IMG/VR virus record: IMGVR_UViG_3300032893_000183
Span: 1 to 36,316 of that record
Reading direction: 5' to 3' (one strand)
Source of the DNA: a virus
Length of the DNA: 36,316 nt
The position numbers and the translations under genes are program-made. The notes under the pieces were generated by a model. It ran no database searches and was not told the DNA's origin. It saw only the letters and a list, made by a program, of their open reading frames with translations. Of the stretch, positions 1-36,316 are shown one piece after another (the first letter of the stretch is position 1; every line of letters starts with the position of its first letter).

Positions 1-62
1 GCGACCATCTCCTTGATGTTGTGCGAGATTACCTCTCGCGAATGACCTTTTTTTAGGGGCAT
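1..62 (-). CDS. N-terminal part of a gene split by the window ends (partial)
   Basis: The minus-strand ATG at 62-60 is preceded by a strong Shine-Dalgarno (GAGGAGGAT, complement of 66-74). It opens a frame beginning MPLKKGHSREVISHNIKEMV that runs off the left edge. This looks like the start of a small basic phage protein family that I recall as MPLKKG-S--VIS-NI-E-V followed by an Ala-rich helix. The expected continuation (AAALANARKYKK) is found at the other end of the window, on the same strand just before residue 1 of the 35757-36316 frame. I therefore treat the two pieces as one gene interrupted by the way a circular sequence was linearised. Function is unknown; that the family is known is from memory, not a search. 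Confidence 0.75.
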   Translation of the reverse strand, partial: MPLKKGHSREVISHNIKEMV

Positions 63-65
63 ATT

Positions 66-80
66 ATCCTCCTCGAGGAT
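66..80 (-). promoter_or_regulatory. Hairpin over the Shine-Dalgarno of the split end gene
   Basis: On the minus strand ATCCTC, a 3-nt loop GAG, and GAGGAT form a perfect 6-bp stem. The 3' arm is the gene's own Shine-Dalgarno, ending three bases before the ATG. It could limit initiation until opened, for example by an upstream translating ribosome. A purine-rich SD easily finds a pyrimidine partner, so chance is possible. Confidence 0.4.
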
Positions 81-86
81 GTTGTA

Positions 87-104
87 CTGGCGTAATCCCG
101 CCAG
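87..104 (-). other. Intergenic stem-loop
   Basis: CTGGCG and CGCCAG are separated by 6 nt, a perfect 6-bp stem between the stop of the 126-494 gene and the next start. No U-tract follows on the minus strand, so it is a poor intrinsic terminator for the leftward transcript. It may be an mRNA stabiliser. Confidence 0.35.
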
Positions 105-125
105 GTTTGGTTATTGAACACTTGA

Positions 126-494
126 TCATCTTCCGTTCGTGATGCTGACTAGATTGTTGCACTGCGCCGCTTCAGTAGGCATAGCGGCATTCTGAGCGAA
201 CGTAGCAAGTCCAGAAGTGGCGCCGCCACTGCCGATGTTCACACTGCCACTCGATCCGCCTTGGAACACTCCCTGTCCTTGAAGTGACCCAGCTTGGCCT
301 TGTGCACCGCCACAGTAGACTTGATAGTTGTATGGCCACTGTGAGATCTGGTACTGCGGATACCGATACTCGTACACGTACGTGATAGTTTGCGGCGCCT
401 TAGTCTTCAGCTCTGCAATCAACTGATCTTTGATGGCAAGCAAGTCTTTGAGGGCTGCGATCTGAGCTTTGAGGATGTCGTTTTCGTTTTCCAT
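126..494 (-). CDS. Small coiled-coil protein with Tyr-rich and Gly/Gln-rich tail
   Basis: 122 aa, not recognised. Residues 1-32 form a charged heptad-like helix (ENDILKAQIAALKDLLAIKD), suggesting oligomerisation. Residues 38-60 are very rich in Tyr, Pro and Gln, and residues 62-100 are Gly/Gln/Ser-rich and probably disordered or virion-associated. The ATG follows the stop of the upstream gene by one base, so it is co-translated with the adhesin block. Its position at the end of the fibre module suggests a minor structural protein or fibre chaperone; this is inference. Confidence 0.8.
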   Translation of the reverse strand: MENENDILKAQIAALKDLLAIKDQLIAELKTKAPQTITYVYEYRYPQYQISQWPYNYQVYCGGAQGQAGSLQGQGVFQGGSSGSVNIGSGGATSGLATFAQNAAMPTEAAQCNNLVSITNGR

Positions 495-495
495 G

Positions 496-867
496 TTACT
501 GTCCTAAGGTTACTGCGTTGACTGTTACGGTTCCGGCACCAGCGCTTGGTGTCCACGTCACCCTGAGCCAGCGGTAGCCAGCATAAGAGCTTTGTGGGAC
601 ATCTATCTGCTTGGTCGCGCCCGATGTTACGGTAGCGGCTGAGCCGAGGGATGACCAGTTAACCGGTATCAAGTTTCCTGCCGAGTCTGTCGCAAGTCCA
701 TTGGCTGGATCGTTGCTTGACTCGACTTGTAAGCTGCCTGCGTTCGATCCGCTGCTTGACGTGATCTGAAACGAGGCAGAGAACACTTGACTTGCATCTA
801 TCACCAGCGAATGCTGCGTTGCAGTAGCATCTGCGGCGTTCAAGATCTTTGCGTTATTCATTCTCAT
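496..867 (-). CDS. Small beta-rich virion protein (paralogue of 7990-8373)
   Basis: 123 aa. An AGGAG ribosome site 6-7 bases before the ATG at 867 supports this start. The protein is rich in Ser/Thr/Val and ends in the pattern Y-WLRVTWTP-AGAGTVTV, which matches the end of the 127-aa protein at 7990-8373 (YIRVIYTT-TSSGALTAKI). Proteins of this pattern occur beside phage fibre genes and are probably jelly-roll-like decoration or fibre-associated subunits. That role is inferred from composition and context only. The two paralogues bracket the fibre/adhesin module. Confidence 0.8.
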   Translation of the reverse strand: MRMNNAKILNAADATATQHSLVIDASQVFSASFQITSSSGSNAGSLQVESSNDPANGLATDSAGNLIPVNWSSLGSAATVTSGATKQIDVPQSSYAGYRWLRVTWTPSAGAGTVTVNAVTLGQ

Positions 868-883
868 ATACTTCTCCTGTTAT

Positions 884-2281
884 TTACCAACTAAAAACCC
901 AAACACAACCATCACCACCGTTGCCGCCAGCTCCACTGTTGAAGCCGCTTGCAGCAAACGTCGCGCCTCCACCTCCGCCTCCACCACCAGGGAAGGAACC
1001 GGCACCGCCAGCCATTCCTGTGATGTTAGACTGAGTGGCACCACCACCGCCTCCGCCACTACCAGCAAGCGTGGTCTGAGAAGCAGCGCCTGTAGCTGCT
1101 CCTGCTATTAAGCCTGGAGTAGCTGCACCTGCAGCGCCAGAGACCCCTCCATTGCCAGCCAGACCGCCAGCAGCGCCGTTCGTTACGCCGCCGCTGGTTC
1201 CACCGTTACCAGGCTGAGTGTACGAGAGCGCGGCTTTGATACCACCACCCGCACCGCCTCCACCCGCGCCAAAGACAGAGCTTCCGCCGCCGACAGTAGC
1301 GGCTGCAGTCGTAAGTCCTCCACCGCCTCCGCCTCCATACTCTGCGTAACCTACGGTTGAAGAAGTTGTTGCCCCTTGACCGCCAGTTCCACTCGTATTA
1401 CCTGCAGTAGAAGTTCCCGGTCCACCGCCAGCGCTCGTTGAAGAGGTGCTGCCCTGAGTACCATCTCCACCAGTTCCTCCGCCTCCACCACCAGAGTTCA
1501 AAGTGGCTGTGATCTGTCCACCACCACCACCTCCGCCTCCACCGGCATACATGTATGCAGATGATTGCGAAGTGCTGCCAAACATAGAACCAGTTCCGTT
1601 GTTGCCAGCCGTACCGATGGCGTTGTTTACACCAGCCCCGCCGGTGCCTCCGGCTCCAACGACCAAAGAAACAGTAGTTGCTAAGTTGGAGGCTCGGAAG
1701 GTTCTTACGCTGTAAGCCCCTCCGCCTCCGCCAGCTCCACCGTTCGTGTTGGTGCCAGACACTCCAGAACCACCAGCCCCTCCGCCTCCACCAGCACCTA
1801 CACAAACCACAGTGACCCACGTAGGAGTAAAGGATGTTGGCTTGGTCCAAGTCTGGTTACCAGCCGTATTAAAGACCTGAACATCGACAGGGTTTGATGC
1901 TGCGCTTGTGTTCTGCGAGCCGTTTGCACTTGTCCTGAACCAACTATTGGAAGTGTCGATGTAGTGCAGAGAGTCATTCGGCTGCAGCGTTGCTTGATAT
2001 AGCTGACGCGCTGTTCCAGAGATGACCATCTCTACCGTGATCGTTTGAGCTACGGTGTCAGTGTTGAAGATGTCGATCTGCGAGACTTTGAGTTGGTCAG
2101 ATGTTCCAGTTAACATACTGACTGGAGTCGTTCCGTTAAGGCTGCCTTGAACATTGTTACCTTGCACAAGAGCAGCACCATTGATGTCAACGTATGAGAC
2201 AAAGTAGACAGGCTGGTTCGTCGTCGCCGACGCGCCCATGACTGCCTTCAAGATCTGAGAAGAACTGTTGACTATGATCAT
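884..2281 (-). CDS. Glycine-rich receptor-binding adhesin, copy 2
   Basis: 465 aa. Residues 1-145 form a beta-rich N-terminal domain (MIIVNSSSQILKAVMGASAT...). After the junction WTKPTSFTPTWVTVVCVGAG the protein becomes an extreme Gly-rich domain with many GGGGGGG runs. WTKP followed by hydrophobic-beta and then polyglycine is typical of phage tail-tip adhesins. Polyglycine-II packing is known for the T-even gp38-type adhesins. The distal loops between Gly runs would contact the host receptor. This is a tandem paralogue of 2283-3668: the N-domains are clearly alike, and a 20-bp exact DNA match lies at 1830-1849 and 3217-3236. There is one base between the genes. Plus-strand Pro-rich frames here are shadows of the Gly codons. 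Confidence 0.85.
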   Translation of the reverse strand: MIIVNSSSQILKAVMGASATTNQPVYFVSYVDINGAALVQGNNVQGSLNGTTPVSMLTGTSDQLKVSQIDIFNTDTVAQTITVEMVISGTARQLYQATLQPNDSLHYIDTSNSWFRTSANGSQNTSAASNPVDVQVFNTAGNQTWTKPTSFTPTWVTVVCVGAGGGGGAGGSGVSGTNTNGGAGGGGGAYSVRTFRASNLATTVSLVVGAGGTGGAGVNNAIGTAGNNGTGSMFGSTSQSSAYMYAGGGGGGGGGQITATLNSGGGGGGTGGDGTQGSTSSTSAGGGPGTSTAGNTSGTGGQGATTSSTVGYAEYGGGGGGGLTTAAATVGGGSSVFGAGGGGAGGGIKAALSYTQPGNGGTSGGVTNGAAGGLAGNGGVSGAAGAATPGLIAGAATGAASQTTLAGSGGGGGGATQSNITGMAGGAGSFPGGGGGGGGATFAASGFNSGAGGNGGDGCVWVFSW

Positions 2282-2282
2282 G

Positions 2283-3668
2283 TTACCAACATATAACCCA
2301 TACTGCTCCGTCGCCGCCTGCGCCTCCAGCGCCGCTTAGCTGACCACCAGCAGAGAAGTTTGCTCCACCACCGCCTCCGCCTCCACCGGCGAAGCCGCCT
2401 GCTCCACCTGCTTTACCAGCAGTAGAGGCAGTCACGGTAGATCCACCACCACCGCCTCCAGAACCGGCGAGAGTAGTGCTTTCAGAGCCTGAAGAAGTGG
2501 GAGTACCAGGCGAACCAACTGTTGGCGAAGAGCCAGAACTTCCAGCCGCTCCACCACCGCCTGATCCAGGCGCTCCGCCCGAAGCACCGCCAGCCGTAGG
2601 CTGTACAACTGCCGGAGACGCTGTAGCGCATCCACCTGCACCACCACCGCCTCCACCGTAAAGTGAAGTACCGCCAGCGAATACTGCCGCTGCCGCAGTG
2701 TGTCCACCGCCAGCTCCTCCGCCATATTCTGCTGCTCCACCGGCTGCAGTAGTTGACGAGCCTGCACCTTGACCGCCAGTAGCACCGGTAGCGGCGTTGA
2801 CCGTGCCAGGTAATCCACCAGCGGCGGCTGCCGTGGTTCCGTTGTTTCCGTTACCGCCAGTTCCACCACCAGATCCACCAGTTCCGATGACGCCTGTGAC
2901 GCCGCCTAGTGCTCCACCACCACCGCCGCCAGCAAAGACGTAGGCAGTTGCTTGCGTGGTTCCACCGAACATCGAAGCTGTACCAGCGTTGCCGACAGTA
3001 CCAACTGAAGCGTTGACGCCTGCAACAGACGCTCCACCTGTTCCGACGACTCCAGATACTGATGATGCCAGATCTGCAGCGTTGAAGACTTTACTCGCGT
3101 AAGCTCCACCACCGCCTCCGCCTCCACCTTGACAGATGGTACCTGAAGTGCCTGATCCGCCAGAACCCCCAGATCCACCCGCACCGATGCAGATAACCTG
3201 CACGTAGCTTGGCGTGAAGGATGTTGGCTTGGTCCAGGTGAAGTTTCCAGCGGTGTTGAATAACTGGACGTTAGTTGGGTTCGTGTTCGATCCTGTGACT
3301 ATCAAGCCCGCAGCGGTCGTCTTAAACCAACCGTTGGCATTCTCAGAGTAGTGCAAGGATTCGTTAGGAAGAAGCGTGGCCTGGAAGAGCTTGTAGATCG
3401 TGGAAGATACGCTCATCTGCACAGTGATCGTCTGAACGACCGTGTCGACGTTGTAGATGTCTATCTGTGAAACCTTAAGTTGATCTGTCGTGCCAGATAA
3501 CATGTTGACAGCGGTGTTACCGTTCAGTGCACCTTGTGAGTTGTTGGACTGCACAAGCGCCGTACCGTTGATGTCGATGTATGAGACGAAGTAGTTGGGG
3601 TTGGTCGTTGTCGCCGCCGCACTCATCACTGCCTGTAAAATTTGACTTGAGCCGTTTACTATGATCAT
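2283..3668 (-). CDS. Glycine-rich receptor-binding adhesin, copy 1
   Basis: 461 aa, the same architecture as the next gene. The N-terminal domain (about 1-145) begins MIIVNGSSQILQAVMSAAAT, followed by WTKPTSFTPSYVQVICIGAG and a polyglycine domain to the C-terminus, which ends GGDGAVWVICW. The last residues match the partner's GGDGCVWVFSW, so both ends are conserved and the middle diverges. Likely a virion-surface adhesin attached through the conserved N-domain. The tandem copy suggests two receptor specificities or a hetero-oligomer. Functional assignment rests on domain pattern and place after the tail fibres. Confidence 0.85.
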   Translation of the reverse strand: MIIVNGSSQILQAVMSAAATTTNPNYFVSYIDINGTALVQSNNSQGALNGNTAVNMLSGTTDQLKVSQIDIYNVDTVVQTITVQMSVSSTIYKLFQATLLPNESLHYSENANGWFKTTAAGLIVTGSNTNPTNVQLFNTAGNFTWTKPTSFTPSYVQVICIGAGGSGGSGGSGTSGTICQGGGGGGGGAYASKVFNAADLASSVSGVVGTGGASVAGVNASVGTVGNAGTASMFGGTTQATAYVFAGGGGGGALGGVTGVIGTGGSGGGTGGNGNNGTTAAAAGGLPGTVNAATGATGGQGAGSSTTAAGGAAEYGGGAGGGHTAAAAVFAGGTSLYGGGGGGAGGCATASPAVVQPTAGGASGGAPGSGGGGAAGSSGSSPTVGSPGTPTSSGSESTTLAGSGGGGGGSTVTASTAGKAGGAGGFAGGGGGGGGANFSAGGQLSGAGGAGGDGAVWVICW

Positions 3669-3671
3669 CTT

Positions 3672-6098
3672 TTACATCCCATATGCTACTCGAGCCCAAA
3701 CTTGAGCTTCAGAGATGCCGGTTGGATTAGCCCAGGTAGGATCAGTTCCGTTCGATGTGAGTACCTGTCCGTTCGTACCAATGGCTAATCTGTTGTTATG
3801 AGTCGCACCATGATAGATGGTATCACCTCTAAGAGTAGTTGGACTCAAGTTATCAAAGGCCGTTGCCCTGTCGCTCGCTCCAGTTCCACCATTTAATACT
3901 GTCAATGGAGTCTGAAACGTATTCGTGTAGCTCCAAGATGTATTGTCTGTGCCGCTGAGCGAGATACATGTTACAACAGCAGTCATTCCTGGGTTGACCG
4001 TCACGATGATGTGCACGTTGTCGGAAGAATATACGTTGACGTTACCAGTGCCGTTGTTGGTGATGATCCAAGATTGGCCTAAGACCAGAGTAGAAGTCAC
4101 CGGCATCTTGACGTTCTGACCTAAAGAACCAGTGAAGAACTGTTGCTGTGTGCTCGAGACTGTCAGAGTGACTAACGATGCGGACTGAGTAGTCGTCGTA
4201 TATCCGGCCAAGAAGTTATTGGCACTCAAATTTTTATTGGCGTCCCAGCCAGCAAATGCAGATGCTGTCGGCGAAGTCGTGACCGAAGTTACTCCAGTAC
4301 CGCCGTTGGCTATCGGTAGTGCAGTTCCACTGAGAGATACTGCCAAAGTTCCTGAAGTTGTGATCGGTGAGCCCGATATGCTCAAGAAGGATGGAACAGT
4401 CATCGCGACGGATGTAACCGTACCAGTTCCTGGAGCTGCTTGCCAAGTCGGAGCACTCCCACTGCCGTTACTCGTCAAGATGTATCCGCTATTGGATAAA
4501 CCAGTTGCAGCCGAGACGAAGTTCGTACCATTATAGATGATCGGAGCATAGTTGGTAAACGAAGTAGCACCAAGTCCACCGTTGCCAACGCCTAAGGTAC
4601 CAGTGATGGCAGCGCTTGTTCCAAGGTTGATCTGTTGGAATGTTGGCGCTACGCCAGCGCCGTTGGAGGTAAGTAAGTAGCCAGAAGTTCCAGCGCTTGT
4701 ACTGACAACTCCAGAGCTGGAGCTGAGCAGTATACCTGCACCGTAGCTATTGAGCGTCAAAGTTCCGTTTAGAACGGTTGATGTGACGCTAGTGTTTCCA
4801 AGTACTACTTGATTGCTGGCGGTAATAGCTGCGCCGTTACCAATACCAGTTGAGTTGGCAGTTCCTGATGAAAGCGAGATCCCATAACCTAAGACTGTGT
4901 TGCCAGATCCCGACACCAGGCTGTTACCAGCTTGGTAACCGACTAAAGTATTGTTACCGCCAGTCGTGATAGCCTGTCCTGACTGATAGCCAAGAAGCAC
5001 GTTGTTACTACCAGACGTGATTACTTGTCCAGCCTGGACACCTAAGAGCGAGTTGTATGAACCACTGGTCAAAGCCGTGAGAGTTTCAGTCCCAAGTGCG
5101 ACGTTCTGAACAGACGAAGAAGAGTAAGTTCCTGAAGCTTCACCGATGATGATGCTAGAACCTGAAGCTGCGCTTGATCCGCTTGCGCTTTGTCCGATGA
5201 TGATGTCGCCTTGGTTGAAACCTCCAACGCCATAGCCAATCAAGACCATACCGCCAGTACTGCCTGGACCAGCTCCTGCACTTACACCACTACCGATCAG
5301 CACTGATTGGCTGCCGGTATTGCCAGATGATACATCGGCAGTAGTACCAACGATGACGTTGTCACCGCCAGTCGTTACGTGTGCGCCAGCTTGGTATCCA
5401 TAGAAAGTATTGTGGCTGCCGCCGCTGCTAGCAGAAAGTGCTGCACCAGAGCCGATACCGACAACTGTGTTCTCTACACCAACGAAGCTAAGCGTAGAGT
5501 TCGTACCGCCGTATACTGATAGGTTTGAGTTCAGGTAGTTGAAACCAGAACCACCACCCCCACCGGAAGGCACTGCCCATGTTCCATCAGCACGTAAGAA
5601 GTTGGTCGTTCCACCGCCAGAAGCAGATACTGCACCAGGAGTAGAACTAGTGAAGAGAGCCAAGCTCAGGGCTTGACCTGATAAACTTAAACCGTTGGCA
5701 GTACCAAGAGTTACGTCACCGGTGTTGGTGCCAGAGAGATTTGAAGCGCCTATCGTACCAGTGAACGTCTTATTACCGGCGAAGGATTGTGTTCCCGTAC
5801 TCACGAGACCGGGGAAGCTTGTGTCTGCGGTCTGCATCACGAGCTGAGTTCTGTAGTCCACCGCGCCATTGGCGCTCTTCGTTTGTGAGTTGATGGTACC
5901 GATGGACAGCAGTGTCCCAGGACTAGCGACTGGACTCCACGTCATGGTTCCAGTGTTGAAGATGTACAGCGTGTCCGTATCAAGAGCAATCGCCGCAGCA
6001 CCATCAGCAGCAGTAGGAGGAAAAGCTGCGAAAGTGGAGTACGTTGCGATCCCACTTCCACTTCCACCAGGCTGAGGTATGCGAATATAAGTGCTCAT
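3672..6098 (-). CDS. Tail fibre protein with G-N-N repeat shaft
   Basis: 808 aa. N-terminal residues 1-80 include a PQPGGSGSG start and a DTDTLYIFNTGTMTW segment seen in fibre N-domains. Residues about 95-150 (SFAGNKTFTGTIGASNLSG, then NTGDVTLGTANG) are shared with the upstream fibre. The central region has repeats of the form SGSNNVLLGYQSGQAITTGG, resembling trimeric beta-roll shafts of autotransporter adhesins. Typical fibre motifs IANGGTGVTSV, LTSNGSGSAPTWQ and VLNGGTGAS follow. It probably trimerises and binds the host surface. The stop is 3 bases before the next start. Confidence 0.9.
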   Translation of the reverse strand: MSTYIRIPQPGGSGSGIATYSTFAAFPPTAADGAAAIALDTDTLYIFNTGTMTWSPVASPGTLLSIGTINSQTKSANGAVDYRTQLVMQTADTSFPGLVSTGTQSFAGNKTFTGTIGASNLSGTNTGDVTLGTANGLSLSGQALSLALFTSSTPGAVSASGGGTTNFLRADGTWAVPSGGGGGSGFNYLNSNLSVYGGTNSTLSFVGVENTVVGIGSGAALSASSGGSHNTFYGYQAGAHVTTGGDNVIVGTTADVSSGNTGSQSVLIGSGVSAGAGPGSTGGMVLIGYGVGGFNQGDIIIGQSASGSSAASGSSIIIGEASGTYSSSSVQNVALGTETLTALTSGSYNSLLGVQAGQVITSGSNNVLLGYQSGQAITTGGNNTLVGYQAGNSLVSGSGNTVLGYGISLSSGTANSTGIGNGAAITASNQVVLGNTSVTSTVLNGTLTLNSYGAGILLSSSSGVVSTSAGTSGYLLTSNGAGVAPTFQQINLGTSAAITGTLGVGNGGLGATSFTNYAPIIYNGTNFVSAATGLSNSGYILTSNGSGSAPTWQAAPGTGTVTSVAMTVPSFLSISGSPITTSGTLAVSLSGTALPIANGGTGVTSVTTSPTASAFAGWDANKNLSANNFLAGYTTTTQSASLVTLTVSSTQQQFFTGSLGQNVKMPVTSTLVLGQSWIITNNGTGNVNVYSSDNVHIIVTVNPGMTAVVTCISLSGTDNTSWSYTNTFQTPLTVLNGGTGASDRATAFDNLSPTTLRGDTIYHGATHNNRLAIGTNGQVLTSNGTDPTWANPTGISEAQVWARVAYGM

Positions 6099-6108
6099 GC
6101 TTTATCTC

Positions 6109-7980
6109 TTACTTCGCATACTGGAAGATCGTGGTGCAGTGCCACGTATAGTTGTTGTTCGTGTCGCCGGTCACAAAAACTCTGACGGCGGCGCCAGAGA
6201 TCGATATGGAAGATGTACAGTTTGAGTTGCTTCGCTGCTCGTTAGTAGTCAGAGAACCTACGAGAGTCGCTGTTCCCGAGATGTTCGTGTACGTGCCAGT
6301 GATCACGTTTGAGTATGCATCACCGGCAACTCCGGCAGATCCACCAGTTCTGATACCAATGATCCTGAACTCAAAGAGTCCAGCAGTCCCAGACTGCAAG
6401 TCGTTCTCGGTGATCTTCGTCGACGAGTTGTTCGTCGTCGCGACAGAAGCGAGTTGAACTGCGTATGTCGGCTGCGAAGAAGTTCCTTGCGTGTTGGCTG
6501 CTGTTAGGCTGAGAGGACAGTTAGTACCGCCATTGCCGTTGCCGTCAGATATACCTTGGATGCCTGAAGCTTCGTAGTAACCGATGCTCTGAAGGACGTA
6601 GTCTTGTCTTCCAGCGAACGCGCCGGGAGTGTTCCCGTTGTTCTGGATCATGAAAGTATCGCGGCTTTGGCTCGCGAAGACCATCGCACCAGCACCGTTT
6701 GCTGTGAAGTAGATACCCGCGTACGAAGAGTGAACAGAGTCGTAGAAGGCTAAGGTCGGTGCAGTGTTCGAGCCAGAGTTGTCGAGCCACAACGTATGAT
6801 ACCGCTTTGAAGAAGAGCCTATGTTGATCGTCGCGTCAGATCCAGGATTGATGTCGGCGTTTACTGCCACAGAAGCCAAGTTGCTTAACGAAGTGTTAGC
6901 TCCGCTACCGCTGGCGTTCTGCCAAGTCGGAAGTGCACCGGCTCCGTTAGAAGTCAGAACCTGACCAGACGAACCTAGTCCTGAAACTTGCTGCATCGCA
7001 CCACTAGAAGTAGTGCCGCCCGCCAAGATAGCGTAAGCTGTCAGACTCGAGTTGCCACTGCCGCCGTTGCTGACGGAAAGGGTTCCAGCGCTTACGGTGC
7101 CGCCGGAGATTGACAGAGCACCGCTTGATGATCCGAAGTTACCGCCCAAGCCGCCGTACGTCGTGCCGATCGCCGTTCCCTGCCAAACGCCAGTGCCGAT
7201 AGTCCCTACAGACGTCAGGCTCGAAGCTGTGACGCCAGAAGCCAGAGTAGATCCAGTCAAGGTACCAGCAGGTGCCACGACTGCATTGCCTGAGGCTGCA
7301 GTGATCAAGCCCTTGGCGTTGACCGTGAAGGAGGGGATCGAAGTTGAGCTTCCGAAAGAGCCTACGTTTGTGTTGACAGTGGCGAGCGTAAAGGCTGCTG
7401 AGCCAGGTCCAGAAGCTGTACCATCGCCAGTCAGCGCAGTAAGGTAGCTTCCGGCTGCCTGCTTACTATTGAATGTCGTCCAGTCAGTAGAACTGAGGGC
7501 GCCGTTCTGCGAACCGCTCGCGAGCTGGAGGCTGAGTACCTGGCCAGATAGTCCAAGTCCGTTGGCAGTTCCGAGAGTCACGTCACCGGTGTTGGTGCCG
7601 GACGAGCTGCCGGAAAAATTTGATGCGCCGATCGTTCCTGTAAAAGTCTTGTTGCCGGAAAAAGTCTGAGTCGTGTTGTTCACTAAGCCCGGAACGGAGG
7701 CTGTGGCCGACTGCATGTAAAGGTATGGATCGTTGACGACCGCGCCGTTCAGTGCCGGAGCTTGGCTGTCGAAGGTTCCTACCATCGACACACCACTGCC
7801 GCCGCCAGGACCAACTAGGTTCCATTGTCCTTCGGTGGAGTCAAACTCATAGAGGCTTGCCGGGCTCGCCAGAGTGATCGCGAGCTGGCCGTTTGGCGCA
7901 GACACAGGCAAACTTGCGAAGTTTGCGTATTCAGGGATTGAAGTTCCGCCACTCGACTGTGGCCAACGAACATATTGCAT
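6109..7980 (-). CDS. Tail fibre protein
   Basis: 623 aa. The N-terminus (MQYVRWPQSSGGTSIPEYAN) resembles that of the following fibre. Residues about 100-150 carry the shared block NKTFTGTIGASNFSG and NTGDVTLGTANG. A classic fibre repeat follows (STDWTTFNSKQAAGSYLTAL, IPSFTVNAKGLITAASG). The C-terminal third (from about 430) has no repeats and looks globular, ending TWHCTTIFQYAK, so it is a candidate receptor-binding head. First of two paralogous fibres; they probably diverged in the C-terminal domain after duplication. Confidence 0.9.
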   Translation of the reverse strand: MQYVRWPQSSGGTSIPEYANFASLPVSAPNGQLAITLASPASLYEFDSTEGQWNLVGPGGGSGVSMVGTFDSQAPALNGAVVNDPYLYMQSATASVPGLVNNTTQTFSGNKTFTGTIGASNFSGSSSGTNTGDVTLGTANGLGLSGQVLSLQLASGSQNGALSSTDWTTFNSKQAAGSYLTALTGDGTASGPGSAAFTLATVNTNVGSFGSSTSIPSFTVNAKGLITAASGNAVVAPAGTLTGSTLASGVTASSLTSVGTIGTGVWQGTAIGTTYGGLGGNFGSSSGALSISGGTVSAGTLSVSNGGSGNSSLTAYAILAGGTTSSGAMQQVSGLGSSGQVLTSNGAGALPTWQNASGSGANTSLSNLASVAVNADINPGSDATINIGSSSKRYHTLWLDNSGSNTAPTLAFYDSVHSSYAGIYFTANGAGAMVFASQSRDTFMIQNNGNTPGAFAGRQDYVLQSIGYYEASGIQGISDGNGNGGTNCPLSLTAANTQGTSSQPTYAVQLASVATTNNSSTKITENDLQSGTAGLFEFRIIGIRTGGSAGVAGDAYSNVITGTYTNISGTATLVGSLTTNEQRSNSNCTSSISISGAAVRVFVTGDTNNNYTWHCTTIFQYAK

Positions 7981-7989
7981 CTGACGCTC

Positions 7990-8373
7990 CTACAGCATCT
8001 TAGCTGCGATTTTAGCCGTCAGTGCTCCGCTAGAAGTTGGAGCGGTCGTATAGATGACCCGGATGTAAGTTGCGCTCAACTGGTTCAAGTCCACGTAGGC
8101 ATTGTCGGCAGTACCAGCGGGACTGATGGTCAGGTTGTTGCCGGGCGTCAACTGGACGGTGGTCCAGGTTCCGACAGAGTTGTTGGGATCATAGTCCAGG
8201 CTGACTTGAAACGTGATGGAACCGATCGGATTCGAGCCGCTCCAGGCGAGCTGGATGCCGACGTTGTCCATGAAGTTGATGTTGACTGGGGTTCCGGTGA
8301 TCGATGCAGCCATGCTTGCGGCTGTGATCAGGGGGTCTTGATACGTGTAGAGTACGTTCTTGCGGCCTGACAT
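7990..8373 (-). CDS. Small beta-rich virion protein (paralogue of 496-867)
   Basis: 127 aa beginning MSGRKNVLYTYQDPLITAAS. It contains the pattern W-GSNPIGSITFQVS-DYDPNN-VGTW-TVQL and ends YIRVIYTTAPTSSGALTAKI, a layout seen in small phage proteins placed just before fibre genes. Probably a fibre-associated or decoration protein. The ATG is preceded by AAGGACG at 8-bp spacing, with a second SD-like AGAGGAT further upstream. The same CATAAGAGGATA string precedes the gene at 12738-14546. Confidence 0.8.
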   Translation of the reverse strand: MSGRKNVLYTYQDPLITAASMAASITGTPVNINFMDNVGIQLAWSGSNPIGSITFQVSLDYDPNNSVGTWTTVQLTPGNNLTISPAGTADNAYVDLNQLSATYIRVIYTTAPTSSGALTAKIAAKML

Positions 8374-8433
8374 ATGGTCGTCCTTATGGGTTATCCTCTT
8401 ATGGAGGTCCTACGGTTGTGCATAAAGTGCATT

Positions 8434-9078
8434 TTATGACTCCTCTTCGTCACGTTGAGTCTCAGTCGCGGACTCTTGAGCCCTGTTGAGCTTGCTCAAT
8501 CCCCCAAGGCTAGAAGACTTGCGCTTCGGAGCGCTGGCAGAAGGAGCACCCATCGGTTTGTTGAAGCTGGCCTGGCTTGCCAGGACTGCTCCAGGCAGTA
8601 GAGACTGCGTCATCGGCTGTCCAAGAAACTTGGAAAGGGCTATCTTCTTAGAATAATTGAGCTTTTGCATGTTCTTCGGCGTGGCATTCTCCATCACCTT
8701 CGTCTGCATGTCGCGGAGAAGGTCTGGATGCACAGCGTTAAGCGCTTCCATGTGGTGCATCGACAGAGTGCCGTCTTTGACATGGTCTAAGATGCCGATC
8801 GGGTTATTGATAGCGTCGTAGTAGTGCAGGAAGCTCGCCTGCTGGCTCTTGGAAGGCTGCCACTCGGCTTGGCCGGGGAACTCGACTGCTGGACGTGGGA
8901 GCTTGCTGGCCAAGAAGTTCACTGCCCTGGCTGCGATTGAGCTGATGTGCGGAGCGATGTTCGGGAGCGCGTTCGCGACGTCTTTGTGGGTCTCAGCAAG
9001 ATGATCTGAGAACTCTTGCGGAGTTTTCATAGACATCTCACGTATTTGGCTGGATTTTTTATCAAATTCGCTTTTCAT
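8434..9078 (-). CDS. Hypothetical virion-associated protein
   Basis: 214 aa, not recognised. Helical and basic at both ends. It contains VEFPGQAEWQPSKSQQASFL and a pattern of spaced His/Met residues (DGTLSMHHMEALNAVHPDLL). The C-terminal 40 residues are Ser/Lys-rich and likely disordered. The arrangement (helical core plus low-complexity tail, directly after three ejection-type proteins) suggests another minor internal virion protein. The start is uncertain: the ATG at 9078 has a weak SD, and Met15 or Met17 follow a GAGA motif. Confidence 0.75.
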   Translation of the reverse strand: MKSEFDKKSSQIREMSMKTPQEFSDHLAETHKDVANALPNIAPHISSIAARAVNFLASKLPRPAVEFPGQAEWQPSKSQQASFLHYYDAINNPIGILDHVKDGTLSMHHMEALNAVHPDLLRDMQTKVMENATPKNMQKLNYSKKIALSKFLGQPMTQSLLPGAVLASQASFNKPMGAPSASAPKRKSSSLGGLSKLNRAQESATETQRDEEES

Positions 9079-9125
9079 CTTGTACTTTCTGCACGTTTAT
9101 GAGAGCATTTATGCAGGAGGTAATC

Positions 9126-9182
9126 ATGGCAACGGTAGGCTTGATCCTGTTTGGTCTGTTCATCATCCTCATCTTCAGCTAA
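9126..9182 (+). CDS. Antisense 18-aa hydrophobic peptide with perfect Shine-Dalgarno
   Basis: The plus-strand AGGAGG at 9115-9120 lies 5 bases before an ATG that encodes MATVGLILFGLFIILIFS and then TAA. The peptide is one membrane span without charge. It fills the only sizeable gap (9079-9183) between leftward structural genes and lies antisense to the leader of 8434-9078. Size and composition resemble type I toxin or small-membrane-protein genes. No convincing plus-strand promoter is seen; a string ACTTTCTGCAC at 9084-9094 upstream is shared with the tRNA trailer element at 29296-29325. Function unknown. Confidence 0.45.
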   Translation: MATVGLILFGLFIILIFS

Positions 9183-9183
9183 A

Positions 9184-11010
9184 TCACTCTTCCTGGGCAT
9201 GTCCTGATCCAGTAAAGATCAGGCGTGCCTTCCTGTCAATCTTGTCAGTCGCGGCTTCTGCCGTCTTCGCTGCCGTCTTCACGATTTGCAGTGTCTTGTA
9301 CAAGTCATTCCCTACCATATAGTCACCGCCGCTGGTAGCGTACCGGTTCAGCGCGAGCAATGGGACCGAAAGTTCCTTTGGTAAGAACTCGAGCAAAGCC
9401 AACGAGCCGAACCCGGCCTTGTGACCCTGCTTCGCTTTCTCTAAAGCTTTCAGGACCAGAGCTTTGTTAGAGCCGCCGCCGGTTATCGCGTGCTTTCCAA
9501 CCTGCTTTATCAAGCCGTCCACGCCTTCCATGAAGGCTGCATGGTTGTTCGCGGCGATGCTATTGCGAACCGATTCTCTTATGAAGTTGTCCATCGATTC
9601 TTGCTTCAGCTTCTGGACTGGATCGCCAGCGGCCTTGAAGAACGTCTTCACTTTTGAAGGATCTATCACTTTGATGGTCTTACCAGCGGGTCCTATACGG
9701 TTCTTCATGAAGTCACGCTCGAAGTTCTTCCGGGCGTTCAAGTAGTTAGAGTACCTATCGCTGAGCCGCGAGTAGATGCCTGCTGCATCTCCCCACATGT
9801 CAGGGTTCTTAAGGTCTCCGCGAACAGCTTCGCGAACACTTCTCAAGATCTCTTGGTCAGCCTGCTGGCTTGCCGTAGGTAGCTTGTCGAACTTGATGAG
9901 GCCGCCCTTGTCCAAGTCGGTCGCAAACTTCGACATGGCATCATGAACTTCGCGTGCAGTCTGAGCATTGTTAAGCTGAGCCTCGAACTTGTCAAGGCGC
10001 TGGCTCACGACTTTGGCAGTGGCAGGGCTCAAGTTACTCTCGATCGTCGGCGCTTTGCTAGGAAGAGCATGGCCCCACTCATCGATGCGTACGGGAGCTT
10101 CCGTGGACGTGGTGATCAAGCTCTTGACTTTCTCACCGGTCTCGAGAGCGTTGCGCTGAGCGGCAGCTAATGGCATGTCTTCAAGAGCGGCGTTGAGGTG
10201 AAAGCCGCCGAGCTTATCGAACATCTCGGCTGTCTGAGTTTTCCCAGCCTTGTAGATGTTTTCAAACTGGTTGATCACCTTCGACATGAGGTCTTCAGCG
10301 CTCTCACCAGCCGCCTGATAAGCTTTGAAGATGTTGGCGACGTATCCTTCGCCGGTCGCGGCCTTGTCAGCATACTTACTCAGAGCATCAATCGCTTCAG
10401 TGACCTTCGATGCTCCGGCTCCAGCAGCTTCGATGAGGCCAGCCCCACCACCGCCTAAGAGTGCACCGATGCCAGCACTGGCCGCGATCTTTCCTGCGTC
10501 CAAAGCTTTGTCTTGACTCCAGTCATCAGTCGCCTGGTTGATGCCGCCGAACAAGGCACCTTCGACCGCAGCTCCTGCAACTTTAGCGAGGCGTCCACCA
10601 CCGAGAGCGGCTTCTGCTGCGCGTCCAACCATCTGGATACCCTTGACGGGAGCCAGAAATTCTTCAGGACCGAGTAGTCCAACGAGTGCGCCGCCGACGT
10701 TTGATGCCGTAGCAACTGCTGGATTCTCTTCTTCTCTAGCCGCGATAGCTTCTGGAGTACTGATCGGTGGTATACCAAGTGCTGGTATACCCTTGGTCTC
10801 AGCGACCTTGGATAAGCCAAGCGTGAGTCCGCTCAAGCCTTGCTCTGCTGCAGTCTTTGCCATCTCAGTAGGCGTGCCGTAGTCTTTGACCGCGTCAACG
10901 CCGGAGAAGTCGTACTGATCCCCTGACTGCGTAGGATGAGAAGCTGGCTGTGCCGGAGCTGCTGGCGCCTGTGACAGCGCGTCAACTCCAGAGAAGTCGA
11001 AGTCTGCCAT
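9184..11010 (-). CDS. Ejection-type internal virion protein
   Basis: 608 aa. The N-terminus has two copies of DFSGVDA (residues 5-11 and 34-40), a motif I associate with N-termini of phage virion/ejection proteins. Residues 55-200 are Ala/Gly-rich with several hydrophobic stretches (GALVGLLGPEEFLAPVKGIQ, GIGALLGGGGAGLIEAAGAG) that could insert in membrane. The remainder is helical and charged. Large, Ala-rich, partly hydrophobic proteins in a run of three after the tail hub are typical of podoviral DNA-ejection proteins that leave the capsid and help DNA cross the envelope. Starts one base after the preceding gene's stop. Confidence 0.7.
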   Translation of the reverse strand: MADFDFSGVDALSQAPAAPAQPASHPTQSGDQYDFSGVDAVKDYGTPTEMAKTAAEQGLSGLTLGLSKVAETKGIPALGIPPISTPEAIAAREEENPAVATASNVGGALVGLLGPEEFLAPVKGIQMVGRAAEAALGGGRLAKVAGAAVEGALFGGINQATDDWSQDKALDAGKIAASAGIGALLGGGGAGLIEAAGAGASKVTEAIDALSKYADKAATGEGYVANIFKAYQAAGESAEDLMSKVINQFENIYKAGKTQTAEMFDKLGGFHLNAALEDMPLAAAQRNALETGEKVKSLITTSTEAPVRIDEWGHALPSKAPTIESNLSPATAKVVSQRLDKFEAQLNNAQTAREVHDAMSKFATDLDKGGLIKFDKLPTASQQADQEILRSVREAVRGDLKNPDMWGDAAGIYSRLSDRYSNYLNARKNFERDFMKNRIGPAGKTIKVIDPSKVKTFFKAAGDPVQKLKQESMDNFIRESVRNSIAANNHAAFMEGVDGLIKQVGKHAITGGGSNKALVLKALEKAKQGHKAGFGSLALLEFLPKELSVPLLALNRYATSGGDYMVGNDLYKTLQIVKTAAKTAEAATDKIDRKARLIFTGSGHAQEE

Positions 11011-12738
11011 CTATATCTTTCCGGCCTTCTTGAGGATCTGAAGGGCTTGGTTTGGATCTTTGACTTGTGGGTTCTGCTTCATAAAGATCTGGACCTTCTG
11101 CTGAACCGCGTTGCTTACTCTCGGAAGGGGAGAAGTCTCTTTTGTAGATGGATACTTGTCCAGGTCCACGCCTATTGACTTAGAGATCGGCGCAGCCTTC
11201 TCAGACGTGATCCAGTCTTGGAGAGCTTGACGCTTTGCTGCAATCTTTCCAGAGCTGTCGCCAAATCGGGGCACGACGTTGTTAAACGTCTCATCCATCG
11301 CGGCCTGACGAACAGTTCCGTCGATGTTCTTGAAGTTTGGCAGAAGAAGTTGCTTCAGCGCCATCTGACCGGCGTTTTCTGTGCCAGGGATGTAGTCAGT
11401 CAAGTGCTGCTTCGTAGCTTCGTCGAAGGCCGCGAAGATCTTAGGCTCGTTCGTAGAGATGTTCTCGCGGTCTTTGACTTCTTTTAATGCTCCAGCGGTC
11501 TGCTCGGGCGTAGACAGTCCAAACTTCTGAAGCATGCCGATGTGAGTGGCCGGGTCCATAGCTTCCTGAGTCGGACCTTGCATCAAGGACAGCTTGAAGT
11601 TGTTCATGGCGATCTGCTGATCGATCTGCGCGTTGAGTCGCTGAGCGTTTGCCTTGGCGATCGGGCCTTGGAACTGAGCGGCAGCGGACATGAGCTGGTA
11701 CTTGAGGCCAGTGTACAACTGGTTCTGAGTGGCAAGGTTGGCTGCCATGTCAGTACCAAGCATCTCGCGGTTCATCGTCCACAAGTTGTGTGCTTTCCCT
11801 TGCTCGTTCTTCTGCGCCATGATGTCGCGGTCTACCGCAGCCTGCATGATGCCGATCGCGGGGTTCGCTTGGTGAGTGAACGGAGTCGACATGCCGCCCA
11901 AGAATAGTCCGATGCCAGCAGCGATCTTGCTGCCGGTTGATGCGTTGTGCCAGAACTGATTCGGCTCGATCTTCTTATCAGCGTATGCTTGGAACAGATC
12001 CATGTTTTTCTGACGATTCGCGTCAACAAGCTCTTGCTGGGTCGGCATGGCGTCGATCTTGTCTTGGATAGCTTGGATCGACTTCTGCTCTAAAGCGCCT
12101 TGTCCGCTGACAGCGTTAGCGCCTGCAAGGTTTGCAGCCTTCTCTGCCTCCATAGCCTTGTTGATGTCCATCGCGTTGAGCGCTGTCCTGTCGGGAGCGG
12201 CTGGAGCTTGAGGAGCCGCCTGCGATGGCGCTGCGGGAGCAGGAGCGGCTGGGGCTGCAGGGGCAAGTGACTTCATCAAGTTCGCTTGCTGCTCAGCCTT
12301 CTGAGCTTGAGCCATAACGTAAGGATCGTTCGGAGGAAGCGCGGGCTGAGTTGGAGCAACGTACTTCTGAACAGCCTGTGCTTGCTCTGGAGAAAGGGCG
12401 AACGGGCTCGCTGCCGGAGTTGAAGCTGGGCTACGATCGGGCTGCGATGCGTCGATGTTGATGTTGATCGGCTGCTGCGAAGGATTGTCTACCTGCGTCT
12501 CGTCATCTTCAAGAGCTGGCTGGTTTGCGATCTCTTCGTCGCTCATGTTGGACGTATCGCGCACGGTTTGACCGCCGTCTTTCATCTTAACGGGGCCGCC
12601 GCATGCGAGCTTCTTGATCATCGCGTGAGCTTTGTCAGACAGACCTTCCTTAGAGACAGACATGTGCCTGCCGTTCGGATGCTGAACGTGGTAGCTCTTA
12701 TCATCTTCGTGTATGAGCTTGAAGTTCTTCAGGTCCAT
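11011..12738 (-). CDS. Ejection-type internal virion protein with N-terminal GG motif
   Basis: 575 aa. Residues 1-50 form a small domain (FKLIHEDDKSYHVQHPNGRH...) ending LACGGPVKMKDGGQTV, the recurrent A-x-G-G-hydrophobic motif. Residues 60-200 are Pro/Ala/Gln-rich and disordered, with a PAAPAPAAP linker. Residues 210-575 are helical, with one hydrophobic segment (IAAGIGLFLGGM, about 275-290) that could act in membrane. Predicted to be carried inside the capsid; no enzyme motif is seen. The ATG overlaps the previous stop by one base. Confidence 0.7.
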   Translation of the reverse strand: MDLKNFKLIHEDDKSYHVQHPNGRHMSVSKEGLSDKAHAMIKKLACGGPVKMKDGGQTVRDTSNMSDEEIANQPALEDDETQVDNPSQQPININIDASQPDRSPASTPAASPFALSPEQAQAVQKYVAPTQPALPPNDPYVMAQAQKAEQQANLMKSLAPAAPAAPAPAAPSQAAPQAPAAPDRTALNAMDINKAMEAEKAANLAGANAVSGQGALEQKSIQAIQDKIDAMPTQQELVDANRQKNMDLFQAYADKKIEPNQFWHNASTGSKIAAGIGLFLGGMSTPFTHQANPAIGIMQAAVDRDIMAQKNEQGKAHNLWTMNREMLGTDMAANLATQNQLYTGLKYQLMSAAAQFQGPIAKANAQRLNAQIDQQIAMNNFKLSLMQGPTQEAMDPATHIGMLQKFGLSTPEQTAGALKEVKDRENISTNEPKIFAAFDEATKQHLTDYIPGTENAGQMALKQLLLPNFKNIDGTVRQAAMDETFNNVVPRFGDSSGKIAAKRQALQDWITSEKAAPISKSIGVDLDKYPSTKETSPLPRVSNAVQQKVQIFMKQNPQVKDPNQALQILKKAGKI

Positions 12739-14546
12739 TAGGCTTTCCTCTTCCTACTCAGTATAGCAGACTTCAGCGCCGACTGGAAGTCGTTAGACTC
12801 CCGGCTCTGAGACTTGCTGTGATGCTTGGCGATGACGTCTTCGACGAACTTCTTCGCCGCTTCGCCTGGATCAGCAGCATGCACGACGTGCAGGGGCAGC
12901 ATGATCTCGCCGGGACTTGCCAAGACTTTTACCTTGTCTTTGCTGTAACTGTCCTGCTTCGGATTTCCAGTCTCTTTGCCGGGGATCTTGCCGCCCGGCA
13001 TCATTCCAAGCCATCCACCCTTGGCCGCAGTCATCATCTCGCCGGTATCTTCACCGGTCGGAGACGAGAAGTACTGATCGCCAGGATTGCCGTTATCGCC
13101 GCCGCCAGCCAGTTCACCGCCGAGTTCCCACGGCTGAGCTTCGCCCACGGACTCAGTATCGCCCGGCTTCTTCTTGTCGTCGCTCTTACCCCATCCAGCG
13201 TTCTGGAAAGCGGGCAGGTTGACTGCCGATCCGCCGCCAGGCCCAGCCGAAGCTGTGCTTGCCATCGGGTTCCATGAACCAGTGAAGTCCATCTGACCAC
13301 CGGCTGCCATCTTCTTGACGTATCCGCCCTTGGCCATAGCCGCAAGCGCTGCGATACCAGCCATACCGCCTCCACCGCCGCCTCCGCCAGAACCGCCCGA
13401 AGGCTTCATGGCGTCTGCGAAGTTGGTTTGATCAGCAGGCAAGCTTACGGATGCTCCACCGCCGGGACCATTCGAGGCCGAACTGGGAGATGGGCTAAAG
13501 CCGCCCGTATAGCTCGAAGGCTGCGGTGCAGACTCATCTGAGTTGAGAGTAGTTTCTTCTGGAGCCGACGACTTATCTTCTCCTGAGTCATCAGCGACCT
13601 CACCACCTTCAGCGTAGCGCTTTGGATGATAGATGCTGGCGACATGCCTGATGTGATCGGGCATGTCTCTGCCAACCATACCGCCCTTGGCGAACATGGA
13701 CGCGATGCTGGACACTGCAGACGAAGCGCCACTCAAGATACCGCCGAAGATGTTTCCGGCCATGTTCTGGTTGGCTGCAGACGTCGCGGCGTTGACGTTG
13801 TTCATGTTCTCTTGCATTCCAACCTGAGCGTTGTTGAACGACGTGTTGGCATTCTGCAGGATGTTCTGCTCGTTCTGTTGCTGCTGGTTGAGAGTATTGG
13901 TCGTCTGACCAGACTCCGCGATCATAGCTTCTTGCTGAGCCTGTTCTTGCTGCTGTGCGGCAAGCTGCTGCTGTGCCTGCATCGTGGCTTCTTGGCCAAC
14001 GGCTTGCTGCTGCGTGGCTGCGCCCTGCTGTCCGACAGCTCGGGCGATCCCGCCGACGTTAGTACCGGCACCGCGCTGACCGGCCATGAGAGCTGCGGTC
14101 TGAGCGATGTTGTTGGCCGTGTTCTGGTTCAGTGCGGCTTGGGCCGGGTTTGGACCTTTACCCTGAGCTTCTGCAGTTAGGGCTGCGAGGAGATCTTGTT
14201 GGCTCGATGCGGCTTGTGTTCCACCCGGCTGAAGAGCGTTTGCCAGCGCTTGCTCTTGAGACATCGCGCCCTGGACGCCAGTGTATGCCTGGTTAAGTTG
14301 CGCTGCGTTAGTACCAGCCTGCGTATTCGCGGCTCCAGCTTGGAAGTTGTTGTTCAAGCCGATGGCACCGCCGATGGTGCCTAAGATGCCGGTGTTGGGA
14401 TTGGTGCTGGACTGGACCGTGGACGTGCCTGCACCACCAAGAGTGGTGCCGGGAGCAGTGACTGATCCGCCGTCAGCAAGATGCTGCATGTCGTCATGGT
14501 GGATCTCTACGTCGCCGTGTCGATTGATCTTTATCTTACGTGCCAT
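12738..14546 (-). CDS. Gln/Gly-rich virion protein with six GG motifs
   Basis: 602 aa. Residues 30-260 are Gln/Asn/Ala-rich with long helical repeats (QEATMQAQQQLAAQQQEQAQ). A hydrophobic piece at about 265-285 (GNIFGGILSGASSAVSSIAS) follows. The rest alternates Gly/Ser/Pro linkers with six copies of the motif A-[DKEA]-GG-hydrophobic: LADGGSV near residue 25, then AKGGMV, AEGGEV, AKGGYV, AAGGQM and AAKGGWL. The C-terminal 90 residues (KDKVKVLASPGEIMLPLHVV...) look folded. First of three ejection-type proteins. No catalytic signature is seen. Confidence 0.7.
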   Translation of the reverse strand: MARKIKINRHGDVEIHHDDMQHLADGGSVTAPGTTLGGAGTSTVQSSTNPNTGILGTIGGAIGLNNNFQAGAANTQAGTNAAQLNQAYTGVQGAMSQEQALANALQPGGTQAASSQQDLLAALTAEAQGKGPNPAQAALNQNTANNIAQTAALMAGQRGAGTNVGGIARAVGQQGAATQQQAVGQEATMQAQQQLAAQQQEQAQQEAMIAESGQTTNTLNQQQQNEQNILQNANTSFNNAQVGMQENMNNVNAATSAANQNMAGNIFGGILSGASSAVSSIASMFAKGGMVGRDMPDHIRHVASIYHPKRYAEGGEVADDSGEDKSSAPEETTLNSDESAPQPSSYTGGFSPSPSSASNGPGGGASVSLPADQTNFADAMKPSGGSGGGGGGGGMAGIAALAAMAKGGYVKKMAAGGQMDFTGSWNPMASTASAGPGGGSAVNLPAFQNAGWGKSDDKKKPGDTESVGEAQPWELGGELAGGGDNGNPGDQYFSSPTGEDTGEMMTAAKGGWLGMMPGGKIPGKETGNPKQDSYSKDKVKVLASPGEIMLPLHVVHAADPGEAAKKFVEDVIAKHHSKSQSRESNDFQSALKSAILSRKRKA

Positions 14547-14579
14547 GAGTATTGTATCCTCTTATGAGTAGAATGTGCA

Positions 14580-17500
14580 TCAGCCAGCACTGTTGATGGC
14601 CCGGATAGGACGGAAGCCCTTCTTGAGTCCTACCTTACAGTTTATGCCCGACATCGTAAAGCCAGCGCCGGGCTGACCCGCGAACACCGGGTTGAAGATC
14701 TCTTGAAGGCTGATCTGAAAGCTTTGACAGGTCTGCTGCGTTGTATGAACTCGCCACTGCTCGAGGTTACCGGGACCGCCGAACGGTGTCGTCTGTCCGA
14801 ACAGTTGATCGCTGCCAAACACAGGCGTGAGGTTGTTCGGAGAGATGAGCACTTGCTGAGTGTTGGGTCCGTAGTCGTACGCCACGTTCATCAGGAGGAA
14901 GTGTGGGCTTACGTAGTTGCCAAGGAGCAGGAAGTCGTAGAACCGCTCGTACCCCTGTAGGCCAGCCATGTTGAACCACGACGTCGTGAACGAGATGAGC
15001 ACCGGGTTTGGGCCATCGGCATATAGCCCCGGAGTCTCTTGCAAGATCTGGCCGGACGGGTTCAAGTACGTGTGTAGCCCTTGGTAAATGCAAGACGAGA
15101 TCGCGTTGACGTTCTTGAAAGTTCCCCACTGCTTGTAGAAGTAGTCGTACATCAGCGCGTAGTTGTTGTCCAGCGTGAAGCGAACTTGGTTGGTAGCGGG
15201 CACGGCCAAGACTGACGTCACCGTCTGCGAGTTGAAGCCTTCTACCTCAGCTCCGATGTAGGTCGTGGAAAGGTCTCGGCCAAGTAACCAGATACCCTTG
15301 TCTGACTGGAACATCAGTCCAGCCGGTGTGAGGACGATCGATGCTGGGTTGTCGGTACCGACCGTTGATGTCACGAAGATGGCTTGGCTGTACTGGTTGT
15401 TGGCGTTTGTGTTGTCCGGCCCTGTTCCGTTGATGTAGTAGATCGCATCCTTCTTGAAGATGACGAGCTTGTCGTCCATCGGATAGATGGCTGTCATGGG
15501 ACCGGTCGATCCTTGAGCACCTGTCGTTGGAGCCACGTACAGAGTAAACTCCGACGCGTACTCGACCGGAGTGTTCTCGATGACCTGCTTTGAGAAGCCA
15601 AGCAGGTTCCTGTCTTCTGCGAACACGAACCATGAACGATCGTCGAACAGTGCTCTGGCTATGGAGCCAGGAGCTGCGATGTTAGCTACGACACCGCCCG
15701 TCGTGTAGATAAGATCGTTACCGATGATCGAAGCATCTGCCAGAGTATCGATGTAGGCCACTGAGTCAGAAGTAGGATCGTTCAGCGTTGGGCTGGTGAT
15801 GCTGGTGACGCGGTAGTAGCCAGGCTGAGCAACGCTCCAGCGATAAATCACGATGCGGATCTTGTTGGTCGTCTTGTACGTCAGTCGCGCATACGGGATG
15901 TTGACCATGATCGAGCCAGACGATCCGCTGCCAGTCGTGGTAACTGCGACAGGGACAGACGGAGCTGATCGATGGATGATTCCTTGTCCATCAGTCCACT
16001 CGTAGCAGACTTGGTAGTAGTAGGCGTTCGTGTTCGTAGACCCGTCCGGCTGAGCATGTATGCTGCCGCCACTCGTCGACCACACTGCCGTGATGTCCTC
16101 AGGCCATACGTGGAAGCCATGCTCGACTGGCTTTACGCCATCGTACATCCACTCAAAGCCAGCGCCAAGCTGCAAGCTCGAGCCGATCTCAGACGTGTAG
16201 ATTGGATTGCTCAGGGTGAAGGATGCCAAGTTGATGCCGGACTGAGAGAAGATAGGACTGGGGCTCGGAGTAAGACCGGCGTTGTTCACAGTCCCTTGCG
16301 TATTCACTGCAGCTAAGAGGTCCTTGAAGAGGTAGCCGACTTGGAGAACCGGCTGTGAGGTCGTGCCAGAGGTGATGATCTGTGGCAAGATCTGGTTGAT
16401 CGCGTATCCGCCGCCGTTTGAGTAGGCAATCTTGGACAGTACGTTACCAGACCCATCGATCAAGAAGTAAGTTGGTTGATATGCCTGTCCATATGTCGCG
16501 AGCATGTAGTTCTTGCCAGTTGCAGCGAGGTAGATCGCCTTGGAAGCCAAGCCAACGCCACGCAAGATGACGGCGGGTATACCTGCTGTTCCAGTTGTGC
16601 CAGATAGCGTCAAAGTGTTGGCCTTGATGTAGTCACTCTTCGCGTTTGGCGAGTATGAGTACGTATTGGCGATCTCTGCGTACACGCTCAAGACGTTGTT
16701 ATTCACGGCACTGGTTAGCTCGTTCAAGGTCACTGAACTCATGACCGTAGTCGCAGTCATGATCGATGCGAGAGTTTGGCTATAAGCGACTGCTTTCACT
16801 ATCGTGCCTGACGCAGTGTAGTAAGTGAGCCAAAAGTTGTTGGTCACGTAGTCGTATGCAGTTGAGATCAGGTCTGCCGAAGTCGACGATATGACAGTCG
16901 CAGAGCTTACGTTCAAGCTCGAGTCCATCGTCACGATGCGGATAGCACCGCCGCCGTCAGAACCGTTCCAAGCTAGGTAGAGGATGTCAGGTGTAAGATT
17001 GGCGACTATGCCATCGTACGCAGCACTGATGCTTGAGATCTGAGTTGAGATGGTGACAGGCGATCTGGCATTGGCCGGAGCAGCGATCGGGAGAGCGATG
17101 TACCGCAGCGTATGAGTAGAAGCGACTGTGGCCGTGTACGTGATGATGAAGTAGTTGCTGAGTGCAAAGACTCTCGGCATCGTTGCTGACACGTCAGTTG
17201 CAGTCGTGATCGATACAGTAGGCACGATGGCTTGACCAGTAGTCGGATCAGACACTTGATAGTAAGAGTTGCCATTCGAGTCAAGCCACACCGTACAAGC
17301 AAGACCGTTATCAGCGATCGCGATGTCTACGGTCGTCTGCGACGTGGCAGCTCTAACCATAGACTGAGTATCGACGATGAGTGGCTGGATGAATCCAGAG
17401 TTGACGAACGATCCAGTCTCTTGTGAGTAGGCATCTAGCGTATCGCTGATCGAGATCAAGTTCTCTGCGAAGGTCGTGATCGTGGAGGCATTTGAGATCG

Positions 17501-17663
17501 TCGCTATGTCGTCAAAGCCGTTACGCTTCTGAAGCAGTCCACCCTTAGTGAAGATCGTGTTCACAAGCGCAAGAAACTTTCCAGGCATGACCTGGTAAGG
17601 ATCTGTCTTCAGATCGAGACCTTGCGCGAAGTTGATGGGGATAGACTGTTTGTTAAGCGCCAT
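14580..17663 (-). CDS. Tail hub / packaged-DNA stabilisation protein (P22 gp10-like)
   Basis: 1027 aa, the largest protein. The N-terminus PINFAQGLDLKTDPYQVMPG followed by LQKRNGFD is the hallmark start of podoviral stabilisation/tail-hub proteins. The body is almost entirely beta (repeated YYQV, VAYS, TYSY stretches), which suits beta-propeller domains. A section near 680-800 (DDRSWFVFAEDRNLLGFSKQ, YPMDDKLVIFKKDAIYYING) is conserved in this family. It would sit below the adaptor ring, seal DNA in the head and anchor fibres. Longer than P22 gp10 (about 470 aa), so it carries extra domains. The 33-bp spacer after it (14547-14579) includes a CATAAGAGGATA motif. Confidence 0.8.
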   Translation of the reverse strand: MALNKQSIPINFAQGLDLKTDPYQVMPGKFLALVNTIFTKGGLLQKRNGFDDIATISNASTITTFAENLISISDTLDAYSQETGSFVNSGFIQPLIVDTQSMVRAATSQTTVDIAIADNGLACTVWLDSNGNSYYQVSDPTTGQAIVPTVSITTATDVSATMPRVFALSNYFIITYTATVASTHTLRYIALPIAAPANARSPVTISTQISSISAAYDGIVANLTPDILYLAWNGSDGGGAIRIVTMDSSLNVSSATVISSTSADLISTAYDYVTNNFWLTYYTASGTIVKAVAYSQTLASIMTATTVMSSVTLNELTSAVNNNVLSVYAEIANTYSYSPNAKSDYIKANTLTLSGTTGTAGIPAVILRGVGLASKAIYLAATGKNYMLATYGQAYQPTYFLIDGSGNVLSKIAYSNGGGYAINQILPQIITSGTTSQPVLQVGYLFKDLLAAVNTQGTVNNAGLTPSPSPIFSQSGINLASFTLSNPIYTSEIGSSLQLGAGFEWMYDGVKPVEHGFHVWPEDITAVWSTSGGSIHAQPDGSTNTNAYYYQVCYEWTDGQGIIHRSAPSVPVAVTTTGSGSSGSIMVNIPYARLTYKTTNKIRIVIYRWSVAQPGYYRVTSITSPTLNDPTSDSVAYIDTLADASIIGNDLIYTTGGVVANIAAPGSIARALFDDRSWFVFAEDRNLLGFSKQVIENTPVEYASEFTLYVAPTTGAQGSTGPMTAIYPMDDKLVIFKKDAIYYINGTGPDNTNANNQYSQAIFVTSTVGTDNPASIVLTPAGLMFQSDKGIWLLGRDLSTTYIGAEVEGFNSQTVTSVLAVPATNQVRFTLDNNYALMYDYFYKQWGTFKNVNAISSCIYQGLHTYLNPSGQILQETPGLYADGPNPVLISFTTSWFNMAGLQGYERFYDFLLLGNYVSPHFLLMNVAYDYGPNTQQVLISPNNLTPVFGSDQLFGQTTPFGGPGNLEQWRVHTTQQTCQSFQISLQEIFNPVFAGQPGAGFTMSGINCKVGLKKGFRPIRAINSAG

Positions 17664-17665
17664 TT

Positions 17666-18745
17666 TTATGCAATCTGATATGCCACGAGTTGACAGTTAA
17701 ACAGGCCAACCGTTCCACCGTTCTGAGACTTAGCTTTTACCTGATAAGTCTGAGTCGTGTTGGCTGATGCGGTAACGATCGTCCACACAGCTCCGCAAGG
17801 AATAGCTTGCTGAGACGGCCCACCAAGAGTTGTCTGATAGTAAACCGTGCTGTTGGTGGTGTCCACGATCTCTATGTCCAAGAAGTCGCTGGTCTGAGAC
17901 TGAATGTAACCGTTCGACCCGACCACAGGTATAAGTCCCAGCCATATATAGCCGTTGTTGCTATTGATCGGGAACGCGATGCTCAAGTTCGTGACGTTCA
18001 CGTACGAAGTAGAACTGGTCGTGAAAGTACCGCAAGATGAAGACAGCGCAAAGTAGTTTGGTCCAGACGGACTCACGCCGATAGCGATCGAGCGCGGTGC
18101 CATGTTGTCTGGAGTAAGACCATTTGCTACTGGAGCATAAGCGGCCATGTTCCCTGAAGCATCCAAGGACAAGAATGACTGAGATCCAGGAAGCAACGGC
18201 AATGCCACGCTGTAGAACGAGGCGATGGCTGAGGGCGGCGTTAGCTGAACACCGTTGGAAGTTAATGCCGTGTTCGGGCGGATCGTCACCGAGCCTATGT
18301 CGAAGTTGGCCGGAGTGTTAGATCCAGCGCCTTGCTTCCACGTAAACGTGCCAGAAGCGTAACTTTGGCCAGGAATGCTCGCGGCGATAGCGTTGACGAC
18401 ACCGTTCTTGGTGATCTGCGTCGCAAGACCGTTGCTGTCAGTGTACCACAGCTCGTTGATGCCAGAAGCAGGCGCAGATGACAGAGACTGAACGGTGGTC
18501 GAAGCAGACAAGCCAGCAGTCAATGCTGCATAAGACAGGTTCGTTGCCGGGTTGTTCTGAAAGGTCAAAGCCGAGTTGATGTTCAAGCCAGCCGGAGGGA
18601 TCTGTACGCCTTGGCCGGTCGTATGGTTGTGCGAGTCTACCTGAAGTAGAGAGGCGGCAAGGTTGTTCGCGTAGTCTGGACCTGGATCTACTGAAGGGAT
18701 CGGAATCGGAAGACCCATGTTTGGAGAAGTGAGTGTGTTTGCCAT
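17666..18745 (-). CDS. Structural tail protein
   Basis: 359 aa. The N-terminal pattern MGLPIPIPSVDPGPDYANNL and QVDSHNHTTGQGVQIPPAGL is common in tail appendage proteins, where a His-containing D-H-N-H-T-G turn precedes the shaft. Residues 60-200 are fibre-like (NGLATQITKNG). Residues 235-359 look like a small beta sandwich (CGTFTTSSTSYVNVTNLSIA). Placed between the 94-aa protein and the tail hub, it is probably a fibre adaptor or tail appendage. Confidence 0.75.
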   Translation of the reverse strand: MANTLTSPNMGLPIPIPSVDPGPDYANNLAASLLQVDSHNHTTGQGVQIPPAGLNINSALTFQNNPATNLSYAALTAGLSASTTVQSLSSAPASGINELWYTDSNGLATQITKNGVVNAIAASIPGQSYASGTFTWKQGAGSNTPANFDIGSVTIRPNTALTSNGVQLTPPSAIASFYSVALPLLPGSQSFLSLDASGNMAAYAPVANGLTPDNMAPRSIAIGVSPSGPNYFALSSSCGTFTTSSTSYVNVTNLSIAFPINSNNGYIWLGLIPVVGSNGYIQSQTSDFLDIEIVDTTNSTVYYQTTLGGPSQQAIPCGAVWTIVTASANTTQTYQVKAKSQNGGTVGLFNCQLVAYQIA

Positions 18746-18746
18746 G

Positions 18747-19031
18747 TCAGTAGCACCATATGTTCACGGTCACGTTGGCTGAAGACTCCAGCGTGAGCGT
18801 CTGAGAGTTAAAAGGCTGCGTCCTGTAGACTTCAGCCGCTGCGTTCTTGTCCACTATGATCCATCCCTGCATCATTCGACCAAGCTTATGGTTGATGACC
18901 ATAGGAGTGCTCGCTACCAGAGCGATTGAGTTGATCTGGTTACCCTGCCACAACGGTGACTGGATGACCGGATCAAGCTCGCTCTTCCACCGGGTCTGGG
19001 CTGATGTCCAAGGAAGTTGAAGTGGCAACAT
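18747..19031 (-). CDS. Small conserved tail/neck protein
   Basis: 94 aa. The central motif INHKLGRMMQGWIIVDKNAA followed by EVYRT is a recurring pattern in small podophage structural proteins encoded between the neck protein and the stabilisation protein. The C-terminus is beta-rich (ANVTVNIWCY). Probably a beta-sandwich subunit of the tail. The ATG overlaps the previous stop by one base (TGATG), indicating coupled translation. Confidence 0.7.
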   Translation of the reverse strand: MLPLQLPWTSAQTRWKSELDPVIQSPLWQGNQINSIALVASTPMVINHKLGRMMQGWIIVDKNAAAEVYRTQPFNSQTLTLESSANVTVNIWCY

Positions 19032-20041
19032 CAGTACATGCCTCCGCCGCCGTTACCCCATCCGTCAGAGCCATCTCCCCAAGAGAAGTTGATCGACTTG
19101 GAGTCAGTGACAGTCTGCGGCTCGCCGAGGTTACGGTTCTTGGCCATCTCATCGAGACGCTTGTTCTCCATCTCAACGTACGAGACAAAAACCGAGACGT
19201 CAGACTCTTCCTTCGCAAGCATCTTGATGCAGACGTCAGAGACGATGTACTCTTCCCATCCAGCGATGCCGTCGACGAGGTCAGTGAAGTTGATGAGCTG
19301 GTTCGGGCGTGGAGCATACCACATCCGCAAGGTCTGGTTTCCTTGAGTCTGCGGCACGATCATGAGGTTGTTGCCATTCAGCCGATACCGGATGTTCGTG
19401 ATGCCGTACATCGTGTACTGGTTCGGGTAGTTGTAGAGGTTCTTCTGGCGCAGGTTGAACTGCTTAACCGTCACGTAGCTGTTGGGGTCTTGGGGATTAA
19501 GCGCAACTTCGACGAGGAGCGCTTTGTAAAAATCGAGGGGCAGCGGGTAAAGTTGCTGATTCTGTCCGGTCGTCCAGGTGTAAGGAGTAGCCACGTAGTA
19601 ATCATCACCGTAAGCTTCCACGATCTTGTCATAGAGCCTCTTGTAGGACTGAGAGATCATGGAGATCATCTCTTGGTCCGTGTAGAACTGTGAGTTTTCC
19701 TTGTTGCAGCGCTGACGGCACTCAAGTGCGATGTTTCCGACGGTCGTCTGGCCAGGATTGAGGTTCAATCCTTGAAGAGTAGCCGTAGGGAGGCTCGAGT
19801 ACGTTCCATTACCGGCTTGAACGTAGTAGTAATAAACCGTGTTGGGCGTGCCAGTCGTATCTTGGTACTGAAGCGCCGTAGTTGTGCCCAGCTCAGCGAA
19901 GGTAACGCCATCGCTTGAGCGCGAGACGTAGTAGATCGTGGCCAGTGGAGTAACTGACCACGTCAACTGGACGAGCCCTTGAGCAGACATGATCTGAAAG
20001 TTGGCGGGAGTAAGAACTGGGCCAGTGGCGGGAATGGGCAT
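19031..20041 (-). CDS. Head-tail adaptor with N-terminal fibronectin type III domain
   Basis: 336 aa with two parts. Residues about 10-95 match an FN3 fold: LTPANFQIMSAQGLVQLTWS, then YYVSRSSDGVTF, YQDTT and VYYYYVQAGNG. Residues about 105-320 resemble podoviral adaptor/head-closure proteins (QFYTDQEMISMISQSYKRLY, YPLPLDFYKALLVEVALN, WYAPRP). They should form a dodecameric ring under the portal. The Gly/Trp-rich end (GDGSDGWGNGGGGMY) is likely flexible. An Ig-like module on this ring could protrude as a decoration or fibre docking site. Confidence 0.75.
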   Translation of the reverse strand: MPIPATGPVLTPANFQIMSAQGLVQLTWSVTPLATIYYVSRSSDGVTFAELGTTTALQYQDTTGTPNTVYYYYVQAGNGTYSSLPTATLQGLNLNPGQTTVGNIALECRQRCNKENSQFYTDQEMISMISQSYKRLYDKIVEAYGDDYYVATPYTWTTGQNQQLYPLPLDFYKALLVEVALNPQDPNSYVTVKQFNLRQKNLYNYPNQYTMYGITNIRYRLNGNNLMIVPQTQGNQTLRMWYAPRPNQLINFTDLVDGIAGWEEYIVSDVCIKMLAKEESDVSVFVSYVEMENKRLDEMAKNRNLGEPQTVTDSKSINFSWGDGSDGWGNGGGGMY

Positions 20042-20069
20042 CTAAGACCTCTACGGCAAGGAGGCTTAG
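20042..20069 (-). promoter_or_regulatory. Hairpin over the Shine-Dalgarno of the adaptor gene
   Basis: On the minus strand CTAAG-CCTC pairs with GAGG-(T)-CTTAG, a 9-bp stem with one bulged base and a 9-nt loop. GAGG is the ribosome site of the adaptor gene, whose ATG follows the stem directly. The 5' arm contains the stop codon of the upstream 96-aa gene, so a terminating ribosome would open it: a plausible coupling device. Confidence 0.4.
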
Positions 20070-20356
20070 GACTCTTTGCGCGGTTGTGCGGGAACGTCAG
20101 GCTCAGAAGGCTGAGCTTGCTCCGAGTGCATTTTATGAAGATCGTGAAAGTTGGCGAGAGCCTCCATCAGTTTCTGAGGAGACTTCTCGTCCATCGCAGC
20201 AAGTATATCCTGCGCTGCAGCATGACGACCGTCTGGAGTACCGTCAAGAGCGGACGATGCTTCCGGCTTCATGGGCGCGGAGGTCATCGAACCGTCCTTG
20301 TGTTGCCGACGCGACATGATAGTCGCGACAGCCTTCTTACGATCGTGGATGATCAC
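20066..20356 (-). CDS. Small hydrophilic hypothetical protein
   Basis: 96 aa, not recognised. Basic N-terminus (MIIHDRKKAVATIMSRRQHK), a helical middle (GRHAAAQDILAAMDEKSPQK, LMEALANFHDLHKMH) and an acidic Pro-rich C-terminus. It lies between two structural genes. Helical, charged small proteins in this position are often head-completion or assembly factors, but nothing specific can be said. The start lies 2 bases after the previous stop. Confidence 0.7.
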   Translation of the reverse strand: MIIHDRKKAVATIMSRRQHKDGSMTSAPMKPEASSALDGTPDGRHAAAQDILAAMDEKSPQKLMEALANFHDLHKMHSEQAQPSEPDVPAQPRKES

Positions 20357-20358
20357 GG

Positions 20359-21051
20359 TTAAACTCCCTGAGCGGAGTTGTTCAGATACAGTACCAGCGA
20401 GATGACGCTATTGTCTGCGGGAGCAGCGAGCAGTGGAGTAGCGCCAGAGCTGTTGGCTTTATAACAGCCGAGGACGATCTGCATGCCGTTGCTGTTGCCA
20501 GAGGTGTAAGCGCCGTTGGAGTTAGCAAGGTTCGCATCACCGATGGCGTCGATGCTGAAGATGCCAGTGCCTGTCGCAGCCGGAGGAGCTACTTTGGCAG
20601 TGGTATCAGTGCCAGCGCCGGTAGCAGCAGCGATGAACGCTACGCCGACAGCCGGAGTGATGTTGGCCGGAACACCGAGGGTGATCCAGTTGGCAGCAGT
20701 TGCAGCGCCAAGGTTCGTGATCACGTAGGCATTGCCGATAGTCAACAGGGCATCAGATGCGTCCATTGAGATGCTAGACCCAACCGGAACGACCCGACCG
20801 CCGAAGGCGCTCAAGAGCCGGTTGTAGTTGTCCTGGAGTTGAACGACGATGACGCCAGCCTGAGGATTCGGGTTACCGGCAGCGGGTGTAGCACTGGTGT
20901 GCATGTACACGTTCGCGATGCGGCCCGAGTTCTTCAGCGAGCGGATGCCTAGACCGTTGCCGTTCGCCGAGTCAACGACGAAGCTACAATCGAGGATCGT
21001 GGCTTTGTTGTGGGGATTGTAGGTGAACTGGATGTCTCTACGATTTGACAT
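20359..21051 (-). CDS. Probable capsid-associated structural protein
   Basis: 230 aa, Ala/Gly/Asn/Val-rich and largely beta. MSNRRDIQFTYNPHNKATIL opens it, followed by alternating strands (GVIVVQLQDNYNRLLSAFGG) and an Ala/Gly-rich middle. It follows the major capsid gene and has a good ribosome site (AAGGAAAG). Candidate roles are head decoration or a minor capsid subunit. It is not similar enough to a family I know to name it. Confidence 0.7.
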   Translation of the reverse strand: MSNRRDIQFTYNPHNKATILDCSFVVDSANGNGLGIRSLKNSGRIANVYMHTSATPAAGNPNPQAGVIVVQLQDNYNRLLSAFGGRVVPVGSSISMDASDALLTIGNAYVITNLGAATAANWITLGVPANITPAVGVAFIAAATGAGTDTTAKVAPPAATGTGIFSIDAIGDANLANSNGAYTSGNSNGMQIVLGCYKANSSGATPLLAAPADNSVISLVLYLNNSAQGV

Positions 21052-21133
21052 GGAACTTTCCTTTTTTGACCAAGGGCGTTATACCGATGGTGGGTGGATT
21101 ACTGCTCCTACGATACCCCTAAGGCAGGAGAGA

Positions 21134-21155
21134 GAAGGCCCGCGAACGAGCCTTC
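21134..21155 (-). terminator. Stable hairpin after the major capsid gene
   Basis: On the minus strand a 9-bp stem (GAAGGCTCG / CGGGCCTTC, one G-U pair) is closed by a UUCG tetraloop, 13 bases past the capsid stop codon. No long U-tract follows (TCTCTCTCC), so it may be a partial terminator or a 3' stabiliser that keeps capsid mRNA abundant. The remaining sequence to 21052 shows only the next gene's ribosome site. Confidence 0.5.
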
Positions 21156-21167
21156 TATCAATTCAGG

Positions 21168-22460
21168 TTAGAACTCTTGCAGTTGTACCTGGATCGCGCC
21201 GTTGTGACCGGGCTTGTTGGTGTACATGTTACCGTACATACCAACGCGCAGTTCAGCAGCATCGAGGCCAGGGACGCGGAGGATCTCGATCTCGTCCATG
21301 TACTTCAAGATATGGGGAGCCGGGTTCTGCGAGCGCAGGCACCACGAGTCCATCTCGAGGGCATAGATGACACCGTCCGGGCAGTTCCTGTCGGGGAACA
21401 CGCTCATCACGGTGTTGGCGCCGTTTACTTGCACGCCACGGAAGCCGATCTCACCAACTTTATGGTCAAGGTAGACCACCTTGGAGCCGAGCGAGGTGAT
21501 GAGGGCGGTGTAGGTCGAGTACGAGCAGATACCCGTATCAACGCGACCGCCGTTCAACGCAATGCGTCCAGTACCTTGGAGCAACGCTTCTTCGAGGGAC
21601 AGGGCGCTACCGTTGAAGGTCACACCGGCCAGACGCTGAACGTCTTGGTTACGGTTAACACCGAAGAAGGTGTCGGAACCGCCGGGACCAGACAAGGGCA
21701 GCCAAGCGGCCAGACCAGCGATCTTGAGGAGGCTGTTCGTGGTCGTTGAACCTGAGGGCTGGAAGTTGTTGTTGGAAGTCGTCGGCAAGTCACCTTGGAC
21801 GGCCAGGTAGTAGTTCGCGGGCCAGTCGGAGGCGATGTTGGTCGCGCAGGTCACGTTCAGGGTACCGAGGTTACGGTTCACCGAGGTGACAGTGGCGACG
21901 TCGGTCGGAGCCGAGCCGGAACCGTCGATGTTCTGAACAGCGACGAGGACTTGGTTACCTTCCAACTGAACAGCATCATCCGGGTTTGCTAGTGTAATCA
22001 AGTAGTTCGTACCTGACACGTTGGCGACCGAGGCGATCTGAGCGATCGTACCAGCACCGTTACGGAACATGGCCGAAGCGATGCGGTTGGTTTCGTTCTG
22101 GAACGCAGCGTCGATCATCAACTCAGCGCCGTCGATGAAGGCACCGGGATCAGACTGAGCAGCGGCCAGCAACTGACCATCGATCGTGGCCAGCGAGAAG
22201 TCGGACACGCGAGTGACCAAGAACTCTGCAACTAGCGGAGACGACTGGTTGTTGTAGGCGCTTGCGAAGGTGGCAGACGAGCCTTGAGTAAGTCCGTACA
22301 CGACGGGAACCGGGTAGTATTTACCAGGAAACTTCTCTTCCTTCTTGATCATGGCCAGCATCGGGTTGTCTTTGTAAGTCAACCACTGGACCTTTTGTTC
22401 GTCGTACAATTCTTTCAGGATGCCCGCGACGTTCGCTTGGGTAAAACCTGCATATGCCAT
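21168..22460 (-). CDS. Major capsid protein (HK97 fold)
   Basis: 430 aa. It follows portal and scaffold, the canonical head order. The N-terminal helix region includes GILKELYDEQKVQWLTYKDN. Then comes a GKYYPVPVVYGLTQGSSATF segment like the E-loop/N-arm start of podoviral coat proteins. The spine-helix area is AAFQNETNRIASAMFRNGAG, and the C-terminal P-domain strand region is DEIEILRVPGLDAAELRVGM followed by YGNMYTNKPGHNG. The inserted section at about 165-235 (NIDGSGSAPTDVATVTSV...) could be a surface I-domain. Translation starts behind a sequestered SD (see 22463-22531). Confidence 0.85.
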   Translation of the reverse strand: MAYAGFTQANVAGILKELYDEQKVQWLTYKDNPMLAMIKKEEKFPGKYYPVPVVYGLTQGSSATFASAYNNQSSPLVAEFLVTRVSDFSLATIDGQLLAAAQSDPGAFIDGAELMIDAAFQNETNRIASAMFRNGAGTIAQIASVANVSGTNYLITLANPDDAVQLEGNQVLVAVQNIDGSGSAPTDVATVTSVNRNLGTLNVTCATNIASDWPANYYLAVQGDLPTTSNNNFQPSGSTTTNSLLKIAGLAAWLPLSGPGGSDTFFGVNRNQDVQRLAGVTFNGSALSLEEALLQGTGRIALNGGRVDTGICSYSTYTALITSLGSKVVYLDHKVGEIGFRGVQVNGANTVMSVFPDRNCPDGVIYALEMDSWCLRSQNPAPHILKYMDEIEILRVPGLDAAELRVGMYGNMYTNKPGHNGAIQVQLQEF

Positions 22461-22462
22461 AA

Positions 22463-22531
22463 GAGTACCTCAAATTCGAGCTGGGAAGCTCGGTAATGTG
22501 TTTGGATGCTTGAGAGTGCATTGAGGTACCC
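22463..22531 (-). promoter_or_regulatory. Long-range stem sequestering the capsid gene Shine-Dalgarno
   Basis: GTACCTCAA at the 5' end pairs exactly with TTGAGGTAC at the 3' end (minus strand), extended to 11 pairs by one G-U and one G-C. The 3' arm contains GAGGT, the only ribosome site of the capsid gene, 5-8 bases before its ATG. A second perfect hairpin (CGAGCT-TCCC-AGCTCG) lies in the loop. The leader could therefore switch capsid translation between closed and open states. Confidence 0.55.
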
Positions 22532-22550
22532 GGAATGACTAGGTGGGTAT

Positions 22551-22589
22551 ATTGTCTATGACGACAATGATGCTCTACAACCTAGAGCA
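22551..22589 (-). other. Two tandem stem-loops between tRNA-Asn and the capsid gene
   Basis: TGCTCTA/TAGAGCA (7 bp, 5-nt loop; 22571-22589) and ATTGTC/GACAAT (6 bp, 6-nt loop; 22551-22568) follow each other. Neither has a U-tract on the minus strand. They may protect the processed capsid mRNA 5' end or be cleavage sites. Confidence 0.45.
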
Positions 22590-22602
22590 AAAGGTGCAAA
22601 GT
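22575..22602 (-). repeat. tRNA trailer element, copy 1
   Basis: The minus strand just downstream of tRNA-Asn reads ACTTT, GCAC, CTTTTG, CTCTA, GG, TTGTAG. The same blocks in the same order occur downstream of the tRNA-Met-like gene at 29296-29325 with only small insertions. The shared blocks total about 25 bases. It overlaps one hairpin. Confidence 0.55.
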
Positions 22603-22690
22603 CTATAGCTGGACTGGATGGGATCGAACCACCGATAGGCTCCTTAACAGGGAGCTGCCTTACCAACTTGGCTACAGTCCAACTATAGAC
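22601..22690 (-). repeat. Inverted repeat extending the tRNA-Asn acceptor stem
   Basis: GTCTATAG and CTATAGAC (22683-22690 and 22601-22608) flank the tRNA exactly. With one T-G pair between leader base -1 and the discriminator, the acceptor stem continues to 16 pairs. In RNA this makes a long perfect helix crossing both processing sites. Confidence 0.6.
22609..22681 (-). tRNA. tRNA-Asn (anticodon GTT)
   Basis: A 73-nt cloverleaf: acceptor TGGACTG/CAGTCCA (7 bp), TA, D-arm GCC-AAGTTGGTAA-GGC, anticodon arm GCTCC-CTGTTAA-GGAGC with anticodon GTT, 5-nt variable loop, T-arm GGTGG-TTCGATC-CCATC, discriminator G as in Asn tRNAs. CCA is not encoded. It lies between scaffold and capsid genes in the late transcript. 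The Asn-rich structural proteins, mostly using AAC, would benefit from an extra tRNA-Asn; that reason is inference. Confidence 0.93.
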
Positions 22691-22706
22691 TCTGCCATCA
22701 GGTACT

Positions 22707-23636
22707 TTACTGTGGTTGACCGAAGTACTTGCCGATGAGACGCGCCTTCTTCTGGTCTGGGGTCTCGTTGGCAGGCTTGCTGATGGTCGACGCAACTGTC
22801 GCGCCCGTCTTATTAGACAGAGTTGGACGAGGAGCGGATGGACGCGGACTAACCTGCGGCTTCAGCGGCTCTTCTTTGACCGGAGCTTGGGGCTCGACCG
22901 GCTTACCTTGTCTTTTCTTCAATGTATTCATCTCTTTATCCTGTTCCTCGTAGAACTGTTCGACCATGTCTGCGGCTTCTTGAAGGCTGATCGGCTTGGC
23001 GTTCGGATCGGCCTTGAGGTCTTCTATCAGAACAGCCTTGGTCGTCTCATATATGAGATCTTCGGCCAGAGGACCGTGGAAGTTGCAGAACTCGTACTTG
23101 TCCTTGTCGGACGCGATCGTCGCCTTGATGCTCTGACGGAAGTTGCCGAGGACTTCTCGGTTCTTCTCTTCCTGTTGCTTCGCGAGGTCCGCTGCTTGGC
23201 TATCGGTGAACTTCTTGATCTCGTCCTGGGCAGCAGCGCGAGCCTTCTCTTCTGGCGTACGCTTATCTTCCTGGGCGGCGATGAAGTTGAACAGGTCCTT
23301 CTCGGAGAAGCCGATCAGCTTTAGGGCTGCAACGGGGTCCTTCACCTTCATGGTGTTGAACTGGTTGAGCTGGTCCTGGATGGCCTGGTTCTTCTGGCGC
23401 TCGCTCATGAACTGAGTCTGCTCACGCTTGAACGCTTCCCGCTGACGCTGAAGCTCAGCTTCCTTCTTGGCAAGGTGGGCGAACCTGGTCGACTCGAGGT
23501 CGGCTGACTTCGTCGGTTCCGTGGGAGCGGCGGCTGCAGCTTCCGGAGTCTGAACGACAGGCGCAGTGGCTGACGTGGTTGGCTGAGCGGCGGGGATAGT
23601 GGCTTTGAGAGCGGCTAATGCTTCGGCGTTACCCAT
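22707..23636 (-). CDS. Scaffolding protein
   Basis: 309 aa between portal and capsid genes. Residues 10-45 are Ala/Pro/Thr-rich and disordered. Residues 50-100 form a long charged coiled coil (AKKEAELQRQREAFKREQTQ). Residues 125-180 are Lys/Glu-rich helices. The C-terminus is basic (NETPDQKKARLIGKYFGQPQ), the usual coat-binding end of scaffolds. It would guide procapsid assembly and then leave. No protease gene is seen nearby, so it may be recycled rather than digested. Confidence 0.75.
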   Translation of the reverse strand: MGNAEALAALKATIPAAQPTTSATAPVVQTPEAAAAAPTEPTKSADLESTRFAHLAKKEAELQRQREAFKREQTQFMSERQKNQAIQDQLNQFNTMKVKDPVAALKLIGFSEKDLFNFIAAQEDKRTPEEKARAAAQDEIKKFTDSQAADLAKQQEEKNREVLGNFRQSIKATIASDKDKYEFCNFHGPLAEDLIYETTKAVLIEDLKADPNAKPISLQEAADMVEQFYEEQDKEMNTLKKRQGKPVEPQAPVKEEPLKPQVSPRPSAPRPTLSNKTGATVASTISKPANETPDQKKARLIGKYFGQPQ

Positions 23637-23645
23637 GTGGGCTCC

Positions 23646-25622
23646 TTATACGGCAGGCGCGTTGTTAGTGTTCTGGATCAAGGGACTGGTCGGGGTCGGG
23701 GCAGGATTCGCCATCGGCTGAACTGCAGCCTGCTGTTGGGCAGCTTGCTGAGCCTGAAGCGTCTGGAGAGCCTGTTGACCGGCGACGGCTTGCGCGGATA
23801 AACCTGTCAGATCATCCACGGCAGCTTTGAACTGCATGAGCAGCTCGAGTCGATCGTCCGGCGCGTTGTTCAGCTTCGCGTAGTTGTAGTACGCGAGGTA
23901 GAGATCGCCAGCCATCTGGAGGTCGAACTGAGGTTCTGGAGGAACGTAGACACCGTCGTTGAGCATGTCCTCGTAGATCTTATGGAGCAAGTCTTCGGCG
24001 GCGTTCGCCAGCTTGTCTGACATCTCGACATCAGGCATCGCCATGAGCCTGCGACCAGCGCGAGGGCTGATGAGCCCAGCCTGCATCCACTCTTGGACAG
24101 TTTCGTATCGGCCTGTGGGATCATCGGGCAAGCTCGAGGTCGGGTAGGCTTTGAGCACGTACTCGTCCTCTTTGAGCTGGATGTCCTTCCAGTCGATGGT
24201 CTCGATGAACTTCGCCTGTGGAAACACGACCTTATATGACTTCTTGCGCTTGTAGATGTCCTTCGCCCGGTCGATCATCTGCTTGTGGATCTCGAGGACG
24301 AAGTTTTCCATCTGTTGGCCAAGGAACAAGAAGCGATCATCTGCGATCTGGGTCATCGTGCGCAGACCTTTGCCGCTGTTAACGCCCATCGGCTTCAGGG
24401 AAGAAGACTCGAGTTGGCTCACGCCTTCTTGCTGGAACGACTTGGCGATCAGAGAGTCGATGTAGGGGTAGATGTCCTGCTGGATCATCGGAGGTGTAAC
24501 GTACTGCGGCGCCGTGCCGGTGTAGAAGATGATCGTGCCGACATCGTTGTTCAAGTGCTGGCTGACTACTCGAGAACCGTTCTCGACCAGGATCTTGAAA
24601 GAGCCGCCCATCCACATACTGCGCTGCACCAAGATCATCAGGCGGTTGATCTCCTGCTGAAGGTTCTGTAGGCGTTCGCAGGCACCTTGGCCCCAGAAGC
24701 CGATCAAGCGCTTGTTGTAATGGATCATGGGATACGGGAAGTAGTCTTCGTCCCAACTGTCCTTGTATATGACCTCGTCGCCGACACAGATAGCCTGGAG
24801 GCCATCCTTAGAATCCTTGGAGCTTCTGAGGTGATAAGATTCGCTAACCATGATGAGATCTGCAGCAGATCCTATCCCTGCCAGATCGATGAAGGCTGAC
24901 TGATGTGCGTTCTGAACGATCTCGCGGGCGCGGTCCTTAGCTTCGCCGTCATCGAATGACTCGACGAAGGCCAACATTATATCGCGGTCTACTGGTTTAA
25001 CGCGGTGCATCTGCCGGGGATTACCACCCAGGCCTTCGACGTGGTCGACGAAGAATTCGTGGGGGAAGCAGCGTTCTACCTTGACTTGATCCTCATCTTC
25101 AAAGACGTGGACGATGCCTGTTCCCCAGGCGCCAGCGTCTCGCAGTGCGTAGATGGACTTGACGTGAACATCTTCCCCGTATGCTTGTCCTTCTGCATAC
25201 TTAGAAAGCTGCTCAGCCTTGTGCTGCATGCCCCAGACACCGCCGTTGGTGAGGAAGACTGGGATGACTTTGTTCTTGGCCATCTTCGCGACCAAGGTAT
25301 CGATGACCGCAGCGCACACGTTGAAGCTGATCCTCGAGACGTTCGCGGCACCAGAGGCCGAGATCGACCGGGCAAGTCCAGGTCCGATGAAGTTGAAGGC
25401 CGACGAGTTACCGTAAAGTCGCGTAGATGAGACAAGCTGCTCAGTCCGCGTCTCTTGGTGAGTGGCGATGAACTTGATAGTGCTCTGGATCTGTCGACCC
25501 ATGTCGGTCTCTTCAGCCTTCCACCAGTAGTGCTTGGCAGCTTCGGAGACTTCCTTCTGACCTTCTTTGACCAGTACGCCATCGACGTACTTGTCCATGT
25601 GCTTGCTGTCTATCTTTGCCAT
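23646..25622 (-). CDS. Portal protein
   Basis: 658 aa, in the range of podoviral portals. N-terminal helices (MGRQIQSTIKFIATHQETRT) are followed by a conserved core: NVCAAVIDTLVAKMAKNKVI, FFVDHVEGLGGNPRQMHRVK, FPYPMIHYNKRLIGFWGQGA and CERLQNLQQEINRLMILVQR. Residues 500-560 hold PDDPTGRYETVQEWMQAGLI. The last 60 residues are Gln/Ala/Pro-rich, as in portal barrels. It would form the dodecameric vertex for DNA packaging with the terminase. Confidence 0.87.
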   Translation of the reverse strand: MAKIDSKHMDKYVDGVLVKEGQKEVSEAAKHYWWKAEETDMGRQIQSTIKFIATHQETRTEQLVSSTRLYGNSSAFNFIGPGLARSISASGAANVSRISFNVCAAVIDTLVAKMAKNKVIPVFLTNGGVWGMQHKAEQLSKYAEGQAYGEDVHVKSIYALRDAGAWGTGIVHVFEDEDQVKVERCFPHEFFVDHVEGLGGNPRQMHRVKPVDRDIMLAFVESFDDGEAKDRAREIVQNAHQSAFIDLAGIGSAADLIMVSESYHLRSSKDSKDGLQAICVGDEVIYKDSWDEDYFPYPMIHYNKRLIGFWGQGACERLQNLQQEINRLMILVQRSMWMGGSFKILVENGSRVVSQHLNNDVGTIIFYTGTAPQYVTPPMIQQDIYPYIDSLIAKSFQQEGVSQLESSSLKPMGVNSGKGLRTMTQIADDRFLFLGQQMENFVLEIHKQMIDRAKDIYKRKKSYKVVFPQAKFIETIDWKDIQLKEDEYVLKAYPTSSLPDDPTGRYETVQEWMQAGLISPRAGRRLMAMPDVEMSDKLANAAEDLLHKIYEDMLNDGVYVPPEPQFDLQMAGDLYLAYYNYAKLNNAPDDRLELLMQFKAAVDDLTGLSAQAVAGQQALQTLQAQQAAQQQAAVQPMANPAPTPTSPLIQNTNNAPAV

Positions 25623-25625
25623 ATA

Positions 25626-25820
25626 TTATAAACCTTTCAAATGTTTAGCGAACGCCGCTTTGCCTTGGCGAGCCGCCTTCAGCATGGTTTTCCAGTTGCT
25701 CTTAGGAACGATGTAGAGACAGCCTTGCTCGCCGTGCTTCCATCCCATCTCGACCTTCGTCTTGTCCACGAAGGTCTGTTCGCCGATCGTTACTTGTGCG
25801 GGCCGTATGTTGAACTTCAT
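25626..25820 (-). CDS. Small hypothetical protein
   Basis: 64 aa, basic, beginning MKFNIRPAQVTIGEQTFVDK. The ATG overlaps the previous stop (ATGA), so it is translationally coupled, and the stop is 3 bases before the portal ATG. Strand-rich N-half, helical basic C-half (KTMLKAARQGKAAFAKHLKG). Function unknown; head operon context only. Confidence 0.7.
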   Translation of the reverse strand: MKFNIRPAQVTIGEQTFVDKTKVEMGWKHGEQGCLYIVPKSNWKTMLKAARQGKAAFAKHLKGL

Positions 25821-26122
25821 TCGTCTTTCCTCGCTTGCGCCATAGCGGTTTTCTTGGCTTGCAGTTCGTCAAAGTAGGAGCTGGACCAGTAAAGGATCTC
25901 ATCTTCGGTCAGCTCGTCGAACACAGAAATGGGAGTCACGATGTCAGCAGCTTGCACGTCTTCAGGGATTGGTGATGCCTTCGGAGGCTCATATGATTGA
26001 GCAGAAGGTGCCGGAGCCGGAGTACTGTTGGTGATCTTGATGCCGTCAGCCTCAAAGGATGTGAGTCCTAACTCCTTGAATTTATTCATGACTTCAATTA
26101 GTTCATCTTTCGTCAGAGCCAT
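25817..26122 (-). CDS. Small acidic hypothetical protein
   Basis: 101 aa from the ATG at 26122, chosen because GGAGG lies 5-6 bases upstream and it overlaps the previous stop by one base; an upstream Met at 26134 is less likely. Helical N-terminus (LTKDELIEVMNKFKELGLTS), a Pro/Ala linker, then an acidic helix (DELTEDEILYWSSSYFDELQ). Possibly a packaging or head assembly helper. No family recognised. Confidence 0.72.
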   Translation of the reverse strand: MALTKDELIEVMNKFKELGLTSFEADGIKITNSTPAPAPSAQSYEPPKASPIPEDVQAADIVTPISVFDELTEDEILYWSSSYFDELQAKKTAMAQARKDE

Positions 26123-26667
26123 CAGCCCCTCCACGTCTTCTTGTCGTCTGCAACGCTCTCGACCTTGCCGCCCTTAAGCCAATGCTTGAAGGCTTGCCAG
26201 GGACTCATCCTCACCCAGTGCTCAGGCGGAGGAGCTTGGTGCTTGTCGACAACTTCTTCGATCTGCTTGTTGGACAGCTCAGTGTAGACCGAGTACGACC
26301 GCTTGAGTTCGTCCTGGATCTTCTTAAGGTTCTCGGCGTTCTTGACGTACTCAGGGTTGATCTTGCCATTCGCGGGGTTACCGCCGACGTACTGGCTCAT
26401 CTCCTTCACGAAGGCTCGCTGCTCAGCATGCTTGGCGCTGAGTGCCTTGGCCATCTTCTTGGGATTACCCATGCGAAACAAAGCTTCGCCGCGCTGCAGC
26501 GGTCTCGGCTTGCCAGGATCGATCGGGTTACCGTCGCGGTCTGTCGTCTGGTAGTTCTCGCAGTCCTTGTCAGCTCGCATGGTCGCCCAGTTAGCTTCGT
26601 CAACCACTTCCTTGGCGAACCACTCGAGGTAGTCCTGGTACTTCTGGTCTGGTGTCTTACCGAACAT
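26122..26667 (-). CDS. Hypothetical protein
   Basis: 181 aa, charged and helical, with MRADKDCENYQTTDRDGNPI in the first third. Near the C-terminus, WLKGGKVESV resembles the GG motif found in several other proteins here. No enzyme motif is visible. Its reading frame starts 11 bases inside the end of the preceding gene. Confidence 0.72.
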   Translation of the reverse strand: MFGKTPDQKYQDYLEWFAKEVVDEANWATMRADKDCENYQTTDRDGNPIDPGKPRPLQRGEALFRMGNPKKMAKALSAKHAEQRAFVKEMSQYVGGNPANGKINPEYVKNAENLKKIQDELKRSYSVYTELSNKQIEEVVDKHQAPPPEHWVRMSPWQAFKHWLKGGKVESVADDKKTWRG

Positions 26668-26857
26668 CAGGACCTCGCTGCTCTTGAGCGTCTGCTCGCT
26701 GCTCGAATGCCAGGCGAGAGATCAGCTCTCCAAGCTCAGCTTCTGTGCGGCAGATCCACTTCTTGCGCTCGTAATGATAAGGCTGGCCTACAGCGAGGCT
26801 GTTGCCTTCAAGTACGATATATCCATTCTGGCAGTCTATGATCTCTACGGCGAACAT
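26657..26857 (-). CDS. Small hypothetical protein
   Basis: 66 aa. The N-half is beta-like (MFAVEIIDCQNGYIVLEGNS) with an aromatic cluster YHYERKKWICRT, then a helix (EAELGELISRLAFEQRADAQ). The ATG overlaps the terminase stop by one base, so it is co-expressed with it. Function unknown. Confidence 0.7.
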   Translation of the reverse strand: MFAVEIIDCQNGYIVLEGNSLAVGQPYHYERKKWICRTEAELGELISRLAFEQRADAQEQRGPDVR

Positions 26858-28368
26858 CAGCGACCTCTCTTCTTGTTCAAGAAGTGTTGAAGTGGGTTAC
26901 CGTCTCCGAACGGATCGGTGTCGACGATGGCGAATATGTCAGCTTCCTGCTCTTGAGATGCTTGAGCGTCTATCTGGCGCTGAAGCGACTCTTCCATCAA
27001 CTTCTGCGTGTGCTTCACCCAGGCGGAAGGTTCTCGCGGGTTGACCTTCTGCGGTACCGGCTCTGGCAGCCAGTGGAGACATTCCCTGAATCCATATAGC
27101 ACTGCGTCACAGATGTCTGAGTGTGGCTCGTCCTTCATGACCAGGCGATCTGAGGTAGAGCGGTCTCCGTCCCACTCAACGATCATGGCGTCCTGCGCGA
27201 AAGCGGACGTGGACTTGGCCATGAAGCGGCTTGTACGCAGTGCATCATTGAGTAGCTCGATGAAGCCGTTCTTCTGGCTCTTCTCAGCCGCACTGATAGG
27301 CAGCGACGTTCGCTTCCTGATCTCATCAGCGATCTTGGAGCCAAGGGCGCCGGTATCCATGATGACCTTCATCGGGTTGTACTTCTTGATGAGCAGCTCG
27401 ATCTTATCGGCCAGGGCGCTGATGCCAAGCTCACCACCAACAAACTCCTCAACCAGATAACAGACAGGGTAGTTCTTGTGCCAGCCGAGGACAGCGATCG
27501 CGTCTTTGTCGCGGCCTTCCTTGTTGGAGCCTAAGTCGATGGCGATGACGTAGTCAGTGAGCGCGGGAAGCGATGCGTAGTGGTTACGCTCTGCGTTATA
27601 CTTGAAGACGAGGCTGTTTGAGTCCAGGACCCATCTGCCGAAGCACTCCCGCTGGATGCTGGGATCGTCGATCGTGACGCCCTTGCGAGCACAGTCCTGA
27701 GCAATAAGCTGTTCAGCTGTCTTGCCAGACTTGCGCTGGATGTGAGGGTTCCGGTGAAGGGTCCAGCTATGGTGTGACCACTGCGTAGACTTTGAGCACT
27801 GGTAGAAGTAGCCAGCCGGGACTGGGCCAGGAGTACCGATCATGCGACATCTGCCATCCGTATCGTACAAGCGCTTGACGATGATGTCTTCCACCAGCTC
27901 TTTTATATGACTTCTGAAGGCTTGAGACTCGTCGAGGTAGACCAAGGCGACGTTTGATAGACCTCTGATCTTCTCGATGTCGGCTGCATCACCTGCTCCG
28001 AAGCAGTATATGACACTTCCGTTGGAGAACGTCATGCTTAGGTCTGACTCGTTTGGTACTCCACCGAGGTCGTAGTTGGTATTGAGCGCCTTCAGCTCAG
28101 GCCACACGATCTTCTTGGCGGAGGATCTGGCCAGGGTGATGTAGAGCCCTACGGTTCCTGAGAGTTTAAGGGCAGTGTCGATGAGGTCAGCGGCACAGGC
28201 GATGGTCTTACCAGCCCGGACAGAGCAGACAGCCGTAGCATACCGCTCTGGGTCCTTGACGAAGTCCAGTTGCTCCTTGAAGAGGAAGTTCTCCAAGACG
28301 AACCGGTTAGTCTGGTGAAGCCGCTCAGCGAGGATCTCGCCGATGACTTCCTTCCGGGCTGTGTTCAT
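26857..28368 (-). CDS. terL: Terminase large subunit
   Basis: 503 aa, the packaging motor ATPase-nuclease. Walker A is SVRAGKT (residues 49-55). Walker B is LVYLDE (142-147), ending in the acidic pair, and the coupling motif GTPG is at 178-181. The C-terminal RNase H-like nuclease shows AIDLGSNKEGRDKDAIAVLG (Asp278), KVIMDTGALGSKIADEI (Asp338) and HSDICDAVLYGFRE, supplying the acidic triad. It cuts concatemeric DNA and pumps it through the portal. Divergence is too great to infer the end type, but circular-looking ends suit headful packaging. Confidence 0.95.
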   Translation of the reverse strand: MNTARKEVIGEILAERLHQTNRFVLENFLFKEQLDFVKDPERYATAVCSVRAGKTIACAADLIDTALKLSGTVGLYITLARSSAKKIVWPELKALNTNYDLGGVPNESDLSMTFSNGSVIYCFGAGDAADIEKIRGLSNVALVYLDESQAFRSHIKELVEDIIVKRLYDTDGRCRMIGTPGPVPAGYFYQCSKSTQWSHHSWTLHRNPHIQRKSGKTAEQLIAQDCARKGVTIDDPSIQRECFGRWVLDSNSLVFKYNAERNHYASLPALTDYVIAIDLGSNKEGRDKDAIAVLGWHKNYPVCYLVEEFVGGELGISALADKIELLIKKYNPMKVIMDTGALGSKIADEIRKRTSLPISAAEKSQKNGFIELLNDALRTSRFMAKSTSAFAQDAMIVEWDGDRSTSDRLVMKDEPHSDICDAVLYGFRECLHWLPEPVPQKVNPREPSAWVKHTQKLMEESLQRQIDAQASQEQEADIFAIVDTDPFGDGNPLQHFLNKKRGR

Positions 28369-28827
28369 CTACTTCTGGGATTGCAGGGCTGCAGTCTTGG
28401 CCTGTTCTTGAACCAGGGCTTCTTGGGCAGCCTTCTTAGCTGCGGCCTTGGCAGCCTTGCGAGCTTCTGCAGCTTGGGCTTGAAGCTGTGCGTCAGAGAA
28501 CTTGTTGGGAGCCGGAGGAGGAACGACTTCTTCGCCGCGCTCTTCCATAGCTTCTCTGGCTTCCCTGAGAGCTTGGTCAGCTCGTTGCTGGGCCGGAGCC
28601 TTGATAGAGGAGAGTCCACCTTCAGGCATGAGTTCAAAGCCTTTTACGTTCGAGTAGGGCACTACGATCGTACGATTGGTCGTACGGCTTGTGGCAGCGA
28701 TCCCTATCGCCGTGGCGACGATGTGGTACTTGCTGGTGTGTAGGCTCGTCTTGGCTCCGATCAGGTCTAAGCCGACTGCGAAGTGAACGACAAGGACCTC
28801 AGGTCCTGAGTCTTTTAGGGTAGCCAT
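28369..28827 (-). CDS. Hypothetical protein with small beta domain and Ala-rich helix
   Basis: 152 aa from the second of two adjacent ATGs (28827), because AAGGAG is 5 bases before it but only 2 before the first. Residues 1-70 are beta-rich (LVVHFAVGLDLIGAKTSLHT, NRTIVVPYSNVKGFELMP). Residues 90-152 are Ala/Lys/Gln helix (AAEARKAAKAAAKKAAQEAL). The stop abuts the terminase start. Possibly a packaging accessory; unproven. Confidence 0.72.
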   Translation of the reverse strand: MATLKDSGPEVLVVHFAVGLDLIGAKTSLHTSKYHIVATAIGIAATSRTTNRTIVVPYSNVKGFELMPEGGLSSIKAPAQQRADQALREAREAMEERGEEVVPPPAPNKFSDAQLQAQAAEARKAAKAAAKKAAQEALVQEQAKTAALQSQK

Positions 28828-29267
28828 CATGTCTCCTTTGGAGGTAGTTGGTATAGGCTGAAAGGGTTGTAGGTGAACTTTGCACAGAAGCGTGCTGCGG
28901 TCTTGGTCTTGTGGGTGATAGATACTGCACTGACACTCTGCGTTGGAAAGGCTTCGGCCAGGAGCGCCTTGGTCAGCCCAAAGCCTCTGAATGCTTCTTT
29001 AACGAAAACGTAGTGGAGCGTGGCTGTACTTGGTTCAGTTACCGCGTAGCCAAAGATGACCGAGGGCTGGTCAGGCTTGCAGACAACGAATGTTTTTGTG
29101 GTGTTTTTTGATAAGATTTGATCGAGAACGCGCTGGTAATTGTCGAAGAATATGCTCTTCTTTACCGAAGATCCCACTAGCGAATCGTTCCTATAGCTTC
29201 TGAGCCATGAGGAGTAGATGAAGGGAATATCGTCGCCCTGGACGGGCCTGATCGCGTAATCGGTCAT
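28827..29267 (-). CDS. GNAT-family N-acetyltransferase
   Basis: 146 aa. The Met at 29267 is chosen because further upstream extension would run into the tRNA. Features: MTDYAIRPVQGDDIPFIYSS (strand 1/helix 1), FGYAVTEPSTATLHYVFVKE (strands 3-4), then the acetyl-CoA pyrophosphate loop RGFGLTKALL matching R-G-x-G-x, and a C-terminal AARFCAKFTYNPF. It would transfer acetyl from acetyl-CoA to an unknown amine. Similar genes sit beside phage terminases; a host-modifying role is inference. Confidence 0.8.
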   Translation of the reverse strand: MTDYAIRPVQGDDIPFIYSSWLRSYRNDSLVGSSVKKSIFFDNYQRVLDQILSKNTTKTFVVCKPDQPSVIFGYAVTEPSTATLHYVFVKEAFRGFGLTKALLAEAFPTQSVSAVSITHKTKTAARFCAKFTYNPFSLYQLPPKET

Positions 29268-29295
29268 TTTTGCTACACCGTGAAACTGTTCGTTA

Positions 29296-29325
29296 CTACA
29301 ATAGAGGGCAAAAAGTGCAGAAAGT
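29296..29325 (-). repeat. tRNA trailer element, copy 2
   Basis: Minus strand, downstream of the tRNA-Met-like gene: ACTTT, CT, GCAC, TTTTTG, CC, CTCTA, TTGTAG. It corresponds block by block to 22575-22602. The 70-bp stretch to the GNAT start otherwise shows nothing clear. Confidence 0.55.
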
Positions 29326-29328
29326 GAG

Positions 29329-29424
29329 GAGGGGTACAGTTGCGGAGACGGTGCTTTCATCCGTGGTCTCCAGCTTATGAGGCTGGCGAGATAATGTCTT
29401 CTCCACTCCGCAACTCTACCCCTC
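29329..29424 (-). repeat. Inverted repeat extending the tRNA-Met-like acceptor stem
   Basis: GAGGGGTAGAGT (minus strand 29424-29413) and ACTGTACCCCTC (29340-29329) flank the tRNA-like body and pair at 11 of 12 positions, with a single G-G mismatch. Together with the acceptor this is a 19-position helix. The 5' arm includes the stop codon of the upstream HTH gene. Confidence 0.6.
29340..29412 (-). tRNA. tRNA-Met-like gene (anticodon CAT), degenerate loops
   Basis: Exactly 73 nt with tRNA geometry: acceptor TGCGGAG/CTCCGCA (7 bp), TG, D-arm GAGA-AGACATTA-TCTC, anticodon arm CCAGC-CTCATAA-GCTGG (anticodon CAT, T33, A37), variable AGACC, T-arm ACGGA-TGAAAGC-ACCGT (4 pairs plus A-A), discriminator A. 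The D-loop lacks the GG pair and the T-loop lacks the TTC that normally contact each other. It could be a functional odd tRNA-Met/Ile2, a decoy or a decaying gene. Standard covariance search may score it low. Confidence 0.55.
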
Positions 29425-29826
29425 TTGGCCGTTGTCTGGCTTGAGGTCTAGGACGATCTTCTTGTACCTGGCGATGACGTACTCGATGCCGCGCTTGCTG
29501 TATCCGGTCTGCTCTATAATGCCGTTCTTGCCCGAGACGTACGTGCCTTTCGCGTATAGTTCCAAGATCTTACGATGCTCTGGCTTGATCTTGTCCTTCG
29601 TGTTGGTCAGGTAGTGATCGAGCTTCACGAAGAAGTCCAGGATCAGGTCTCGGTTCTGGAAGGCTACCGTGCGGTTGTTGGGCGCGGTCAGGTTCTCCTG
29701 GGCATCTTCGAGGTCTTCAAAGCCTGAGTCGGCAAGCTTCTTCTTCCACTCCGCATCGAGAGCCTTGAACTCTGGCGAGTCGTAGAACTTCGGCTCCTTC
29801 TTACTTGAGCCTTTGCTCGATCGCAT
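29416..29826 (-). CDS. HTH protein, candidate small terminase subunit
   Basis: 136 aa, highly charged. The C-terminal third (KILELYAKGTYVSGKNGIIE, then QTGYSKRGIEYVIARYKKIV) reads as a helix-turn-helix. A basic Ser/Lys-rich N-terminus and helical middle precede it. Size, HTH and position just upstream of terL fit a DNA-recognising small terminase, but a transcription regulator is also possible. The stop codon lies in the tRNA-flanking stem. It overlaps the preceding gene by 26 bases. Confidence 0.65.
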   Translation of the reverse strand: MRSSKGSSKKEPKFYDSPEFKALDAEWKKKLADSGFEDLEDAQENLTAPNNRTVAFQNRDLILDFFVKLDHYLTNTKDKIKPEHRKILELYAKGTYVSGKNGIIEQTGYSKRGIEYVIARYKKIVLDLKPDNGQEG

Positions 29827-30124
29827 ACAGCTCTTTCTCAGCCTTCTCTGCGAAGGCGACGAACTGCGCGAGGACTGTGTCGAACTGCTGGCAGTAAGCC
29901 TTGAGTTCTCCGTCGTTCATCAGGCAGATCACTGTTTCCCCCGCCTTGAACGCCTTCTTCGAGAAGCGTCGGGCGAAAGCTGCTGATCCCACAGCGATGT
30001 CCTTATCTTCCTTGGTCTTTGCGAAGTCGGCTACTGCGTCTGCGCGAGCTGCGAGCTTGAGGGCGTTCGCGGCGAAGTCGTAGTAGATCTGCGACATGGA
30101 GCGGGGAGGTTTGATGGTGTTCAC
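29801..30124 (-). CDS. Small helical hypothetical protein
   Basis: 107 aa from the GTG at 30124, which overlaps the preceding stop (GTGA); an ATG at 30097 (MSQIYYDFAANALKLAARAD) is the alternative. Ala/Lys-rich helices throughout (VGSAAFARRFSKKAFKAGET) and a helical end (FVAFAEKAEKELYAIEQRLK). Function unknown. No SD is visible before either start, so coupling is likely. Confidence 0.65.
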   Translation of the reverse strand: MNTIKPPRSMSQIYYDFAANALKLAARADAVADFAKTKEDKDIAVGSAAFARRFSKKAFKAGETVICLMNDGELKAYCQQFDTVLAQFVAFAEKAEKELYAIEQRLK

Positions 30125-30459
30125 TTGGTGGGGTCCACAGGGGTTAAGAGGCTCGGAGGGGTTCCTGCTTTCTGCTTCTCCAGCTCGGCCTGAGCTGCGG
30201 CTTCTGCGGCTGCTCGCGCCTGAGCGTTGTACGAGGCGATGAGGGCCTGAGCATTCAGCGGAGCTTTCTTGAGGCGCAGGGCGATCAGGACGTACTCGCC
30301 TAAGAGGATCGGGTAGTTGATCCAAGTCAGGATCTTACGCTGCGCTGCAACAAGACCGGCGGCTGCAAGGATCTTTCCTTGGCCATACGGGTGGTAGACT
30401 TGCTGCAGTGCGATGTTGGTTCGTACGTGCTTGGATTCTAGGAAGTCATGGAACATCAT
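30121..30459 (-). CDS. Hypothetical protein with one hydrophobic segment
   Basis: 112 aa. Residues 45-62 (TWINYPILLGEYVLIALRLK) are moderately hydrophobic. The C-terminal half is an Ala/Gln/Glu helix with a Pro end (GTPPSLLTPVDPTK). The first of two adjacent ATGs overlaps the previous stop. GGAGAG lies 6-8 bases upstream. Unknown function. Confidence 0.68.
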   Translation of the reverse strand: MMFHDFLESKHVRTNIALQQVYHPYGQGKILAAAGLVAAQRKILTWINYPILLGEYVLIALRLKKAPLNAQALIASYNAQARAAAEAAAQAELEKQKAGTPPSLLTPVDPTK

Positions 30460-30701
30460 CTCTTACTCTCCTGGAAGGCTTTGATCAGCTCTTCGGTTTT
30501 AAGGCCTTTAAATTGGCGTTTTAACTGTTCTTTCGTCTTCTCTTCGCGTGTGGCTATGTCGTCGAGGGCTGCCGCGTAGCGAGTGAGCGTTAAGGCATCT
30601 TGGGGATCAAGCTGCGAGGTCTTCGCGATCGTCTTGATCCGCTTCACGTCTTTGCCTATGATGGCAAGGATGTCCTTAAGCGTTTTCGCTGGGTTGGCCA
30701 T
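30456..30701 (-). CDS. Small basic helical protein
   Basis: 81 aa from the ATG at 30701, selected for the AAGG 6 bases upstream. Helical and lysine-rich: AKTLKDILAIIGKDVKRIKT, DDIATREEKTKEQLKRQFKG. It may bind nucleic acid, but there is no recognised fold. Start overlaps the preceding gene by 26 bases. Confidence 0.68.
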   Translation of the reverse strand: MANPAKTLKDILAIIGKDVKRIKTIAKTSQLDPQDALTLTRYAAALDDIATREEKTKEQLKRQFKGLKTEELIKAFQESKR

Positions 30702-31029
30702 CAACAACCTTTACTTTGCGAGTGCGCTTCTGTGCGGCCTTCTCTAACAAGACCTTCTCAGCCGGAGGCAAGTTTGCGATCCTCTGAGCTTCTTGTCGCG
30801 CCTTCTCTTCAGCAGTATACCGAGCGAAGTCAGCATGACCTTCAATCTGCTTGATGATGAGCGCTTCTTGGTTTGCAAGCCAGCGCTGGGAGATCGTCAT
30901 CTGGTTCGCCAGTTGACCGCCGATGATCGAGTTATTCAAGAGCGATGTCAAGTTTCTGACTTGGTTCAAGTTCTCAAAGTGCGCAACGAAGTCGGGACTG
31001 TACGGGACGGGTTTACTTTCTTCTGCCAT
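30676..31029 (-). CDS. First gene of the leftward unit, helical hypothetical protein
   Basis: 117 aa from the ATG at 31029, preceded by AGGAG at 5-6 bases. A longer frame upstream (to 31395) runs through the promoter and tandem repeats and is not coding. MAEESKPVPYSPDFVAHFEN, then LNQVRNLTSLLNNSIIGGQL and a basic C-terminus (AAQKRTRKVKVVDGQ). As the promoter-proximal gene it could be a regulator; no HTH is clear. Confidence 0.72.
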   Translation of the reverse strand: MAEESKPVPYSPDFVAHFENLNQVRNLTSLLNNSIIGGQLANQMTISQRWLANQEALIIKQIEGHADFARYTAEEKARQEAQRIANLPPAEKVLLEKAAQKRTRKVKVVDGQPSENA

Positions 31030-31056
31030 TTTCTCTCCTGAGAAGGGTTTGTCTAG

Positions 31057-31085
31057 AGTATGAGGTCGAAGCATGAAGATGTCAA
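31057..31085 (-). promoter_or_regulatory. Leftward sigma70-like promoter
   Basis: Minus strand: TTGACA (31085-31080), exactly 17 bases, CATACT (31062-31057, 4 of 6 with the conserved second A and last T). The start would be about 31050, giving a leader of roughly 20 nt before the ATG at 31029. The tandem repeats end 18 bp upstream of the -35, so they are placed to regulate it. Confidence 0.6.
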
Positions 31086-31103
31086 GCACTTTCTTTTCGA
31101 TTG

Positions 31104-31162
31104 TTCGGGAACCACTTCGGGAACCACTTCGGGAACCACTTCGGGAACCACTTCGGGAACCA
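31104..31162. repeat. Five 12-bp tandem repeats (iterons)
   Basis: TTCGGGAACCAC is repeated head-to-tail from 31104, 31116, 31128, 31140 and 31152 (last copy one base short), without mismatches. Each unit contains the small dyad TTC-GG-GAA. It lies between divergent units, just upstream of the leftward promoter and beside an 18-bp palindrome and T-rich DNA. Either replication-origin iterons or an operator array for a phage regulator. Confidence 0.85.
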
Positions 31163-31163
31163 T

Positions 31164-31181
31164 GTATCATGTTAATGATAC
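31164..31181. promoter_or_regulatory. 18-bp operator-like palindrome
   Basis: GTATCAT-gtta-ATGATAC, perfect 7-bp arms, begins one base after the last tandem repeat. It is followed by a T-rich tract (31184-31202) that could ease strand opening. Likely a dimeric regulator or initiator binding site; it might also fold as a weak terminator for plus-strand readthrough. Confidence 0.5.
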
Positions 31182-31220
31182 TGTCTTCTGTTTTTGTTTT
31201 TTCATGGATGTTGGTCATCA

Positions 31221-31258
31221 AAAGGGTCGGCGCGACCGCTCGCGCTGCGCCTCCCTTT
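31221..31258. other. GC-rich hairpin in AT-rich control DNA
   Basis: AAAGGG ... CCCTTT close a 6-bp outer stem; inside are GGCGC/GCGCC arms, with alternatives GGTCG-GCG-CGACC and GCGA-CCGC-TCGC. The island contrasts with AT-rich flanks. Candidates: bidirectional terminator, or a structured single-strand initiation site of an origin. Confidence 0.45.
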
Positions 31259-31270
31259 AAGGTTTTCTTA

Positions 31271-31299
31271 TTGACTTTCTTTGAAGAAGAGATCACAGT
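31271..31299 (+). promoter_or_regulatory. Possible rightward promoter
   Basis: TTGACT (31271-31276), 17 bases, CACAGT (31294-31299; A2, A4 and T6 match). The expected start near 31306 coincides with the ATG of the first rightward gene, which would make that mRNA leaderless. The -10 is poor, so an activator or phage factor may be needed. Confidence 0.35.
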
Positions 31300-31305
31300 G
31301 AGTTT

Positions 31306-31467
31306 ATGAATACTCCTCCTGAAGAAAGCAAGCAGAAAGTAAGTTACTTGGCGATGACACACTGCATTACTGATGAGGCTGTGGCGATTTGCCATTTTTT
31401 CGCGAGGAAAAACGTGGAGTTACGTAAATTGGATAATACGTATAGTACAAAGGAGAAAAAACCATGA
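31306..31467 (+). CDS. 53-aa first gene of the rightward unit
   Basis: MNTPPEESKQKVSYLAMTHC, then ITDEAVAICHFFARKNVELR and a charged end. The stop TGA overlaps the endonuclease ATG (ATGA at 31464-31467), the same junction used along the rest of this operon, which supports it being real. No good SD precedes the ATG, consistent with a leaderless start. Unknown function; small early phage proteins often target host factors. Confidence 0.6.
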   Translation: MNTPPEESKQKVSYLAMTHCITDEAVAICHFFARKNVELRKLDNTYSTKEKKP

Positions 31468-31985
31468 AAACACACACGGTTTATCGATTGAGAAACTTAC
31501 AAGGACAGACGATGTGGATTGGACAGACGATCAACTTAGAGGCTAGACTCTTGCATCATAGTAGATGGCGCTACGGTGCCTGCTATGGCGTGCAGTTCAC
31601 ACATGAGATCATAGCTGAGGGTCTCAGTAAAGATGCAGCCTTGAGGCTGGAAAGCTGGTTAATAGCCTACCATAACATCGCCGATCGACTGTCTATGCTC
31701 AATAGGGCAACATATGGCTGTCGTGGCTTTAAGCGGCGCGCCTCGTCGAACGAACTTACATCACTACATAGCAATATGATCTTAGTCGATTCGTTTGGAA
31801 AACAATTCAAGAACGTTAAGCATGCTGCGAGATGGCATAGACTATCTACATCGAACATATCTGCCAACTCTAACGGCAAGACCAATTATTGTTGGTCTCG
31901 TCGCTTTGGGGCTGGAAAGTTTCAAAAAATTCGAGTAAGCTTTAGATGGTTAACAAAGCTTGAATGCTCAAAAGGAGGCCTATAA
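31464..31985 (+). CDS. GIY-YIG homing endonuclease
   Basis: 173 aa. The GIY-YIG domain spans residues 5-90: TVY (5-7) and WIG (18-20) replace the signature strands, the catalytic Arg is Arg28 (NLEARL), the metal-binding Glu is Glu63 (RLESWL), and the conserved Asn is Asn80 (MLNRATYG). Residues 100-155 look like a NUMOD1-type DNA-binding repeat (FKNVKHAARWHRLSTSNISA, then a YCWSRRF end). A strong AAAGGAG precedes the ATG. Freestanding homing enzymes cut cognate intron-less or gene-less alleles and spread; its codon use and insertion between two small genes suit recent acquisition. Confidence 0.85.
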   Translation: MKTHTVYRLRNLQGQTMWIGQTINLEARLLHHSRWRYGACYGVQFTHEIIAEGLSKDAALRLESWLIAYHNIADRLSMLNRATYGCRGFKRRASSNELTSLHSNMILVDSFGKQFKNVKHAARWHRLSTSNISANSNGKTNYCWSRRFGAGKFQKIRVSFRWLTKLECSKGGL

Positions 31986-32678
31986 ATGAGCGACTTATTT
32001 AACGAATTCTCAAGCCTTATCAAGCAGCGAGCCGATCGGCTTGCAAAGTTGACGAAGACGTCTTCAACGCTCGAAGACTTCGACGAAACCATCCGCGCTC
32101 AGCTCAAGCAGATGTACGGCAGCAAAGAAAACACGATGCTGATGCTTGCGACACTGATCAACTCGGTGGTCTCAGAGAGGAAGCTTACGTTCCTGATCTC
32201 TCGACGTACCTTCTATAGCTTACTTGACGGCGATGAACACCACGAGCTGAGTTCTCCACGCGATGAGACTTGGGGAGACTTCTGTGAACTGCTCGTCCAG
32301 TGGAAGTTCATCGAGGTCCTCAGACCTTATACCTCCACGAAGGCGAGCGTTTGGAAGGTCGTTCATCCGCAGCTCTGCTCTTCTGTCGAGAAGTTGATCA
32401 CGGCTGACCTGTTGAAAGCACAGGAGCAGGCAGTTCTTGAACTGTATGACAATGATAAGACTGAGCAAGTTGAGGTTCCCGTTCAGCCAACGCCTGTCCA
32501 GCCAGTACTTCCCCAGAAGGATGCAGGCACCGCACTGTGGTCTATGTTTGAGACCAACATGCCCAAGCTCATCACGAAGTACGGACCAAGCTTTGGTCCT
32601 TACCTCCAGAAGGCCCTGCACGGTCGAGATGAAAACGTAGCCCGCCTCGCCCTCAGAGATCTTGGGATAACCATATGA
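31986..32678 (+). CDS. Possible winged-helix protein, early unit
   Basis: 230 aa, not firmly recognised. Residues 1-60 are helical. Residues 75-130 (LISRRTFYSLLDGDEHHELS, WGDFCELLVQWKFIEVLRPY, STKASVWKVVHPQL) resemble a winged helix with a beta-hairpin wing. A Pro/Gln linker at 158-175 leads to a conserved-looking C-terminal helix pair (FETNMPKLITKYGPSFGPYL). It is the largest early protein and lies near the iterons, so it is the best candidate for an origin-binding or regulatory protein; this is inference. Confidence 0.75.
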   Translation: MSDLFNEFSSLIKQRADRLAKLTKTSSTLEDFDETIRAQLKQMYGSKENTMLMLATLINSVVSERKLTFLISRRTFYSLLDGDEHHELSSPRDETWGDFCELLVQWKFIEVLRPYTSTKASVWKVVHPQLCSSVEKLITADLLKAQEQAVLELYDNDKTEQVEVPVQPTPVQPVLPQKDAGTALWSMFETNMPKLITKYGPSFGPYLQKALHGRDENVARLALRDLGITI

Positions 32679-32746
32679 TCGAAGGACTGGCCCTGACAGG
32701 CATCTTGCTCTTCCTAGCGTTCGTCGCATGGGGATATAAGTTATGA
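32675..32746 (+). CDS. 23-aa single-span membrane peptide
   Basis: The ATG overlaps the previous stop (ATGA), and its own TGA overlaps the next gene's ATG (ATGA at 32743-32746). The peptide begins MIEGLALTGILLFLAFVAWG, one membrane span with a short basic end. Two stop-start overlaps on either side make chance unlikely. Role unknown; membrane-acting early peptide. Confidence 0.6.
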   Translation: MIEGLALTGILLFLAFVAWGYKL

Positions 32747-33006
32747 AAGAGACTCAGCAGTTTGACGAAGTTAAAGCCTTGAAAGTCAAGGCGTGGTTCT
32801 TGAAGGAGTGCCTCAAGGCAAGCGAGCAAGAGCTTGAACAAGTTAAGAAGAAGCTGGCTCGAGCAGATGAGACGCTTCAGTGGATCGCAGCTCAGGCGCA
32901 GCCGTTCGAGTTCAAAGATAGCATGCTTGTCGCAAAGCTGTCTGATGCGATGGCCGAGTTTGCAAGGATAGCCCTGTTGGATATACAAGATGAAGAAGAA
33001 GCGTAA
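32743..33006 (+). CDS. Coiled-coil hypothetical protein
   Basis: 87 aa. Residues 8-50 are a heptad-rich coiled coil (ALKVKAWFLKECLKASEQEL, EQVKKKLARADETLQWIAAQ), and the C-terminus is acidic (DIQDEEEA). Coupled to the preceding peptide by ATGA. Unknown function. Confidence 0.72.
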   Translation: MKETQQFDEVKALKVKAWFLKECLKASEQELEQVKKKLARADETLQWIAAQAQPFEFKDSMLVAKLSDAMAEFARIALLDIQDEEEA

Positions 33007-33310
33007 GAAGCTCACAACCTCTCAACTACGGAAGAGAGCCATCAAGAAGGCTGACTTCGTAGCAGCTACTGAGGCAGCTTTGCACGACGCGATGGTTTAT
33101 GGAACCGGCGCGATGCGCGTTAAAGATGATGCAGAGCTGCCTCTTGTCGGGCTCAGCGCTTGGCTGCCTGAACGAAAGTATAACTACGTGATACAGCCGC
33201 CCTTCTTTGGCCTCGATCGAACTCAGCCTCCGCGTGAACGGACGATCACCAAGAAGAGTCTGCTGGAACGTCTAAGAGCTGCATGGCAAGCCTTTAAGGA
33301 GGAAGTGTGA
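32990..33310 (+). CDS. Basic hypothetical protein
   Basis: 106 aa with a Lys/Arg-rich N-terminus (MKKKRKKLTTSQLRKRAIKK), a middle VAATEAALHDAMVYGTGAMR, and a C-terminal basic helix (KKSLLERLRAAWQAFKEEV). Possibly nucleic-acid binding. Starts 17 bases before the end of the previous gene. Confidence 0.68.
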   Translation: MKKKRKKLTTSQLRKRAIKKADFVAATEAALHDAMVYGTGAMRVKDDAELPLVGLSAWLPERKYNYVIQPPFFGLDRTQPPRERTITKKSLLERLRAAWQAFKEEV

Positions 33311-33537
33311 CGGTCAAAGAACTTATCCAACAGCTACAAGGTTTCGATCAGAATAAGGCTGTCGTGATCAGAGATGCTGATACTCGATGGGCCTTGAACA
33401 TCCAGACAGTAACTGGCACGGACTACGTGGAGATCGCCGGTGATTACGGAGACGAGTATGATTATGAGCCAGTTACTTCATCGGCTGATGAAGCTGAAGC
33501 TGCACACTTACAGAACATGAGGGATGGACTCGAATGA
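33307..33537 (+). CDS. Small acidic hypothetical protein
   Basis: 76 aa with a GTG start overlapping the previous stop (GTGA), preceded by AAGGAGG. TVKELIQQLQGFDQNKAVVI is a recurrent start of small phage proteins, here followed by acidic strands (DYVEIAGDYGDEYDYEP). Function unknown. Confidence 0.72.
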   Translation: MTVKELIQQLQGFDQNKAVVIRDADTRWALNIQTVTGTDYVEIAGDYGDEYDYEPVTSSADEAEAAHLQNMRDGLE

Positions 33538-33743
33538 AGTTCTATGACTCCAACGGTACAGAAGTCGATCTTCAACAGTTTGAGCGCGACTCCATAGTGA
33601 TCGCTCGCGCGACCAAAGAGATGACGAAGGATGAGTGGAAGCAGTTCTGCTCATGCAACGGTGAACTGACGACGATCTTTGGTAAGAAGGGTATTCGATT
33701 GATCTTCTGTCCCGACTGGGTTGAGTTCAAGGAGTGGGCGTGA
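33534..33743 (+). CDS. Small hypothetical protein
   Basis: 69 aa, coupled by ATGA. MKFYDSNGTEVDLQQFERDS opens it. Two Cys in FCSCNGE and one in FCPDW could bind metal. No family recognised. Confidence 0.68.
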   Translation: MKFYDSNGTEVDLQQFERDSIVIARATKEMTKDEWKQFCSCNGELTTIFGKKGIRLIFCPDWVEFKEWA

Positions 33744-34033
33744 AGATCGTTCCTGACAAGTACGTGTGCGACTTCGCACACCGCAAGACCTACGCGAAGA
33801 AGCCACGACTGAGGCCGCAAGACTCCAAGTCTTCGAGGATCTGGAGGAAGCGAAACGGCAAGCGTCAGTACGGATGGAAGATCTGCTACTACTGCCCCAG
33901 AGCGTATGCCCTTAGGCATGAAGGCGAGTTAGTCGTCGTGTGCAGTTATCAGACTTACGCCAAGATCGAATCAGGTGAGTTCAAGACAGACGGCATCCAG
34001 GAAATGCTGGCTTCTATATCTAAGAAGAGCTAG
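33740..34033 (+). CDS. Small basic Cys-containing protein
   Basis: 97 aa from the GTG at 33740, which overlaps the previous stop (GTGA) with AAGGAG 5 bases upstream; a GTG at 33734 is the alternative. MKIVPDKYVCDFAHRKTYAK, a very basic middle (SRIWRKRNGKRQYGWK) and CYYC resemble a minimal zinc finger, although only three cysteines are well placed. It ends the rightward unit; its 3' end overlaps the convergent gene by 14 bp. Confidence 0.68.
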   Translation: MKIVPDKYVCDFAHRKTYAKKPRLRPQDSKSSRIWRKRNGKRQYGWKICYYCPRAYALRHEGELVVVCSYQTYAKIESGEFKTDGIQEMLASISKKS

Positions 34034-34265
34034 AGCATCGAAGCTTGCGAGTCCTTCGCAAGTATGCAAGGTATTCTTGCGGGTTCGTCTTACTGATCAG
34101 GTCGCCGTTCCTGGTCTGAGTATGAGATGCCCACTGTGGGTTAACCTTCGATACGCGAGAGCCTCGCATCGAGATCATGTACGAGACGCCGTTGACCGAG
34201 CCATCGCCTAGGATGTCTTCAGTCTTCTCATCAGTTACGAAGTGTCGCCAGTGCCCAGTGATCAT
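34020..34265 (-). CDS. Small hypothetical protein after the lysozyme
   Basis: 81 aa from the ATG overlapping the lysozyme stop (ATGA at 34265-34262). MITGHWRHFVTDEKTEDILG, then DGSVNGVSYMISMRGSRVSK; basic Ser-rich end. Last gene of the leftward transcript. Unknown function. Confidence 0.68.
   Translation of the reverse strand: MITGHWRHFVTDEKTEDILGDGSVNGVSYMISMRGSRVSKVNPQWASHTQTRNGDLISKTNPQEYLAYLRRTRKLRCSSSS
34044..34080. terminator. Two hairpins at the convergence point
   Basis: CTTGCGA-gtcct-TCGCAAG (34044-34062) and GCAAG-gtatt-CTTGC (34066-34080) lie just after the rightward stop codon and inside the 3' end of the leftward gene. No U-tract follows on the plus strand, so termination is uncertain, but the location is right. 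Confidence 0.35.
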
Positions 34266-34693
34266 GTCAAGAACAACTGCACTTCTGCGGTTCTCCGGCG
34301 AAGGAGCCCAGGCACAGTCACTCCACCGGCATGATCCCACATCTGAAACTGTAGGCTGGCACCGTGGAAGTCGCCCTCGTTAAGGAGCTTGAGAAGAGTT
34401 GACTTCTCTAAGTTACCAAGTCCTACGTTGAAGGCGAACGAGACGAGAGCCCCGAACTGGTTGTCAGAGATGGGTACCTTCACGCAAGCTTCAACTCCGC
34501 GTGCGGTCTTCTGCAAGTCATCAAGCAGCGTGGTATCAGCTTCTTCTTGCGTCATCGTACAACCTTCGTACACGTCTTTGCCAGTATGACCCCAACCGAT
34601 CGTCCAGACTCCAACTTGATCTTGGTAGGCTGTAAGCTTACAACTTTCAAATGACTTCGCCAAGGCAAGTGTTGCTTCATTGATTTGTCTCAC
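34262..34693 (-). CDS. Endolysin, GH24 phage lysozyme
   Basis: 143 aa. The muramidase core is in place: Glu16 (KSFESC), Asp25 (AYQDQVG) and Thr31 (WTIGWGHTG), the same E-9-D-6-T spacing as lambdoid P21-type lysozymes. QFGALVSFAFNVGLGNLEKS and GLLRRRTAEVQLFL are later family motifs. It cleaves peptidoglycan between MurNAc and GlcNAc. There is no N-terminal signal or anchor, so it should need the holin-like protein to cross the membrane. Coupled to both neighbours by ATGA. Confidence 0.93.
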   Translation of the reverse strand: MRQINEATLALAKSFESCKLTAYQDQVGVWTIGWGHTGKDVYEGCTMTQEEADTTLLDDLQKTARGVEACVKVPISDNQFGALVSFAFNVGLGNLEKSTLLKLLNEGDFHGASLQFQMWDHAGGVTVPGLLRRRTAEVQLFLT

Positions 34694-34995
34694 TTCATCT
34701 CCTCTACTGCATCCAGGAGATCTCTGAGCAGACGTCGCTCTTCCTTCTCGAGGCGATGCTTACGGTTACAGATCTTGTAGTAGCGGTGCCAGTAGCTGGC
34801 CTCGAAGAAGTCATCGTCGCTGCTTAACTCGATGCCGCTCCTGTTTAAGTCAGCCTTCCAGTCATGCCCGTTCAAGTTATAATGGTCACGGTTCAAGTCA
34901 TCGTAATGACTGTTGAACATCGCGTTGGCGGTGTTGATGCCCTGCGTCCCGTTCATCCAGTTTCCAGTGTTGGAGAGCCGTCTGCTGATACCCAT
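34690..34995 (-). CDS. Hypothetical protein in the lysis cassette
   Basis: 101 aa, rich in Asn, Asp, Tyr and His (NGTQGINTANAMFNSHYDDL, NRDHYNLNGHDWKADLNRSG) with a basic helical end (HRLEKEERRLLRDLLDAVEE). Not spanin-like (no lipobox or TM). Its stop overlaps the lysozyme start. Unknown. Confidence 0.7.
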   Translation of the reverse strand: MGISRRLSNTGNWMNGTQGINTANAMFNSHYDDLNRDHYNLNGHDWKADLNRSGIELSSDDDFFEASYWHRYYKICNRKHRLEKEERRLLRDLLDAVEEMK

Positions 34996-35108
34996 CAGTC
35001 TTCCTTCTTACAGTAGCCGCAGGTTGGACACTTCTTCCAACCAGGCAGTGTTGGATGGCTGAGCATGTACGACATGCACCTACGGCACACGTTCTTCAGT
35101 TTGCTCAC
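34995..35108 (-). CDS. 37-aa zinc-ribbon protein
   Basis: GTG start at 35108 inside the end of the holin-like gene, ending TGA one base into the next ATG. Contains CRRC (residues 8-11) and CPTCGYC (29-35), four or five cysteines in a zinc-ribbon spacing. GGAAG lies just upstream. Tight packing between two genes and cysteine spacing make coding likely. Confidence 0.55.
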   Translation of the reverse strand: MSKLKNVCRRCMSYMLSHPTLPGWKKCPTCGYCKKED

Positions 35109-35298
35109 TCTTCCCTCGAGTCTCGGCAAACTTCGATACGACCTTGCCGCCGCCAGCAAACATCAAGAAGGCTCCGACGGAAGTGTCTTTGCCTGCGATC
35201 GCCAAGCCTATGGCTGCGAAGAGAGCCAAGAAGCACATGACACGCATGCAGCTTGTGCCGCCGCTCTCGTCCTCGAACATCTCCTTGATCCAGCCCAT
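35080..35298 (-). CDS. Holin-like membrane protein
   Basis: 72 aa. MGWIKEMFEDESGGTSCMRV precedes a strong TM (MCFLALFAAIGLAIAG, about 20-36) and a second hydrophobic stretch (VGAFLMFAGGGKVV, 41-54). The C-terminus is charged and short. Pattern and place before a lysozyme resemble small two-TM phage holins that form the membrane lesion. Start abuts the previous stop. Confidence 0.65.
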   Translation of the reverse strand: MGWIKEMFEDESGGTSCMRVMCFLALFAAIGLAIAGKDTSVGAFLMFAGGGKVVSKFAETRGKSEQTEERVP

Positions 35299-35517
35299 CT
35301 ATAATGTCCAGTGCAGGTATTCTGCCACGGCGATCAAGAATAGGATGATGCCTCCGCCGTACTTGGCGAACCGGATCGCTCCCTTAAGCTCAGTCATGAG
35401 TTCATGGATGGGCTCGACTTGAGCTTCCAGAGCATCTGAGCGCTTCATGTGGCGGTCAAGGTTCTCGTCGATCTTGTCCAGACGCACTACGACCATCTTC
35501 TTAAAGTCTTCATCCAT
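35299..35517 (-). CDS. One-TM lysis helper (XhlA-like arrangement)
   Basis: 72 aa from the ATG at 35517, with AGAAAGG 7-8 bases upstream; a longer frame overlaps the previous gene and lacks an SD. The N-terminal amphipathic coiled coil (VRLDKIDENLDRHMKRSDAL) is followed by a C-terminal TM (YGGGIILFLIAVAEYLHWTL). The same layout occurs in haemolysin XhlA-type phage proteins encoded next to holins. May regulate or assist the holin. Confidence 0.65.
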   Translation of the reverse strand: MDEDFKKMVVVRLDKIDENLDRHMKRSDALEAQVEPIHELMTELKGAIRFAKYGGGIILFLIAVAEYLHWTL

Positions 35518-35518
35518 A

Positions 35519-35779
35519 TCATGCCTTTCTGTACATCCGAATGCCGTCGACCGTGATCTTGATGTAGCCAAGTGCTAAGAGCGCCTCGTTCACCAGCCGC
35601 TTGTTCAGGCCAGTGAACGGGATGCCGACTTCTTTACACAAGTCCTGCTGGACAGACCCACGCCTGAATCGCTTAGGTAAGCCTCCCTGACGTTTCAGGA
35701 AGGCTACCTGGATGCGATGGATGGTCATCATCCTGTCGATCAGTTCTAGCTCTACGTTACTTGGGGTCGTAGCTTCCAT
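35519..35779 (-). CDS. Winged-helix-like protein
   Basis: 86 aa from the ATG at 35779, overlapping the previous gene's end; a Met at 35812 is the alternative. SVQQDLCKEVGIPFTGLNKR, then LVNEALLALGYIKITVDGIR resemble helix-turn-helix plus wing. Candidate regulator of lysis or late transcription. Not named. Confidence 0.65.
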   Translation of the reverse strand: MEATTPSNVELELIDRMMTIHRIQVAFLKRQGGLPKRFRRGSVQQDLCKEVGIPFTGLNKRLVNEALLALGYIKITVDGIRMYRKA

Positions 35780-36316
35780 ACCGACGCTTCGCCTTCTTAG
35801 CTGCCAGAGCACGCTTAGCTTCTTCGCTTAAGCCTGACGGCATAGGAGCGCCGGGCTGAGCAGCGCGATGTTCATCTGGGCCGCGAGCGCCCATAGAACT
35901 CATCTCTTCAGCCATAGGCTCTTCGGAAGCATCTCTCATATCCCGAGAGGGCTTAGATCCGACTTCGTTGTTGGCGTGCTCTTCTACGAGACCACCATCG
36001 GCCATCTTGTGCCCGGCGACTTCGTCATCAGCTTCAAAGCTGTGTGAATTCTGGTTAGAAGCGTAGTGGGCTTTCTGAAGCGCTTTGGCGAGCGATTCTT
36101 CTTCTTCCACGTTCGGGCTGAGACCTTCGTCGTCAGACTGGATGGGATAGATAGGCTCTCCAGCTTCACCTTCGTCGTGAGCTGAGTCTACGGAACCGAG
36201 AGACTGCGATCTGAGAGCGGCTTCTTCGTGAAGATCTTCAGGAGAACCCTCCATCTCGATCTCTCCGCCTTCAGCCATCTTCTTGTACTTGCGTGCGTTG
36301 GCAAGCGCGGCTGCGA
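35757..36316 (-). CDS. C-terminal part of the split end gene (partial)
   Basis: The frame is open from the window edge: AAALANARKYKK then MAEGGEIEMEG, continuing 173 residues to the stop at 35757. The Met at 36278 is probably internal. The region is very acidic, with two GG motifs (MAEGGEIE, and MADGGLVEEH about halfway) and a basic end (RALAAKKAKRRYGSYDPK). The upstream Ala-rich helix matches what should follow the fragment at 1-62. Function unknown; acidic linker-like protein, perhaps virion-associated. Confidence 0.75.
   Translation of the reverse strand, partial: AAALANARKYKKMAEGGEIEMEGSPEDLHEEAALRSQSLGSVDSAHDEGEAGEPIYPIQSDDEGLSPNVEEEESLAKALQKAHYASNQNSHSFEADDEVAGHKMADGGLVEEHANNEVGSKPSRDMRDASEEPMAEEMSSMGARGPDEHRAAQPGAPMPSGLSEEAKRALAAKKAKRRYGSYDPK

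What the first reader, a model, noticed from the sequence alone, without database searches (positions are those of the whole stretch)
29329..29424. The second tRNA-like gene has the same extended-stem architecture with unrelated sequence
Twelve-base arms pair at 11 positions and add to the 7-bp acceptor. The arm sequence differs from that at tRNA-Asn, so the shared property is structure, not copying. Two of two tRNA genes having it suggests selection for a long helix, giving a tRNA-punctuation-like scheme in the late transcript.
Basis: seen in the sequence. Interest (0 to 1): 0.75.

Follow-up and report, generated by a model that had tools for sequence, protein, structure and literature searches.

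The report
Phage tRNA sheathed in extra helix
Both tRNA-type genes of this uncultured phage are enclosed by a 12-14 base-pair helix that lengthens the tRNA's acceptor stem, an arrangement found in only about 1% of viral tRNA genes and kept by matched mutations in other phages, which points to a selected RNA processing or protection signal that I did not find described.

Summary
At 29329-29424 (minus strand) a CAU tRNA-like gene (29340-29412; Rfam tRNA, 44.7 bits) is flanked by arms that pair at 11 of 12 positions, in register with the 7-bp acceptor. It and the tRNA-Asn hairpin are the two best inverted repeats of the window. Chance is unlikely for these flanks (2.5e-5). In about 1,655 viral tRNAs sampled without regard to flanks, long outer helices form a separate class: 14 seen against 0.8 expected. 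They are concentrated in tRNA-His (10/61) and tRNA-Asn (3/84), against 3/1,510 for the rest. In 15 extended tRNA-His genes, including T4-like Aeromonas and Stenotrophomonas phages, positions -2 to -13 pair in 179 of 180 cells despite many compensatory swaps, and the helix stops near -14. 'Punctuation of the late transcript' is weaker: most relatives lack these tRNAs, and one carries its sheathed tRNA antisense to the late genes. Best reading: a leader-trailer processing stalk around a tRNA, probably cut by RNase III, because such a stem should hinder RNase P. The cleavage is inferred.

The parts
29413..29424 (-). 5' (leader) arm of the outer helix, GAGGGGTAGAGT, positions -12 to -1; contains the stop codon TAG (29416-29418) of the upstream ORF
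   Evidence: 11/12 pairs with 29329-29340
29340..29412 (-). tRNA-like gene with anticodon CAU (29377-29379); four stems intact, D-loop GG and T-loop TTC lost, no encoded CCA
   Evidence: Rfam RF00005 44.7 bits in a local scan; ARAGORN mitochondrial mode calls Met(CAT); the CCAGC CTCATAA GCTGG anticodon arm is shared with many viral tRNA-Met genes
29329..29340 (-). 3' (trailer) arm of the outer helix, ACTGTACCCCTC, starting at the discriminator (position 73)
22682..22695 (-). 5' arm of the tRNA-Asn outer helix (-14 to -1), all paired, two of the pairs G-U
22609..22681 (-). tRNA-Asn (GUU), canonical, no encoded CCA; lies between the putative scaffold gene and the major capsid gene
   Evidence: ARAGORN; Rfam 62.8 bits
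22596..22609 (-). 3' arm of the tRNA-Asn outer helix
29416..29826 (-). ORF of 136 aa just upstream of the CAU gene, no family match
28827..29267 (-). acetyltransferase-like ORF just downstream of the CAU gene (probable start ATG at 29267; the ATG at 29360 lies inside the tRNA-like gene)
   Evidence: PHROG 3810 acetyltransferase, E = 7e-4; start chosen by reading the sequence
21168..22460 (-). major capsid protein gene, downstream of tRNA-Asn
   Evidence: PHROG 9953 major head protein, E = 4e-4; relatives 78-93% identical

Best explanation
These are phage tRNA genes whose leader and trailer form a 12-15 bp leader-trailer helix coaxial with the acceptor stem. Shown here: the helix exists, is not chance, belongs to a separate class among viral tRNAs, and in tRNA-His members of that class is kept by compensatory changes. 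Inferred: the transcript folds into one rod of 19-22 bp (acceptor plus outer helix, about two turns of A-form RNA). A dsRNA endonuclease, most likely host RNase III, cuts this rod, much as it cuts the leader-trailer stalks of pre-16S and pre-23S rRNA. That frees the tRNA from a polycistronic transcript independently of RNase E, and RNase P, 3' nucleases and CCA-adding enzyme then finish the ends. A side effect in the late operon would be a cut and a stable hairpin end beside the acetyltransferase/terminase and capsid messages.
For: Register: the arms are contiguous with the acceptor stem. Excess over partner-swapped flanks: score >=10, 14 observed against 0.8 expected; >=11, 10 against 0.05. 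Covariation: 179/180 cells paired at -2 to -13 in 15 tRNA-His genes, against a shuffle mean of 133 and maximum of 160; AT, TA, GC and CG alternate at the same positions and the helix ends near -14. Aes508 and IME13 differ by a compensated T-A to G-C change. Encoded CCA with leader UGG, or CCT with AGG, alternate in matched fashion. In the pooled helices G-U pairs outnumber A-C mismatches 42 to 5, as expected for RNA of the tRNA strand rather than a DNA cruciform (the selection tolerated G-U, so partly biased). A 2-bp extension already slows E. coli RNase P about 10-fold (PMC10731613), so a first cut elsewhere is likely. Precedent: RNase III releases rRNA precursors by cutting leader-trailer helices (PMC10250234).
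Against: No RNA data: cleavage is not shown. A generic processing signal does not explain why tRNA-His and tRNA-Asn are preferred while neighbours in the same cluster lack it. The host is unknown, so its nucleases are unknown. The window's two genes have no orthologues with arms, so their own helices are not tested by covariation.
Confidence: 0.5

Rival explanations
1. Maturation block or decoy: the sheath prevents RNase P and 3' maturation, so the RNA stays an uncharged, exonuclease-resistant tRNA mimic that titrates host tRNA-targeting nucleases (anticodon nucleases of defence systems) or other tRNA-binding factors.
For: Extended acceptor pairing slows RNase P (PMC10731613). Extended genes are concentrated in His(GUG) and Asn(GUU), with single Pro-UGG, Lys-UUU and Thr-CGU cases. 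These five are all on the list of probable AriB (PARIS) targets Lys-UUU, Thr-UGU, Asn-GUU, Thr-CGU, His-GUG and Pro-UGG (PMC12409363); post hoc P about 0.002-0.005 for the non-His/Asn cases. The CAU gene has lost its elbow contacts but kept all stems, odd for a working tRNA.
Against: The isotype match is post hoc and the Met-based sample adds Gly and Ala cases. CAU is not on the AriB list. Several members keep canonical loops and some keep an encoded CCA, as for translating tRNAs. Known phage escape from PARIS and retrons uses phage tRNAs that replace the cut ones.
Confidence: 0.17
2. tRNA punctuation of the late transcript as in mitochondria: the tRNAs are there mainly to cut and cap the structural mRNA, and the helix strengthens the signal.
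For: Both genes lie between late genes on the late strand; tRNA-Asn lies just upstream of the capsid gene, where some relatives also carry tRNAs of various isotypes.
Against: Most relatives lack the tRNA. L009 carries its sheathed tRNA antisense to the late genes. L025, L031 and L040 have tRNAs at the same place without a sheath. The class also occurs inside tRNA clusters.
Confidence: 0.12
3. A DNA-level feature (cruciform, recombination, homing or insertion site) that happens to enclose a tRNA gene.
For: GIY-YIG endonuclease genes lie near sheathed tRNAs (window 31464-31985; Aes508). Palindromes are typical of mobile DNA.
Against: The arms are in exact register with the acceptor stem, G-U pairs exceed A-C mismatches 42 to 5, and arm sequences differ between genes, so there is no shared recognition sequence.
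Confidence: 0.07
4. Chance or a by-product: leader and trailer pair by coincidence.
For: Base composition allows short helices around many tRNAs (score >=6: 63 observed, 70 expected).
Against: P = 2.5e-5 for this gene's flanks; the top two inverted repeats of 36 kb are both tRNA genes; covariation in the class.
Confidence: 0.02

Closest known systems
Leader-trailer helices of pre-16S and pre-23S rRNA cut by RNase III (PMC10250234)
   Same: Complementary leader and trailer of a stable RNA form a long helix, supported by covariation, around the mature domain.
   Different: Encloses a tRNA, not an rRNA; 12-15 bp rather than 25-40 bp; RNase III cleavage not shown.
Ordinary phage tRNA genes (Rfam RF00005), for example the T5 and T4-like clusters
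   Same: Same cloverleaf and gene neighbourhoods; sheathed tRNA-His and tRNA-Asn sit among ordinary tRNAs in Aeromonas phages Aes508, AS4 and AhFM11.
   Different: About 99% of viral tRNAs have at most 4 outer pairs, and the tRNA-His and tRNA-Asn of phage T5 have no outer helix in register.
tRNA punctuation in mitochondrial transcripts
   Same: tRNAs between protein genes of one transcript; the CAU gene is also elbow-poor, like many mitochondrial tRNAs.
   Different: Mitochondrial punctuation uses RNase P and RNase Z on ordinary acceptor stems (own knowledge); here the stem is extended and placement is not conserved.
Bulge-helix-bulge leader-trailer pairing of archaeal and permuted tRNA precursors (own knowledge)
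   Same: Leader and trailer paired next to the acceptor stem.
   Different: No pair of 3-nt bulges around a 4-bp helix; the helix is continuous or has a single mismatch.

Membership tests
tRNA (RF00005) | Score above the gathering cut-off and four-stem cloverleaf | tested here: met
   44.7 bits against 29; cloverleaf -23.4 kcal/mol against an MFE of -25.0 for the body
tRNA (RF00005) | Conserved elbow: D-loop GG and T-loop TTC | tested here: not met
   The CAU gene has loops AGACATTA and TGAAAGC; tRNA-Asn keeps canonical loops. The CAU gene is therefore called tRNA-like, not a proven tRNA
RNase III leader-trailer stalk | Long continuous helix of about two turns closing a stable RNA | tested here: met
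   19 positions with one mismatch here, 21 at tRNA-Asn; class mostly 10-15 bp plus the 7-bp acceptor
RNase III leader-trailer stalk | Covariation of the helix | tested here: met
   Met for the tRNA-His members of the class; not testable for the window's own genes, no orthologue with arms
RNase III leader-trailer stalk | Cleavage by RNase III | not testable with these tools
   needs RNA from infected cells
tRNA punctuation of an mRNA | tRNA consistently placed and oriented between mRNAs | tested here: not met
   absent in most relatives, isotype changes, antisense in L009
Intrinsic terminator | Short GC-rich hairpin followed at once by a U run | tested here: not met
   By reading: the 3' arm is followed by CTCACTTTCTGCAC and the inner part is 58 nt; no terminator scan was run
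Bulge-helix-bulge tRNA precursor | Two 3-nt bulges around a 4-bp helix at the acceptor end | tested here: not met
   pair patterns are continuous or have single mismatches

The most novel reading that the evidence does not exclude
A distinct class of phage 'sheathed tRNAs', mostly tRNA-His(GUG) and tRNA-Asn(GUU), whose leader-trailer helix controls or blocks maturation, so that the RNA acts against host tRNA-cutting defences or becomes a tRNA made only by an RNase III-dependent route during infection.
Probability: 0.2. Interest if true: 0.8.

Novelty: new variant of a known kind. Interest (0 to 1): 0.58.

Why it matters
Phage tRNAs are usually read as codon supplements or as answers to tRNA-cutting defences, and their flanks are ignored. 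A conserved helix that should hinder RNase P implies another maturation route or a non-translational role. It is directly testable in culturable T4-like Aeromonas phages, where tRNA-His and tRNA-Asn carry it and their cluster neighbours do not.

Tried and rejected
DNA similarity of the window in named phages: no match. Copying between the two arms: sequences unrelated. Other long inverted repeats in 670 kb of related viral loci: apart from AT-rich DNA in L002 and scattered matches that look like coding DNA, only the tRNA hairpins stood out. Orthologue of the CAU gene in relatives: none found; its anticodon arm is common in viral tRNA-Met genes, several of them also missed by ARAGORN. Phage T5 as a model: its tRNA-His and tRNA-Asn are not sheathed. 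A closest-relative test at the same site fails: L003 (93% capsid identity) has no tRNA there. L024's outer pairing lies beyond an internal loop and is not counted as a sure member. Host: one relative sits in a Burkholderiales MAG, but its contig is phage-sized and may be misbinned. Literature searches for extended-stem or RNase III-processed phage tRNAs found nothing on point; the library lacks most subscription papers.

Full report
The thing itself. The window is a 36.3-kb virus contig. Its late genes run on the minus strand: a terminase large subunit at 26857-28368 (PHROG 2, E = 1e-32), a weak head-tail adaptor match at 23646-25622 and a weak major head match at 21168-22460. The finding lies at 29329-29424, minus strand, between an unknown 136-aa ORF and an acetyltransferase-like ORF. 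Read on the minus strand it is GAGGGGTAGAGT - TGCGGAG...CTCCGCA - ACTGTACCCCTC: a 7-bp acceptor continued outwards by 12 positions of which 11 pair, with one G.G mismatch at -4:76. Inside is a cloverleaf with anticodon CAU. Rfam scores it 44.7 bits (gathering 29) when the stretch is scanned alone, while the fast whole-window scan and ARAGORN's bacterial mode miss it; ARAGORN's mitochondrial mode calls Met. All four stems are present, but the D-loop GG and the T-loop TTC are gone, so the elbow contacts of a normal tRNA are missing. Its anticodon arm CCAGC-CTCATAA-GCTGG is common in viral tRNA-Met genes. The first tRNA, Asn(GUU) at 22609-22681, is canonical and has a 14-bp outer helix without a break.

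Is it more than chance? The two tRNA hairpins are the best and second-best inverted repeats of the whole window, both with 58 nt between the arms. The CAU hairpin folds at -53.3 kcal/mol, z = -4.4, the Asn hairpin at z = -4.6. With the CAU gene's own trailer shuffled, 11 of 12 Watson-Crick pairs arise with probability 2.5e-5.

Is it normal for viral tRNAs? I fetched about 160 viral loci by tRNA core patterns that say nothing about the flanks (Asn; His) and measured the pairing of leader and trailer next to the acceptor stem for every tRNA in them: 1,655 unique genes. The distribution has two separate parts: nearly all tRNAs have 0-4 outer pairs, one has 7, and about 1% have 10 or more. Against leaders paired with trailers of other tRNAs, scores of 10 or more are seen 14 times where 0.8 are expected, and of 11 or more 10 times where 0.05 are expected. 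The members are mostly tRNA-His (10 of 61) and tRNA-Asn (3 of 84), against 3 of 1,510 for all others (Fisher 1e-12 and 0.0025; related genomes inflate the first). A separate Met-based sample of 364 tRNAs gave three members of 14 or more: Gly, Pro and Ala.

Is the helix selected? Fifteen extended tRNA-His genes, five of them from named T4-like phages (Aeromonas Aes508, AS4, AhFM11 and Aswh_1; Stenotrophomonas IME13), were laid on each other by distance from the acceptor stem. Positions -2 to -13 against 74 to 85 are paired in 179 of 180 cells although most positions switch between AT, TA, GC and CG. Swapping trailers among the genes gives 133 on average and 160 at most in 5,000 trials. At -15 and -16 fewer than half are paired. 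In the same named phages tRNA-Asn carries such a helix too, while the other tRNAs of the cluster do not. Where CCA is encoded the leader reads UGG, and where it is CCT the leader reads AGG.

The relatives of this phage. Capsid and portal searches gave some 40 related contigs. At the junction before the capsid gene a few carry a tRNA: Asn in L024 and L040, Gln in L025/L031, His in L009; most carry none. L009's tRNA-His has the same design as the window, no CCA and an outer helix of 11 of 12 pairs with the same G.G mismatch at -4:76, but lies antisense to the late genes. L025, L031 and L040 encode CCA and have no sheath. The tRNA content of this site thus turns over quickly, which argues against a conserved punctuation of the late transcript.

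How it most likely works. A two-base-pair extension of the acceptor stem already lowers RNase P efficiency about tenfold in E. coli (PMC10731613), so a 12-15 bp extension should need another first cut. The acceptor plus outer helix makes 19-22 bp, about two turns of A-form RNA, the size usually given for bacterial RNase III substrates (own knowledge). The best known parallel is the leader-trailer helix of pre-rRNA, which RNase III cuts to release the precursor (PMC10250234). I therefore favour a processing stalk at 0.5. The main rival is that the sheath keeps the RNA immature as a tRNA mimic or decoy. A curious lead: the extended isotypes of the Asn- and His-based sample (His, Asn, Pro-UGG, Lys-UUU, Thr-CGU) all lie on the list of probable targets of the PARIS nuclease AriB (PMC12409363); the match is post hoc, about 0.002-0.005 by binomial, and is not followed by the Gly and Ala cases or by the CAU gene here.

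Verdict. Observation confirmed, selection for a long helix supported for the class, punctuation reading weak. I found no description of this class in the literature that I could search. New variant of a known kind.

Noticed in passing
window 22461-22590 (-): The capsid gene's 5' leader has recurring elements in relatives: a hairpin with TAGACA, a GCCC..GGGC hairpin, and ACCTCAA far upstream of TTGAGGT, which contains the Shine-Dalgarno sequence, so the ribosome site may be sequestered.
   Followed up: partly
L009 7995-8093: tRNA-His with the same sheath and the same G.G mismatch at -4:76 as the window's CAU gene, antisense to the late genes; Rfam does not report it even in a local scan.
   Followed up: yes
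L195 900-980 and L193 348-430: In T4-like Aeromonas phages the encoded CCA end of tRNA-Asn pairs with a leader UGG; in a sister phage CCT pairs with AGG, a compensated loss of the encoded CCA.
   Followed up: partly
L386 4931-5288: Two neighbouring tRNAs (Pro, Ala) in one viral contig both carry a 14-position outer helix, like the window's two of two.
   Followed up: no
window 31464-31985 (+): GIY-YIG homing endonuclease about 2 kb from the CAU gene; a Seg-like GIY-YIG gene also precedes the sheathed tRNA-His of Aes508.
   Followed up: no
L324, L345, L349, L350, L373, L384, L385: Degenerate tRNA-Met-like genes with the anticodon arm CCAGCCTCATAAGCTGG that ARAGORN misses, often ending in CAACCA or similar; they resemble the window's CAU gene without the sheath.
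   Followed up: partly
scaffold-capsid junction in window, L009, L024, L025, L031, L040: Repeated gain of tRNAs of different isotype at one intergenic site upstream of the capsid gene.
   Followed up: partly
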